From Chromatiaceae bacterium (GTDB lineage Bacteria > Pseudomonadota > Gammaproteobacteria > Chromatiales > Chromatiaceae), in assembly GCA_013426805.1 (NCBI GenBank), contig JACDZG010000059.1, positions 1-42,385 on the forward strand: a stretch of DNA of 42,385 nt, written 5' to 3'. A model generated the notes under the pieces. It made no database searches. It saw only the letters and a program-made list of their open reading frames with translations, and was not told the origin of the DNA. Below are positions 1 to 42,385 of this stretch, one piece after another. Positions within the stretch are counted from its first letter, which is position 1, and each line of letters opens with the position of its first letter. The position numbers were made by a program, and so were the translations under genes.

Positions 1-116
1 ACGGAAACTGCATGAAAGGGAATTGCGATATATCTGGCAGATTGAACACCCTAGGGTCTGCCCCCTTTGCTCCCCGACTAGCGCCTTCATTTATTCCCAC
101 ATCGCAGAGAAATCGA

Positions 117-704
117 ATGCTTAGAATATTTTATGCGCTCATCTGTACTTTCATCTTAGCGGGATGTAGCACGACTAGCGTCGGGTTGAAGTACGCACCT
201 GGGGCTGGAGCAGCAAAGGTCGGAGCATCAGCTCCTCCCATCACGGTCGGCACCTTCGCCGATCAACGCGGCGAGCCGGCAAACTGGCTGGGGGCAATTC
301 GGGGTGGCTACGGCAACCCGCTGAAAATTATCGAGGCTGATCAGCCTGTTTCGAGCATTGTCCAATCGGCGTTTACCGACGGGCTGCGCGCTCGCGGCGT
401 GAAGGCCGACGCTCCCTCTGCACCGCTGCAACTTTCCGGCATTATTCGGAAGCTCGACTGCAACCAACTGGTCCGGCGGGAAGCAAACGTCGAAATCGAG
501 GTGTTGGTAACAGACAAGGCCTCGGGTCAACAGCTTTTCAGCCGGACCTATGCGGGATCCAACGTCGAGGGGTCATTGGTGACCATGAAGGCAGGCGTGT
601 TTGGGTCCGTTGAGGATCTCCGCGCACTCACCGAGAAGACGCTTCGTGAAGTTGTCGATAAGGCACTGGATGATCCCGCACTCCGCGCGGCGCTTCGATG
701 GTGA
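117..704 (+). CDS. YajG-like outer-membrane lipoprotein
   Basis: This is a 195-aa predicted lipoprotein. The chosen ATG gives a short basic start, a hydrophobic stretch and a lipobox (LAGC) with Cys near residue 17. The frame is open further upstream, but those residues look nothing like a signal peptide. The mature part has an FADQR-like segment, a central domain and an NVEGS segment near the C-terminus, an arrangement resembling the YajG family of small lipoproteins of unknown function. The family assignment is an inference from layout, while the lipoprotein call is seen directly. The gene stands alone on the plus strand and converges with the baeRF gene. Confidence 0.72.
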   Translation: MLRIFYALICTFILAGCSTTSVGLKYAPGAGAAKVGASAPPITVGTFADQRGEPANWLGAIRGGYGNPLKIIEADQPVSSIVQSAFTDGLRARGVKADAPSAPLQLSGIIRKLDCNQLVRREANVEIEVLVTDKASGQQLFSRTYAGSNVEGSLVTMKAGVFGSVEDLRALTEKTLREVVDKALDDPALRAALRW

Positions 705-715
705 AGCCAGGAGGG

Positions 716-772
716 CCTTGATCATCGTTCCGGCCCGCGCTCCCAGGAACAGCGGCGGAGTAATGATCAAGG
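716..772. repeat. inverted repeat after lipoprotein gene
   Basis: A 10-bp perfect inverted repeat has arms CCTTGATCAT (716-725) and ATGATCAAGG (763-772), 37 bp apart. It sits between two convergent genes. There is no T-tract, so it is not a classical intrinsic terminator. Confidence 0.45.
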
Positions 773-811
773 GTCCTCGCGGGGACCATCGTCTCGATGA
801 CGACCACGACC

Positions 812-830
812 GGAACGCCAAAGGCGTTCC
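812..830 (-). terminator. possible terminator hairpin after baeRF gene
   Basis: A perfect 8-bp stem (GGAACGCC/GGCGTTCC) has a 3-nt loop and lies 8 bp past the stop codon of the minus-strand gene. No U-tract follows, so transcription termination is only a guess. Confidence 0.35.
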
Positions 831-838
831 CTAATGGC

Positions 839-1963
839 TTAGAGCGCCCAGCGCAGGATGGCGGCGACCGGCTGGCCGGGCTCCGGCAGGTCGGCGGCGC
901 GCACGGCCAGGACCTGGCCGCCGGAGCCGAGCACGCGCCGCGCGACTTCGTCGGCGACGCCATAGCTGTCGGCGCCCGCGGACTCGGCGAAGACGACACG
1001 GCCATCGGTCTCGTCGACGGTTCCGTGGACCACCTGATCCATGTCGACGAGCAAGCTCCCCACCGCACCGTAGGTGGCTGCCCGCGCGGCCCGCACCAGG
1101 TCGGAGGTCGCCCGGTCCTCGTTGAGACGGGCACGATAAAGATCCTGCCAGTCGGCGATCTGCGCCTGGTGGAGCGCGTCGAACACGTCGCGGGCGGCAG
1201 TCGCGAGCTCGGCGTCGCTGAGCCGTTCAGGGTTCCCCTCGATGCCCTGCGCGACCAGGTGCGGATAGGTGTTGACCGAGCGGTAGATGGCGCCCAGCCC
1301 CTCCACCGCGGCCAGCACCAACGGGAGGTTGCTGCCGGCGAGCAGTCCGCGCAGGGCGGCATCGACCTGGCGGGCATATTGGCGCAGGCGTACCTTCTTG
1401 CCCTCGCTGCCGCCGATGCGGCCGCTGTAGGAGCGGGTGGCGATACTGGCTTTCCCTACCGACGCCGCGGCGTCGGTCGGCATTCCGGACACGGGAACCG
1501 CGGCCGCCGGCAACTCGCCGGACACCTCGACCAACCGCACGCTGCCGTCCGCCAGGGCGAGCACGTAGCCGGCATTACAGAAGCTCGTCGAGCGCAGCAG
1601 CGGCTTCAGGTGGAAGCGGTCGGACACCTTGACCATCGGCTCGAGGGTATTGGGCACCCGATAGGTGCGCAGGTTGTCCGGAGTGGCGAAGATGACCAGA
1701 CCCTTGGCCTGGTAGCGCCAGAAGTCGTCGTCGTCGACCAGATCGTCCAGCTCCTCGGCCAGCGGGCCAACCCGTCGCTTGTCCGCGCCCGCGGCCTCCA
1801 ATCGGCTGATCGCTTCCTTCGCCAGATTCTTCAACTGGATGCGGTCCGCGTCGGTGTCCAGGGTCACCGGTGTGGTCGGCAGGAACAGGGAGACACCGAT
1901 GTCCCCGCGCCAGGCGGCGAGATCGGCATAGTCATCGGCGGTTGGGATATCGAGATAAAGCAT
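839..1963 (-). CDS. baeRF-family protein (bacterial archaeo-eukaryotic release factor-like)
   Basis: This is a 374-aa acidic, soluble protein starting MLYLDIPTADDYADL. The ATG at 1963 is preceded by GGAGG at good spacing; the longer frame upstream runs through the tRNA gene and is not coding. The N-terminus (Ile-Pro-Thr, then VSLFLPTTPVT and a DRIxLKNLAKE segment) matches my memory of baeRF proteins, most like family 11. These are bacterial relatives of the eRF1/aRF1 central domain, proposed to act on ribosomes or nascent chains. Function in any species is poorly known, and I do not see the GGQ motif of true release factors. It converges with the lipoprotein gene and lies downstream of tRNA-Gly, separated by a terminator. 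Confidence 0.65.
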   Translation of the reverse strand: MLYLDIPTADDYADLAAWRGDIGVSLFLPTTPVTLDTDADRIQLKNLAKEAISRLEAAGADKRRVGPLAEELDDLVDDDDFWRYQAKGLVIFATPDNLRTYRVPNTLEPMVKVSDRFHLKPLLRSTSFCNAGYVLALADGSVRLVEVSGELPAAAVPVSGMPTDAAASVGKASIATRSYSGRIGGSEGKKVRLRQYARQVDAALRGLLAGSNLPLVLAAVEGLGAIYRSVNTYPHLVAQGIEGNPERLSDAELATAARDVFDALHQAQIADWQDLYRARLNEDRATSDLVRAARAATYGAVGSLLVDMDQVVHGTVDETDGRVVFAESAGADSYGVADEVARRVLGSGGQVLAVRAADLPEPGQPVAAILRWAL

Positions 1964-2084
1964 GAGGCCTCCGAGCGGGTTCTGGCCGCGTTCTGCGAAA
2001 TGGCTTCTCGCCTCAGGCGACTGCCGGAAAATCCCATACCAAGTCGCGAAGGATTTTCGTCTGCCTTCAAGGCGCGCCGGACAG

Positions 2085-2119
2085 AAAAAAAAACGGCGGC
2101 CGGGAGGCCGCCGTTTTTT
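2085..2119 (-). terminator. intrinsic terminator after tRNA-Gly
   Basis: The stem CGGCGGCC/GGCCGCCG (2094-2101 with 2106-2113) has a GGGA loop. It is flanked by nine A and six T, so on the minus strand it ends in a 9-U tract. It closes the uvrY-uvrC-pgsA-tRNA unit. Confidence 0.85.
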
Positions 2120-2122
2120 ATT

Positions 2123-2197
<75 letters not shown>

Positions 2198-2220
2198 TTT
2201 AGAGCCCGCTATTTTACGAG

Positions 2221-2835
2221 TTAACTCGATCCTGTCAAGCCCGATGCGCGACTTTTTTCGTCTTCCCCGGTGACCTGGGTGCTCTGGCCGGACAGACTCG
2301 GCCAGGCGGCGCGCAGGTAAAGGACCATCGACCAGAGGGTCAGCACCGCCGCGACATACAGCAGAACCAGCCCCAAGCCATACACCAGCGGACCAAGGAT
2401 CGAATCACGCAGCAACAGCAGGCAAATGGAGACCATCTGGGCAATGGTCTTGAACTTGCCGACGGCCGAGACCGCCACCTTGGCGCGGGCGCCGATTTCA
2501 GCCATCCACTCGCGCAGGGCCGAGACGGTGATCTCACGGCCGATGATGACGATGGCCGGCAAGGCGAGCAGTGCCCGCGGGTCCGCCTGGACCAGCAGCA
2601 CCAAGGCCACCGCGACCATCAGCTTATCGGCGACCGGATCGAGAAAGGCTCCGAGCGGCGAGGTCTGACCCAGGCGCCGCGCCAGGTAGCCGTCGAGCCA
2701 GTCCGTGAGCGCCGCCGCGCCGAAGGTCATGGTCGCCGCGTAGGGCGCCCAGGGCGCATTGATATAAAACACGGCGACGAACACCGGGATCAGGACGATC
2801 CGCAGCAAGGTCAGCAGGTTAGGAGTATTCCACAT
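2221..2835 (-). CDS. pgsA: CDP-diacylglycerol--glycerol-3-phosphate 3-phosphatidyltransferase
   Basis: This 204-aa inner-membrane enzyme makes phosphatidylglycerol phosphate from CDP-diacylglycerol and glycerol 3-phosphate, the committed step to phosphatidylglycerol and cardiolipin. The CDP-alcohol phosphatidyltransferase signature (DG-x2-AR-x8-G-x3-D-x3-D) is complete at about residues 48-70, and several hydrophobic helices follow. The ATG at 2835 (MWNTPNLLT) aligns with the E. coli N-terminus; a GTG at 2847, directly after the uvrC stop, is the alternative. It lies 12 bp downstream of uvrC. The C-terminal 20 residues are polar and extend beyond the E. coli protein. Confidence 0.95.
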   Translation of the reverse strand: MWNTPNLLTLLRIVLIPVFVAVFYINAPWAPYAATMTFGAAALTDWLDGYLARRLGQTSPLGAFLDPVADKLMVAVALVLLVQADPRALLALPAIVIIGREITVSALREWMAEIGARAKVAVSAVGKFKTIAQMVSICLLLLRDSILGPLVYGLGLVLLYVAAVLTLWSMVLYLRAAWPSLSGQSTQVTGEDEKSRASGLTGSS

Positions 2836-2847
2836 TCGGGGTCGCAC

Positions 2848-4707
2848 TCAGGGTCCGGGGGTGTCCAGGTGAAAGGCGTCATGGATACGCGCCGCCAGTT
2901 CGCGGCTGATGCCCGCGACCCGCGCGATGTCCTCGACCCCCGCTCGCGCCAGGCCGCGCAGCCCCCCGAAGGCCCGGAGCAGTTGTTGCCGACGCTTGGG
3001 GCCAACCCCGGCGATCTCCTCCAGAACCGAGGCGGTCCGGACCTTGGCCCGCTGCTGGCGGTGGCCGGTGATCGCGAACCGGTGGGCCTCGTCGCGAATC
3101 TGCTGCACCAAGTGCATGGCCGGTGAATCTGCCGGGAGTATAACGGGCGTCCCCTGCCCCAACAACCAAAGCTGTTCGGTACCGGGACGCCGGTCCGGTC
3201 CTTTCGAGACACCGACCAACAGGATGGCACCCAGCCCCAGCTCCTCAACAGCCTGCGCCGCCGCACCCAGTTGGCCCCGCCCGCCGTCGATGAACACCAA
3301 GTCCGGGACCGGATACTCACCGTCCTTGACCCGCGTGTAGCGCCGGGTCAGCACCTGGGACATGGCGCCATAGTCGTCGCCGGGGACGATGCCCGCGATG
3401 TTGAACCGCCGGTAGTCGGACGTGCGCGGACCGGCGTCATCGAACACCACACAGGAGGCGACGGTGCGCTCCCCCAGGGTGTGGCTGATGTCGAAACACT
3501 CCATGCGCCGCGGCAGTTCCGGCAGGTCCAGGGCCTCGCGCAGGGCGGTGAGCCGCCGGGCATAGCCGGCCTGACTGCCGAGCCGGGACTTGAGCGCCAC
3601 CCACGCGTTGCCCCGCGCCATCTCCAGCCAGCGGGCGCGCTCCGCCCGCACCCGTGACTTGATCTGGACCCGGTGCCCGGCCTGCTCCGCCAGGGCCGAT
3701 TCCAGCAGTTCCAGATCGTCGGGCTCGGCCGAACAGACCAGTTCGGCCGGAATCTGTTTGTCCGCGTAAAACTGGGTGAGGAAGCCAGCGATCAGCGTCC
3801 CCTCATCGGTCTCCTCCGGTGCCAGAGGAAAGAACGCCTTGTTGCCCAGATTGCGTCCGCCGCGGATGAAGAACACCTGCACACAGTGAACGCCGCCCTC
3901 CTGGGCCGCCGCGATGATATCCAGGTCGCCGCCCTCCCCGCTCACATATTGGCGCTCCTGAATCCGCTGCAGGGTCGCGATCTGGTCGCGCAGGACCGCG
4001 GCCCGCTCGAAGGCCAACTCGGCGGCGGCCTGCTCCATCGCGGTGGCCAGCTCGCCGATGACTTCCTGGGTGCGCCCGTCCAGGAACTTGATGGTATAGG
4101 CGACATCCTCCGCATAGACCGCCTCGCTCACCAATCCGACACAGGGTCCGGTGCAGCGCTTGATCTGATACTGCAGGCAGGGCCGCGAACGGGTGCGGTA
4201 AAAACTGTCCTCGCACTGGCGGACGGGAAACAGCCGCTGCAGGAGCTGCAGGGTCTCGCGCACGGCCGCAGCGCTGGGATAGGGTCCGAAGAAACGCCCG
4301 GGTCCCTTGCGCGAGCCGCGGTAGAAGGCGAGGCGCGGAAAGGGATCCTGGATGCTCAGGTGAATGTAGGGATAGCTCTTGTCATCACGCAGCAGGACGT
4401 TGAAGCGCGGCTTCAGCGTCTTGATGAGGTTACTCTCCAGGAGCAGGGCCTCGCCCTCGGTGCGGGTGACGGTGACCTCGATGTCCGCGATCTGGCCGAC
4501 CATGACCACCAGACGCTGGTTCAGCGCCCGGCTGAAATAGCTGCCGACCCGGCGCTTGAGGTTCTTGGCCTTGCCGACATAGAGGACGGTGCCGACGGCG
4601 TCCAACATCCGATAGACACCTGGGCTCTGGGGAATCTGCGCCAGCCGTTCACGCGGGTCCACGGGTGTGCCAACCCGCTCCGACTCCGTATCCAAGTCAG
4701 CCGCCAT
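2848..4707 (-). CDS. uvrC: excinuclease ABC subunit C
   Basis: This 619-aa dual-incision nuclease of nucleotide excision repair cuts 3' then 5' of the lesion in the UvrBC complex. The domains are in the usual order. A GIY-YIG domain lies at about 25-105 (GVYRM, LYVGKA). A UVR coiled coil for UvrB contact lies near 205-240, followed by an RNase H-like C-terminal nuclease (CFDISH, FIDGGRGQL). A helix-hairpin-helix pair ends the protein (IAGVGPKRR and VAGISRELA). Length is close to E. coli UvrC (610). The ATG at 4707 overlaps the end of uvrY by 11 bp, suggesting translational coupling; a GTG at 4722 is possible. Confidence 0.96.
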   Translation of the reverse strand: MAADLDTESERVGTPVDPRERLAQIPQSPGVYRMLDAVGTVLYVGKAKNLKRRVGSYFSRALNQRLVVMVGQIADIEVTVTRTEGEALLLESNLIKTLKPRFNVLLRDDKSYPYIHLSIQDPFPRLAFYRGSRKGPGRFFGPYPSAAAVRETLQLLQRLFPVRQCEDSFYRTRSRPCLQYQIKRCTGPCVGLVSEAVYAEDVAYTIKFLDGRTQEVIGELATAMEQAAAELAFERAAVLRDQIATLQRIQERQYVSGEGGDLDIIAAAQEGGVHCVQVFFIRGGRNLGNKAFFPLAPEETDEGTLIAGFLTQFYADKQIPAELVCSAEPDDLELLESALAEQAGHRVQIKSRVRAERARWLEMARGNAWVALKSRLGSQAGYARRLTALREALDLPELPRRMECFDISHTLGERTVASCVVFDDAGPRTSDYRRFNIAGIVPGDDYGAMSQVLTRRYTRVKDGEYPVPDLVFIDGGRGQLGAAAQAVEELGLGAILLVGVSKGPDRRPGTEQLWLLGQGTPVILPADSPAMHLVQQIRDEAHRFAITGHRQQRAKVRTASVLEEIAGVGPKRRQQLLRAFGGLRGLARAGVEDIARVAGISRELAARIHDAFHLDTPGP

Positions 4708-5368
4708 CACCCGTCGCAGCACCGCTCGGCTGATCGCTGATCAGGCCATAGCGGAAGGCCAGCCGAGTCAGGTCGACATCGGTATGCACGCCGAGCTTGT
4801 CATAAATACGCTGCCGATAGGTGCTGACCGTCTTGGGACTCAGCGAGAGTGTGTCGGAGATGTCCTGCGTGCGGCGGCCGTCCAGGATCATCAGGGTGAC
4901 CTGAAACTCCCGCGAGGACAACTCGGTGAAAGGGCTGGCGGCCCCGCCCTGCCAATCCGCCAACATGCGCGCCTGCGCGACCGTGGAGTCGATGTACGGA
5001 CGGCCACTGGCCACCAACCGCAGCGCCTTGACCAACTCATCGGCCGGACAACCTTTGGTGAGATAGCCCATGGCCCCGGCCTCGCGCAGTTGGCTCGGAA
5101 AGGGGTCATCACCGAGCACGGTCAAGGCGATCACCCGGCAGCTCGGCAGCAACCGCAAGATCCGGCGGGTCGCCTCGATCCCGCCCATCCCGTGGGGCAT
5201 CTGCAAGTCCATGAGACAAATGTCCGGCATCAGGTGCTTCGCCTGCTTGAGCGCCTCCTCGCCGCTTTCGGCTTCGCCGACCACCTCGATCTGGTCCTGC
5301 TCTTTGAGGATCAGCCGCAACCCCGCACGAAACAGTGCGTGGTCATCGACGATGAGTACCTTGATCAT
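4697..5368 (-). CDS. uvrY: GacA/UvrY-type response regulator
   Basis: This is a 223-aa NarL/FixJ-type response regulator. The receiver domain has the acidic pair DD near residues 8-9, phospho-acceptor Asp54 (CLMDLQMP) and the conserved Lys (LTKG). The C-terminal LuxR-type helix-turn-helix (about 148-205) ends with the typical SPKTVSTYRQRIYDKLG recognition helix. In gammaproteobacteria this regulator works with the BarA/GacS kinase and activates small RNAs that titrate CsrA/RsmA. The uvrY-uvrC-pgsA order is the classical one for this orthologue. The kinase gene is not in the window. Confidence 0.93.
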   Translation of the reverse strand: MIKVLIVDDHALFRAGLRLILKEQDQIEVVGEAESGEEALKQAKHLMPDICLMDLQMPHGMGGIEATRRILRLLPSCRVIALTVLGDDPFPSQLREAGAMGYLTKGCPADELVKALRLVASGRPYIDSTVAQARMLADWQGGAASPFTELSSREFQVTLMILDGRRTQDISDTLSLSPKTVSTYRQRIYDKLGVHTDVDLTRLAFRYGLISDQPSGAATGDGG

Positions 5369-5480
5369 GGTCGGGTCTCTCGGGGGACGGTTTCGGCAGT
5401 GGGCATCGGCGTGCGGGCGCCCTTATGGTACAAAAGGGAGGTGGACGGCTAAACTCAGTAACACCGGGGATATCGCGACG

Positions 5481-8400
5481 TCAATCAACCCAGACCCGCG
5501 CGTTACGGAAGAGCCGCAGCCAGGGTCCGTCCGGCCCCCAGTCGTCCGGTCGCCAGGAATGCTGGACCGTGCGGAAGACCCGTTCCGGATGGGGCATCAT
5601 AATCGTCACCCGGCCGTCGGTGCTGGTGAGACCGGCGATCCCCTCGGGTGAGCCGTTCGGGTTGGCCGGGTAGGTCGCGGCCACCGCACCGTCGTTCTCC
5701 ACATAACGCACCGCCACGCCGGCACGGGCCGCCGCCAACTGCGCGACATCGCGAAACTCCGCCCGGCCTTCCCCATGGGCGACGGCGATGGGCATCCGTG
5801 AGCCCGCCATGCCGGCCAACAACACCGAGCGGGAGTCCGGCACCTCGACCAGCAGGGTGCGCGCCTCGAATTGCTCGGAGCGATTGCGCACGAACCGCGG
5901 CCAATGGTCGGTCCCGGGGATCAGCTCGTGGAGATTGGAGAGCATCTGACACCCGTTGCAGACACCCAGGGCGAAGGTGTCCGACCGCTCGAAAAAGGCC
6001 TGGAACTGATCCCGTGCCCGCGCGCTGAACAGGATGGTCTTGGCCCAACCCTCGCCGGCCCCGAGGACATCGCCATAGGAGAAACCGCCGCAGGCGGCCA
6101 GGCCGCGGAAACCGGCCAGGTCGATCCGCCCGGCCATGATGTCGGACAGATGCACGTCCACACACGCGAAACCGGCGGCATGGAAGGCCGCGGCCATCTC
6201 CAGTTGGCCGTTGACGCCCTGATCGCGCAGGATGGCAATCGGCGGCCGCGCCCCACGTTCCAGGTAGGTGAACGCGATATCGTCTTCCGGATCGAAGGTC
6301 AGGATGGCGTTGAGACCCGGGTCCGGGGCCGCAATTCGCGCCTGCGCCTCGGCGACGCAGTCCGGATTGTCGCGCAACGCCTGCAGCCGCAGACTGGTTT
6401 GCGACCAGCGTGCCTGGAGGCTCGCCCGCGTGGCGCGGTAGACCTCGGTCTGACGCCGGTGGACGCGAATCGCATCGCCCTCGTCCAGAGTGCCGATGAC
6501 CAAGCTGTCGTCCCCCAGACCATGCTGGGAAAGGATCAGCAGGGCCTCATCGGTATCGGCGTGACAGACCTGGATCACGGCCCCCAGTTCCTCGCTGAAC
6601 AGGGCCGCCAGATCATCCGCCCCGACCGGCGCCAGGTCCAGCTCGAACCCGCAACGGCCGGCGAAGGCCATTTCGCAGAGGGTGACAAAGAGTCCGCCGT
6701 CGGAGCGGTCGTGATAGGCGAGGATCAGACCCTCGGCACGCAACTCCTCAATCGCATTGAAGAAACGCCGCAACAGGTCCGGGTCATCGAGATCCGGTAC
6801 GCCATCGCCGAGCGGATCGCCAAGCTGCGCGTAGACCTGCGCCAACGCGGAGCCGCCGAGCCGATTCCGGCCCTGCCCCAGATCGATGAGGATCAGGTCC
6901 GTGTCCCCCTGATCGGTGCGCAACCGCGGGGTCAGCACGGCCCGCACATCGGTCACCGGGGCGAAGGCCGAGCAGATCAGCGACAGGGGCGCGGTCATGG
7001 AGCGCGCCGCGCCATCAGGCCCGGACCAGACCGTCTTCATACTCATGGAATCCTTGCCCACCGGGATGCTGATCCCGAGTGCCGGACAGAGCTCCAGGCC
7101 GACGGCACGGACCGTCTCGTAGAGTCGGGCGTCCTCCCCCGGGTGACCGGCGGCGGCCATCCAGTTGGCGGACAGCTTGATATCGCCGAGCCGCGCGATG
7201 GGCGCCGCGACGATGTTGGTGATGGCCTCCGCCACCGCCATGCGCCCGGACGCCGCGGCGTCCAGCAGGGCCAGCGGCGCGCGCTCGCCCAGCGCCATGG
7301 CTTCGCCGGTGAACCCCCGATAATCGCTGGCAGTGACCGCGCAGTCGGCGACCGGCACCTGCCAGGGTCCAACCATCTGATCGCGCGCCACCAGGCCGGT
7401 GATGCTGCGATCCCCGATCGTGATCAGGAAGGTCTTGTCCGCCACCGCGGGCAGCGCAAGCACCCGGCTGATCGCCTCGTCCAGGGCGATGGCCGCGAGC
7501 GCGAGCGGCGTGCGCGGCGGCGTCACCCGTTCCACCTGACGATGCATCCGCGGCGGCTTGCCGAACAGCAGTTGCATGGGCAGGTCGATGGGGGCATCGC
7601 CGAAATGCGCGTCCGTCAGGCTGAGATGGTCGCTCGCCAGCGCCTCACCGACGACCGCGTAGGGACACCGCTCACGTTCGCAGATGGCCTTGAAGGTCTC
7701 CAACTGCTCGGCGGCGATCGCCAGACAATAGCGCTCCTGGGCCTCGTTGCTCCAAATCTGCATCGGTGTCATGCCCGGCTCGGCATTGGGCACCAGGCGC
7801 AGTTCGAAACGGCCGCCGCGCCCGGCGTCGTGCACCAGCTCCGGCAGGGCGTTGGACAGCCCCCCGGCGCCCACGTCGTGAATGAACAGGATGGGGTTGG
7901 CCTCGCCGCGGGCCCAGCAGCGGTCGATGACCTCCTGACACCGACGCTCCATCTCCGGGTTGGCACGCTGCACCGAGGCGAAATCCAGATCCGCGGCCGA
8001 ACTGCCCGAACTCATGCTGGACGCTGCCCCGCCGCCCAGGCCGATCAGCATCGCCGGTCCGCCGAGCACCACCACGGGTGTGCCGGCCGGCACCGGCCGC
8101 TTGGCGATGTGCTCGGCGCGGATGTTGCCGATTCCGCCCGCCAACATGATCGGTTTGTGGTAGCCGCGCGGCTCCGGAGCACCGTCCGGCCCCGGCACCG
8201 ATTGTTCATAGGTCCGGAAATAGCCGGCCAGATTCGGCCGCCCGAACTCGTTATTGAAGGCGGCGGCCCCGATGGGCCCGTCGAGCATGATCTCCAGCGC
8301 CGAGCAGATCCGCTCGGGCCGCCCGTGGTCCTGCTCCCAGGGCTGCTCGAAACCCGGAATGCGCAGATTGGAAACCGAAAACCCGCACAGACCGGCCTTG

Positions 8401-9386
8401 GGCCGGGCGCCGACCCCGGTGGCGCCCTCATCGCGGATCTCGCCGCCCGCGCCGGTGGCGGCCCCCGGGTCCGGCGCGATCGCGGTCGGGTGGTTGTGCG
8501 TCTCCACCTTCATGAGGATATGGATGGGTTCCTCGTGCTCACCGTAGACCCCGGTCTGCGGGTCCGGCAGGAAGCGCCGCCCGTCCCACCCCACCATCAC
8601 CGCGGCATTGTCGCGGTACGCGGAGAGCACGCCGGCAGGCGCCGACTCGGTGGTGTGGCGAATCATCCGAAACAGCGAGTGTGACTGACGCAGCCCGTCG
8701 ATGGTCCAGTCCGCGTTGAAGATTTTGTGGCGGCAGTGCTCCGAGTTCGCCTGGGCGAACATCATCAGCTCCACATCGGTCGGATCCCGGGCGAGCGCCA
8801 GAAAGCTCGCCGTCAGATAGTCGATCTCGTCGTCGGACAGGGCCAGGCCGAGTTCGCCGTTGGCGCGCACCAGGGCGGCGCGTCCGCCGACGCGCAGATC
8901 CACCCGCGTCAGGGGGCGCGGAGCCGTCTGGGCGAACAGGCGCTGCGCATCCGCCGGATCGTCCAGGACGGTCTGCGTCATACGATCGTGCAGCACGGCT
9001 GCCGCCCGCGCGCGGTCCGCCGCGGCCATGGGCGGCTGATCGAAGTCCAGGTAGAAGGCGGTCCCCCGCTCCAGCCGGCGTACCGCCGCGAGCCCGCAAT
9101 TGGCCGCGATATCCGTCGCCTTCGACGACCAGGGCGAAATGGTCCCGGGTCTGGGGACCACCAGGATCAATTGTCCGACCGGTGCCTGACCCGGCAGACT
9201 CGGGCCGTAGCTCAGCAAGCGTTCCAGAACTCCAAGTTGGGCGGGATCCAGCGGCCGATCGAGATCGGCGAAGTGCACGAACTCAGCATACAAGGTCACG
9301 GGCCTGCCGAGCACCGCGGCAATCAGCCCCGCGAGCTTACTGAGTCGAGAATCCGGGAGCGCCGGGGCTCCGCGCAGGACGAGCAT
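5481..9386 (-). CDS. purL: phosphoribosylformylglycinamidine synthase (single-chain)
   Basis: This 1301-aa large-type PurL converts FGAR plus glutamine and ATP to FGAM, step 4 of purine synthesis. The start [10 protein letters not shown] at 9386 aligns with the E. coli N-terminus and has a GGGAG-type ribosome site; the frame upstream is not conserved. The N-terminal PurS-like part contains the family segment [15 protein letters not shown]. Two AIRS-like halves follow ([15 protein letters not shown]-type loops). The C-terminal glutamine amidotransferase has nucleophile Cys1143 (LGVCNGCQM) and the His/Glu pair in MMPHPER. It is monocistronic, 112 bp upstream of uvrY on the same strand. Confidence 0.97.
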
Positions 9387-9542
9387 GGTGGGCTCCCAAT
9401 CGATGAGCAGGACCAGAGGATGGCAGAGTCGCGATGATAACCGAAGCAGCCGGACGCGCGATGCACCGCGGCGCGCGGCCGGGCATCGGACTGACGTACC
9501 CGGAGGTACCCTCGGTATGGCCGACAACCCCGCTTCAGACGA

Positions 9543-10406
9543 TCAGGACTTCACCCAGACGGGTTTGCGACGTGCACGCAGCGCAAAGCCGGCCAAGTAA
9601 TCGGTGTAGGCTTGGGCCGGCTCCAGAACCCAGCCGTTGTACGGCTGCGCATCCCCTGGACGCGCATGGCGCGGCGGGGCGTCTTCACTCAGCGTGAGCC
9701 GCAGCAGCGCCGACTCCCCCACCACGCGCACATCGGGCCGCACCTGGGAGTCGAACGCCCATTCACGCAGCCTGGGACCAATCGCCTCGAGAATCCACGC
9801 GGCGCGGACATATTCAGCCAGGGCACCCATCAGCAGCAACCGCTTGTAATCAACCTCCGGATGGAAACCGGCGCGCCCGGGAGCGGCCGTGCCGCCCAAT
9901 TCGTCCCGGCCGTCGAGATAGACGAACAGATCGTGCAAGGACTTCCAGGTTCCGGGCAGCGCCGACTCCCCGGTGCGGACAGCAGACTCCACCGCATTCC
10001 CCAACCCTTTGAGGAGTTGCCGCAGCACCCACTCGCGATAGACCCCGAAGCTCGCATGGCCGGCATAACGGGGCTGCCCCAGATCCACCAAGAGGCGCTG
10101 AAGATTCCCGCGCCAGGAGCAGATCACGCGCTGTTCCGGGGTGAGCGACCCGGTCAGGGCCGGAGCCTGGTTCGCGGTCCGGGCCGACGGGGTGAACACC
10201 CCCGCGTCACGGGGCCGCCCGGTACAGAAACCGGACCGGGGACCAACGGATTGGATCGCCTCGACCTCATCCTTCAGGTCACGCAGCATGGCGAGGCGCA
10301 GCTCGGGCGCGATGACCTGATCACGAATCTGGTAGAGCGCGAGCAAGGCGGGGGGCGGTGCGGCGCGCGCTTCGCGTGGGTGCGGCCGTTCGAGCGAGGC
10401 GGTCAT
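9543..10406 (-). CDS. hypothetical protein, 287 aa
   Basis: I do not recognise a family. The protein is soluble with no signal peptide or membrane helix. The N-terminal 40 residues are Pro/Ala/Arg-rich. Residues about 90-210 look all-helical (REWVLRQLLKGLGNAV, TWKSLHDLFVYLDG, DYKRLLLMGALAEYVRAAWIL), followed by a short strand-rich tail. Composition and codon use match the neighbours, which supports it being real. The ATG at 10406 has only a weak ribosome site (GGGGC). It lies upstream of purL on the same strand with 156 bp between them, so co-transcription is possible but unproven. Confidence 0.6.
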   Translation of the reverse strand: MTASLERPHPREARAAPPPALLALYQIRDQVIAPELRLAMLRDLKDEVEAIQSVGPRSGFCTGRPRDAGVFTPSARTANQAPALTGSLTPEQRVICSWRGNLQRLLVDLGQPRYAGHASFGVYREWVLRQLLKGLGNAVESAVRTGESALPGTWKSLHDLFVYLDGRDELGGTAAPGRAGFHPEVDYKRLLLMGALAEYVRAAWILEAIGPRLREWAFDSQVRPDVRVVGESALLRLTLSEDAPPRHARPGDAQPYNGWVLEPAQAYTDYLAGFALRARRKPVWVKS

Positions 10407-10802
10407 GGCCGCGCCCCGGGTGCTGCCGGCACCGCGACGGCGGGCGCACGAGGGGCTTCCGACCGACTTCGGGACGCCACACGGCGGGCGGGAAAAACGC
10501 GTCGATCGGAATTCATGGAGGCACCCATTCTTATGATTGTTCGCGGGCTCAGGCGTCTATCAGGGGCACTGCACACCCTGGCCCCGCCCGACCCTATGAG
10601 TCTGAACGACTCCCCCCGGTCCCTCAAGGATGACTCCTTTGAACTGCGACCGGCGTCACAGGAAAGCCGCGGATCCGCGGCTGTCGCGCCCGCGCGGCCG
10701 GCAGCACGGCGAATACGGCCGAAGTCCGGGTTCGAGTCCTCACCTTGAGTTTGCCGCCCCAACCCCAAGCATTGCCCGGTCACTCACCCACCGGACCGCC
10801 CC
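10407..10802. other. gene-poor divergent intergenic region with palindrome
   Basis: This 396-bp gap lies between the minus-strand hypothetical gene and the plus-strand SseB gene. It holds an 18-bp perfect palindrome, AGCCGCGGATCCGCGGCT (10665-10682). Outer arms CTCAAGG (10623-10629) and CCTTGAG (10743-10749) could close a structured RNA of about 127 nt. A GGTTCGAGTCC string at 10729-10739 looks like a tRNA T-loop, but its stem does not pair. No convincing promoter or protein gene was found. Confidence 0.35.
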
Positions 10803-11216
10803 ATGCCAGACGACTTCACCCCCCAGAACGCACTCGAACGCCGACTCATCGCCGCTCAGGAAGGCCAGATCCCGCCCGAGGAATTCATCGCGACCCTGGT
10901 GGGTTCGGAGGTCTTCATGCCCGTTTATGAGAAACACCAGATCGGCGGACTCCAGACTCAGCAAGCCGCCCAACCGCTCAAGCTCACCGGGGAGGACGGC
11001 AACGAGATCCTGGTCCTCTTCACCAGCCCGGAGCGGGCCAAGGGCTTCGTCAAGGACTATCCGGGCTACGGCGGCGGTCTGGTCGCGGACTTCACCTGGA
11101 TACTGGAAAAGCTTGGCATCGGCTATGCCATCAGCCTCAATCCGGGCCTCCCCGTCGGCATCGACTTCGAGGCCCAGGACGTGGCCCAGATCGCGGGTAG
11201 GGGACGGCCGAACTGA
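10803..11216 (+). CDS. SseB-family protein
   Basis: This 137-aa soluble protein matches the SseB N-terminal domain. It opens with NALERRLIAAQEGQIPPEEFIATLVGS-type helices, then the LVLFTSPERAKGFV segment, and ends in a GIDFEAQDVAQI tail typical of the family (split here; residues about 9-33, 82-95 and 122-134). The E. coli namesake was linked to serine sensitivity, but the molecular role is unknown. The start ATG has no strong ribosome site. It is monocistronic and converges with the coiled-coil gene. Confidence 0.8.
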   Translation: MPDDFTPQNALERRLIAAQEGQIPPEEFIATLVGSEVFMPVYEKHQIGGLQTQQAAQPLKLTGEDGNEILVLFTSPERAKGFVKDYPGYGGGLVADFTWILEKLGIGYAISLNPGLPVGIDFEAQDVAQIAGRGRPN

Positions 11217-11243
11217 GCGAAGCCAAACGCAGCGAAAAATCAC

Positions 11244-11606
11244 TCACAACAATTTGACCAGCGCGGCCATCACGCCGACCTGAGCAAACATCAGCGGAAT
11301 CAGCCACAGCAGTAGGCTATTGCGGCTGCGCTCAATGGTGGTCGTCACTTCGCCGCGTAATTGCTCGATGTGGGTTTTGACCTCGCCGCGCAATCGCTCG
11401 ACCTGCAACGTGAGATCCGCGCGCACTTGCTCGATCTCTTTCTGAAGCCGCAGTTCGGTCTCACGCAACTGCTGGTTGGTGACGAGGTCAGGCAGGTGCG
11501 GGTACCGCTCTTCCAGACGCTCAAAGGCCGCGGCAATCACTCGCGCCCGGGCGCGCTCGTCCGGCGCACTGGCCAAGGCTTCATACAGTTCGACGACAGA
11601 TCCCAT
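11244..11606 (-). CDS. coiled-coil membrane-anchored protein (CCDC90/DUF1640-like)
   Basis: This is a 120-aa protein. The ATG at 11606 has GGAGGAG about nine bases upstream; a longer frame would run into metA. Residues about 40-95 are charged heptads alternating Glu/Arg/Gln (RLQKEIEQVRADL, QVERLRGEVKTHIEQLRGE), predicting a long coiled coil. A single C-terminal hydrophobic helix (LLLWLIPLMFAQVGVMAAL) follows. This layout is that of the DUF1640/CCDC90 group and small tail-anchored coiled-coil proteins. The function is unknown. It lies 41 bp after metA on the same strand. Confidence 0.65.
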   Translation of the reverse strand: MGSVVELYEALASAPDERARARVIAAAFERLEERYPHLPDLVTNQQLRETELRLQKEIEQVRADLTLQVERLRGEVKTHIEQLRGEVTTTIERSRNSLLLWLIPLMFAQVGVMAALVKLL

Positions 11607-11647
11607 GGGATGCGCTCCTCCGGATGCGCAAACCCGGCGCGTGATCC

Positions 11648-12733
11648 TCAGGCCGGAGCCCGATTCCACCCCAACCCCAGCGGATCGGCCGGGTTCACAT
11701 GGTCCATGAAGGGTAAGCACCGGTCACTGTGAGTGATCTGATAAACCAAGCCCATCCAGTTGCCGATCACGCCCTCCGCGGTATCGTGCCAGGTGTTGTC
11801 GAGACGGAAGACGATATGGTCCTCGGGCAGGCGCGGCGGTTCGCGGCCGGCGGCCAGGGCGGCGCGGACGCGCTGCGCGTGCTCATCGAGAATGGCTTGG
11901 GACTGCACGGTGAAGTAACCCTCAGGGAAGGGTGGATAGTCGCGCCGCGCGCCGGCCGCGAAGCGGTTGACCTCGCGTTTGTATTCTTTGAGCAGGGAGA
12001 TGGTGTCGTACTCGGGGTGTCCCTGGAAGAGGACCTGACGAATGCCGTCGGCGCTGACCGCCAAATGGACCCCGGCCCGCTCGCCCTCCACCAGCACCCG
12101 CAATCCGGCAGCGTCGAACTGGGCGCGGCTGATCTCATTGAAACGCGAGTGGGGAACGTCGAACAGGGTGTTGACATTGCCGACCAAGGGGTGGGCACGA
12201 TTGACCACCCGATGCGGGAAGACCCCCCACCGTTTCTCGCCCAGCGGCTCCCGGCGTTGACCGTAGCGAAACTGGAGCACCGCATGGGTCGCGAGACAGG
12301 AGCACAGGGTGGAACTGACGTTATTCCAAGCCCAGTCGACGACCTCGATCAGCGGCCCCCAGAAGGGTTCGGTAGAGAGATCAGGACCGGTTACATTGGC
12401 GCCGGTGATGATCAGCGCGTCCAGCCCCTCGGAGCGGATCCGCTCGAAGGTGCTGTAGTAACGCTGGATATGGGCGCGCGCCGGCTCCGCCCGCGCCAAG
12501 GCATCCAGGGTGAAGGGGTGCACGTAGAACTGGGCGATCTGATTACTGTGTCCGATGAGCCGGAAGAACTGACGCTCGGTCGCCTCCAGTGCGGCGTCGG
12601 GCATCATATTCAGCAGGCCGATGTGCAGTTCCCGAATGTCCTGCTGAGCGGCCCGCACCGGGTCCAGGATCTGGTGACCGGCAGCCCGCAGGTGGCTGAA
12701 GGTGGGAAGTGCGTTATGGGCAACGATCGGCAT
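11648..12733 (-). CDS. metA: homoserine O-acyltransferase (MetA family)
   Basis: This 361-aa enzyme activates homoserine by O-acylation for methionine synthesis. The MetA core is intact: ELHIGLLNMMPDAALEATE near 35-53, nucleophile Cys146 (STLCSCLATH), and the catalytic His239/Glu241 pair in FQGHPEYD. The loop before the cysteine reads TGANVTGPDL, which differs from the GAPL(G/E) motif used to tell succinyl from acetyl specificity in the E. coli/Bacillus branch. The acyl donor therefore cannot be read here; succinyl-CoA is the usual one in gammaproteobacteria. The C-terminal 60 residues extend beyond E. coli MetA (309 aa). Confidence 0.9.
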   Translation of the reverse strand: MPIVAHNALPTFSHLRAAGHQILDPVRAAQQDIRELHIGLLNMMPDAALEATERQFFRLIGHSNQIAQFYVHPFTLDALARAEPARAHIQRYYSTFERIRSEGLDALIITGANVTGPDLSTEPFWGPLIEVVDWAWNNVSSTLCSCLATHAVLQFRYGQRREPLGEKRWGVFPHRVVNRAHPLVGNVNTLFDVPHSRFNEISRAQFDAAGLRVLVEGERAGVHLAVSADGIRQVLFQGHPEYDTISLLKEYKREVNRFAAGARRDYPPFPEGYFTVQSQAILDEHAQRVRAALAAGREPPRLPEDHIVFRLDNTWHDTAEGVIGNWMGLVYQITHSDRCLPFMDHVNPADPLGLGWNRAPA

Positions 12734-12822
12734 GGCGGCGGCTCACTGAAGGGGATCGACTCAGGTCTGGAGGCGGTGATTCCGGGACGAACCGCGTCCG
12801 TGAATGCTCAGCCCCGGCTGGA

Positions 12823-13689
12823 TCAGCCGGCGTCCGTCGGCACGCTGTCCGCGCGCGCGATGGCGAGTTCCAAGAGTTCCAGGAAATCCTGTTCGTCGCG
12901 GATCAGGGCCACTTCCTCCGAGGAGACGGTGTAACCATGGGGGCGCGCAATCGCCTCGTAACGCGGCACCCGCGAGTGGAACAGGCGGGGAAACACCCAG
13001 CGGGTGAAATCATCCGGATCGATCTCGGCCACGTACTCGAGCCCCCGCGCCGGCAGGTACTCCGCAAGCGCGGCGCTCAAGAACTCCGGCCGATAATACA
13101 GCGGCTTGGGGTCTGCTTGGGCACGTTTGATCAGCTTGATTTCATCCGCCTCGGGCACCCGGATGTAGAGGATCAGGCTGTGCTGAGCGAGCAACGAGAT
13201 GACCCGCGGTTCGTCCAGCTCGCACAGGCTTCCGCCCACGTCGTTGACCAGGTTGGCGTAGCCGTAAATCGCCTGCGCCTTGCGGATGAAATCCGGCACG
13301 TCGAACATGGCGGCGATCTCCGCCTCGCGGTAGAGCGCCTGGCGGCGGTTGAACTCGGCGAGCGGCAAGCCGCCGAGTTCCGGGTTACCAAGCTTGCCGA
13401 CGAAACTCAGGACCGGCCCCAGGTCATTTACCTTGATATTGTTACGAATGAAGATCCAGTCGCTGCGCAGCAGATCGCGCAGGAAGGGATCGCGCATGGC
13501 ATGGGCCTTGATCAGGTCGAGGATGTGCTCGTCCAGATAACGGGTGCCGATGCGATAGTCACCGGAATAGTGGAACCAGTCGCTGCGCCGCAGCAGGGCG
13601 GACAGAAAAGTCTTGCCGACCCCGGACATGCCGAGCAGGGTGACACACTTGTGAGGCCAGGCTCGGAACTCCTCGACGGTAAACTTCAT
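12823..13689 (-). CDS. P-loop ATPase next to metA
   Basis: This 288-aa protein has a clean Walker A motif, GMSGVGKT (20-27), directly after a VTLLG strand, as in P-loop kinases. Residues 45-70 carry DYRIGTRYLDEHILD, and LILYIRVPEADEI near 190 could be the strand leading into a nucleoside-kinase-like lid. I know of similar unnamed ATPases near methionine or homoserine genes in proteobacteria but cannot give a substrate. The gene lies 89 bp upstream of metA on the same strand, so the two may be co-transcribed. Confidence 0.7.
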   Translation of the reverse strand: MKFTVEEFRAWPHKCVTLLGMSGVGKTFLSALLRRSDWFHYSGDYRIGTRYLDEHILDLIKAHAMRDPFLRDLLRSDWIFIRNNIKVNDLGPVLSFVGKLGNPELGGLPLAEFNRRQALYREAEIAAMFDVPDFIRKAQAIYGYANLVNDVGGSLCELDEPRVISLLAQHSLILYIRVPEADEIKLIKRAQADPKPLYYRPEFLSAALAEYLPARGLEYVAEIDPDDFTRWVFPRLFHSRVPRYEAIARPHGYTVSSEEVALIRDEQDFLELLELAIARADSVPTDAG

Positions 13690-13813
13690 AGGGCTGCTTC
13701 GCGTGGGTGGATGGCGCCGTTGACCACAAAGGCACGGCGATGCTCAAGCAGCAGGATGGTAATGCAGGGCGGCCGTGGCTGACCAGGGATAGGGTGACCA
13801 TGCCCGTCCGCTC

Positions 13814-13840
13814 AAAAAAAGCCCCCGGAGGACCGGGGGC
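13814..13840 (-). terminator. intrinsic terminator after the PKD cytochrome gene
   Basis: The stem GCCCCCGG/CCGGGGGC has a 4-nt loop (13821-13840) and is followed on the minus strand by seven U (13814-13820). It lies 21 bp past the cytochrome stop codon. Confidence 0.88.
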
Positions 13841-13861
13841 GGCAGGCTCAGGGAAGGACGA

Positions 13862-14413
13862 TCAGTTTCGACTCAGACTCAAGGCACGCTCCGGCCGCGT
13901 GAAGTTGTGGCAGGCGGCGCAGTCCTTCTTCTTGTCCTGCACGTGACGGTTGTGCACCGAGCCGAAGGCGCGGCCCTCGGTTTTGTTGCTGTGGCACTGA
14001 CCACAGATGGCATCCAAATTGCCGTTGAGTGTGGTCACGCGGGTGCCGATGACGGCGCTCGGAGCGGTGCGCAACCCATAGCCCAGATCCTTCATAACCA
14101 TCCGCGCCGGTCCGCCGGTGAGCGCGGCATGGCAGGAGCCGCAGCCCGCGTTCTCCCCGCCCAGCGCGTTGTCCTCGGGCTCGACCCCGTGGTTGATGGT
14201 CTGGTAGGTAAAGACCGGAACCGTGGTCGTGCGGGGCGGCATTTCCAGCGCACCGGGGACACCACCGCAGACCGTGCTGGTCGCCGCGTTCGGTTCGTCC
14301 AAACCCAGACCCACCGCGACCGCGCGGCAGAAGCTGCCGGTGCGGAAGAACTCGAAGGTGGAGTGTCCGACGAAGCTATTGGTGCTGTCGTTACGTGCCA
14401 GCTTGCCCCAGTG
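13862..14413 (-). pseudogene. 3' part of frameshifted multihaem cytochrome
   Basis: This open frame continues the cytochrome of 14391-16094 one reading frame over. It lacks a start of its own with a ribosome site: the first in-frame GTG (14314) falls inside conserved-looking sequence (FCRAVAVGLGLDEPN). It encodes 183 residues with three CxxCH haem sites (CGSCH, CGQCH, CAACH) and ends shortly before the terminator. Joined to the upstream part it gives about 743 aa and nine haem sites. Either the gene is a recent pseudogene or one base is wrong in the assembly. Confidence 0.75.
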
Positions 14414-16094
14414 CTTCTTTCATAGCGTGCTTGTCTTTGCTGGAGCCGGTGGTGGCGCTGTAATCGCCATGGGGGCGGCTTGAATGACAACCGCCGGTCT
14501 CGCAGGTAAAGCGCTCGGGCACGTCGTTGGCCCGCAGATCGAGACCGCGTCCGCGCACCCGGTGGCTTTCGCCATTGGCACCGGTCGCGTTGTGGCAATC
14601 GGAGCAGGTCAGGTCGGCGCCCGCCCGGCTCATATGCAGGTCCACCGTGACCGTTGGATTGATGTTCTCCTTCGACAGATCGCCGCGTTTGGCACCATCG
14701 GCCCCGGCTGCCCCGGCATGGCAGTTGAGGCAGGACTGACGGGTGGTGGCGTGGACGTTTTGCGCCGCCGCCAGGGTGGTCAGCGGCATCGGGGTCATGG
14801 GGACCGCCGCGGGGAGCGTGTCGCTGCCGGCCGGTTTGAACAGGAAGTCGCCGGCCAGGCTGACGTTCGGGATGCCCTGGAACCCGGTGCGCACCACGGT
14901 GTCGCCGTCGGAGCGAACCAGGTTGCCCGCGGCGTCCTCGGTCAGATTGAGCAGGCTGAAGCTACTGAAGCCCTGCCCACCGGCGGTCCAGTCCGGGAAG
15001 CGCTTGTAGACCTCCTGATGGCACATCAGGCAGTCGATGTTCGCCAGTTGGACATTGGCCTGCGCGGACCCGACGGGCAAGTCTTCAAAGAGCGACTGCG
15101 CCATGGGGAAGCGCCCATTGCCCACATGGCAACCGGCGCAGGTGAAGCGCGGAGAGTTCTCGTGGGTGCCGCAGTAGGTATTCATGCCGGTCGCCACCAG
15201 GTCGCCCGCCGCCTTGGCCGGCCGCTCGCCGGCCGCCGCGAAGTTGGTCGGGATATTGGTGACATTGGGGAAGGCGCCGCCCTGCTGGTAGTGGACCGAA
15301 CCGTGCATATCACGCGCCTCGCCTTCATGGCAGGCAACACACACCGCGGGTCCGGTATAGGCCGTGATGCTGCAATGCTCCGCGATCGGCGCGGTGCAGG
15401 CGAGCGGTGCCGTGATGGTCGCGGTGGTGGTGGACGCGGCCGAGGTCCCGCCCCCGTTATCCGTGACTCTGAGGGAAACGGTATAGGTGCCGGCCGCCGC
15501 GTAAACATGGCTGGGATTGGCCTGGGTGCTGCTGGTGTTGTCACCAAAGGTCCAGGCGTAAGCGGCGATGGTGCCGTCCGGATCGCTGGAGCCGGCGCTG
15601 CTGAAGGTCACGGCGATGCCCGTGGTGCCGCTGTAGGGGCCATTGGCATTGGCGGTCGGAGCGATATTACTCGGCGCCTTGGGTGCACAGGTGGACGGTG
15701 CGCTGCTGACATTGCGCTCGGCTGTCTGCCCGTCCGCCTGGATGACACGCACCCGGCAGGGAACGGGGCTTGGTTGCCTGGCGGCGATGTTCCAGGCGCC
15801 GGTCGAAGTGCTGGTGACGTTACCCAAGATCTGGGCTGGGTTGTACGCGTTGACCAGCGTCACTCGCGTCCGTGGCGTACCCGCCCCAATGACCCGAACC
15901 AAGGTATTTTGGTTACTCCAAGCCGCGCTGCTGATGCTGAGAACGGCCGCGGCCGCGGTCTGCATCCAGACCGGAGCAAGCCCCGCCAGGCAGAGTATCG
16001 CAATCAGGAGACTCAAGCTCCATGGGCGCCACCGGGATCGCTGTTGTGCTGTTCGTGGTGCGCGCTGGACGCGCGACGGTTTGGGGGTCGTCAT
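14391..16094 (-). CDS. PKD-domain multihaem cytochrome c, N-terminal part
   Basis: This 567-aa frame has a clear signal peptide (hydrophobic core at about 27-48, ending AAAA) and a GAGAGGAG-type ribosome site. A beta-rich N-terminal region and a PKD domain (about 148-232: NGPYSG, DPDG, AYAWTFGD, YTVSLRVTDN) precede a cytochrome region. That region has five CxxCH sites (CVACH, CAGCH, CLMCH, CLNCH, CSDCH) and one CX4CH site (CETGGCH). The protein is periplasmic or outer-surface, and PKD domains usually mediate protein or surface contact. The frame ends abruptly after KHAMKEALGQAGT; the reading shifts at about 14411-14417. Confidence 0.85.
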   Translation of the reverse strand: MTTPKPSRVQRAPRTAQQRSRWRPWSLSLLIAILCLAGLAPVWMQTAAAAVLSISSAAWSNQNTLVRVIGAGTPRTRVTLVNAYNPAQILGNVTSTSTGAWNIAARQPSPVPCRVRVIQADGQTAERNVSSAPSTCAPKAPSNIAPTANANGPYSGTTGIAVTFSSAGSSDPDGTIAAYAWTFGDNTSSTQANPSHVYAAAGTYTVSLRVTDNGGGTSAASTTTATITAPLACTAPIAEHCSITAYTGPAVCVACHEGEARDMHGSVHYQQGGAFPNVTNIPTNFAAAGERPAKAAGDLVATGMNTYCGTHENSPRFTCAGCHVGNGRFPMAQSLFEDLPVGSAQANVQLANIDCLMCHQEVYKRFPDWTAGGQGFSSFSLLNLTEDAAGNLVRSDGDTVVRTGFQGIPNVSLAGDFLFKPAGSDTLPAAVPMTPMPLTTLAAAQNVHATTRQSCLNCHAGAAGADGAKRGDLSKENINPTVTVDLHMSRAGADLTCSDCHNATGANGESHRVRGRGLDLRANDVPERFTCETGGCHSSRPHGDYSATTGSSKDKHAMKEALGQAGT

Positions 16095-16230
16095 GGGGGA
16101 CTCCTCTCATTCAGGTGCGGGCTGGAACCTCCGTGGATCACCGGACAAGTCCTCCTGAAGATGAGCCCAACAAGACCAGCGGTCGGTGTCGGGCAAGGCC
16201 GGCTGTCGCACCAACGCTACCACCAGACGC

Positions 16231-16247
16231 CTTAAGAGATCCTTAAG
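16231..16247. promoter_or_regulatory. CTTAAG-N5-CTTAAG direct repeat (PmrA/QseB-type box)
   Basis: Two perfect CTTAAG half-sites lie 11 bp apart (16231-16236 and 16242-16247). The first contains the stop codon of the kinase gene. PmrA/QseB-type OmpR-family regulators are known to bind YTTAAK-N5-YTTAAK repeats. The site is about 137 bp upstream of the multihaem cytochrome start. It is therefore a likely operator through which the adjacent two-component system controls that cytochrome. Confidence 0.55.
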
Positions 16248-17626
16248 CCCAACGGAGCATGTGGTTTGACTCCGGCAGGCGCGGGGAAGATCAGATCCAC
16301 GCGCAGCCCCGCCCCGTCCTCGCCCTCGCCCAAGGCGATCTCGATACCGTAACGGTCGCTGAGACGCCGCACGATGGCGAGTCCGAGCCCCACGCCAGGC
16401 TCGGGCTGCCCGGCGGGTCGGTAGAAGCGGTCGAAGACCCGTTGCCGGTCGCCTACCGGGATACCGGGACCGGAGTCAATCACCCGCAACAGCAGGTGCT
16501 CGCGCTGCCGGAGGACCGCGACCCGGACCTGACCTCCGGGGGGCGTGTACTTGATCCCGTTCTCGATCAGGTTGCCGACCAGCACCTCCAGGACCGCCGC
16601 CGGGACCGGAACCACACAGGGATCGGCGTCCGGCAGCACGGCGGTCAAGCCGATCGTCCGCGCACCCGCGGCGGCCTGGCGGTCAGTGACCACGCGAGTC
16701 GCGGCCTTGGCAAGCGAGGCGAAACCGCGCCCACTCACGCGGTGAACGTCATGTTCGTCGTCCTGGAGGCGCGCCAGCGTCAAGAGTTGCGCGATCAGAT
16801 GGGTTGCGCGATCCACGCCCTGGATCAGTTGCTCGAGCGCCGCGCTGCGCTCATCCGGTGCGGTGCTGCGCTGAGCGATTTGGGCGTAGGTGCGGATGAT
16901 CGTAAACGGGGTACGCAGCTCGTGCGAGGCATCGGCGGCAAAGCGCCGCTCGGTGGCCAGGGTCTGATCCAGACGTTCCATCAAGCCGTTCAGGGCCTCG
17001 GTCAGCGGTCGGATCTCCGTCGGGACACTCTGCCCATCGATCGGTTCCAGGCGCTCGGCCGAACGCCGTCCGATGTCGCGGGCAACCCGCTGCAACGGGC
17101 GCAGGCCATCGCTCACCGCCCACCAGATAAGGAACACCGTCAAGGGCAGCGACCACAGAATGGGCTGCAATGCGTGGATCGTCAGAAACCGGATCATCTC
17201 CTGGCGGATCGTATAATTCTGAGCGACGAACACGACCTCTCCAGGCCGGGCGCCGGGAAGACCAAAAACCCGCCACTGAGCCCCACCAAGGGACTGATCC
17301 GAGAACCCGGTGGTCGGCGCCAGGGGCTGCGCTGGTGCGGCACCAAAACTGGCGATGAGTCGATCCCCTTGCCAGCGCTGGAAACTCAACTTGAACTCAT
17401 AGGGATGACCCACGGGCGACAGTTTTTGGGGGGCAGCAGCGGCGACGGACAAAGGGCCGACCAGGGTCAGTTCATGCAGCACCCGGGCCGTCTGCGCCAA
17501 CTGGGCATCCAGGAGTTCCGCGATCTCATGACCCGATCGATCAAGCGAAATCAGGGCCACCGCGACCCAGACCATGACCCAGATGCCCAGCAGCGCAAGC
17601 AGCAGGCGTCGGCGAATCGACGTCAT
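16232..17626 (-). CDS. sensor histidine kinase (QseC/PmrB/TctE type)
   Basis: This is a 464-aa membrane kinase. TM1 is at about 8-28, a periplasmic sensor region of about 125 residues follows, and TM2 is at about 155-172. A HAMP-like linker leads to a HisKA domain with phospho-acceptor His235 (ADASHELRTPF). The ATPase domain keeps the N box (NLIENGIKYTPPGG), G1 (DSGPGIP) and G2 (GVGLGLAIV). All key residues are present. Its ATG overlaps the regulator's stop by 4 bp (ATGA), so the pair is translationally coupled. The inducing signal is unknown; the neighbouring cytochrome and EF-hand genes make a redox or metal cue plausible. Confidence 0.9.
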   Translation of the reverse strand: MTSIRRRLLLALLGIWVMVWVAVALISLDRSGHEIAELLDAQLAQTARVLHELTLVGPLSVAAAAPQKLSPVGHPYEFKLSFQRWQGDRLIASFGAAPAQPLAPTTGFSDQSLGGAQWRVFGLPGARPGEVVFVAQNYTIRQEMIRFLTIHALQPILWSLPLTVFLIWWAVSDGLRPLQRVARDIGRRSAERLEPIDGQSVPTEIRPLTEALNGLMERLDQTLATERRFAADASHELRTPFTIIRTYAQIAQRSTAPDERSAALEQLIQGVDRATHLIAQLLTLARLQDDEHDVHRVSGRGFASLAKAATRVVTDRQAAAGARTIGLTAVLPDADPCVVPVPAAVLEVLVGNLIENGIKYTPPGGQVRVAVLRQREHLLLRVIDSGPGIPVGDRQRVFDRFYRPAGQPEPGVGLGLAIVRRLSDRYGIEIALGEGEDGAGLRVDLIFPAPAGVKPHAPLGLRIS

Positions 17627-18291
17627 ACGCTTGGGGCGCAGACCAGTTGGTAGCCGACCCCGCGCACCGTGAGAATCCGCTCCCGGCCGAGTTTGCGCCT
17701 CAGGTGATGGATATGCACCTCCAGCGAGTTGCTCTCGACTTCGCCCTGCCAGCCGCGAGCCGCGGCCTCAAGTCGGGCGCGCGTGACCACGCGGTCGGGG
17801 TTTGCGATCAGGGCCTCCAACAGCGTGTACTCCATCGGGGAAAGCGACAGCGCCTGCCCACCCAAGGTCGCCGCGCGCTGAGAGGTATCCAGGGCCAGGT
17901 CCCCGACCTGCATCACCGGTGAGGGATGACCACGACCACGGCGAGCGAGCGCCCGCAACCGCGCGCTCAGTTCGTCGAGATCGAACGGCTTGACCAGATA
18001 GTCATCGGCCCCCGCATCCAGGCCGGAGACCTTGTCGGCGATGGCATCGCGGGCGGTGAGGATCAGCACGGGCAGGACCGAGCCCGCGCGTCGGATCTCA
18101 CGCAAGAGCGAGAGCCCGTCGCGACCGGGCAGACCCAGGTCCAGGATCAGCAGGTCGAAGTGCTCCAGACTCAGGGCATGCAGGGCGGGCTCCGCGGCCC
18201 GCACCCAATCTGCCGCAATGCCGTCCTGGGCCAGCCCGGTGCGCAGCCCCGCCCCCAACAGCGGATCATCTTCGACGATCAGGACGCGCAT
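17623..18291 (-). CDS. OmpR-family response regulator (QseB/PmrA/TctD type)
   Basis: This 222-aa regulator has acidic residues EDD (7-9), phospho-acceptor Asp51 (LILDLGLPGRDG), the switch Thr (LTARD) and Lys (VKPFD). A winged helix of the OmpR type follows from about 125, with SPMEYTLLEALI and the recognition helix SNSLEVHIHHLRRKL. It is first in a two-gene unit with the kinase. The CTTAAG repeat downstream matches sites bound by this subfamily, supporting the subfamily call. Confidence 0.9.
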   Translation of the reverse strand: MRVLIVEDDPLLGAGLRTGLAQDGIAADWVRAAEPALHALSLEHFDLLILDLGLPGRDGLSLLREIRRAGSVLPVLILTARDAIADKVSGLDAGADDYLVKPFDLDELSARLRALARRGRGHPSPVMQVGDLALDTSQRAATLGGQALSLSPMEYTLLEALIANPDRVVTRARLEAAARGWQGEVESNSLEVHIHHLRRKLGRERILTVRGVGYQLVCAPSV

Positions 18292-18395
18292 AGCAGTTGA
18301 AGGGAATCACCCGCCGGATGGGCAATGCGCGGTTCGGTCAGGCGTAACCGTCCACCCCATCGCGAACCACGGAACCGGCCAGGCGACGAACCCAT

Positions 18396-19058
18396 TCAAC
18401 GCGGCGGCATCCCTTGCTGCCGATGCTGGGTTTGGGCCGCGGTGAACTCCTGGGGATCGACCCGGCCGTCACTGTTGCTGTCGATGGCGCCGAAGGTCGG
18501 GGCATTGGCCAGGTTACGCATCGCATAGCCTTGTTGCGCCCGCTCCTGGATGCGCTTGCCCTTCGCCTCGTTGAACTCCTGTTCGGTGAGGCTACCGTCC
18601 GCGTTCAGGTCGAAGTCGGCGAAGGATGGCATGTTGCGGCCCATGCCGGGTCCCATTCCCATGCCGGGTCCACCCATCCCCATGCCGGGACCGGCACCAG
18701 GTCCAGGTCCCATGCCGCCGCCCGCCCCCGGCCCCATCCCGCGTCCCTGCATACGCACCTGCTGCGCCTGGGCGAACTCATCCGGCATGAGTTTGCCGTC
18801 GCCATTCAGATCGAACTCCGCAAAGGTCGGTGCATTGGCTGCCCCGCGCAGCGGGGCACCGGCCGCCGCCCGCGCGGCCATGCGTTGCGCGTGGGTCGTC
18901 TCGAACTCCTGCTGGGTGACGACGCCATTGCCGTCCTGATCGAACGCCGTGAACGGCATGGGGCCGCGTGGCGGCTGATTGGCCGTCTGTGCGTTCAGCA
19001 GCGGGGCCGCGGCTGCCAGAGTAAGGGTTAGAGTCAAGGTGCGGGTCAAGTACTTCAT
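18396..19058 (-). CDS. secreted EF-hand protein, four calcium-binding loops
   Basis: This 220-aa protein has a signal peptide (MKYLTRTLTLTLTLAAAAPLLNAQ). Four EF-hand loops are complete by sequence: FDQDGNGVVTQQEF, FDLNGDGKLMPDEF, FDLNADGSLTEQEF and IDSNSDGRVDPQEF. Between the second and third lies a linker of about 40 residues made almost wholly of Gly, Met and Pro. The Met-rich linker could bind soft metals such as copper, which is inference. It lies 104 bp upstream of the response regulator on the same strand, so calcium or metal handling may be linked to the two-component system. Confidence 0.85.
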   Translation of the reverse strand: MKYLTRTLTLTLTLAAAAPLLNAQTANQPPRGPMPFTAFDQDGNGVVTQQEFETTHAQRMAARAAAGAPLRGAANAPTFAEFDLNGDGKLMPDEFAQAQQVRMQGRGMGPGAGGGMGPGPGAGPGMGMGGPGMGMGPGMGRNMPSFADFDLNADGSLTEQEFNEAKGKRIQERAQQGYAMRNLANAPTFGAIDSNSDGRVDPQEFTAAQTQHRQQGMPPR

Positions 19059-19232
19059 AGTTCGCCTTCGTCAATCTCGTGGTGCATCGTCCGGCTGGCC
19101 GCTCGTGTCCGCTACGCGGACCGGGGCCACCCAAGGATTCAAACTCACACTATAGAACCATAACGCTGGGGCCGTCCGTCGCCGATCTGCCGACGGCAAG
19201 GCGCCGGCACCGGCACTCAGCGGACCAGCCGA

Positions 19233-20036
19233 TCAGTCGTCATCATCGTCCTGCTCCCCGGAGTCGTGGTTCTCCCGTGCATGTTTGTCCGCGTGATCGT
19301 CGCCTTCGCCGGCCTCCCGACCGTCCCGACGCCCGTCGGCATGCTCAGCGTCCTCGGCATCGCCGCCCCGGTGGCACTCGACGCAGTTCTCGTAGTCACG
19401 GATATCCTCCTCCAGATGTTTCTCGCGAATTCCGGAACGGGTGTGCTCATGACAACCGTAGCAGGTATAACGACTGTAGTCGTTGCCGACATGGCAGGTA
19501 TTACAGGCGGCCTCGTGGTCACCCGTGAGACTGAACAGGCTCGCGTGGTCGAAGGTCGCGGGGGTCCAGGCCGCTTGGGCATGGCACTGACCGCAGTTGC
19601 CGACGACGCCTTGATGCATGGTGTCCAGCGGGGCCTGATGACAGCCACTGCACTGATCGCGGCGGGCGACTTTCAGCAGTCCGTGGGAGAACCGGCCGAT
19701 GGGGTGAAAGACCTGCACGCCCTTGTGGTCGCTGTGACAGGCGACACAGTCTTGCTCGGTCAAGTCCTGATGGAACGCGGGAAACTTCCGCTCGTTGGCG
19801 ATCGACAGACCCTTGGTGGTCACCAGACCGATCTCAGTCGGCTGGTGGCACTTGACACACTGACTGGGCGTGCTGCCGATGAAGGGCTGATGGCAAGCAA
19901 AGCAGTCCGTCGCAAAGGCCCGGTGGGCCGGCATGACCTGACCGGGCGCGACCATGTGCTCAGGCCAAACCACCGCAATCAGCAACAGGACCACCAGATT
20001 GGCGGCAACCAGAAAGAAGACGGCCCGCTTATTCAT
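19233..20036 (-). CDS. membrane-anchored octahaem cytochrome c
   Basis: This is a 267-aa protein. An N-terminal signal anchor (about residues 5-25) is followed by eight CxxCH haem sites: CFACH, CVKCH, CVACH, CSGCH, CGQCH, CNTCH, CYGCH and CVECH. Many extra histidines could act as distal ligands. The last 45 residues are an Asp/Glu/His-rich, disordered tail ending in five Asp. The start ATG overlaps the stop of the b-type protein gene by 4 bp (ATGA); a second ATG two codons upstream is possible. The coupling suggests a complex in which the b-type protein passes electrons to periplasmic c haems. Confidence 0.88.
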   Translation of the reverse strand: MNKRAVFFLVAANLVVLLLIAVVWPEHMVAPGQVMPAHRAFATDCFACHQPFIGSTPSQCVKCHQPTEIGLVTTKGLSIANERKFPAFHQDLTEQDCVACHSDHKGVQVFHPIGRFSHGLLKVARRDQCSGCHQAPLDTMHQGVVGNCGQCHAQAAWTPATFDHASLFSLTGDHEAACNTCHVGNDYSRYTCYGCHEHTRSGIREKHLEEDIRDYENCVECHRGGDAEDAEHADGRRDGREAGEGDDHADKHARENHDSGEQDDDDD

Positions 20037-20611
20037 TGCCATTGCCAGAAAAGAAAGATGCTGAGAATGTGCGCAAGCCCCAAGACGCCGAAGGCCAGCG
20101 TGATGGGGAAATGCACCGTCCGCCATTGCTTCATGACGTCCACCGTCACCGCATCCCAAAAGACTTCCCGGTCAACCTCGGCCGCGCTATCCCCGTGCCG
20201 GGTGTGGAACTCCCGTTTTTCGCTCAATTGGCGGCGTGAGCGGCCGAGCAGAAACTGTCCGGTCATTCCGCTGGCCAGGGTGACCAGCATGGCCAGCAGC
20301 GCCAACCAGGGCAGGATCGCGTAGACATGGACACCGGCGTGGACCAGGATCATCAACGCCCCCACCCAGGTCAAGACCTCGTGCAGTTGCAGCAGCGTCT
20401 TCGGGTTACCGGAGTGGATCAGCTTGCGCTTGCGCATGGAATAGAAAAACGACAGCAGGATCAGGATGGTTCCGGGGATGCCCAGATAACGGCCGATCCA
20501 ATAGAGGCCGTACGCGTGCAATAAGGCATCGGTGATCGCGGTCGCGACGATCAGCGACCCGAACATCAGAACGAACGGCAGGACTTCCTTACGAAGAATG
20601 GAACGATTCAT
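20033..20611 (-). CDS. b-type cytochrome-like integral membrane protein
   Basis: This 192-aa protein has about five hydrophobic segments (roughly 8-30, 40-57, 77-95, 98-120 and 170-190). Histidines placed to ligate haem within or beside helices occur in ALLHAYG, LLQLHEVLTW, ILVHAGVHVY and LGLAHILS. This resembles small cytochrome b561/ferric-reductase-like proteins but matches no family I can name. The ATG at 20611 follows the reductase stop by 8 bp; a longer frame from 20671 would overlap it heavily. Its position between a flavin reductase and an octahaem cytochrome suggests it carries electrons across the membrane. Confidence 0.72.
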   Translation of the reverse strand: MNRSILRKEVLPFVLMFGSLIVATAITDALLHAYGLYWIGRYLGIPGTILILLSFFYSMRKRKLIHSGNPKTLLQLHEVLTWVGALMILVHAGVHVYAILPWLALLAMLVTLASGMTGQFLLGRSRRQLSEKREFHTRHGDSAAEVDREVFWDAVTVDVMKQWRTVHFPITLAFGVLGLAHILSIFLFWQWQ

Positions 20612-20619
20612 CTTGGACT

Positions 20620-21924
20620 CTATAAAGCCAGGGTTAGATCGGTCTTCGGGGTCGAAATGCAGAGCAGACAATGGCCTGGCTTGAGATCCGCATCCGGCTG
20701 CTGCCGATACTCCACCTCACCGGCCTCGATCCGCGTCTCACAGGTGCCGCAACTGCCGGCCCGACAACCCGAATCGACGGGAATGCCCTGGCTTTCGGCG
20801 AAGTCCAGCAGCGAGCCGGCGCAACCGTCCCAGACGACGGTCTTTCCGGAGCCGCTGAAGCGCACGGCGACCGGGTTGATCACCACCACCGTATTCGGCA
20901 CCTGACGCTGGTTCAAAGATGCCGGTCCGAACGATTCGTAGTGGATGTCCTCCGACGCCACGCCCTGAACCTGAAGGGCGGGCACCAGGGACTCCATCAT
21001 CGCCGGTGGGCCGCAGACATAAAATTCATGGCGGCCAAACCGCAGGGTCCGCCGCAGCAACTCGAGGTTGACGAAGCCCTGATGCTGATAATCCGTCCCC
21101 AAGCGATCGTCAGGCCGGGGCTCCGAATAGCACACCTGGAGATGAACATTCGGGTGGGCCTGGCTCAGCCCTTCCAGATGTTCCTTCATGATGTGCTCGG
21201 CGCCATTGCGAACGCCATAGAACAGCCAGATCGCGCGCGGATCGGCCCGATGGGTCAAGGTGCTCAGGATGCAGAGCAGCGGCGTAATGCCAATTCCGCC
21301 GCCGATCAGCACGATCGGAACAGCACCGTCCTCGGTCAGAGAAAAGTGACCGGCCGGGGCGCGCGCCCAGAGCGTGGCGCCTTCCTGGAGTTGGTCATGA
21401 AGGTAGTTCGAAATGACGCCCGGCGGCAGATCCGACCGACCCGAGGGCGACGGGACCCGCTTGACCGAGATGCGGTAGTAATCAGTGCGCGGCCGATCCG
21501 ACAATGAATAGCACCGCACCAGGGTCTTAGGCGAACCGCCGGCCGGGTCAGGCACGTCGAGCCGGAAGGTGAGATACTGACCGGGCCGATAAGGCGGCAG
21601 AGTCCCACCATCACCATCGGTGGGGACCAGGTAGAAAGAACAAACGGCCCCGCCTTCGTCCTCGACGACGCGCCGGTCGATCCGGAACTCCCGATAGCCG
21701 GACCAAGCCGCAGGGGACACACCCGCCGCAACCAACGCAGGTTCAGCGTCAGGGATCTGCCTGGACAAAGCCAGAGCCGGCCTGACCTCAGCTCCCGCCG
21801 CCCCGCCTGACAGATTCAGTTGCTGAAGTCTGGTGCGCCGGCGCTGCCACCCGAACAGGCCGACGGCCGCCACCTGGGCCAGGATGGCCATGGTGATGAG
21901 CAGTACCAGCGTTGCGTTTGACAT
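20620..21924 (-). CDS. membrane-anchored FAD/NAD(P)H oxidoreductase with C-terminal 2Fe-2S ferredoxin
   Basis: This is a 434-aa protein. One N-terminal membrane helix (about 5-25) precedes a ferredoxin-reductase FAD domain with the RCYSLSD flavin-binding motif. An NAD(P) domain follows, with GGGIGITPLL, and FYVCGPPAMM near its end. A C-terminal plant-type ferredoxin domain has CRAGSCGTC plus a final Cys (HCLLC) for the 2Fe-2S cluster. This order matches the NqrF/Hmp/vanillate-reductase class. It heads a three-gene unit and would deliver electrons from cytoplasmic NAD(P)H to the b-type partner. A GGGA ribosome site lies about ten bases upstream. Confidence 0.87.
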   Translation of the reverse strand: MSNATLVLLITMAILAQVAAVGLFGWQRRRTRLQQLNLSGGAAGAEVRPALALSRQIPDAEPALVAAGVSPAAWSGYREFRIDRRVVEDEGGAVCSFYLVPTDGDGGTLPPYRPGQYLTFRLDVPDPAGGSPKTLVRCYSLSDRPRTDYYRISVKRVPSPSGRSDLPPGVISNYLHDQLQEGATLWARAPAGHFSLTEDGAVPIVLIGGGIGITPLLCILSTLTHRADPRAIWLFYGVRNGAEHIMKEHLEGLSQAHPNVHLQVCYSEPRPDDRLGTDYQHQGFVNLELLRRTLRFGRHEFYVCGPPAMMESLVPALQVQGVASEDIHYESFGPASLNQRQVPNTVVVINPVAVRFSGSGKTVVWDGCAGSLLDFAESQGIPVDSGCRAGSCGTCETRIEAGEVEYRQQPDADLKPGHCLLCISTPKTDLTLAL

Positions 21925-22225
21925 GATGCGTATCCCGCGAGACCTGCGCCCCGCTTAATCCTCTCGGCAATCGACAGCGGCCGTGACCGCAGCCAGTCGG
22001 CAGCGCGGCACGCGCCGACACAAGGCCGCTTAGAAGGTCAGGCGGCCAGGTCGGGAGCCGGCGCAACTGATCGCGACCGGATGCCAGGCTAGCAGAGGAC
22101 GCCTGATTGCGGCCTGTGCGGGGTTGTCAGCGAATCATCAGGTACGAGACGACAACGGCCTGATCAAGTCCGTGCGGTAGCGCACGCAGAAGTGCAGTGA
22201 ACACGGGGGGACATCGGGGACGCGG
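21925..22225. other. 301-bp intergenic gap
   Basis: This gap separates the reductase start from the Uma2 stop. I see no gene, clear promoter, repeat or T-tailed hairpin in it. It must hold the promoter of the reductase unit, but no good -35/-10 pair stands out. Confidence 0.4.
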
Positions 22226-22777
22226 CTATCCGTCCGCGAGCAGCTCGGCCAGGTCGAGCTCGATGGCCTCGAAAGGCGGGATGCGGGCGCGGTCCCGGTC
22301 CTTCAGGGTCGCGATCACGCGCCAGTCCCCGTCGTCCAGTGCATAGGCCACCAGCGTCCGCTCCTCCGGCCAGATCAACCAATAAAAGGGCACCCGGTGG
22401 CGCTTGAGCAGCAGCGGCAGGTACCGTGTGTCCTTCGTCTCGTGACCGGGGGAGACGATCTCGCAGACCCAGTCCGGCGGCAGTTCGATCACCCCATCCG
22501 GCAACCGCGGCAACCGCTCCCGACGCCAGCCGGCCAAGTCATGGGACGGACAGTCGTGGACCTCATAGGCAACGCTGACCTCGGTCGCGAACCACCAACC
22601 GCCGCCGGGGCCGGCACCGCGGACGAGCGGGTGCAACTCACCGCGCAGGTTACCCTGGGCGGCGGCATGGGCGAACCGCGCCATCGGCCGACGCACGATT
22701 TCGCCGCCGATCAGCTCGACCCGTTCGTCGGGCGACAGAAGCAGGTCATCGAGGGTCTTGAGTTTCAGCGCCTCCAC
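22226..22777 (-). CDS. Uma2-family (DUF820) endonuclease-like protein
   Basis: This 183-aa protein has the Uma2 restriction-endonuclease fold pattern: MSPDER-like opening, VELIGGEIV (20s), a central WVCEIVSPGHETKDTRYLPL segment (split: residues about 102-121) with the acidic and EIVSP residues of the active site, then the FYWLIWPEERTLVAY strand. The GTG start at 22777 is set by a strong AGGAGGT site six bases upstream. Uma2 proteins are abundant in bacteria that carry many mobile or conflict genes, and the function is unproven. It is 255 bp downstream of the lectin-fold gene on the same strand. Confidence 0.82.
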   Translation of the reverse strand: MEALKLKTLDDLLLSPDERVELIGGEIVRRPMARFAHAAAQGNLRGELHPLVRGAGPGGGWWFATEVSVAYEVHDCPSHDLAGWRRERLPRLPDGVIELPPDWVCEIVSPGHETKDTRYLPLLLKRHRVPFYWLIWPEERTLVAYALDDGDWRVIATLKDRDRARIPPFEAIELDLAELLADG

Positions 22778-23032
22778 CGCTCACCTCCTTCCACGGCCGA
22801 TACTGTTGCAAATCAATTTTTTACGAATTCCACTCGCGCCGCACTGGAGGATGTTATCAACTCCCGACGCAGCCACCGACGGAGCGACGCCGGGGATCGG
22901 GATCTGACCGCCGGGCATTCCGCGGCCCCGCTACGCACCGCGCGCCTGGCACGACCCGGCCTGATCCGCTACCGCGGGCCGGGTCCTGCCGGGCGCGCGG
23001 TGCTCCGCTCCCTCCTGACCTGCCGGCCGGGC

Positions 23033-26000
23033 TCACGCCTCCTGAACTCGGGCGCAACGGAAACCCAGGTAGATATTACGGTCGCCGGGCGCGCCCCTGC
23101 CGCGGGAGGCGCAACGGCAGTCGCGCGCGCGGGAGACCCAGGAACCGCCGCGGGCCACCCGGTTCGCGCCGGTCTCCAGCGAACCGATTGGGTCGATCGC
23201 CGGCTGCGCCGCGTAGTCACGCATCCTATCCGCGCACCACTCCCACACATTGCCAAGCATATCGTAAAGGCCCCAGGCATTGGGCTGCTTGGTCTTGACT
23301 CGGCGCGTTCCGGCCCGCTTGGTCTCGTACTGCATCTCCTTCCAGGAATCGCCGGTCGTTGGGTGGGCCTCATCAAGGTCGTAATCGACCCCGCTGTTGC
23401 CGCCATACCAGGCGATGGGGTCCAGCGCTGAGGCATTGCGCTCGCCCTGGATCTCGATCGGACCGCTGTACAGTGCCGTCGCGGTCCCGGCCCGACAGGC
23501 GTGTTCCCACTGGGCCTCGGTAGGGAGCACCAGAGCGAGCCCGGGGACCCATCCGTTGAGCCGTTCCAGGAACCCCTGTGTGTCCGTCCAGCTCACTTTC
23601 TCGACCGGCCGATCCGGATGCTTGAACCGGCTGGGGTTCTCGCCCATGACCGCCTCCCAGAGCGCCTGGGTGCAGGGGGTATCGAAGAGCCAGAAGCCCT
23701 GAGCGATGGTTACCGGGTGTTGCGAGCCTTCAGCCGACCGGCGTCCGGGCTCATCCGGCGGTGAACCCATGAGGAAGCGGCCCGGCGGGCACCAGCGCAG
23801 ACGCTGGATGACCGGCTCAGGGCTCGCGTTACCCTCAGGTGCCACCGCGATCTCGGCCCACAGGCCATAGCGGTCGCGGCCCATGGCGCCGGCCCAGTCC
23901 GGCCGGGGGATCCGGCGCAGCGTCAGCCGCTCGCGATCGGTGAGGATCTCGATGCGCGGGACCCGCGGCAGCGCCACCGCGGCGGTGCCGTGCTGGTCGA
24001 GGCGCAGCACGACCGGCCCCGGCACCGCCTCACCCGCGGGGGTTGCCGATTCTGCTGCCGCCCGGCCCCCTCCGCTGCGCGGGCCGGGCGACAGCAGGCT
24101 CGCACGCTCCGCTGCCGGCCTGCATGACTTGCCTGGCTCACTGACCTGAACTCGGGCGCAACGGAAGCCAAGGTAATCGTCACGGTCAGCGGGCGCGTAC
24201 CTGCTGCGGACGGCGCAACGGCAGTCGCGCGCGTCGGAGCTCCAGGAACCGCCGCGGACCACCCGGGCCGCGCCAGCGTCGGTGGACGCCCAGACCGAGC
24301 CGTCTGCCGGCGCACCCTGGTAGTCGGGATGCCACGGGTCGGCGACCCACTCCTGCACATTGCCAAGCATGTCGTACAGACCCCAGGCGTTCGGCTGTTT
24401 CCGGGCAACCGGATGGGTTCCGGACCTGGGATGAGGATACTGCTGCTCGGGCCACGCGGACGAGTCGTACCCGTTCGCCAGCTCAAGACCGACCCCGCTA
24501 TTGCCGCCATACCAGGCGATGGGGTCCAGCGCTGGGGCATTGTTTGCCCCCAGGATCGCGATCGGTCCCGCATACAGGGCCGTCTCAGTCCCGGCTCGGC
24601 AGGCATGTTCCCATTGGGCCTCGCTCGGCAGCGCCAGCTCGAGCCCGGGCACCAGGGCGTTGAGCCGCGCGAGAAACCGCTGCACATCCTTCCAACTCAC
24701 CTGCTCGACTGGCCGATCCGGGCTCTTGAACCGGCTCGGATTCTCGCCCATCACCGCCGCCCAGAGCGCCTGGGTGCAAGGCGTGTCGAATAACCAATAG
24801 CCGTCGGCAATGGTCACCTGGCGGCGCGGGCCTCCGTCGTCCCGGCGTCCCGGCTCGTCCGGCGGCGAGCCCATCCGACAGCGCCCGGGAGCGATCCAAC
24901 GCAGGCGCTGGGTGACCCGGCCCCCGTCCGCGGCCGGGACGCCGAACGCGCTCCAGGCGCCATAAGTGTCCCAACCCCAGTCGGCGGCCCACGGCGGCGG
25001 CTCTGCGCCTTCCCAGAACGCCGCACGGGCATCATCCAGCCGGATCACCCCGTTGACACTCTCTATCTGCGCCAGGAATCCGGGGTGTCCATCCGCTGCT
25101 TGGCCGTAGCGCGCGCAGAGGGTTGCGCCGCGCTGAAAGAGCGTCACCCGCCGCGCCGGTTGGTCACCCGGCGGCAGGCGCTCCGGACGCAACCCGGGGG
25201 GCGGCTGTTGCTGGGCATCACGGCGCAGGATCTCGGCCCAGATCGCGTAGAAGAAGTCGCCCAGTTCGGGATCATCGAGATAGTCGCCCTGCAGCCACGG
25301 CGCGGCATCGCGAAACCAGGGCAGTGCCCCGGGCACCGGTGATGCACCGCGAACCCCCGCGGCCTGGCGACCGAGCGCGGCGATGAACGCGCGCGAGTCC
25401 CGGACATCGGACGCGCCGGCCAGGCGCGCGCGCTCGGCGGGGGCCAGGGCCTGGAGTTCCGCCAGCCAGATCTCGGAGGGGAGTCCGGCCCGCCAGTCAC
25501 GCTGGAGCGCCAGCGCTTGCCTGCGGATAGACTCTGGTTCGGCGAGGAAGGCCCGGCGGCGGCCCGGCGCGGCGTCCGGGGACAGGGTGGCGGCGACCAC
25601 GGAACGCCCGATGACGGTGCGGTCCTGCCAGACCTCGGACTCGGCCCCGGCGTCCGCGCCGATCAGCAGCCGCAGCCCGCGCAGCAGTCCGGGCTCCAGC
25701 CGCAGGGTGTTCCCGGCCAGGGCCAGGAGACGCTGGACGACGGCCGCGCGGGCGGTCGGGTCGCGCCGCGGCGGCAGGCGCTCCCAGCGCAGGAGGTGCC
25801 ACGCCTGTTCCAGCGCCTCCGGGCAGCAGGGGGCGGGGGTCAGCGCCAAGGTCCGGCAGCGCTCTGCCCGCAGGCGCCGGCCGAGCGCGAGCCAGCGGCG
25901 CCGCTGCGCCCCGCCGCCGCGCAGCAGGCAGCCCAGATCGCCGAGCACCACCACCAGGCTGCCCGGGGGCGGCAGCCGATAGGGATGGCGCCGCCGGGCG

Positions 26001-26677
26001 GCCGCGGCCCAGACCGGCGCGCGCAGTCCCTCGAACCAGAGCGCGTGTTCAAGGGTATGGCGCGGAAAGAGCCGCGCGAGTTGGTGCCTGACCCGTTCCT
26101 GGTCGTCCCAATAGGGTGCCAGATGGTCGCTGCGATCCTCGATGAGGTGCAGCGACAGACCCCAACGGGGGCGCCGCCGCCGCGGCAGGCGCGACAGGCT
26201 CTCGCCGCGACCCATCCGCCGCACGATGTCCGGCAGGTCGAGCGTCCGGGTCTCGGCGGGCGCGGCCATGATCCGGCGCAGTTGGGGCAAGAGCACAGGC
26301 CACTGCGCCAAGGGGGGCGCGTGCGCCAGGTCCTTGGGGCGAGCCGACCAGTCGGGCAGGGTCACCGGGCCGTCGGGGAGACTGGTGGGCGGCGCCGCGG
26401 ACTGACCGCGCAGGGCGGTGGCCAGCCAGAATTGGGCGGGGAGCGGGGGATGCGGGGCGATCTCGGGCGGCCCGGCTGTCGGGAGGACCGCGAACCAGGA
26501 ACCCGGCGGCGACGCGAGCGAGGCGACGACGGGCTCCACGGAGCGGTCCGGGCGCTCGTACCCGAGACACCGCGCGACCGCCGCGAGCAGAGCGTCGTCG
26601 CCGTGCATCAGCGCCCGCACCAGATCGGCCCGGCCACAGATGGCGTTGGGGTGCGGCGGCTGGTTCCGATCGCTCAT
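23033..26677 (-). CDS. vWA-like / tandem FGE-sulfatase (C-type-lectin fold) fusion protein
   Basis: This 1214-aa protein starts at ATG 26677, 19 bp after the MoxR gene. Residues 1-340 form a divergent region with a strand SLHLIEDRSDH (about 175-185) and LVVVLGDLGCL (241-251). This resembles the degenerate vWA-like domain of SAV_2336-type proteins; that assignment is tentative. Two formylglycine-generating-enzyme-like domains follow at about 592-845 and 958-1212, each with MGSPPDEPGRR, PCTQALW, QWEHACRAGT, AWGLYDMLGNV and a terminal RGGSW...GFRCAR. They are about 60% identical. The copper-binding Cys pair of true FGE enzymes is absent, suggesting ligand-binding rather than catalytic domains. 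It is probably the sensor of the conflict locus. Confidence 0.8.
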   Translation of the reverse strand: MSDRNQPPHPNAICGRADLVRALMHGDDALLAAVARCLGYERPDRSVEPVVASLASPPGSWFAVLPTAGPPEIAPHPPLPAQFWLATALRGQSAAPPTSLPDGPVTLPDWSARPKDLAHAPPLAQWPVLLPQLRRIMAAPAETRTLDLPDIVRRMGRGESLSRLPRRRRPRWGLSLHLIEDRSDHLAPYWDDQERVRHQLARLFPRHTLEHALWFEGLRAPVWAAAARRRHPYRLPPPGSLVVVLGDLGCLLRGGGAQRRRWLALGRRLRAERCRTLALTPAPCCPEALEQAWHLLRWERLPPRRDPTARAAVVQRLLALAGNTLRLEPGLLRGLRLLIGADAGAESEVWQDRTVIGRSVVAATLSPDAAPGRRRAFLAEPESIRRQALALQRDWRAGLPSEIWLAELQALAPAERARLAGASDVRDSRAFIAALGRQAAGVRGASPVPGALPWFRDAAPWLQGDYLDDPELGDFFYAIWAEILRRDAQQQPPPGLRPERLPPGDQPARRVTLFQRGATLCARYGQAADGHPGFLAQIESVNGVIRLDDARAAFWEGAEPPPWAADWGWDTYGAWSAFGVPAADGGRVTQRLRWIAPGRCRMGSPPDEPGRRDDGGPRRQVTIADGYWLFDTPCTQALWAAVMGENPSRFKSPDRPVEQVSWKDVQRFLARLNALVPGLELALPSEAQWEHACRAGTETALYAGPIAILGANNAPALDPIAWYGGNSGVGLELANGYDSSAWPEQQYPHPRSGTHPVARKQPNAWGLYDMLGNVQEWVADPWHPDYQGAPADGSVWASTDAGAARVVRGGSWSSDARDCRCAVRSRYAPADRDDYLGFRCARVQVSEPGKSCRPAAERASLLSPGPRSGGGRAAAESATPAGEAVPGPVVLRLDQHGTAAVALPRVPRIEILTDRERLTLRRIPRPDWAGAMGRDRYGLWAEIAVAPEGNASPEPVIQRLRWCPPGRFLMGSPPDEPGRRSAEGSQHPVTIAQGFWLFDTPCTQALWEAVMGENPSRFKHPDRPVEKVSWTDTQGFLERLNGWVPGLALVLPTEAQWEHACRAGTATALYSGPIEIQGERNASALDPIAWYGGNSGVDYDLDEAHPTTGDSWKEMQYETKRAGTRRVKTKQPNAWGLYDMLGNVWEWCADRMRDYAAQPAIDPIGSLETGANRVARGGSWVSRARDCRCASRGRGAPGDRNIYLGFRCARVQEA
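23042..23161 (-). repeat. putative DGR variable region, copy 2 (C-terminal domain)
   Basis: These 120 bp encode residues 1173-1212 and align without gaps to 24146-24265, with 101 of 120 bases identical. Invariant blocks (RGGSW, ARDCRCA, GFRCARVQ) alternate with changed codons. Five of the nine changed codons are NNC in both copies with only positions 1 and 2 altered. See the matching entry and the finding. Confidence 0.5.
24146..24265 (-). repeat. putative DGR variable region, copy 1 (first lectin-fold domain)
   Basis: These 120 bp encode residues 805-844. Compared with 23042-23161, codons differ at residues 807, 813, 815, 823, 825, 827, 830, 833 and 834. Pairs such as AGC/GTC, GAC/CGC, GTC/TCC, AGC/GGC and TAC/GGC keep the third base. 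Only two codons differ silently. The positions match variable sites of C-type-lectin-fold DGR target proteins, whose template usually has AAC there. Confidence 0.5.
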
Positions 26678-26696
26678 GGCAGCGGCGCGGATCGGG

Positions 26697-27797
26697 TCAA
26701 CTGAGCGCTGGTCCGGCGTCGGCGGACGCATCGTCCGCGGCCCGGGGCTGTGGCGGCGACTCGGCGATGGCGTCCGGGTGCTTCTTGAGCGCAAAGTCGG
26801 CGATGCGCCCAAGCACGGTCGTTTGCGCCGCGGCATCGCCCCCGGCCAGGCACAGGACGGCGCGCACCAGGTCGAGATATTCCGCCTGGCCCGGCAGCGG
26901 CAGGCGCCGGGCCTGTTCGGCGGCCTGGCGATCGAGGATGAGCAGCTCGGCCGCCCGCGCCAACAGGGGGTCGCCGGCCGTCTCCGCGGACGCCCCGCGT
27001 CGTGCCCCGAAGTGTGCACGACCGCGCTCCATCAGCACCCGCTTGAAGGCCTCCGGCGCGTCCTTGGCGCTGGGCAGGCGCAGGTGCAGGACCATGCAGC
27101 GGCGCAAAAAGGCGTCGGGCAGGGCGCGCTCCTCGTTGGTGGTGACGATCACCAGCGGGGCGACGCCGGTCGCGACCACGTCGCGCGCGCTGCCCAAGGG
27201 GCGGAACTGGCCGGTACCCAGGGCCTCCAGCAGGCCGTTGGGCACGTCGGACTCGGCCTTGTCGATCTCGTCGATGAGGACGACGCAGCCGTTGGCCGGA
27301 TCGCAGCGGCGCGCGGGGTCGGCGCGGCGCGCGGCATCCCCCGCATCCGGCGGCAGCGGATCGGCGGCACCGGCGGCCCGCGCCTGGGTGCACGCACCCG
27401 CCCAATCGAAGGCCCACCAGAGCGGCCCCGGGGCGACATAGACGCTGACCGCGAGACGTTTGCGCAGGGTGCGCCGCGACCGCGCCGGACCATCCCGCAG
27501 CGCGCCCTGAAGCTGTGCCTCGGCCAACCGGGCGACCGCGTCGTAGCGCCACAGCAAGTCGCTCGCTTCGGTGCTTGCATCCACCACCTGCTGGACATAG
27601 GCCCGGCGCAGCACCAGCGCGGCGGCGCGCGCCAACTGGCTCTTGCCGATGCCGGGCTCGCCGCGCAGCAGCAAGGGGCGCTGGGCGGCCAGGGCGGCAT
27701 CGATGGCGGCGATGCTGTCGGCATCGAAGCAGTGAAACTGCCGCGGGCGATTGCCGGCCGCCGGGATCTCCTCGGCATGGCCGGCGGCGATGGGCAT
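26697..27797 (-). CDS. MoxR-type AAA ATPase
   Basis: This 366-aa ATPase has Walker A GEPGIGKS (46-53), Walker B VVLIDEID (172-179) and a sensor-1 strand VTTNEERALPDAFLRRC, with the arginine-finger region of the MoxR/RavA clade. MoxR ATPases act with vWA-domain partners as chaperone-like remodelling machines. Here the next gene encodes a vWA-like protein, so the pair is probably a functional unit. A TTG at 27806 is an alternative start. The upstream peptidase gene ends 12 bp before the ATG, showing tight packing. The C-terminal 80 residues are helical with an Ala/Asp/Pro tail. Confidence 0.85.
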   Translation of the reverse strand: MPIAAGHAEEIPAAGNRPRQFHCFDADSIAAIDAALAAQRPLLLRGEPGIGKSQLARAAALVLRRAYVQQVVDASTEASDLLWRYDAVARLAEAQLQGALRDGPARSRRTLRKRLAVSVYVAPGPLWWAFDWAGACTQARAAGAADPLPPDAGDAARRADPARRCDPANGCVVLIDEIDKAESDVPNGLLEALGTGQFRPLGSARDVVATGVAPLVIVTTNEERALPDAFLRRCMVLHLRLPSAKDAPEAFKRVLMERGRAHFGARRGASAETAGDPLLARAAELLILDRQAAEQARRLPLPGQAEYLDLVRAVLCLAGGDAAAQTTVLGRIADFALKKHPDAIAESPPQPRAADDASADAGPALS

Positions 27798-27809
27798 GAA
27801 GGTCAAGGC

Positions 27810-29372
27810 TCAGTCCTCCAGGGCTTGCAGGATTTGGATGAGGGGCAGGAAATCGCCGTCCTGGCCCTGGGTCAGATCCGGATCATCCGCCAGTTCGAGA
27901 AAGGCAACGGCCGGGAAGCGCGCCTTGAGCAGGCGGATGGTCTCCAGGCAGGCGGTGCGCGCCTCGGACTCCGGCGGCAGTTCAAACAGGTAGTAGTAAC
28001 GGTTGCTGCCGCTGTCCTCCCCGGCCAGGTTCTCCAAGCGTTTGGCCGCCATGCGCAGGACGCTGTCATCGTCCATGCGGTGCTTGCCGCGCAGGGTTGC
28101 CGGTACGAACTCCTCCATACAACGGTAAAAGGCGCTCTCGAAGGCACCCAGGTCGGTGACGGCGAGCTTGCGGCGCAGGTGCGCAGCGAAGCTGTCCGCG
28201 GTGCGGCGACCGTCTGGATCGATCCCGCTGTTGGGCGCGCGCGGCAGTGACAGGACGCCCTCCAGCTCAGCGTCCGGCGCTGGTGGGCGATAGCGCGTCT
28301 CCCGGTGATCGGCACCGGCCAGGACCACCTCCGCGACGCAGCGGGTGGCGACCGGAAAACCGACCAATACGGCGCTCGGGTCAGCGACCTGCCCGATCAG
28401 ACCGTCGACGGCCGTGTGGTCGTAGAGGATGGGCAACAGGCGCTGCACCAGGTCGGCCAAGGCCCGGGCGTCGCGCGGATGATCGGACTTGAGGACGTGA
28501 ATGGCCTTGCGCGCGTGGACCAGCATATGAACGGCATCATGCGCGGCCAGGGCCTGCGCGAGCGGGCCGACGGACCTGGCGGGATCGCGATACAGGCGAC
28601 CCTCGGGCTCGCCGTCCACCAAGCCCTCCAGCGCACCGACCGCGAACGGCGTCTTGCGCAGCGCTCGTTCCAACTCCGCCTGCAACGCGGCGACCCGGTC
28701 ACCGCCCGCGCGATAGCCGATGGCCGTGCGGAAGTCGGGCTCCTGAAGCAATCGCCAGATGGGCAGGGCCATCACCCGGCCGCCGCCAAACCCCGGGGGC
28801 ACCTTGGTCAGCAAGCCGGCGACCCGCGCGCACACCATGACCGGACAGCCGGAGGCGCCCTGCCAATCCACGGGCTTGGCCGCCGGTGCGGCGACGTCCA
28901 GCCACGCCTCTTCGGCGCGGTTCGCGCACTGATAGGTCCGGCCCCGCAGCGGCACGGCCACGCGCGTGTGGTCCTCGCGTTGGCCGATATCGGGAAAGCC
29001 CTCGCTCTCCCACGGCGTGTCGGTCGCGTGGTTGCGTGCGGTGAGTTCGCACCAGCGCGGGACCTCGGGGGGAAAGGCATGCGCGAACACCGCGGCATCG
29101 AGCGCACCGCATCCGGTCTGGGCGGGCGGGTAAAGGATCTGCGTGCGTTTGACTTTGGTCCATTCACCAGGCGCCTTGCCGCTCGTGCGCCAATGATGCC
29201 AACGGACTTCGAAGTCGGCGTGAAGATCGAGCGACTCGTCCAAGAGGACGTGGCCGGCGGTGAGGATGCGGTCTTTGGCAATAGGGATACCCGTGCCGAT
29301 GCGGCCGGATCCGCTGCCGTCGGCCAGGGGCACGAAGATCTCGATCAACAGATCTTTGAAGTTGGTTTCCAC
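27810..29372 (-). CDS. trypsin-like serine peptidase with large C-terminal region
   Basis: This 520-aa protein starts at a GTG (29372) with AGGAGA about 11 bases upstream; the longer frame is a shadow of the preceding gene. The S1 peptidase triad is intact: His41 (LTAGHV), Asp92 (GALDAAVF) and Ser174 (GASGCPV). There is no signal peptide, so it is cytoplasmic, unlike secreted trypsins. Residues about 220-520 are an unrecognised, mainly helical region with a charged YYYLFELPPESEART-like block near its end. In known conflict loci such peptidases are effectors whose partner regions respond to an NTPase switch. That role is inferred here from the neighbours. Confidence 0.82.
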   Translation of the reverse strand: METNFKDLLIEIFVPLADGSGSGRIGTGIPIAKDRILTAGHVLLDESLDLHADFEVRWHHWRTSGKAPGEWTKVKRTQILYPPAQTGCGALDAAVFAHAFPPEVPRWCELTARNHATDTPWESEGFPDIGQREDHTRVAVPLRGRTYQCANRAEEAWLDVAAPAAKPVDWQGASGCPVMVCARVAGLLTKVPPGFGGGRVMALPIWRLLQEPDFRTAIGYRAGGDRVAALQAELERALRKTPFAVGALEGLVDGEPEGRLYRDPARSVGPLAQALAAHDAVHMLVHARKAIHVLKSDHPRDARALADLVQRLLPILYDHTAVDGLIGQVADPSAVLVGFPVATRCVAEVVLAGADHRETRYRPPAPDAELEGVLSLPRAPNSGIDPDGRRTADSFAAHLRRKLAVTDLGAFESAFYRCMEEFVPATLRGKHRMDDDSVLRMAAKRLENLAGEDSGSNRYYYLFELPPESEARTACLETIRLLKARFPAVAFLELADDPDLTQGQDGDFLPLIQILQALED

Positions 29373-29448
29373 GACTGGCCGGTCTCCTGGCGCGTCCCGA
29401 TCAGGGGCGGTTCGAGAATGCGTTGCAGCAGTCCTGGGGCCGCGTTGT

Positions 29449-29763
29449 TTAATCTGGTCTTGGGGTCGGCCCGGAGTGGATCTTGACGTCGGATCGACCC
29501 TGTCGATCGACGACCTTGAGCTTGAGCTTGACCTTCTGCGTGCTGACCTCGGAGTCCTTGAGCTTGGCACTGGCATCGAGTACCCAAAACTTGATCCCGA
29601 CGCCGCCCTCGGCCTCCTGGGTGGCCGCGATCTGCAGCTCGACCTCGATATCCTCGATCTGAAAAAGCAGCGCGCTGCCGGCACCCGCTCCTTGCGCCTG
29701 GAGCAGTTCCGTACGCAACTCGCCGAGCATTGCGGCCAAGGGAATCTGACTCTTCACGTTCAT
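29449..29763 (-). CDS. Trypco2-domain (trypsin-co-occurring) small protein
   Basis: This 104-aa protein starts at ATG 29763 with a GAGG ribosome site. The N-terminal helix (IPLAAMLGELRTELLQAQ) is followed by alternating strands (ALLFQIEDIEVELQIAATQ, IKFWVLDASAKL, QKVKLKLKVVD). This agrees with the Trypco2 domain that repeatedly neighbours trypsin-like peptidases in conflict systems. It is the first gene of the minus-strand unit, 76 bp ahead of the peptidase. It may be an adaptor or inhibitor of the peptidase; this is not shown by sequence. Confidence 0.75.
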   Translation of the reverse strand: MNVKSQIPLAAMLGELRTELLQAQGAGAGSALLFQIEDIEVELQIAATQEAEGGVGIKFWVLDASAKLKDSEVSTQKVKLKLKVVDRQGRSDVKIHSGPTPRPD

Positions 29764-29892
29764 CGATCAACCTCGGGCTGGAAAACATTGGGGCGGCTAG
29801 TGTAGCGCACGGCAGCGACAGGATAGGGCTCAAGGGGCCTTCCGATTTCTGCCATCCCACCGTCATTCTCGCTAGGCTTGCTCTGAGCACTT

Positions 29893-30062
29893 AGGTGATT
29901 TCCGAGAAACGATGTACCAACGTGTAGGGGCGACTTTAGTCGCCCCTAAGGCGATTTCCGTGAACAGGCATCCCAACTGCGCATGCGCAGAAAGCCTGTT
30001 GGGTTGTAGGGGCGAATGAATTCGCCCCTACACGGCGGTAGATGCTTTCCCGGAAATCACCT
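29893..30062. mobile_element. MITE-like element with 12-bp terminal inverted repeats
   Basis: A 170-bp stretch is bounded by AGGTGATTTCCG (29893-29904) and its exact complement (30051-30062). Inside are two hairpins: an 11-bp stem TAGGGGCGACT with 2-nt loop (29925-29948), and an 11-bp stem GTAGGGGCGAA with 4-nt loop (30006-30031). A third, internal GCGATTTCCG copy (29951-29960) lies between them. There is no coding capacity. It looks like a non-autonomous mobile or repeated extragenic element. No target-site duplication could be confirmed. Confidence 0.5.
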
Positions 30063-30136
30063 TGTCATGAACCCGGCCACGGCGCGATCTGCACGGTCGA
30101 CGGTCCGCACAGCGGACCCTACAGGACTTGAAGGTC

Positions 30137-30170
30137 CCCCGTGGGAGCGGCGTCCCGCCGCGATGGGGCC
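30137..30170 (+). repeat. REP-like palindromic repeat, copy 1
   Basis: This repeat reads CCCCGTGGGAGCGGCGTCCC then GCCGCGATGGGGCC. The core GCGGCG-TCC-CGCCGC forms a hairpin. A 34-bp identical copy lies at 42288-42321 and an inverted copy at 30209-30252. Confidence 0.8.
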
Positions 30171-30208
30171 CGGCGCGCAACCCGACGGTTCAGGGTGACC
30201 GCGGCATC

Positions 30209-30252
30209 CATCGCGGCGGGACGCCGCTCCCACGGGGTCGCTGCGCGGCTTT
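30209..30252 (-). repeat. REP-like palindromic repeat, copy 2 (inverted)
   Basis: On the minus strand it carries the same core as copies 1 and 3. It also shares the preceding GCGCAGCGACCC segment with the copy after mfd. Facing copy 1 across 38 bp, it forms a BIME-like pair. Confidence 0.8.
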
Positions 30253-30430
30253 CTAAAGCCTCAGCCTCCGGTTGGGGGGTGGTGCTTCGCCGGATGCGGT
30301 GCGCCGAAGCCACCCCTTCGCGGTCAGCTCGCCGGCGGCTGAAGCCTCGGCCACCCAACTGAATCCTTTATCCGATTACGACAACGACAACGAGTTTATT
30401 CGTTGTTTAACTTAATTTCTGACCTGTTAC
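30253..30430. other. AT-rising intergenic end with imperfect hairpin
   Basis: An imperfect hairpin (about 30276-30316: GGGGTG-GT-GCTTCG against CGAAGCCACCCC) is followed by AT-rich sequence up to the uup stop. No gene or U-tailed terminator for uup was seen. Confidence 0.35.
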
Positions 30431-32341
30431 TTATGCTCCTGAACGCCGGGCTTCCAGTCTTTCCCACCGGGCATAGGCCGCCGCCAATTCGGCCTCCAGT
30501 TCGGCGAGCCGCGCCCTGACGGTGACCACGGCCGCGGCCTCACCGCCCTGGTAAAGCGCGGGATCGGCCAGGCGGGTCTGGAGGGTTCCCTGCTCGGCTT
30601 CCAGCAACTCGATGCGCGCCGGCAGGTCGGCCAATTCCTTCGCTTCTTTGTAGCTGAGCTTGGCGGCGGACGCCTTGGGGGCCGGGGTGGCCGCCTGTGC
30701 GGCTTGGGTCAGGCCGGCGGTCTTGACCGCCGCAGCGGACGGCGGCGGGTCGCGCTGACGCAGCCAGTCCTCATAGCCGCCCACGTAGTCGCGCACCAGG
30801 GCGTCGCCTTCGAAGACCAGTGAACTGGTGACCACATTGTCCAGCAGGGCGCGGTCATGGCTGACCAGGAGAATGGTGCCGGAGAACTCGACCAGCAACG
30901 ACTCCAGCAGTTCCAGCGTCTCGGTGTCGAGGTCGTTGGTGGGCTCGTCGAGCACCAGCAGGTTGGCCGGGCGGGTGAACAGCTTGGCGAGCAGCAGACG
31001 GTTGCGCTCGCCGCCCGAGAGCGCCTTGACCGGCTGGCGGGCGCGCTCCGGACTGAACAGGAAGTCGCGCAGGTACGACAGGACGTGACGGCTCTGCCCG
31101 TCCACCATGACCTGGTCGCTGCCCTCGGCCACGTTATCCTGGACGGTCCACTCCGGATTGAGCTGGGCGCGCAACTGGTCGAAATAGGCGACCTGCAAAT
31201 TGGTGCCGCGGCGAATGGTTCCGGACTGCGGCTCGAGGTCGCCGAGCAGCAGCTTGATCAGGGTGCTCTTGCCGATACCGTTGGGCCCAATGATGCCGAT
31301 CTTGTCGCCGCGCAGAATCAGTGTATTGAGATCCCGCACCACCGGCGCGCCGCCCCAGCCGAAGGTGACGCCGTCGGCCTCCGCTACCAGTCGGCCGGAG
31401 CGCTCACCCTCGGTGAGACGCAGGCGGGCAGCGCCTTGCTGCTCGCGCCGCTCCATGCGCTCGCGGCGCATCGACTCCAGGGCGCGCACCCGACCCTCGT
31501 TGCGCGTGCGCCGCGCCTTGACACCCTGACGGATCCAGACCTCTTCGTCCGCCAGTCGGCGGTCGAAATGCGCATTGGCCAGGGCTTCCGCATGCCGACG
31601 TTCCTCTTGTCGGCGCAGATAGTTGGCATAGTCACCGGGCCAGTCGGTGAGGCACCCGCGGTCCAGTTCCAGGATGCGGGTGGCGACCCGCTGCAAAAAG
31701 CGCCGGTCATGGGTGATAAACAGGAGCGCCCCCTGAAAGTCCTTGAGAAAACCCTCCAGCCAGTCGATCGAGTCGATGTCCAGATGGTTGGTCGGCTCAT
31801 CGAGCATCAGCAGATCCGGCTCCAGCACCAGCGCCTGGGCCAACAGCACCCGCCGCTGGAGTCCGCCGGAGAGATCATTGAAGGCGGCCTCGGCGTTCAG
31901 CCCTAAACGCGAGATGACGCGCTCGGTGCGCTGCTCGATTTCCCAGCCGCCGCGGTCATCCAGTTGTTGCTGAATCTGCGCCAGGCGCGTCAGGTCATCG
32001 GCCTGGGCCCCCGCCGTCAGGTGGTGCGACAGGTGGAAATACTCCCGCATCAATGCGCCGAGATCGCCGAGCCCCTCGGCCACCAGATCGAAAACGCTCG
32101 CGTCCTCATGACGGGGGATCTCCTGCGCCAACCGCGCCACCCGCAGGCCCTGCACGCACCGCACCGCACCGGAGTCGGGCTGGATTTCGCCGGCGATGAT
32201 CTTGAGCAGGGTCGACTTGCCGGCCCCATTGCGTCCGATGAGACAGACCCGCTCACCCTTGTCGATGGCGAATGAACAGTCCTCCAACAAGGGCGGGAGA
32301 CCATAGGAGAGGGCGACCGATTCGATACTCAAAAGACTCAT
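30431..32341 (-). CDS. uup: ABC-F ATPase Uup
   Basis: This 636-aa soluble protein has two ABC domains and no membrane part. Walker A motifs are GRNGAGKS (about 36-43) and GPNGIGKS (about 345), signatures LSGGLQRR and LSGGERNR, and Walker B LLMLDEPTNHLD and LLVLDEPTNDLD. The linker between the domains is Arg/Glu-rich, and a C-terminal coiled coil with a Pro/Ala-rich tether is typical of Uup (E. coli 635 aa). ABC-F proteins act on ribosomes, and Uup is also linked to transposon precise excision and replication-fork intermediates. The ATG at 32341 gives MSLLSIESV; the frame upstream is not conserved. Confidence 0.92.
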   Translation of the reverse strand: MSLLSIESVALSYGLPPLLEDCSFAIDKGERVCLIGRNGAGKSTLLKIIAGEIQPDSGAVRCVQGLRVARLAQEIPRHEDASVFDLVAEGLGDLGALMREYFHLSHHLTAGAQADDLTRLAQIQQQLDDRGGWEIEQRTERVISRLGLNAEAAFNDLSGGLQRRVLLAQALVLEPDLLMLDEPTNHLDIDSIDWLEGFLKDFQGALLFITHDRRFLQRVATRILELDRGCLTDWPGDYANYLRRQEERRHAEALANAHFDRRLADEEVWIRQGVKARRTRNEGRVRALESMRRERMERREQQGAARLRLTEGERSGRLVAEADGVTFGWGGAPVVRDLNTLILRGDKIGIIGPNGIGKSTLIKLLLGDLEPQSGTIRRGTNLQVAYFDQLRAQLNPEWTVQDNVAEGSDQVMVDGQSRHVLSYLRDFLFSPERARQPVKALSGGERNRLLLAKLFTRPANLLVLDEPTNDLDTETLELLESLLVEFSGTILLVSHDRALLDNVVTSSLVFEGDALVRDYVGGYEDWLRQRDPPPSAAAVKTAGLTQAAQAATPAPKASAAKLSYKEAKELADLPARIELLEAEQGTLQTRLADPALYQGGEAAAVVTVRARLAELEAELAAAYARWERLEARRSGA

Positions 32342-32627
32342 GGAGATTCCGGGGGTGGGCCTGGGGCCGCCGACGCGACGGCGCTGAAGTTCGGCAGGGT
32401 ATCCTAAAAACCGCCGCCAGCCATCCGCGACGCCGCGGCGGCCAGGCCCATCACCCGGCGGGACCCGCGTGATCCATGACAAACCGCCGTCACACCCCGG
32501 CGCGGATCGGCTAACATATTGATTGAGTCAAGCCGCGCACCGGCCGCGGCGCGGTTGGTCGCGAGTCCGGCCAACGGCGCCCGCCGCAGACCGCAGCGTC
32601 CCCAATCCACCGACGGATCGCGCACCG

Positions 32628-34619
32628 ATGCCCACGGATCAGTCCGACCAATCACCCCGAACCGACGCTGCACCGGCGGTTATCCTCCGTCAGCGGATCG
32701 ATCTGCTGTACGACGCCGTGCCCCTGTCCCTGTTCGGCGTCAGCGCCGGGGCCATCCTGACCGTCTGGCTGATCTCCCGCGGCGCCCCCGATGGCGTGCA
32801 ATTCGCGTGGCTCGCGACGGCCCTCGCGCTCAGCGCCTTACGACTCCTGGGCTATCTCTACTTCCGCCGCGGCGCGGGTGATCAGGCGCCGGAACGGCTG
32901 CGCCTGACTTGGGCACTGGCCGGCGTGGTCCTCAACGGGTTGGTGTGGGGTTCGACGAGCCTGCTCCTGTTCCCCGCGGGTGACCCGGAGGGTCAGGTGG
33001 TGCTCGCCTTCGTCATCGCGGGCGTCACCGCGGGCGGGGTCAATGCCGTCTCGGTGTTCCTCGTGCCCTCGCTGCTGTTCACCGCGCTGGTGCTGAGCCC
33101 CTTGATCGGGCGCCTGTTGCTGTCCGAGTCCGAACTGGGATCCGGGGTCGCGCTCGCCTGCTTGCTTTATGCACTGTTGCTGGCTTTCTCCGCGACCCGC
33201 TACAACCGCACCCTGATCGACAGCCTGCAAATGCGTCACGCCCGCGAGCAGGCTGAGGCCGACATCGTGCGCCAAGCCTATCACGATCCGCTGACAAACT
33301 TGCCGAATCGGCGGATGCTGCTGGAGTACCTGCATCAGGACTTAGCCCTGGCACGCCGCCACGGCCACCTCGGGGCGCTCGTGTTCCTCGATCTGGACCG
33401 CTTCAAGACCGTCAACGACTCGCTGGGGCATCAGATCGGGGACGGGCTGCTGCAAGCCGCGGCGGCGCGCCTGCGCGGCGAGATCAAGGACGGCGACACG
33501 GCCAGCCGACTCGGCGGTGACGAGTTCGTACTGCTGTTTACCGAGTTGTCGAAGGACCCGGTGGAAGCCGCTTATCTGGCCCGTCAGGCCGCCGAGCAAG
33601 TCCGCCTGGCGTTGGCCGAACCCTACCGGATCGACGGCCACGATTTGCATGTCAGCGCCAGCATCGGCATCGCCCTCTATCCGAGCGACGGCGACGACCC
33701 GGACGCCCTGCTGCGGGCCGCGGACACGGCGATGTACCGGGCCAAGGAAGCCGGCCGCAACGCCGTCCGCTTCTTTCTCCCGGAGATGCAGGCGGCCGCG
33801 GTGGCGCGTATGGAACTGGAACGTGCGCTGCGCCTCGCACTGACCAACAATGCCTTGGAGCTGCATTTCCAGCCCCAAATCGATGGATTCGGGCGGGTGA
33901 TCGGCGCCGAAGCCTTGGCGCGCTGGCCGGGATCGGGACTCACCGACGTGTCGCCCGAGGAATTCGTCCCGGTCGCGGAGGAGAGCGGCCTGGTCTATGC
34001 GTTCGGGGATTGGGTGCTGGAACAGGCCTGCGCGGCCATGGGGACGATCCGCGCCGCCCCCGGCGGAGCCCGTATCCAACGCCTGGGGGTGAACGTGAGT
34101 CCGCGCTATTTCAGGCGTCCGAGCTTTGCCGAGGATCTGGAATTCCTCATGCACCACCATGAGGTCGAGCCCTCGGCGATCGAGCTGGAGATCACCGAGC
34201 GCACCCTGGTCGAGGACATCGAGGACACCACCGCCAAAATGGAGCGGCTGCGTGCCGTCGGCGTGCGCTTCGCGATCGACGACTTCGGCACCGGCTATTC
34301 TTCGCTTGCCTATCTCAAGCGGCTGCCGGTGGACTCACTGAAGATCGACCGGTCGTTCGTGCGCGATCTGCTCTCCGACGCGTCCGCCGCCGTCATCGTG
34401 ACCGCCATCCTGGACCTCGCACGGCACTTGGGCCTCAAAGTGGTGGCGGAGGGGGTGGAGACCCCGGAGGCCCACGCCTTCCTGCTCGGACACCGGTGCG
34501 ACGAGTTCCAGGGGTTCTTGTTCCATCGACCGATGACGCTGCCGGATTTCCTCAACCTCATCGCCGCCGCCCCGGCCGGCGGGCAGATGCGGCTTTCTCC
34601 AATATCATCAACAGGGTGA
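32628..34619 (+). CDS. membrane GGDEF-EAL cyclic-di-GMP enzyme
   Basis: This is a 663-aa protein. About six N-terminal hydrophobic helices (30-190) precede a GGDEF domain (about 210-385) and an EAL domain (about 395-650). The GGDEF motif is intact (296-300), but the product-inhibition site is KxxD (287-290) instead of RxxD. The EAL motif (428-430), DDFGTGYSSL and the EGVET loop are all present, so phosphodiesterase activity is expected. The net direction cannot be read. The ATG at 32628 was chosen over an upstream TTG at 32523. The gene is divergent from uup and five bases from the protease gene downstream. Confidence 0.88.
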   Translation: MPTDQSDQSPRTDAAPAVILRQRIDLLYDAVPLSLFGVSAGAILTVWLISRGAPDGVQFAWLATALALSALRLLGYLYFRRGAGDQAPERLRLTWALAGVVLNGLVWGSTSLLLFPAGDPEGQVVLAFVIAGVTAGGVNAVSVFLVPSLLFTALVLSPLIGRLLLSESELGSGVALACLLYALLLAFSATRYNRTLIDSLQMRHAREQAEADIVRQAYHDPLTNLPNRRMLLEYLHQDLALARRHGHLGALVFLDLDRFKTVNDSLGHQIGDGLLQAAAARLRGEIKDGDTASRLGGDEFVLLFTELSKDPVEAAYLARQAAEQVRLALAEPYRIDGHDLHVSASIGIALYPSDGDDPDALLRAADTAMYRAKEAGRNAVRFFLPEMQAAAVARMELERALRLALTNNALELHFQPQIDGFGRVIGAEALARWPGSGLTDVSPEEFVPVAEESGLVYAFGDWVLEQACAAMGTIRAAPGGARIQRLGVNVSPRYFRRPSFAEDLEFLMHHHEVEPSAIELEITERTLVEDIEDTTAKMERLRAVGVRFAIDDFGTGYSSLAYLKRLPVDSLKIDRSFVRDLLSDASAAVIVTAILDLARHLGLKVVAEGVETPEAHAFLLGHRCDEFQGFLFHRPMTLPDFLNLIAAAPAGGQMRLSPISSTG

Positions 34620-34624
34620 CTCTG

Positions 34625-35044
34625 ATGGGCGAAGTACGGGCAAGCGCGCGGTTGCGCAATTTTCTGGATGTCGGGCTGGCCGAGCGGGGCGAGGGTGACA
34701 TGGCGGCAATTCCCGCCAGCATCCGTGACTGTCTGGTGGATACCGGGGCGGTGATGGTCTTGCTGCCGCAGGACGAGGTGGGAAAGCTCGGGCTGCTGCG
34801 GGGAGATCGGGTCATCGTCACTTACGCGGATGAGCGTAAGGAAGAACTGCCCACCGCCCGTGGTCTCGAGATTCAGATTCTGGGCCGCACGATGGTCACG
34901 GATTGCGTCGTCGGCCCGCCACTGTGCGAACCGCTGATCGGTCAACTTGTACTCGAACAACTGGATCTGGTCGTCGATTGTGGACGCAAGACCCTCACTC
35001 CCAGGCCGGAATCGCCAAATCTGCCCTTACTCAAGCTGAAGTAG
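34625..35044 (+). CDS. retropepsin-like (clan AA) aspartic protease
   Basis: This 139-aa protein contains the catalytic motif DTGA with Asp39 (CLVDTGAVMVLLP), a beta-rich core and a late LIGQLVLEQLDLVVD segment matching the second psi-loop of single-domain retropepsin-like proteases, which work as dimers. The substrate is unknown. The ATG has AGGGTGA about nine bases upstream inside the end of the GGDEF-EAL gene, only five bases after its stop, so the two are probably co-translated. A transposon or viral origin is not indicated. Confidence 0.78.
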   Translation: MGEVRASARLRNFLDVGLAERGEGDMAAIPASIRDCLVDTGAVMVLLPQDEVGKLGLLRGDRVIVTYADERKEELPTARGLEIQILGRTMVTDCVVGPPLCEPLIGQLVLEQLDLVVDCGRKTLTPRPESPNLPLLKLK

Positions 35045-35140
35045 GCGCCTGGTCCCCGTGACAGCCGCCGCCCTTGCTGCGAAGATTGGCGCCCTAGACT
35101 TGCCGCGCGCCCACCCGCAGACCACCCAGAGCCCCGCGCC

Positions 35141-36691
35141 ATGAGCAGCAAAGACCATCTCTTCATCTTCGACACCACGCTGCGCGACGGCGAGCAGAGC
35201 CCCGGCGCCTCCATGACCCGCGACGAAAAGGTGCGGATCGCCAAGGCACTCGAAAAGCTCAAGGTGGACGTGATCGAGGCCGGCTTCCCGATCGCGAGTC
35301 CGGGTGATTTCGAGGGTGTCAAGGCGGTCGCCGCGGTCATCAAGGATTGTCGGGTGTGCGGTCTGGCGCGTGCACTCGACAAGGACATCGACCGCGCCGG
35401 CGAGGCCTTGGCCGGGGCCAATGCCGGGCGCATTCACACCTTCATCGCCACCTCCCCGATCCACATGCAGAAGAAGCTCAACATGAGCCCGGATCAGGTG
35501 CTGGAGCAGGCGGTCTACGCGGTGCGCCGCGCGCTGCGCTACACCGACGACGTGGAGTTCTCCCCGGAGGACGCCGGCCGCTCCGAGATCGATTTTCTGT
35601 GCCGGGTGCTGGAGGCCGTGATCGACGCCGGGGCGCGCACCGTCAATATCCCGGATACCGTCGGCTACAACATCCCCCACCAGTTCGGCAGCCTGATCCG
35701 CACGCTGAGAGAGCGGGTGGTCAACGCCGACAAGGCGGTCTTCTCGGTGCATTGCCACAACGACCTGGGACTCGCCACCGCCAACTCGCTGGCCGCCGTG
35801 CGCAATGGCGCCCGCCAGGTGGAGTGCACCATCAACGGACTGGGGGAGCGCGCCGGCAACGCCGCGCTGGAAGAGATCGTCATGGCCGTGCGTACGCGCC
35901 AGGATCTGTTCGACTGCGACGTGCGGCTCGATACCACCCAGATCGTCCCCTGCTCGCGGCTGGTGTCGGGCATCACCGGGTTTCCGGTCCAGCCCAACAA
36001 GGCCGTGGTCGGGGCCAACGCCTTCGCCCATGAGGCCGGCATCCACCAGGACGGGGTGCTGAAAAACCGCGAGACCTACGAAATCATGCGCGCCGAAGAT
36101 GTGGGCTGGAACGCCAATCGCATGGTCCTGGGCAAGCACTCCGGGCGCAATGCGCTGCGCAGCCGGCTCCAGGAACTGGGCGTCATCCTGAAGTCCGAAG
36201 AGGAACTCAACGCCGCCTTCTCACGCTTCAAGGACCTGGCCGACAAGAAACACGAGATCTTCGATGAGGACCTCCAAGCCCTGGTCAGCGACGCCAGCCT
36301 GGAGGCGACCAACGAGCGGGTCAAGCTGGTCTCACTGCGGGTCTGCTCCGAGACCGGGGAGATCCCCAAGGCACATCTGATTCTGATGCTCGACGGCGAG
36401 GAACAACCCGGTACCGCCATCGGCGGCGGTCCGGTGGACGCCACCTTCAAAGCCATCGAATCCATCGTCAACAGCGGCACCGTACTCAAGCTCTATTCGG
36501 TCAACGCGATCACCAGCGGCACCGATGCCCAGGGCGAGGTGACGGTGCGGCTGGAAAAGAGCGGACGCATCGTCAACGGCCAAGGGGCAGACACCGACAT
36601 CGTCGTCGCCTCCGCCAAGGCCTATCTCAATGCCTGCAACAAAATTCTGCTGGCGCCGACGCGCGCCCATCCGCAGACCGGGGACGTCTGA
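35141..36691 (+). CDS. leuA: 2-isopropylmalate synthase
   Basis: This 516-aa enzyme condenses acetyl-CoA and 2-oxoisovalerate in the first step of leucine synthesis. The HMGL-like barrel shows [14 protein letters not shown] (9-22), the metal-binding HCHNDLG segment and NGLGERAGN. The C-terminal part is the LeuA regulatory domain for leucine feedback (from about 395, with [13 protein letters not shown]). Length is close to the E. coli enzyme (523). The ribosome site is weak. No leader peptide or attenuator is visible in the 96-bp upstream gap. Confidence 0.96.
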
Positions 36692-36758
36692 GCCCTGCCG
36701 GGATCCAAGCCATGAACAGAGCCATCACCAAGCCGATGACCGGGGCAGTGCGGGCGCG

Positions 36759-37493
36759 ATGATGGACGAATCACGACGTCGCGCCTATCTGCGCGCCATG
36801 GGGATCGACCTGTGGGTTCCGCGCGGGGGAGCGGCGGCCGGGGACACCCGACTCATCACCGCGCCGCCGCGGCCACCACCGGCGGCCGCGGCGCTGGAGC
36901 CGCCGATGGTGCTGCCGCCCGCACCGGCCGGCATGGACTGGGACACCCTGGCCGCGACGGTCGCCGACTGTCGCGCCTGCGCCCTGTGTGAAACCCGCAC
37001 CCAAACCGTTTTCGGGGTCGGTGATCGCCAGGCGCGTCTTCTGGTGATCGGTGAGGCCCCGGGGGCGGATGAGGACCGGGCCGGCGAACCCTTCGTCGGC
37101 CGCGCCGGACAGTTGTTGAATCGGATGTTGGCAGCCATTGGATTCACACGCGACCAGATCTACATCGCCAACGTTCTAAAATGCCGTCCGCCGGGTAACC
37201 GCGATCCGCGCCCCGACGAGGTAGAACACTGCCGGGGCTACCTGGCACGGCAGGTTGAGCTGATCCGGCCCCGCGCGATCTTGTCGGTGGGCCGCATTTC
37301 CGCGCAAACCCTGCTGGGTACCGACACCCCGGTCGGACGGCTGCGTGGACGCTGGTTCGACTATGGTGCCGACGCCGTCCCCCTGCGCGTGACCTATCAT
37401 CCGGCTTACCTGCTGCGATCACCGGAGTATAAGGGCAAGGCGTGGGACGACTTGATCGCACTGGCCAAGAGGCTCGGCGACAGTGCAAACTAA
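36759..37493 (+). CDS. family 4 uracil-DNA glycosylase (4Fe-4S)
   Basis: This 244-aa protein removes uracil from DNA as the first step of base excision repair. Iron-sulfur ligands Cys71/Cys74 and Cys142/Cys158 are spaced as in family 4 enzymes. Motif A is GEAPGADED and motif B is YHPAYLLR, with PFVGRAGQLL between. The N-terminal 60 residues are a Pro/Ala-rich extension. Start choice is MMDESRRRAYL; the second ATG three bases on is equal. It follows leuA by 67 bp and may share its transcript. Confidence 0.92.
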   Translation: MMDESRRRAYLRAMGIDLWVPRGGAAAGDTRLITAPPRPPPAAAALEPPMVLPPAPAGMDWDTLAATVADCRACALCETRTQTVFGVGDRQARLLVIGEAPGADEDRAGEPFVGRAGQLLNRMLAAIGFTRDQIYIANVLKCRPPGNRDPRPDEVEHCRGYLARQVELIRPRAILSVGRISAQTLLGTDTPVGRLRGRWFDYGADAVPLRVTYHPAYLLRSPEYKGKAWDDLIALAKRLGDSAN

Positions 37494-37563
37494 CGCGATT
37501 TCCGGAAATCCCCGACCCTCGCTCGCCTGCGGATCGCCGTCGTTGTGCCGGGAAAAAATGTAC

Positions 37564-37592
37564 TTGACTATTTAAGCAACTACTAATATGAT
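37564..37592 (+). promoter_or_regulatory. sigma70-type promoter of the sulfur globule gene
   Basis: TTGACT (37564-37569) and TATGAT (37587-37592) are separated by exactly 17 bp in an AT-rich patch that stands out from the GC-rich surroundings. The expected transcript start is near 37599, giving a 5' leader of about 63 nt with GGAG (37650-37653) eight bases before the ATG. This fits a strongly expressed structural protein. Confidence 0.75.
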
Positions 37593-37661
37593 TTCCGCCG
37601 TGGGTGGTGATGTACGTGGCCCACTTGCTGCCAACAACACAATCGAACTGGAGAGATCAAG

Positions 37662-38102
37662 ATGAAGAAGCTTGCTACTGCTGCCGCGATCGCCGCCCTC
37701 TTGGGTGTTTCCGCCTCCGCCTCCGCCTGGTGGGGTCCCTGGGGCAACAACGGCTACGGCAACAATGGCTGGGGCAACAATGGCTGGGGCGACGGCATGG
37801 GCGACGCTTTCAGCGACATGTTCGGTGATGGCTACGGCGATTTCAACATGAGCATGAGCGGCGGCGGCACCGGCCGCGGCTATGGTCGTGGGCGTGGTTA
37901 TGGCCGCGGCTATGGGTACGGTGACGGCTATGGCAACGGCTATGGCTACGGCGCGCCCTACGGCTATGGCTACCCCTACGGCGGCTATGGCGTTCCTTAC
38001 GGTGGCTATGGCGTTCCCTACGCCGCCCCTTACGGCATGCCCTACCCCGCGCCGGTCGCGCCTGTTGCCCCCGCTGCGCCGGCTCAGACCGAGGCCAAGT
38101 AA
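37662..38102 (+). CDS. sulfur globule envelope protein
   Basis: This 146-aa secreted protein has a signal peptide ([22 protein letters not shown]) cut before WWGPWG. The mature part is almost only Gly, Tyr, Asn, Pro and Ala: [12 protein letters not shown]-type repeats, then [13 protein letters not shown]-type repeats, then [16 protein letters not shown] repeats and a Pro/Ala tail. Composition, size and signal peptide agree with the Sgp proteins of Allochromatium, which coat the periplasmic sulfur globules formed during sulfide and thiosulfate oxidation. It has its own promoter and terminator and is the best marker of lineage in the window. I do not assign it to a specific Sgp paralogue. Confidence 0.85.
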
Positions 38103-38147
38103 CCCGCTCGGCAGGGATCAGTATCGGCACGCATGGATGGCGTGCGC

Positions 38148-38176
38148 AAAAAAGCCAGGCTACGCCTGGCTTTTTT
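38148..38176 (+). terminator. intrinsic terminator of the sulfur globule gene
   Basis: The stem GCCAGGC/GCCTGGC has a TAC loop, preceded by six A and followed by six T, 46 bp after the stop codon. The A-run makes it able to work on both strands, so it may also end the small minus-strand gene downstream. Confidence 0.9.
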
Positions 38177-38267
38177 ATTGCTTCCGCGCGCAGCTCGCCG
38201 GGAACGAGCAGCCAGCCCGGAAAGCGCAGTGCTCACATCAAGACCCGGAGCGACTGCACGCGTCGAC

Positions 38268-38426
38268 TCAGTTCCCGGCGATCCGTGAAACCTGCGCGGC
38301 AGTGACTTCCGCGACCGCCGCCTCCTGCGGCGCGCTGAAAAATGGGCCGCCGGCGTCGGGATCAAGCGCGAACCAGGCGCTGGATACCACGGAGAAAACG
38401 AGCCAGAGGACGAGTTTAGGTGACAT
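38268..38426 (-). CDS. possible 52-aa secreted or membrane protein
   Basis: This 52-aa frame starts at ATG 38426 with GGGAG seven bases upstream, a much better site than chance would give. It opens with a signal-like or membrane segment, MSPKLVLWLVFSVVSSAWFA, followed by an acidic, Ala-rich tail. No family is recognised. It lies alone in the gap between the sulfur globule gene and mfd, pointing back toward the bidirectional terminator. The rest of 38181-38772 shows no other gene. Confidence 0.45.
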   Translation of the reverse strand: MSPKLVLWLVFSVVSSAWFALDPDAGGPFFSAPQEAAVAEVTAAQVSRIAGN

Positions 38427-38772
38427 TCTGGTACTCCCGGAAACCGAGCGTTGCGACACCGTCGAGGTGCTCTGTGCGTGCACTGCAAGAATGGGCGCAG
38501 GCCCGATTGTGCGCTGTGACGCAGCTCCGGAATCCAACCAAAGGCATTACATTTCTTTACGAACGCGTGAACAGGAACCGCTTTCGCGCCGCTTCCAGGG
38601 CACCCCGCTGCCGCGAGTTTATCTGACGAACATCGGACGCTGTCAGTGCTGAACCACCGGTTCATGGTCACCGCAATCAAGCGTCCCTGAATCATCGCCC
38701 CGAGGGCGATTTTTCCGGGGCGCCGTGCGAAGATCCCGACCCGACGCCCCTCAGCCGTAACGCGCACCTCCG

Positions 38773-41700
38773 ATGAAGCCTCCCGCCGACACCCAACCCG
38801 TCCTGCACTCGCCCCTGAACCCGCCGCTGCCGACCCGCCCCGGCGAGCGCCTGCTGTGGGGCAAACTCCAGGGGGTGGCGCCGGCACTCGCCATCGCCGC
38901 GGCGGCGCGCCTGCATCCGGGTCTGGTGCTGGCGCTGGTCGACGATGTTCAGGCCGCGGCACGGCTGCGGGATGAGCTGGCCTTCTTCCTGGCCGGCGCG
39001 CCGGGCACGGAACCGCTTCCGTTGCTCGGCTTTCCGGACTGGGAGACCCTGCCCTATGACGTGTTCTCGCCGCTGCCGGAACTGATCTCGGAGCGGCTGC
39101 TGACGCTGCACCGCCTGCCGGACCTCAGGCGCGGCGTGCTGGTGGTGCCCATCGCCACCCTGTTGCAGCGGCTGCCGCCCCAGGACTATGTCGACGGCCA
39201 GTCACTGGTGCTCAAGATCGGCGAGCGCCTGGATCTGGACGCGACCCGCCGGCGCCTGGAGCGAGCCGGCTATTCCTGCGTCTCGCAGGTGATGGGGCAC
39301 GGCGAGTTCGCGGTGCGCGGCTCGATCCTGGACTGCTTCCCCATGGGCAGCCAGGAGCCGTTGCGCATTGATCTGCTGGACGATGAGGTCGATACCATCC
39401 GCACCTTCGACCCCGAGACCCAGCGCACCCGCGAGCGCCTGACCCAGGTGCGGATGTTGCCGGCCCGCGAGTTCCCGCTGAGCGAGGAGGCGATCTCGGG
39501 CTTTCGCCAGCGCTATCGGGCGCTGTTCGAGGGCGATCCCAAGGCGAGCCTGATCTATCGGGAGGTCTCCGAAGGCCGCACCCCGGGCGGGCTTGAGTAT
39601 TACCTTCCGCTCTTCTTCGAGCAGACCGCGACCCTGTTCGACTATCTGCCGGATGGGGTCCTGACCCTGGAATCCGCTCACTGCCGGGAAGCGGCCACCG
39701 CGTTCCTGGACGGCGTGGAGGCCCGCTACGAGCAGCGCCGGCATGACGTGGAGCGGCCCTTGCTGCCGCCCGCCCGACTCTGGCTGGCCGCCGACGAACT
39801 GGCTCACCGGCTCAACGGCCTGTCCGGCATCCTCTACCAGCGCGGCGAACTGGAGGAGCGGCGCAAGGGCTATGCGCAAGCGCACAACTTCGCCACCCGC
39901 GCACTGCCCCCGCTCGGCATCCAGGCGCGCGCCGAGCACCCGGCCCAGGCCATTCAGGGGTTCCTGGCCGAGCCCGGCCGGCGCGTGCTATTCGTCGCCG
40001 AGGGTCTGGGCCGACGCGAAATGCTCAACGACCATCTGCACGGCTTCGGCATCCGCCCCCGCCAGTGCGACGGCTGGGCGGCCTTCCTGAGCGGCCGGGA
40101 CGCGGTCAACATCACCGTCGCCCCCCTGGAGCAGGGCCTGTGGTTACCGGACCCCAATCTGGTGATCGTCACCGAGACCCAGCTCTACGGCGAGCGCGTC
40201 CGCCAGGAGCGCCGCCGCAAGGCGCGTGAACGCGACGGCGAGTCGATCGTCCGCAACCTGACCGAACTGACCGCGGGCGCCCCGGTGGTCCACGAGGACC
40301 ACGGCGTCGGGCGCTATCTGGGCCTCCAGACGCTGACCATCGGCGGTATGACCACCGAGTTCCTGACCCTGGAATATGCCAAGGGCGACAAGCTTTATGT
40401 CCCGGTCAGCTCACTGCATCTGATCTCGCGCTACACCGGCGCCTCACCCGAAACCGCCCCGCTGCACCGCCTGGGCGGTGATCAGTGGGACAAGGTCAAA
40501 CGCAAGGCCGCCGAGAAGGCCCACGACGTGGCCGCCGAACTGCTGGACATCTATGCCCGGCGCGCGGCGCGCGAGGGCGTCGCCTTCCCCGCGCCGGGGC
40601 AGGAATACGCCGCCTTCGCGGATGCCTTCGCCTTCGAGGAGACCCCGGACCAGTTGCGCGCCATTGAGGGCGTGTTGGCCGACATGGAGGACTCCAAGCC
40701 GATGGACCGCGTCGTCTGCGGCGATGTCGGCTTCGGCAAGACCGAGGTCGCCATGCGCGCCGCCTTCGTCGCCGCCGACGGCGGCCGTCAGGTGGCGGTG
40801 CTGGTGCCGACCACCCTACTCGCCCAGCAGCACTTCGAGAACTTCTCCGACCGCTTCGCCGACTGGCCGATCAAGGTGGAAAGCCTGTCGCGCTTTCGCA
40901 CCGCCAAAGAACAGAAAGTCATCCTCGACGGCCTGGCCAACGGCACTCTGGACATCGTGGTCGGCACCCACAAGCTGTTGCAGCCCAGCGTCAAGTTCAA
41001 GAACCTCGGGCTGGTGATCATCGACGAGGAACACCGTTTCGGCGTGCGCCACAAGGAGCAGATGAAGTCGCTGCGCGCCGAGGTCGATGTGCTGACGCTC
41101 ACCGCCACGCCGATCCCGCGGACCCTGAATATGGCCATGTCGGGCCTGCGCGATCTGTCGATCATCGCCACCCCGCCGGTCGAGCGCCACCCCATCAAAA
41201 CCTTCGTCAGCCCCTGGAACGACGGGCTGATCCAGGAAGCGGTGCAGCGTGAATTGAAGCGCGGCGGTCAGGTCTACTTCCTCCACAATGAAGTGGAGAC
41301 CATCGAGAACCAGGCGCAGAAGTTGGAGGAATTGATCCCGGAAGCGCGGGTCCAGGTCGCCCACGGCCAACTGCGCGAACGCGACCTGGAGCGGATCATG
41401 CGCGACTTCTATCACCAGCGCTTCAACCTGCTGGTGTGCACCACCATCATCGAAAGCGGCATCGACGTCCCCAGCGCCAATACCATCGTCATCAATCGCG
41501 CGGACAAACTGGGACTGGCGCAACTGCACCAATTGCGCGGCCGGGTCGGCCGCTCCCATCACCGCGCCTATGCCTATCTGATCACCCCGCCGCCCAAGTC
41601 CATGACCGAGGACGCCAGGAAACGCCTGGAAGCGATCGAATCCATGGAAGACCTGGGCGCCGGCTTCACGCTGGCCACCCATGACCTGGAAATCCGCGGC

Positions 41701-42273
41701 GCCGGCGAACTCCTGGGCGATGAGCAATCCGGCCAGATCCACGAGATCGGCTTCAGCCTCTACATGGACCTCCTGGAGCGGGCGGTGCAGGCCCTCAAAG
41801 CCGGCCGCACTCCGGAACTGGACCGCCCGCTCGACCACGGCGCCGAAATCGATCTGGGCATCCCCGCCCTACTCCCGTCCGATTACCTGCCCGACGTGCA
41901 CACCCGGCTGGTGCTGTATAAGCGCATCGCCAGCGCCAAGGACCAAGAGGAATTGAGGGAACTCCAGGTCGAGATGATCGACCGCTTCGGGCTATTGCCC
42001 GAACCGGCCAAGAACTTGCTGGCGATTACCGAACTCAAGCTCATTGTCCAACCGTTTGGGATCAAAAAGATCGAGGCCGGCCCGGCGGGCGGGCGGGTGC
42101 TGTTCGCGGCGGATACCAAGGTCGACCCGGCGCGGCTGATCACGCTCATTCAGACCAAGCCGAAGGAATATAAGCTCGATGGCGGGGACAAGCTGCGGTT
42201 TTTTCGGGATCTTACCGATCCCGCTCAGCGGATTGCGCAGGTCGGGCGGGTGGTGGAGCAGTTGGTGGGGTGA
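38773..42273 (+). CDS. mfd: transcription-repair coupling factor
   Basis: This 1166-aa DNA translocase removes RNA polymerase stalled at lesions and recruits UvrA. The N-terminal UvrB-like module (about 30-350) is followed by the RNA-polymerase-interaction domain (HEDHGVGRYLGL onward, near 510). The RecG-like motor has Walker A GDVGFGKTE and DEEH box IIDEEHRFGV, and a C-terminal regulatory domain ends the protein. Length matches E. coli Mfd (1148). Upstream sequence has no strong promoter, and a REP-like repeat follows its stop by 14 bp. Confidence 0.97.
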   Translation: MKPPADTQPVLHSPLNPPLPTRPGERLLWGKLQGVAPALAIAAAARLHPGLVLALVDDVQAAARLRDELAFFLAGAPGTEPLPLLGFPDWETLPYDVFSPLPELISERLLTLHRLPDLRRGVLVVPIATLLQRLPPQDYVDGQSLVLKIGERLDLDATRRRLERAGYSCVSQVMGHGEFAVRGSILDCFPMGSQEPLRIDLLDDEVDTIRTFDPETQRTRERLTQVRMLPAREFPLSEEAISGFRQRYRALFEGDPKASLIYREVSEGRTPGGLEYYLPLFFEQTATLFDYLPDGVLTLESAHCREAATAFLDGVEARYEQRRHDVERPLLPPARLWLAADELAHRLNGLSGILYQRGELEERRKGYAQAHNFATRALPPLGIQARAEHPAQAIQGFLAEPGRRVLFVAEGLGRREMLNDHLHGFGIRPRQCDGWAAFLSGRDAVNITVAPLEQGLWLPDPNLVIVTETQLYGERVRQERRRKARERDGESIVRNLTELTAGAPVVHEDHGVGRYLGLQTLTIGGMTTEFLTLEYAKGDKLYVPVSSLHLISRYTGASPETAPLHRLGGDQWDKVKRKAAEKAHDVAAELLDIYARRAAREGVAFPAPGQEYAAFADAFAFEETPDQLRAIEGVLADMEDSKPMDRVVCGDVGFGKTEVAMRAAFVAADGGRQVAVLVPTTLLAQQHFENFSDRFADWPIKVESLSRFRTAKEQKVILDGLANGTLDIVVGTHKLLQPSVKFKNLGLVIIDEEHRFGVRHKEQMKSLRAEVDVLTLTATPIPRTLNMAMSGLRDLSIIATPPVERHPIKTFVSPWNDGLIQEAVQRELKRGGQVYFLHNEVETIENQAQKLEELIPEARVQVAHGQLRERDLERIMRDFYHQRFNLLVCTTIIESGIDVPSANTIVINRADKLGLAQLHQLRGRVGRSHHRAYAYLITPPPKSMTEDARKRLEAIESMEDLGAGFTLATHDLEIRGAGELLGDEQSGQIHEIGFSLYMDLLERAVQALKAGRTPELDRPLDHGAEIDLGIPALLPSDYLPDVHTRLVLYKRIASAKDQEELRELQVEMIDRFGLLPEPAKNLLAITELKLIVQPFGIKKIEAGPAGGRVLFAADTKVDPARLITLIQTKPKEYKLDGGDKLRFFRDLTDPAQRIAQVGRVVEQLVG

Positions 42274-42287
42274 AAGTCGCGCAGCGA

Positions 42288-42321
42288 CCCCGTGGGAGCG
42301 GCGTCCCGCCGCGATGGGGCC
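42288..42321 (+). repeat. REP-like palindromic repeat, copy 3
   Basis: This is identical over 34 bp to 30137-30170 and shares additional upstream sequence with the inverted copy at 30209-30252. It lies directly after mfd, a typical site for REP elements. Confidence 0.82.
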
Positions 42322-42385
42322 GGGCGTGTCACCCAGGGCTATCGCATCAACGTATTAGCTAATACTGTTTGATAGCCGACTCAGC

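Follow-up and report, generated by a model that had tools for sequence, protein, structure and literature searches.

The window, a stretch of 42,385 nucleotides that constitutes contig C338 of the analysed genome (G000; 7.6 Mb in 349 contigs, with an estimated contamination of 3.98%), contains a large gene on the minus strand (ORF 23033-27019, a 1328-aa frame; likely start near 26677, at MSDRNQ..., as judged from the translation). The encoded protein consists of an N-terminal part that has no Pfam match, followed by two tandem FGE-sulfatase domains of the C-type-lectin fold, both of which are covered by PF03781 (two stretches, E 3.5e-82). The PDB entry nearest to the second domain is the Treponema denticola variable protein 1 (2y3c, E 3.8e-21); a structure prediction for this domain reached a pLDDT of 43.5 and was set aside. 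Directly upstream lies a gene for a MoxR-like AAA ATPase (26697-27806, minus; PF07728 AAA_5, E 1.3e-11), preceded by an ORF (27810-29684, minus, with the true start inside it) that we tentatively annotate as a trypsin-like protease and putative effector. This ORF has no Pfam or NCBIfam match and only a weak PADLOC match to LmuA (E 9.8e-5, residues 116-309), and occupies the position of a trypsin-like ORF on contig C139 that itself scores below the Trypsin_2 cut-off (24.9 against 27.6 bits). On the downstream side, the large gene is adjoined by a gene for an Uma2-type putative restriction endonuclease (22226-22777). The two named relatives of the large gene come from uncultured Thiodictyon MAGs, and one related genome, G147, is placed in the same genus as the genome of the window; the host probably belongs to Thiodictyon or stands close to it. 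A weak relative of the N-terminal part (E 1.7e-16) is present at G000:C224:7344-8441 (L104, L121); a scan of C224 for template/repeat pairs found one pair with 3 non-adenine mismatches, which was not taken as a diversity-generating retroelement (DGR).

Within the gene, the highest identity over 120 bases without gaps is that between the segments 24146-24265 and 23042-23161 (minus) of the two FGE domains, at 101 of 120 bases; any other offset gives at most 77 of 120. The 19 differences affect 11 codons, of which nine are changed non-silently and two silently, and our recount of identities, differences and codons agrees with the sequence-only reading, which had interpreted the twins as variable repeats of a DGR; the residue numbers 813-827 given there are incompatible with the 1328-aa frame. 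The twin domains alone do not bear out homogenisation of the repeats, since the similarity inside the repeat is matched by some blocks outside it: the repeat-holding blocks are 87 and 78% identical, and the others 54 to 87%.

When the whole genome was searched at the DNA level with the second repeat (VR2) as the query and 40 of the 68 first-look candidates were scored, six close copies, four on C139 and two on C71, and two weak ones were recovered besides the two window repeats. C139 harbours a complete DGR, with the gene order of a probable trypsin-like protease, a MoxR-like ATPase, a target with two repeats, an HRDC protein, a reverse transcriptase (RT), the template, and a one-domain target with the third repeat. 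The template core (C139:9813-9922), with AAC at most of the variable places, begins 44 bases beyond the end of the RT ORF (9769); in the target frame, it reads NNHARNCRCAYRNRNAPADRNDN and has a coding capacity of about 1.3e11 protein variants. The RT sequence contains the motifs IGALTSQ and YMDD, the RT motif of DGRs being (I/V/L)GxxxSQ, and scores 38.3 bits with RVT_1 (cut-off 29.6). Its best PDB match, at 137.6 bits, is 8ub7, which we take to be the DGR reverse transcriptase of BPP-1; the next entry, a GsI-IIC RT, scores 53.6. The accessory gene was expected to be Avd but is of the HRDC type (PF00570, E 2.5e-17): all five Avd matches in the genome lie elsewhere than on C139. Taken together, the RT motif, the template close to the RT, the adenine-specific repeats and the HRDC accessory gene identify the C139 system as a DGR. 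The absence of an RT and a template from the entire genome would have spoken against the DGR interpretation; both are present, outside the window, and the template repeat has the right length and AAC at most of the variable sites. The tetranucleotide profile of the window correlates with those of C139 and C71 at 0.76 and 0.71, respectively, a weak separation from the controls (four other stretches of G000, 0.62-0.71; three from other genera, 0.50-0.64). Altogether, the genome encodes six DGR-type RTs (on C139, C259, C347, C198, C311 and C152), and at every one of them the best 90-base stretch of a template/repeat pair is free of non-adenine mismatches.

The repeats were compared with the C139 template over a 110-base core that comprises 20 adenines and 90 other bases. 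The core of the first window repeat, VR1 (24151-24260, minus), is changed at 9 of the 20 template adenines and at 4 of the 90 other positions (Fisher p 1.7e-5), and that of VR2 (23047-23156, minus) at 13 and 7 positions, respectively (p 1.4e-7). In the three repeats on C139, 12, 13 and 6 adenines are changed, and none of the other bases; of the two on C71, one has 12 changed adenines and no other change, and the other has 15 changed adenines and one further changed base. Compared to each other, the twins differ in 9 of the 20 template-adenine columns and 10 of the 90 other columns (p 0.0011), so that 10 of the 19 differences are off the adenine columns of this template, and the twin comparison is a weaker sign than the comparison with the template; some of these columns are adenines in the template of the related genome G148. 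Similarly, the five pairs of NNC codons that had been noticed in the twins are as described, but the proposed origin from AAC holds for three of the five, the corresponding template codons being AAC, CAC, TAC, AAC and AAC. Conceivably, plain duplication followed by positive selection on the binding site could have produced the twins without any retroelement, given that 9 of the 11 changed codons are non-silent, for which selection alone could suffice. However, the concentration of changes on the adenines of a separate, RT-adjacent copy in the same genome, seen in the window repeats and likewise in the five further repeats, renders this possibility extremely remote, and divergence by selection alone is contradicted by the template.

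Both window repeats depart from the template at some non-adenine sites, where a current target would be expected to agree with it throughout, and the mismatches are scattered along the core. Thus, with 4 and 7 non-adenine mismatches among 90 sites, the window gene appears to be a former or rarely served target, and recent diversification of its repeats is unlikely. The C71 target lies on a different contig from the template; it is probably remote and still has the appearance of a current target. The relationship between drift and the state of the RT was assessed across the related genomes, with each repeat compared to the template of its own genome where one was identified and the RT states taken from draft assemblies. 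Where the RT of the genome is complete or nearly so, and with the window excluded, 11 of 11 repeats (five in G000, three in G147, one in G157 and two in G074) have 0-1 non-adenine mismatches, compared to 2-15 in 6 of 6 repeats from genomes with a partly or wholly deleted RT (three in G148, two in G080 and one in G159; rank test p 0.0005, with repeats of the same genome not independent). In G147, residues 1-48 of the RT are missing from the match, and a search for an HRDC gene in the 12 kb covered found none; a different template may underlie the G148 repeat that has 15 mismatches; and the repeats of G027 (RT present) and of eight other genomes do not enter the comparison, as the stretches covered there yielded no template core. 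The window repeats appear to behave like orphans despite the intact RT in the genome. Parts of HRDC or RT are missing from the loci L113 (G080), L115 (G159), L106 (G148), L105 (G113), L112 (G020), L119 (G072) and L120 (G071), and the template is retained in G080, G159 and G148; these losses could be partly an assembly artefact.

It might be argued that the C139 system still diversifies the window gene in trans, at a low rate or on part of each repeat. Varying trans targets are reported in the available text on Thiohalocapsa PB-PSB1 (PMC10907252), and the C71 repeats, off the contig of the template, match it at 90 and 89 of the 90 non-adenine sites. The drift of the window repeats, spread along the core, against 0-1 sites in the five other repeats, makes ongoing diversification rather improbable. 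A better, if still unlikely, candidate is a different DGR, now lost or unassembled, that once lay beside the window gene and wrote its repeats, the C139 template being a cousin. VR2 is slightly nearer to the G148 template (5 mismatches at 87 sites) than to the C139 template of its own genome (7 at 90), as if an older form of the template had written it, and VR1 is equally distant from both (4/87 and 4/90); furthermore, a true parent template could be missing from an assembly of 349 contigs, and several loci of the same class in the relatives retain targets after partial loss of HRDC and RT. Against such a parent, no second template emerged when the genome was searched twice with the window repeats: outside the window, an identity of at least 81% was reached by the C139 and C71 copies alone, and all further matches were short or weak. 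Moreover, no HRDC or RT remnant is detectable in the window at E 1e-3. The five other DGRs of the genome were rejected as parents because their template sequences differ. Most economically, judging from these alignments, the window gene would be a remote target of the C139 system whose rewriting has ceased or become very rare. A comparable case is described in the accessible part of a study on T. denticola, where 19 of the 21 changes in a remote leftover target are at template adenines (PMC4891356).

Each window repeat is followed by a long hairpin. Hairpin 1 (24047-24102, minus; arms 24047-24068 and 24081-24102, 86% complementary) is located in the coding linker between the two domains; its stem is among the weaker ones (19 of 26 positions paired), and its apex is GCA. 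Hairpin 2 (22935-23003, minus), just past the stop codon, has 27-nt arms that are 15 nt apart and 93% complementary and the apex CCGC-GGTA-GCGG; the DNA fold z for this region (22900-23050) is -4.08. In all seven repeats of this class in the genome, an inverted repeat with arms of 17-29 nt and a spacer of 11-15 nt starts 30-53 bases 3' of the core, and the spacer holds a nested mini-hairpin. A search with the 23-base GGTA apex that allowed up to three mismatches found two sites in the genome, both exact, after the window VR2 and after the second C139 repeat; this identity, together with the good pairing of hairpin 2 (24 of 26 positions), counts in favour of continued diversification in trans.

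To score the hairpins, a match was set to 1 and a mismatch to -2. A score of at least 14 was reached by 7 of the 7 own repeats, 13 of the 31 repeats in relatives and none of the seven templates (one own and six from relatives), as well as by 6 of 1500 control stretches of 130 bases, both in the three own loci and in all 20 loci. The relatives' repeats represent 17 loci in 15 genomes; 35 genomes, the own one included, had a match, and three repeats were lost to contig ends. At a score of at least 11 (controls, 10 of 1500 for the own loci and 14 of 1500 for all 20), a clear hairpin is present in only 18 of the 31 repeats, the other 13 remaining below; hence, even within this class of DGRs, not every repeat has the hairpin. 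Three repeats of other classes (two on C347 and one on C198) score 5 each and were excluded from the subsequent counts.

Among the 38 repeats with 140 bases of downstream sequence, which were aligned from the apex outward, 30 have a loop-like motif; 25 of these, including 24 distinct ones, pair at no fewer than 14 of 26 positions. In these 24 hairpins, 520 of the 624 position pairs are complementary, compared to a mean of 337 and a maximum of 386 in 500 shuffles of the right arms, although the choice of rows by pairing and the fitting of loop lengths favour pairing, and related rows are not independent; 44 further pair types were counted. The arms pair better with their own partners than with the arms of other rows, which, at the level of sequence, indicates that the stems covary. 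The apex is a nested mini-hairpin that, apart from minor variation, reads CCGC-GGA-GCGG or CCGC-GGTA-GCGG: the 26 repeat-linked apexes found by pattern comprise 21 GGA, 4 GGTA and a single GCA, that of the window VR1. By comparison, none of the 33 unlinked look-alikes in the same loci has GGA or GGTA, and one (GGCA) fits GRNA. With up to two mismatches, the 22-base apex pattern has 20 sites in 13 of the 210 genomes of the family (one site for the reversed control), and 17 of these lie 49-95 bases 3' of a repeat; of the other three, one follows a truncated 3' remnant (G159:C8), one sits at the edge of a contig (G157:C35) and one has no repeat (G040). In the own genome, the GGA pattern with three mismatches allowed gives four sites, two of which, on C19 and C178, have no repeat discernible by eye.

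Could the hairpins be terminators or REP-like or MITE-like repeats that merely happen to be near variable repeats? MITE-like stem-loops at the DGR loci of PB-PSB1 are described in the available text of PMC10907252, hairpin 2 follows a stop codon, and 13 of the 31 repeats in relatives fall below the score of 11. Nevertheless, hairpin 1 and three of the C139/C71 hairpins are inside target reading frames, inspection of the sequence revealed no T-run after hairpins 1 and 2, the sites of the apex pattern concentrate past repeats, and the stems vary in sequence and still pair, unlike copies of one mobile element. We therefore regard this explanation as improbable; the possibility that the hairpins are dispersed repeats, specifically, was rejected by the apex pattern scans of the own genome and the 210 family genomes. 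Rather, the long hairpin seems to mark the targets of this DGR.

Hairpins 3' of the variable repeat are a known feature of phage DGRs, where, as far as the consulted part of PMC3240598 goes, the stem is 7-10 bp, the 4-nt loop is GRNA and the distance is 4-34 bp; in BPP-1, the structure but not the sequence of the stem matters, the loop is sequence-dependent, and two additional loop nucleotides abolish function. The hairpins described here share with these the location 3' of the repeat, the free stem sequence and the conserved loop, as they do the BPP-1-type combination of an inverted repeat and a GRNA/GRA loop. They differ in the stems of 17-29 bp, the nested GGA/GGTA mini-hairpin and the distance of 30-53 bases from the core, and none of the own seven has a 7-10 bp stem with a 4-nt loop directly on it. 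In the accessible text on the archaeal DUSEL4 DGR (PMC4372165), the hairpins have a GRA triloop and are located in the target gene, as here, and a long stem with a nested apex is not mentioned. The long nested hairpin combines the GRA/GRNA loop already known from hairpins of DGR targets with a stem of much greater length. Such a form is not described in the texts, as far as available, of PMC3240598, PMC4372165, PMC10907252, PMC4891356, PMC7517822, PMC7159879 or PMC3521204, nor in literature listings, a scope that leaves aside subscription papers and supplements.

We consider it highly probable that the window twins are variable repeats of the DGR encoded on C139, belonging to a remote, hairpin-marked target gene that has drifted since and that encodes a MoxR-linked sensor. 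The template RNA would be reverse transcribed with errors at adenines, and each FGE domain would have its 3'-terminal repeat replaced by the mutated cDNA, with the long hairpin 3' of the repeat flagging the target; the window repeats would have been written remotely by the C139 template, or by an earlier form of it, and would have drifted afterwards. More speculatively, and with considerable doubt, we propose that the HRDC-type DGRs of purple sulfur bacteria recognise their targets via a long cruciform (a stem of about 26 bp and a nested GRA/GRNA mini-hairpin), probably bound by HRDC, so that a hairpin 3' of any FGE domain would make a trans target, and decay of the hairpin, as in VR1 with its GCA apex, would retire it. 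If so, gain and loss of hairpins would amount to growth and shrinkage of a hypermutated sensor repertoire. Binding of HRDC to the hairpin is hypothetical, and HRDC is not established as its unique partner. HRDC genes also accompany Avd at two other loci, C259 and C347, the latter with repeats that have no hairpin; G074 and G027 possess HRDC and an RT that is 60-62% alike, yet no long hairpin follows the repeats seen there, which counts against a strict link between HRDC and the hairpin.

Most likely, the target protein is the variable sensor of a conflict system that also includes the MoxR ATPase and the trypsin-like protease, as the gene neighbourhood suggests. On C71, too, the target is preceded by a MoxR-like gene, here together with a TIR-metallophosphoesterase gene. 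Models of vWA and VMAP have no match in the target or the protease-like neighbour, so that, with MoxR but neither of these, the locus is not classed as a VMAP (MoxR-vWA) ternary conflict system. In the available text on PB-PSB1, conflict-system targets are proposed as antigen sensors, with no experimental test (PMC10907252). The similarities to PB-PSB1 and the clade 5 DGRs covered by the same text include several DGRs in a large genome of a purple sulfur bacterium, tandem FGE/CLec repeats within one target, neighbouring MoxR and trypsin-like genes, trans targets, and degenerate loci; the differences are that no vWA domain was found at the window locus, that its repeats have drifted, and that the long nested hairpin is undescribed there. 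The window locus resembles the vWA-less DGR 8/9 loci of that source. The HRDC accessory gene is shared with the T. denticola DGR, whose targets are lipoproteins, in contrast to the MoxR-linked target in the window (PMC4891356); the words hairpin, stem and inverted repeat are absent from the text of that paper that was available.

This one genome allows a base-level comparison between targets of a single template that are current, remote or drifted, and non-adenine mismatches could serve as a simple clock for the time when a DGR ceased to serve a gene. The covarying long hairpin provides a sequence handle for DGR targets that have no RT nearby and makes the choice of trans targets by cellular DGRs directly testable. 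The six loci with RT, template and repeat add to the connection that the consulted part of PMC10907252 proposes, for aggregate-forming bacteria, between the possession of multiple DGRs and conflict systems. At the C259 locus (L027), which belongs to another DGR class, the repeat near position 248 is followed by a hairpin with 22-nt arms and an 8-nt loop (score 13); in the four remaining classes apart from that of C139, no repeat scores above 8. At G159:C8:3063-3084 (L137), an intact hairpin apex follows the truncated 3' end of a variable repeat of which the remainder is gone.
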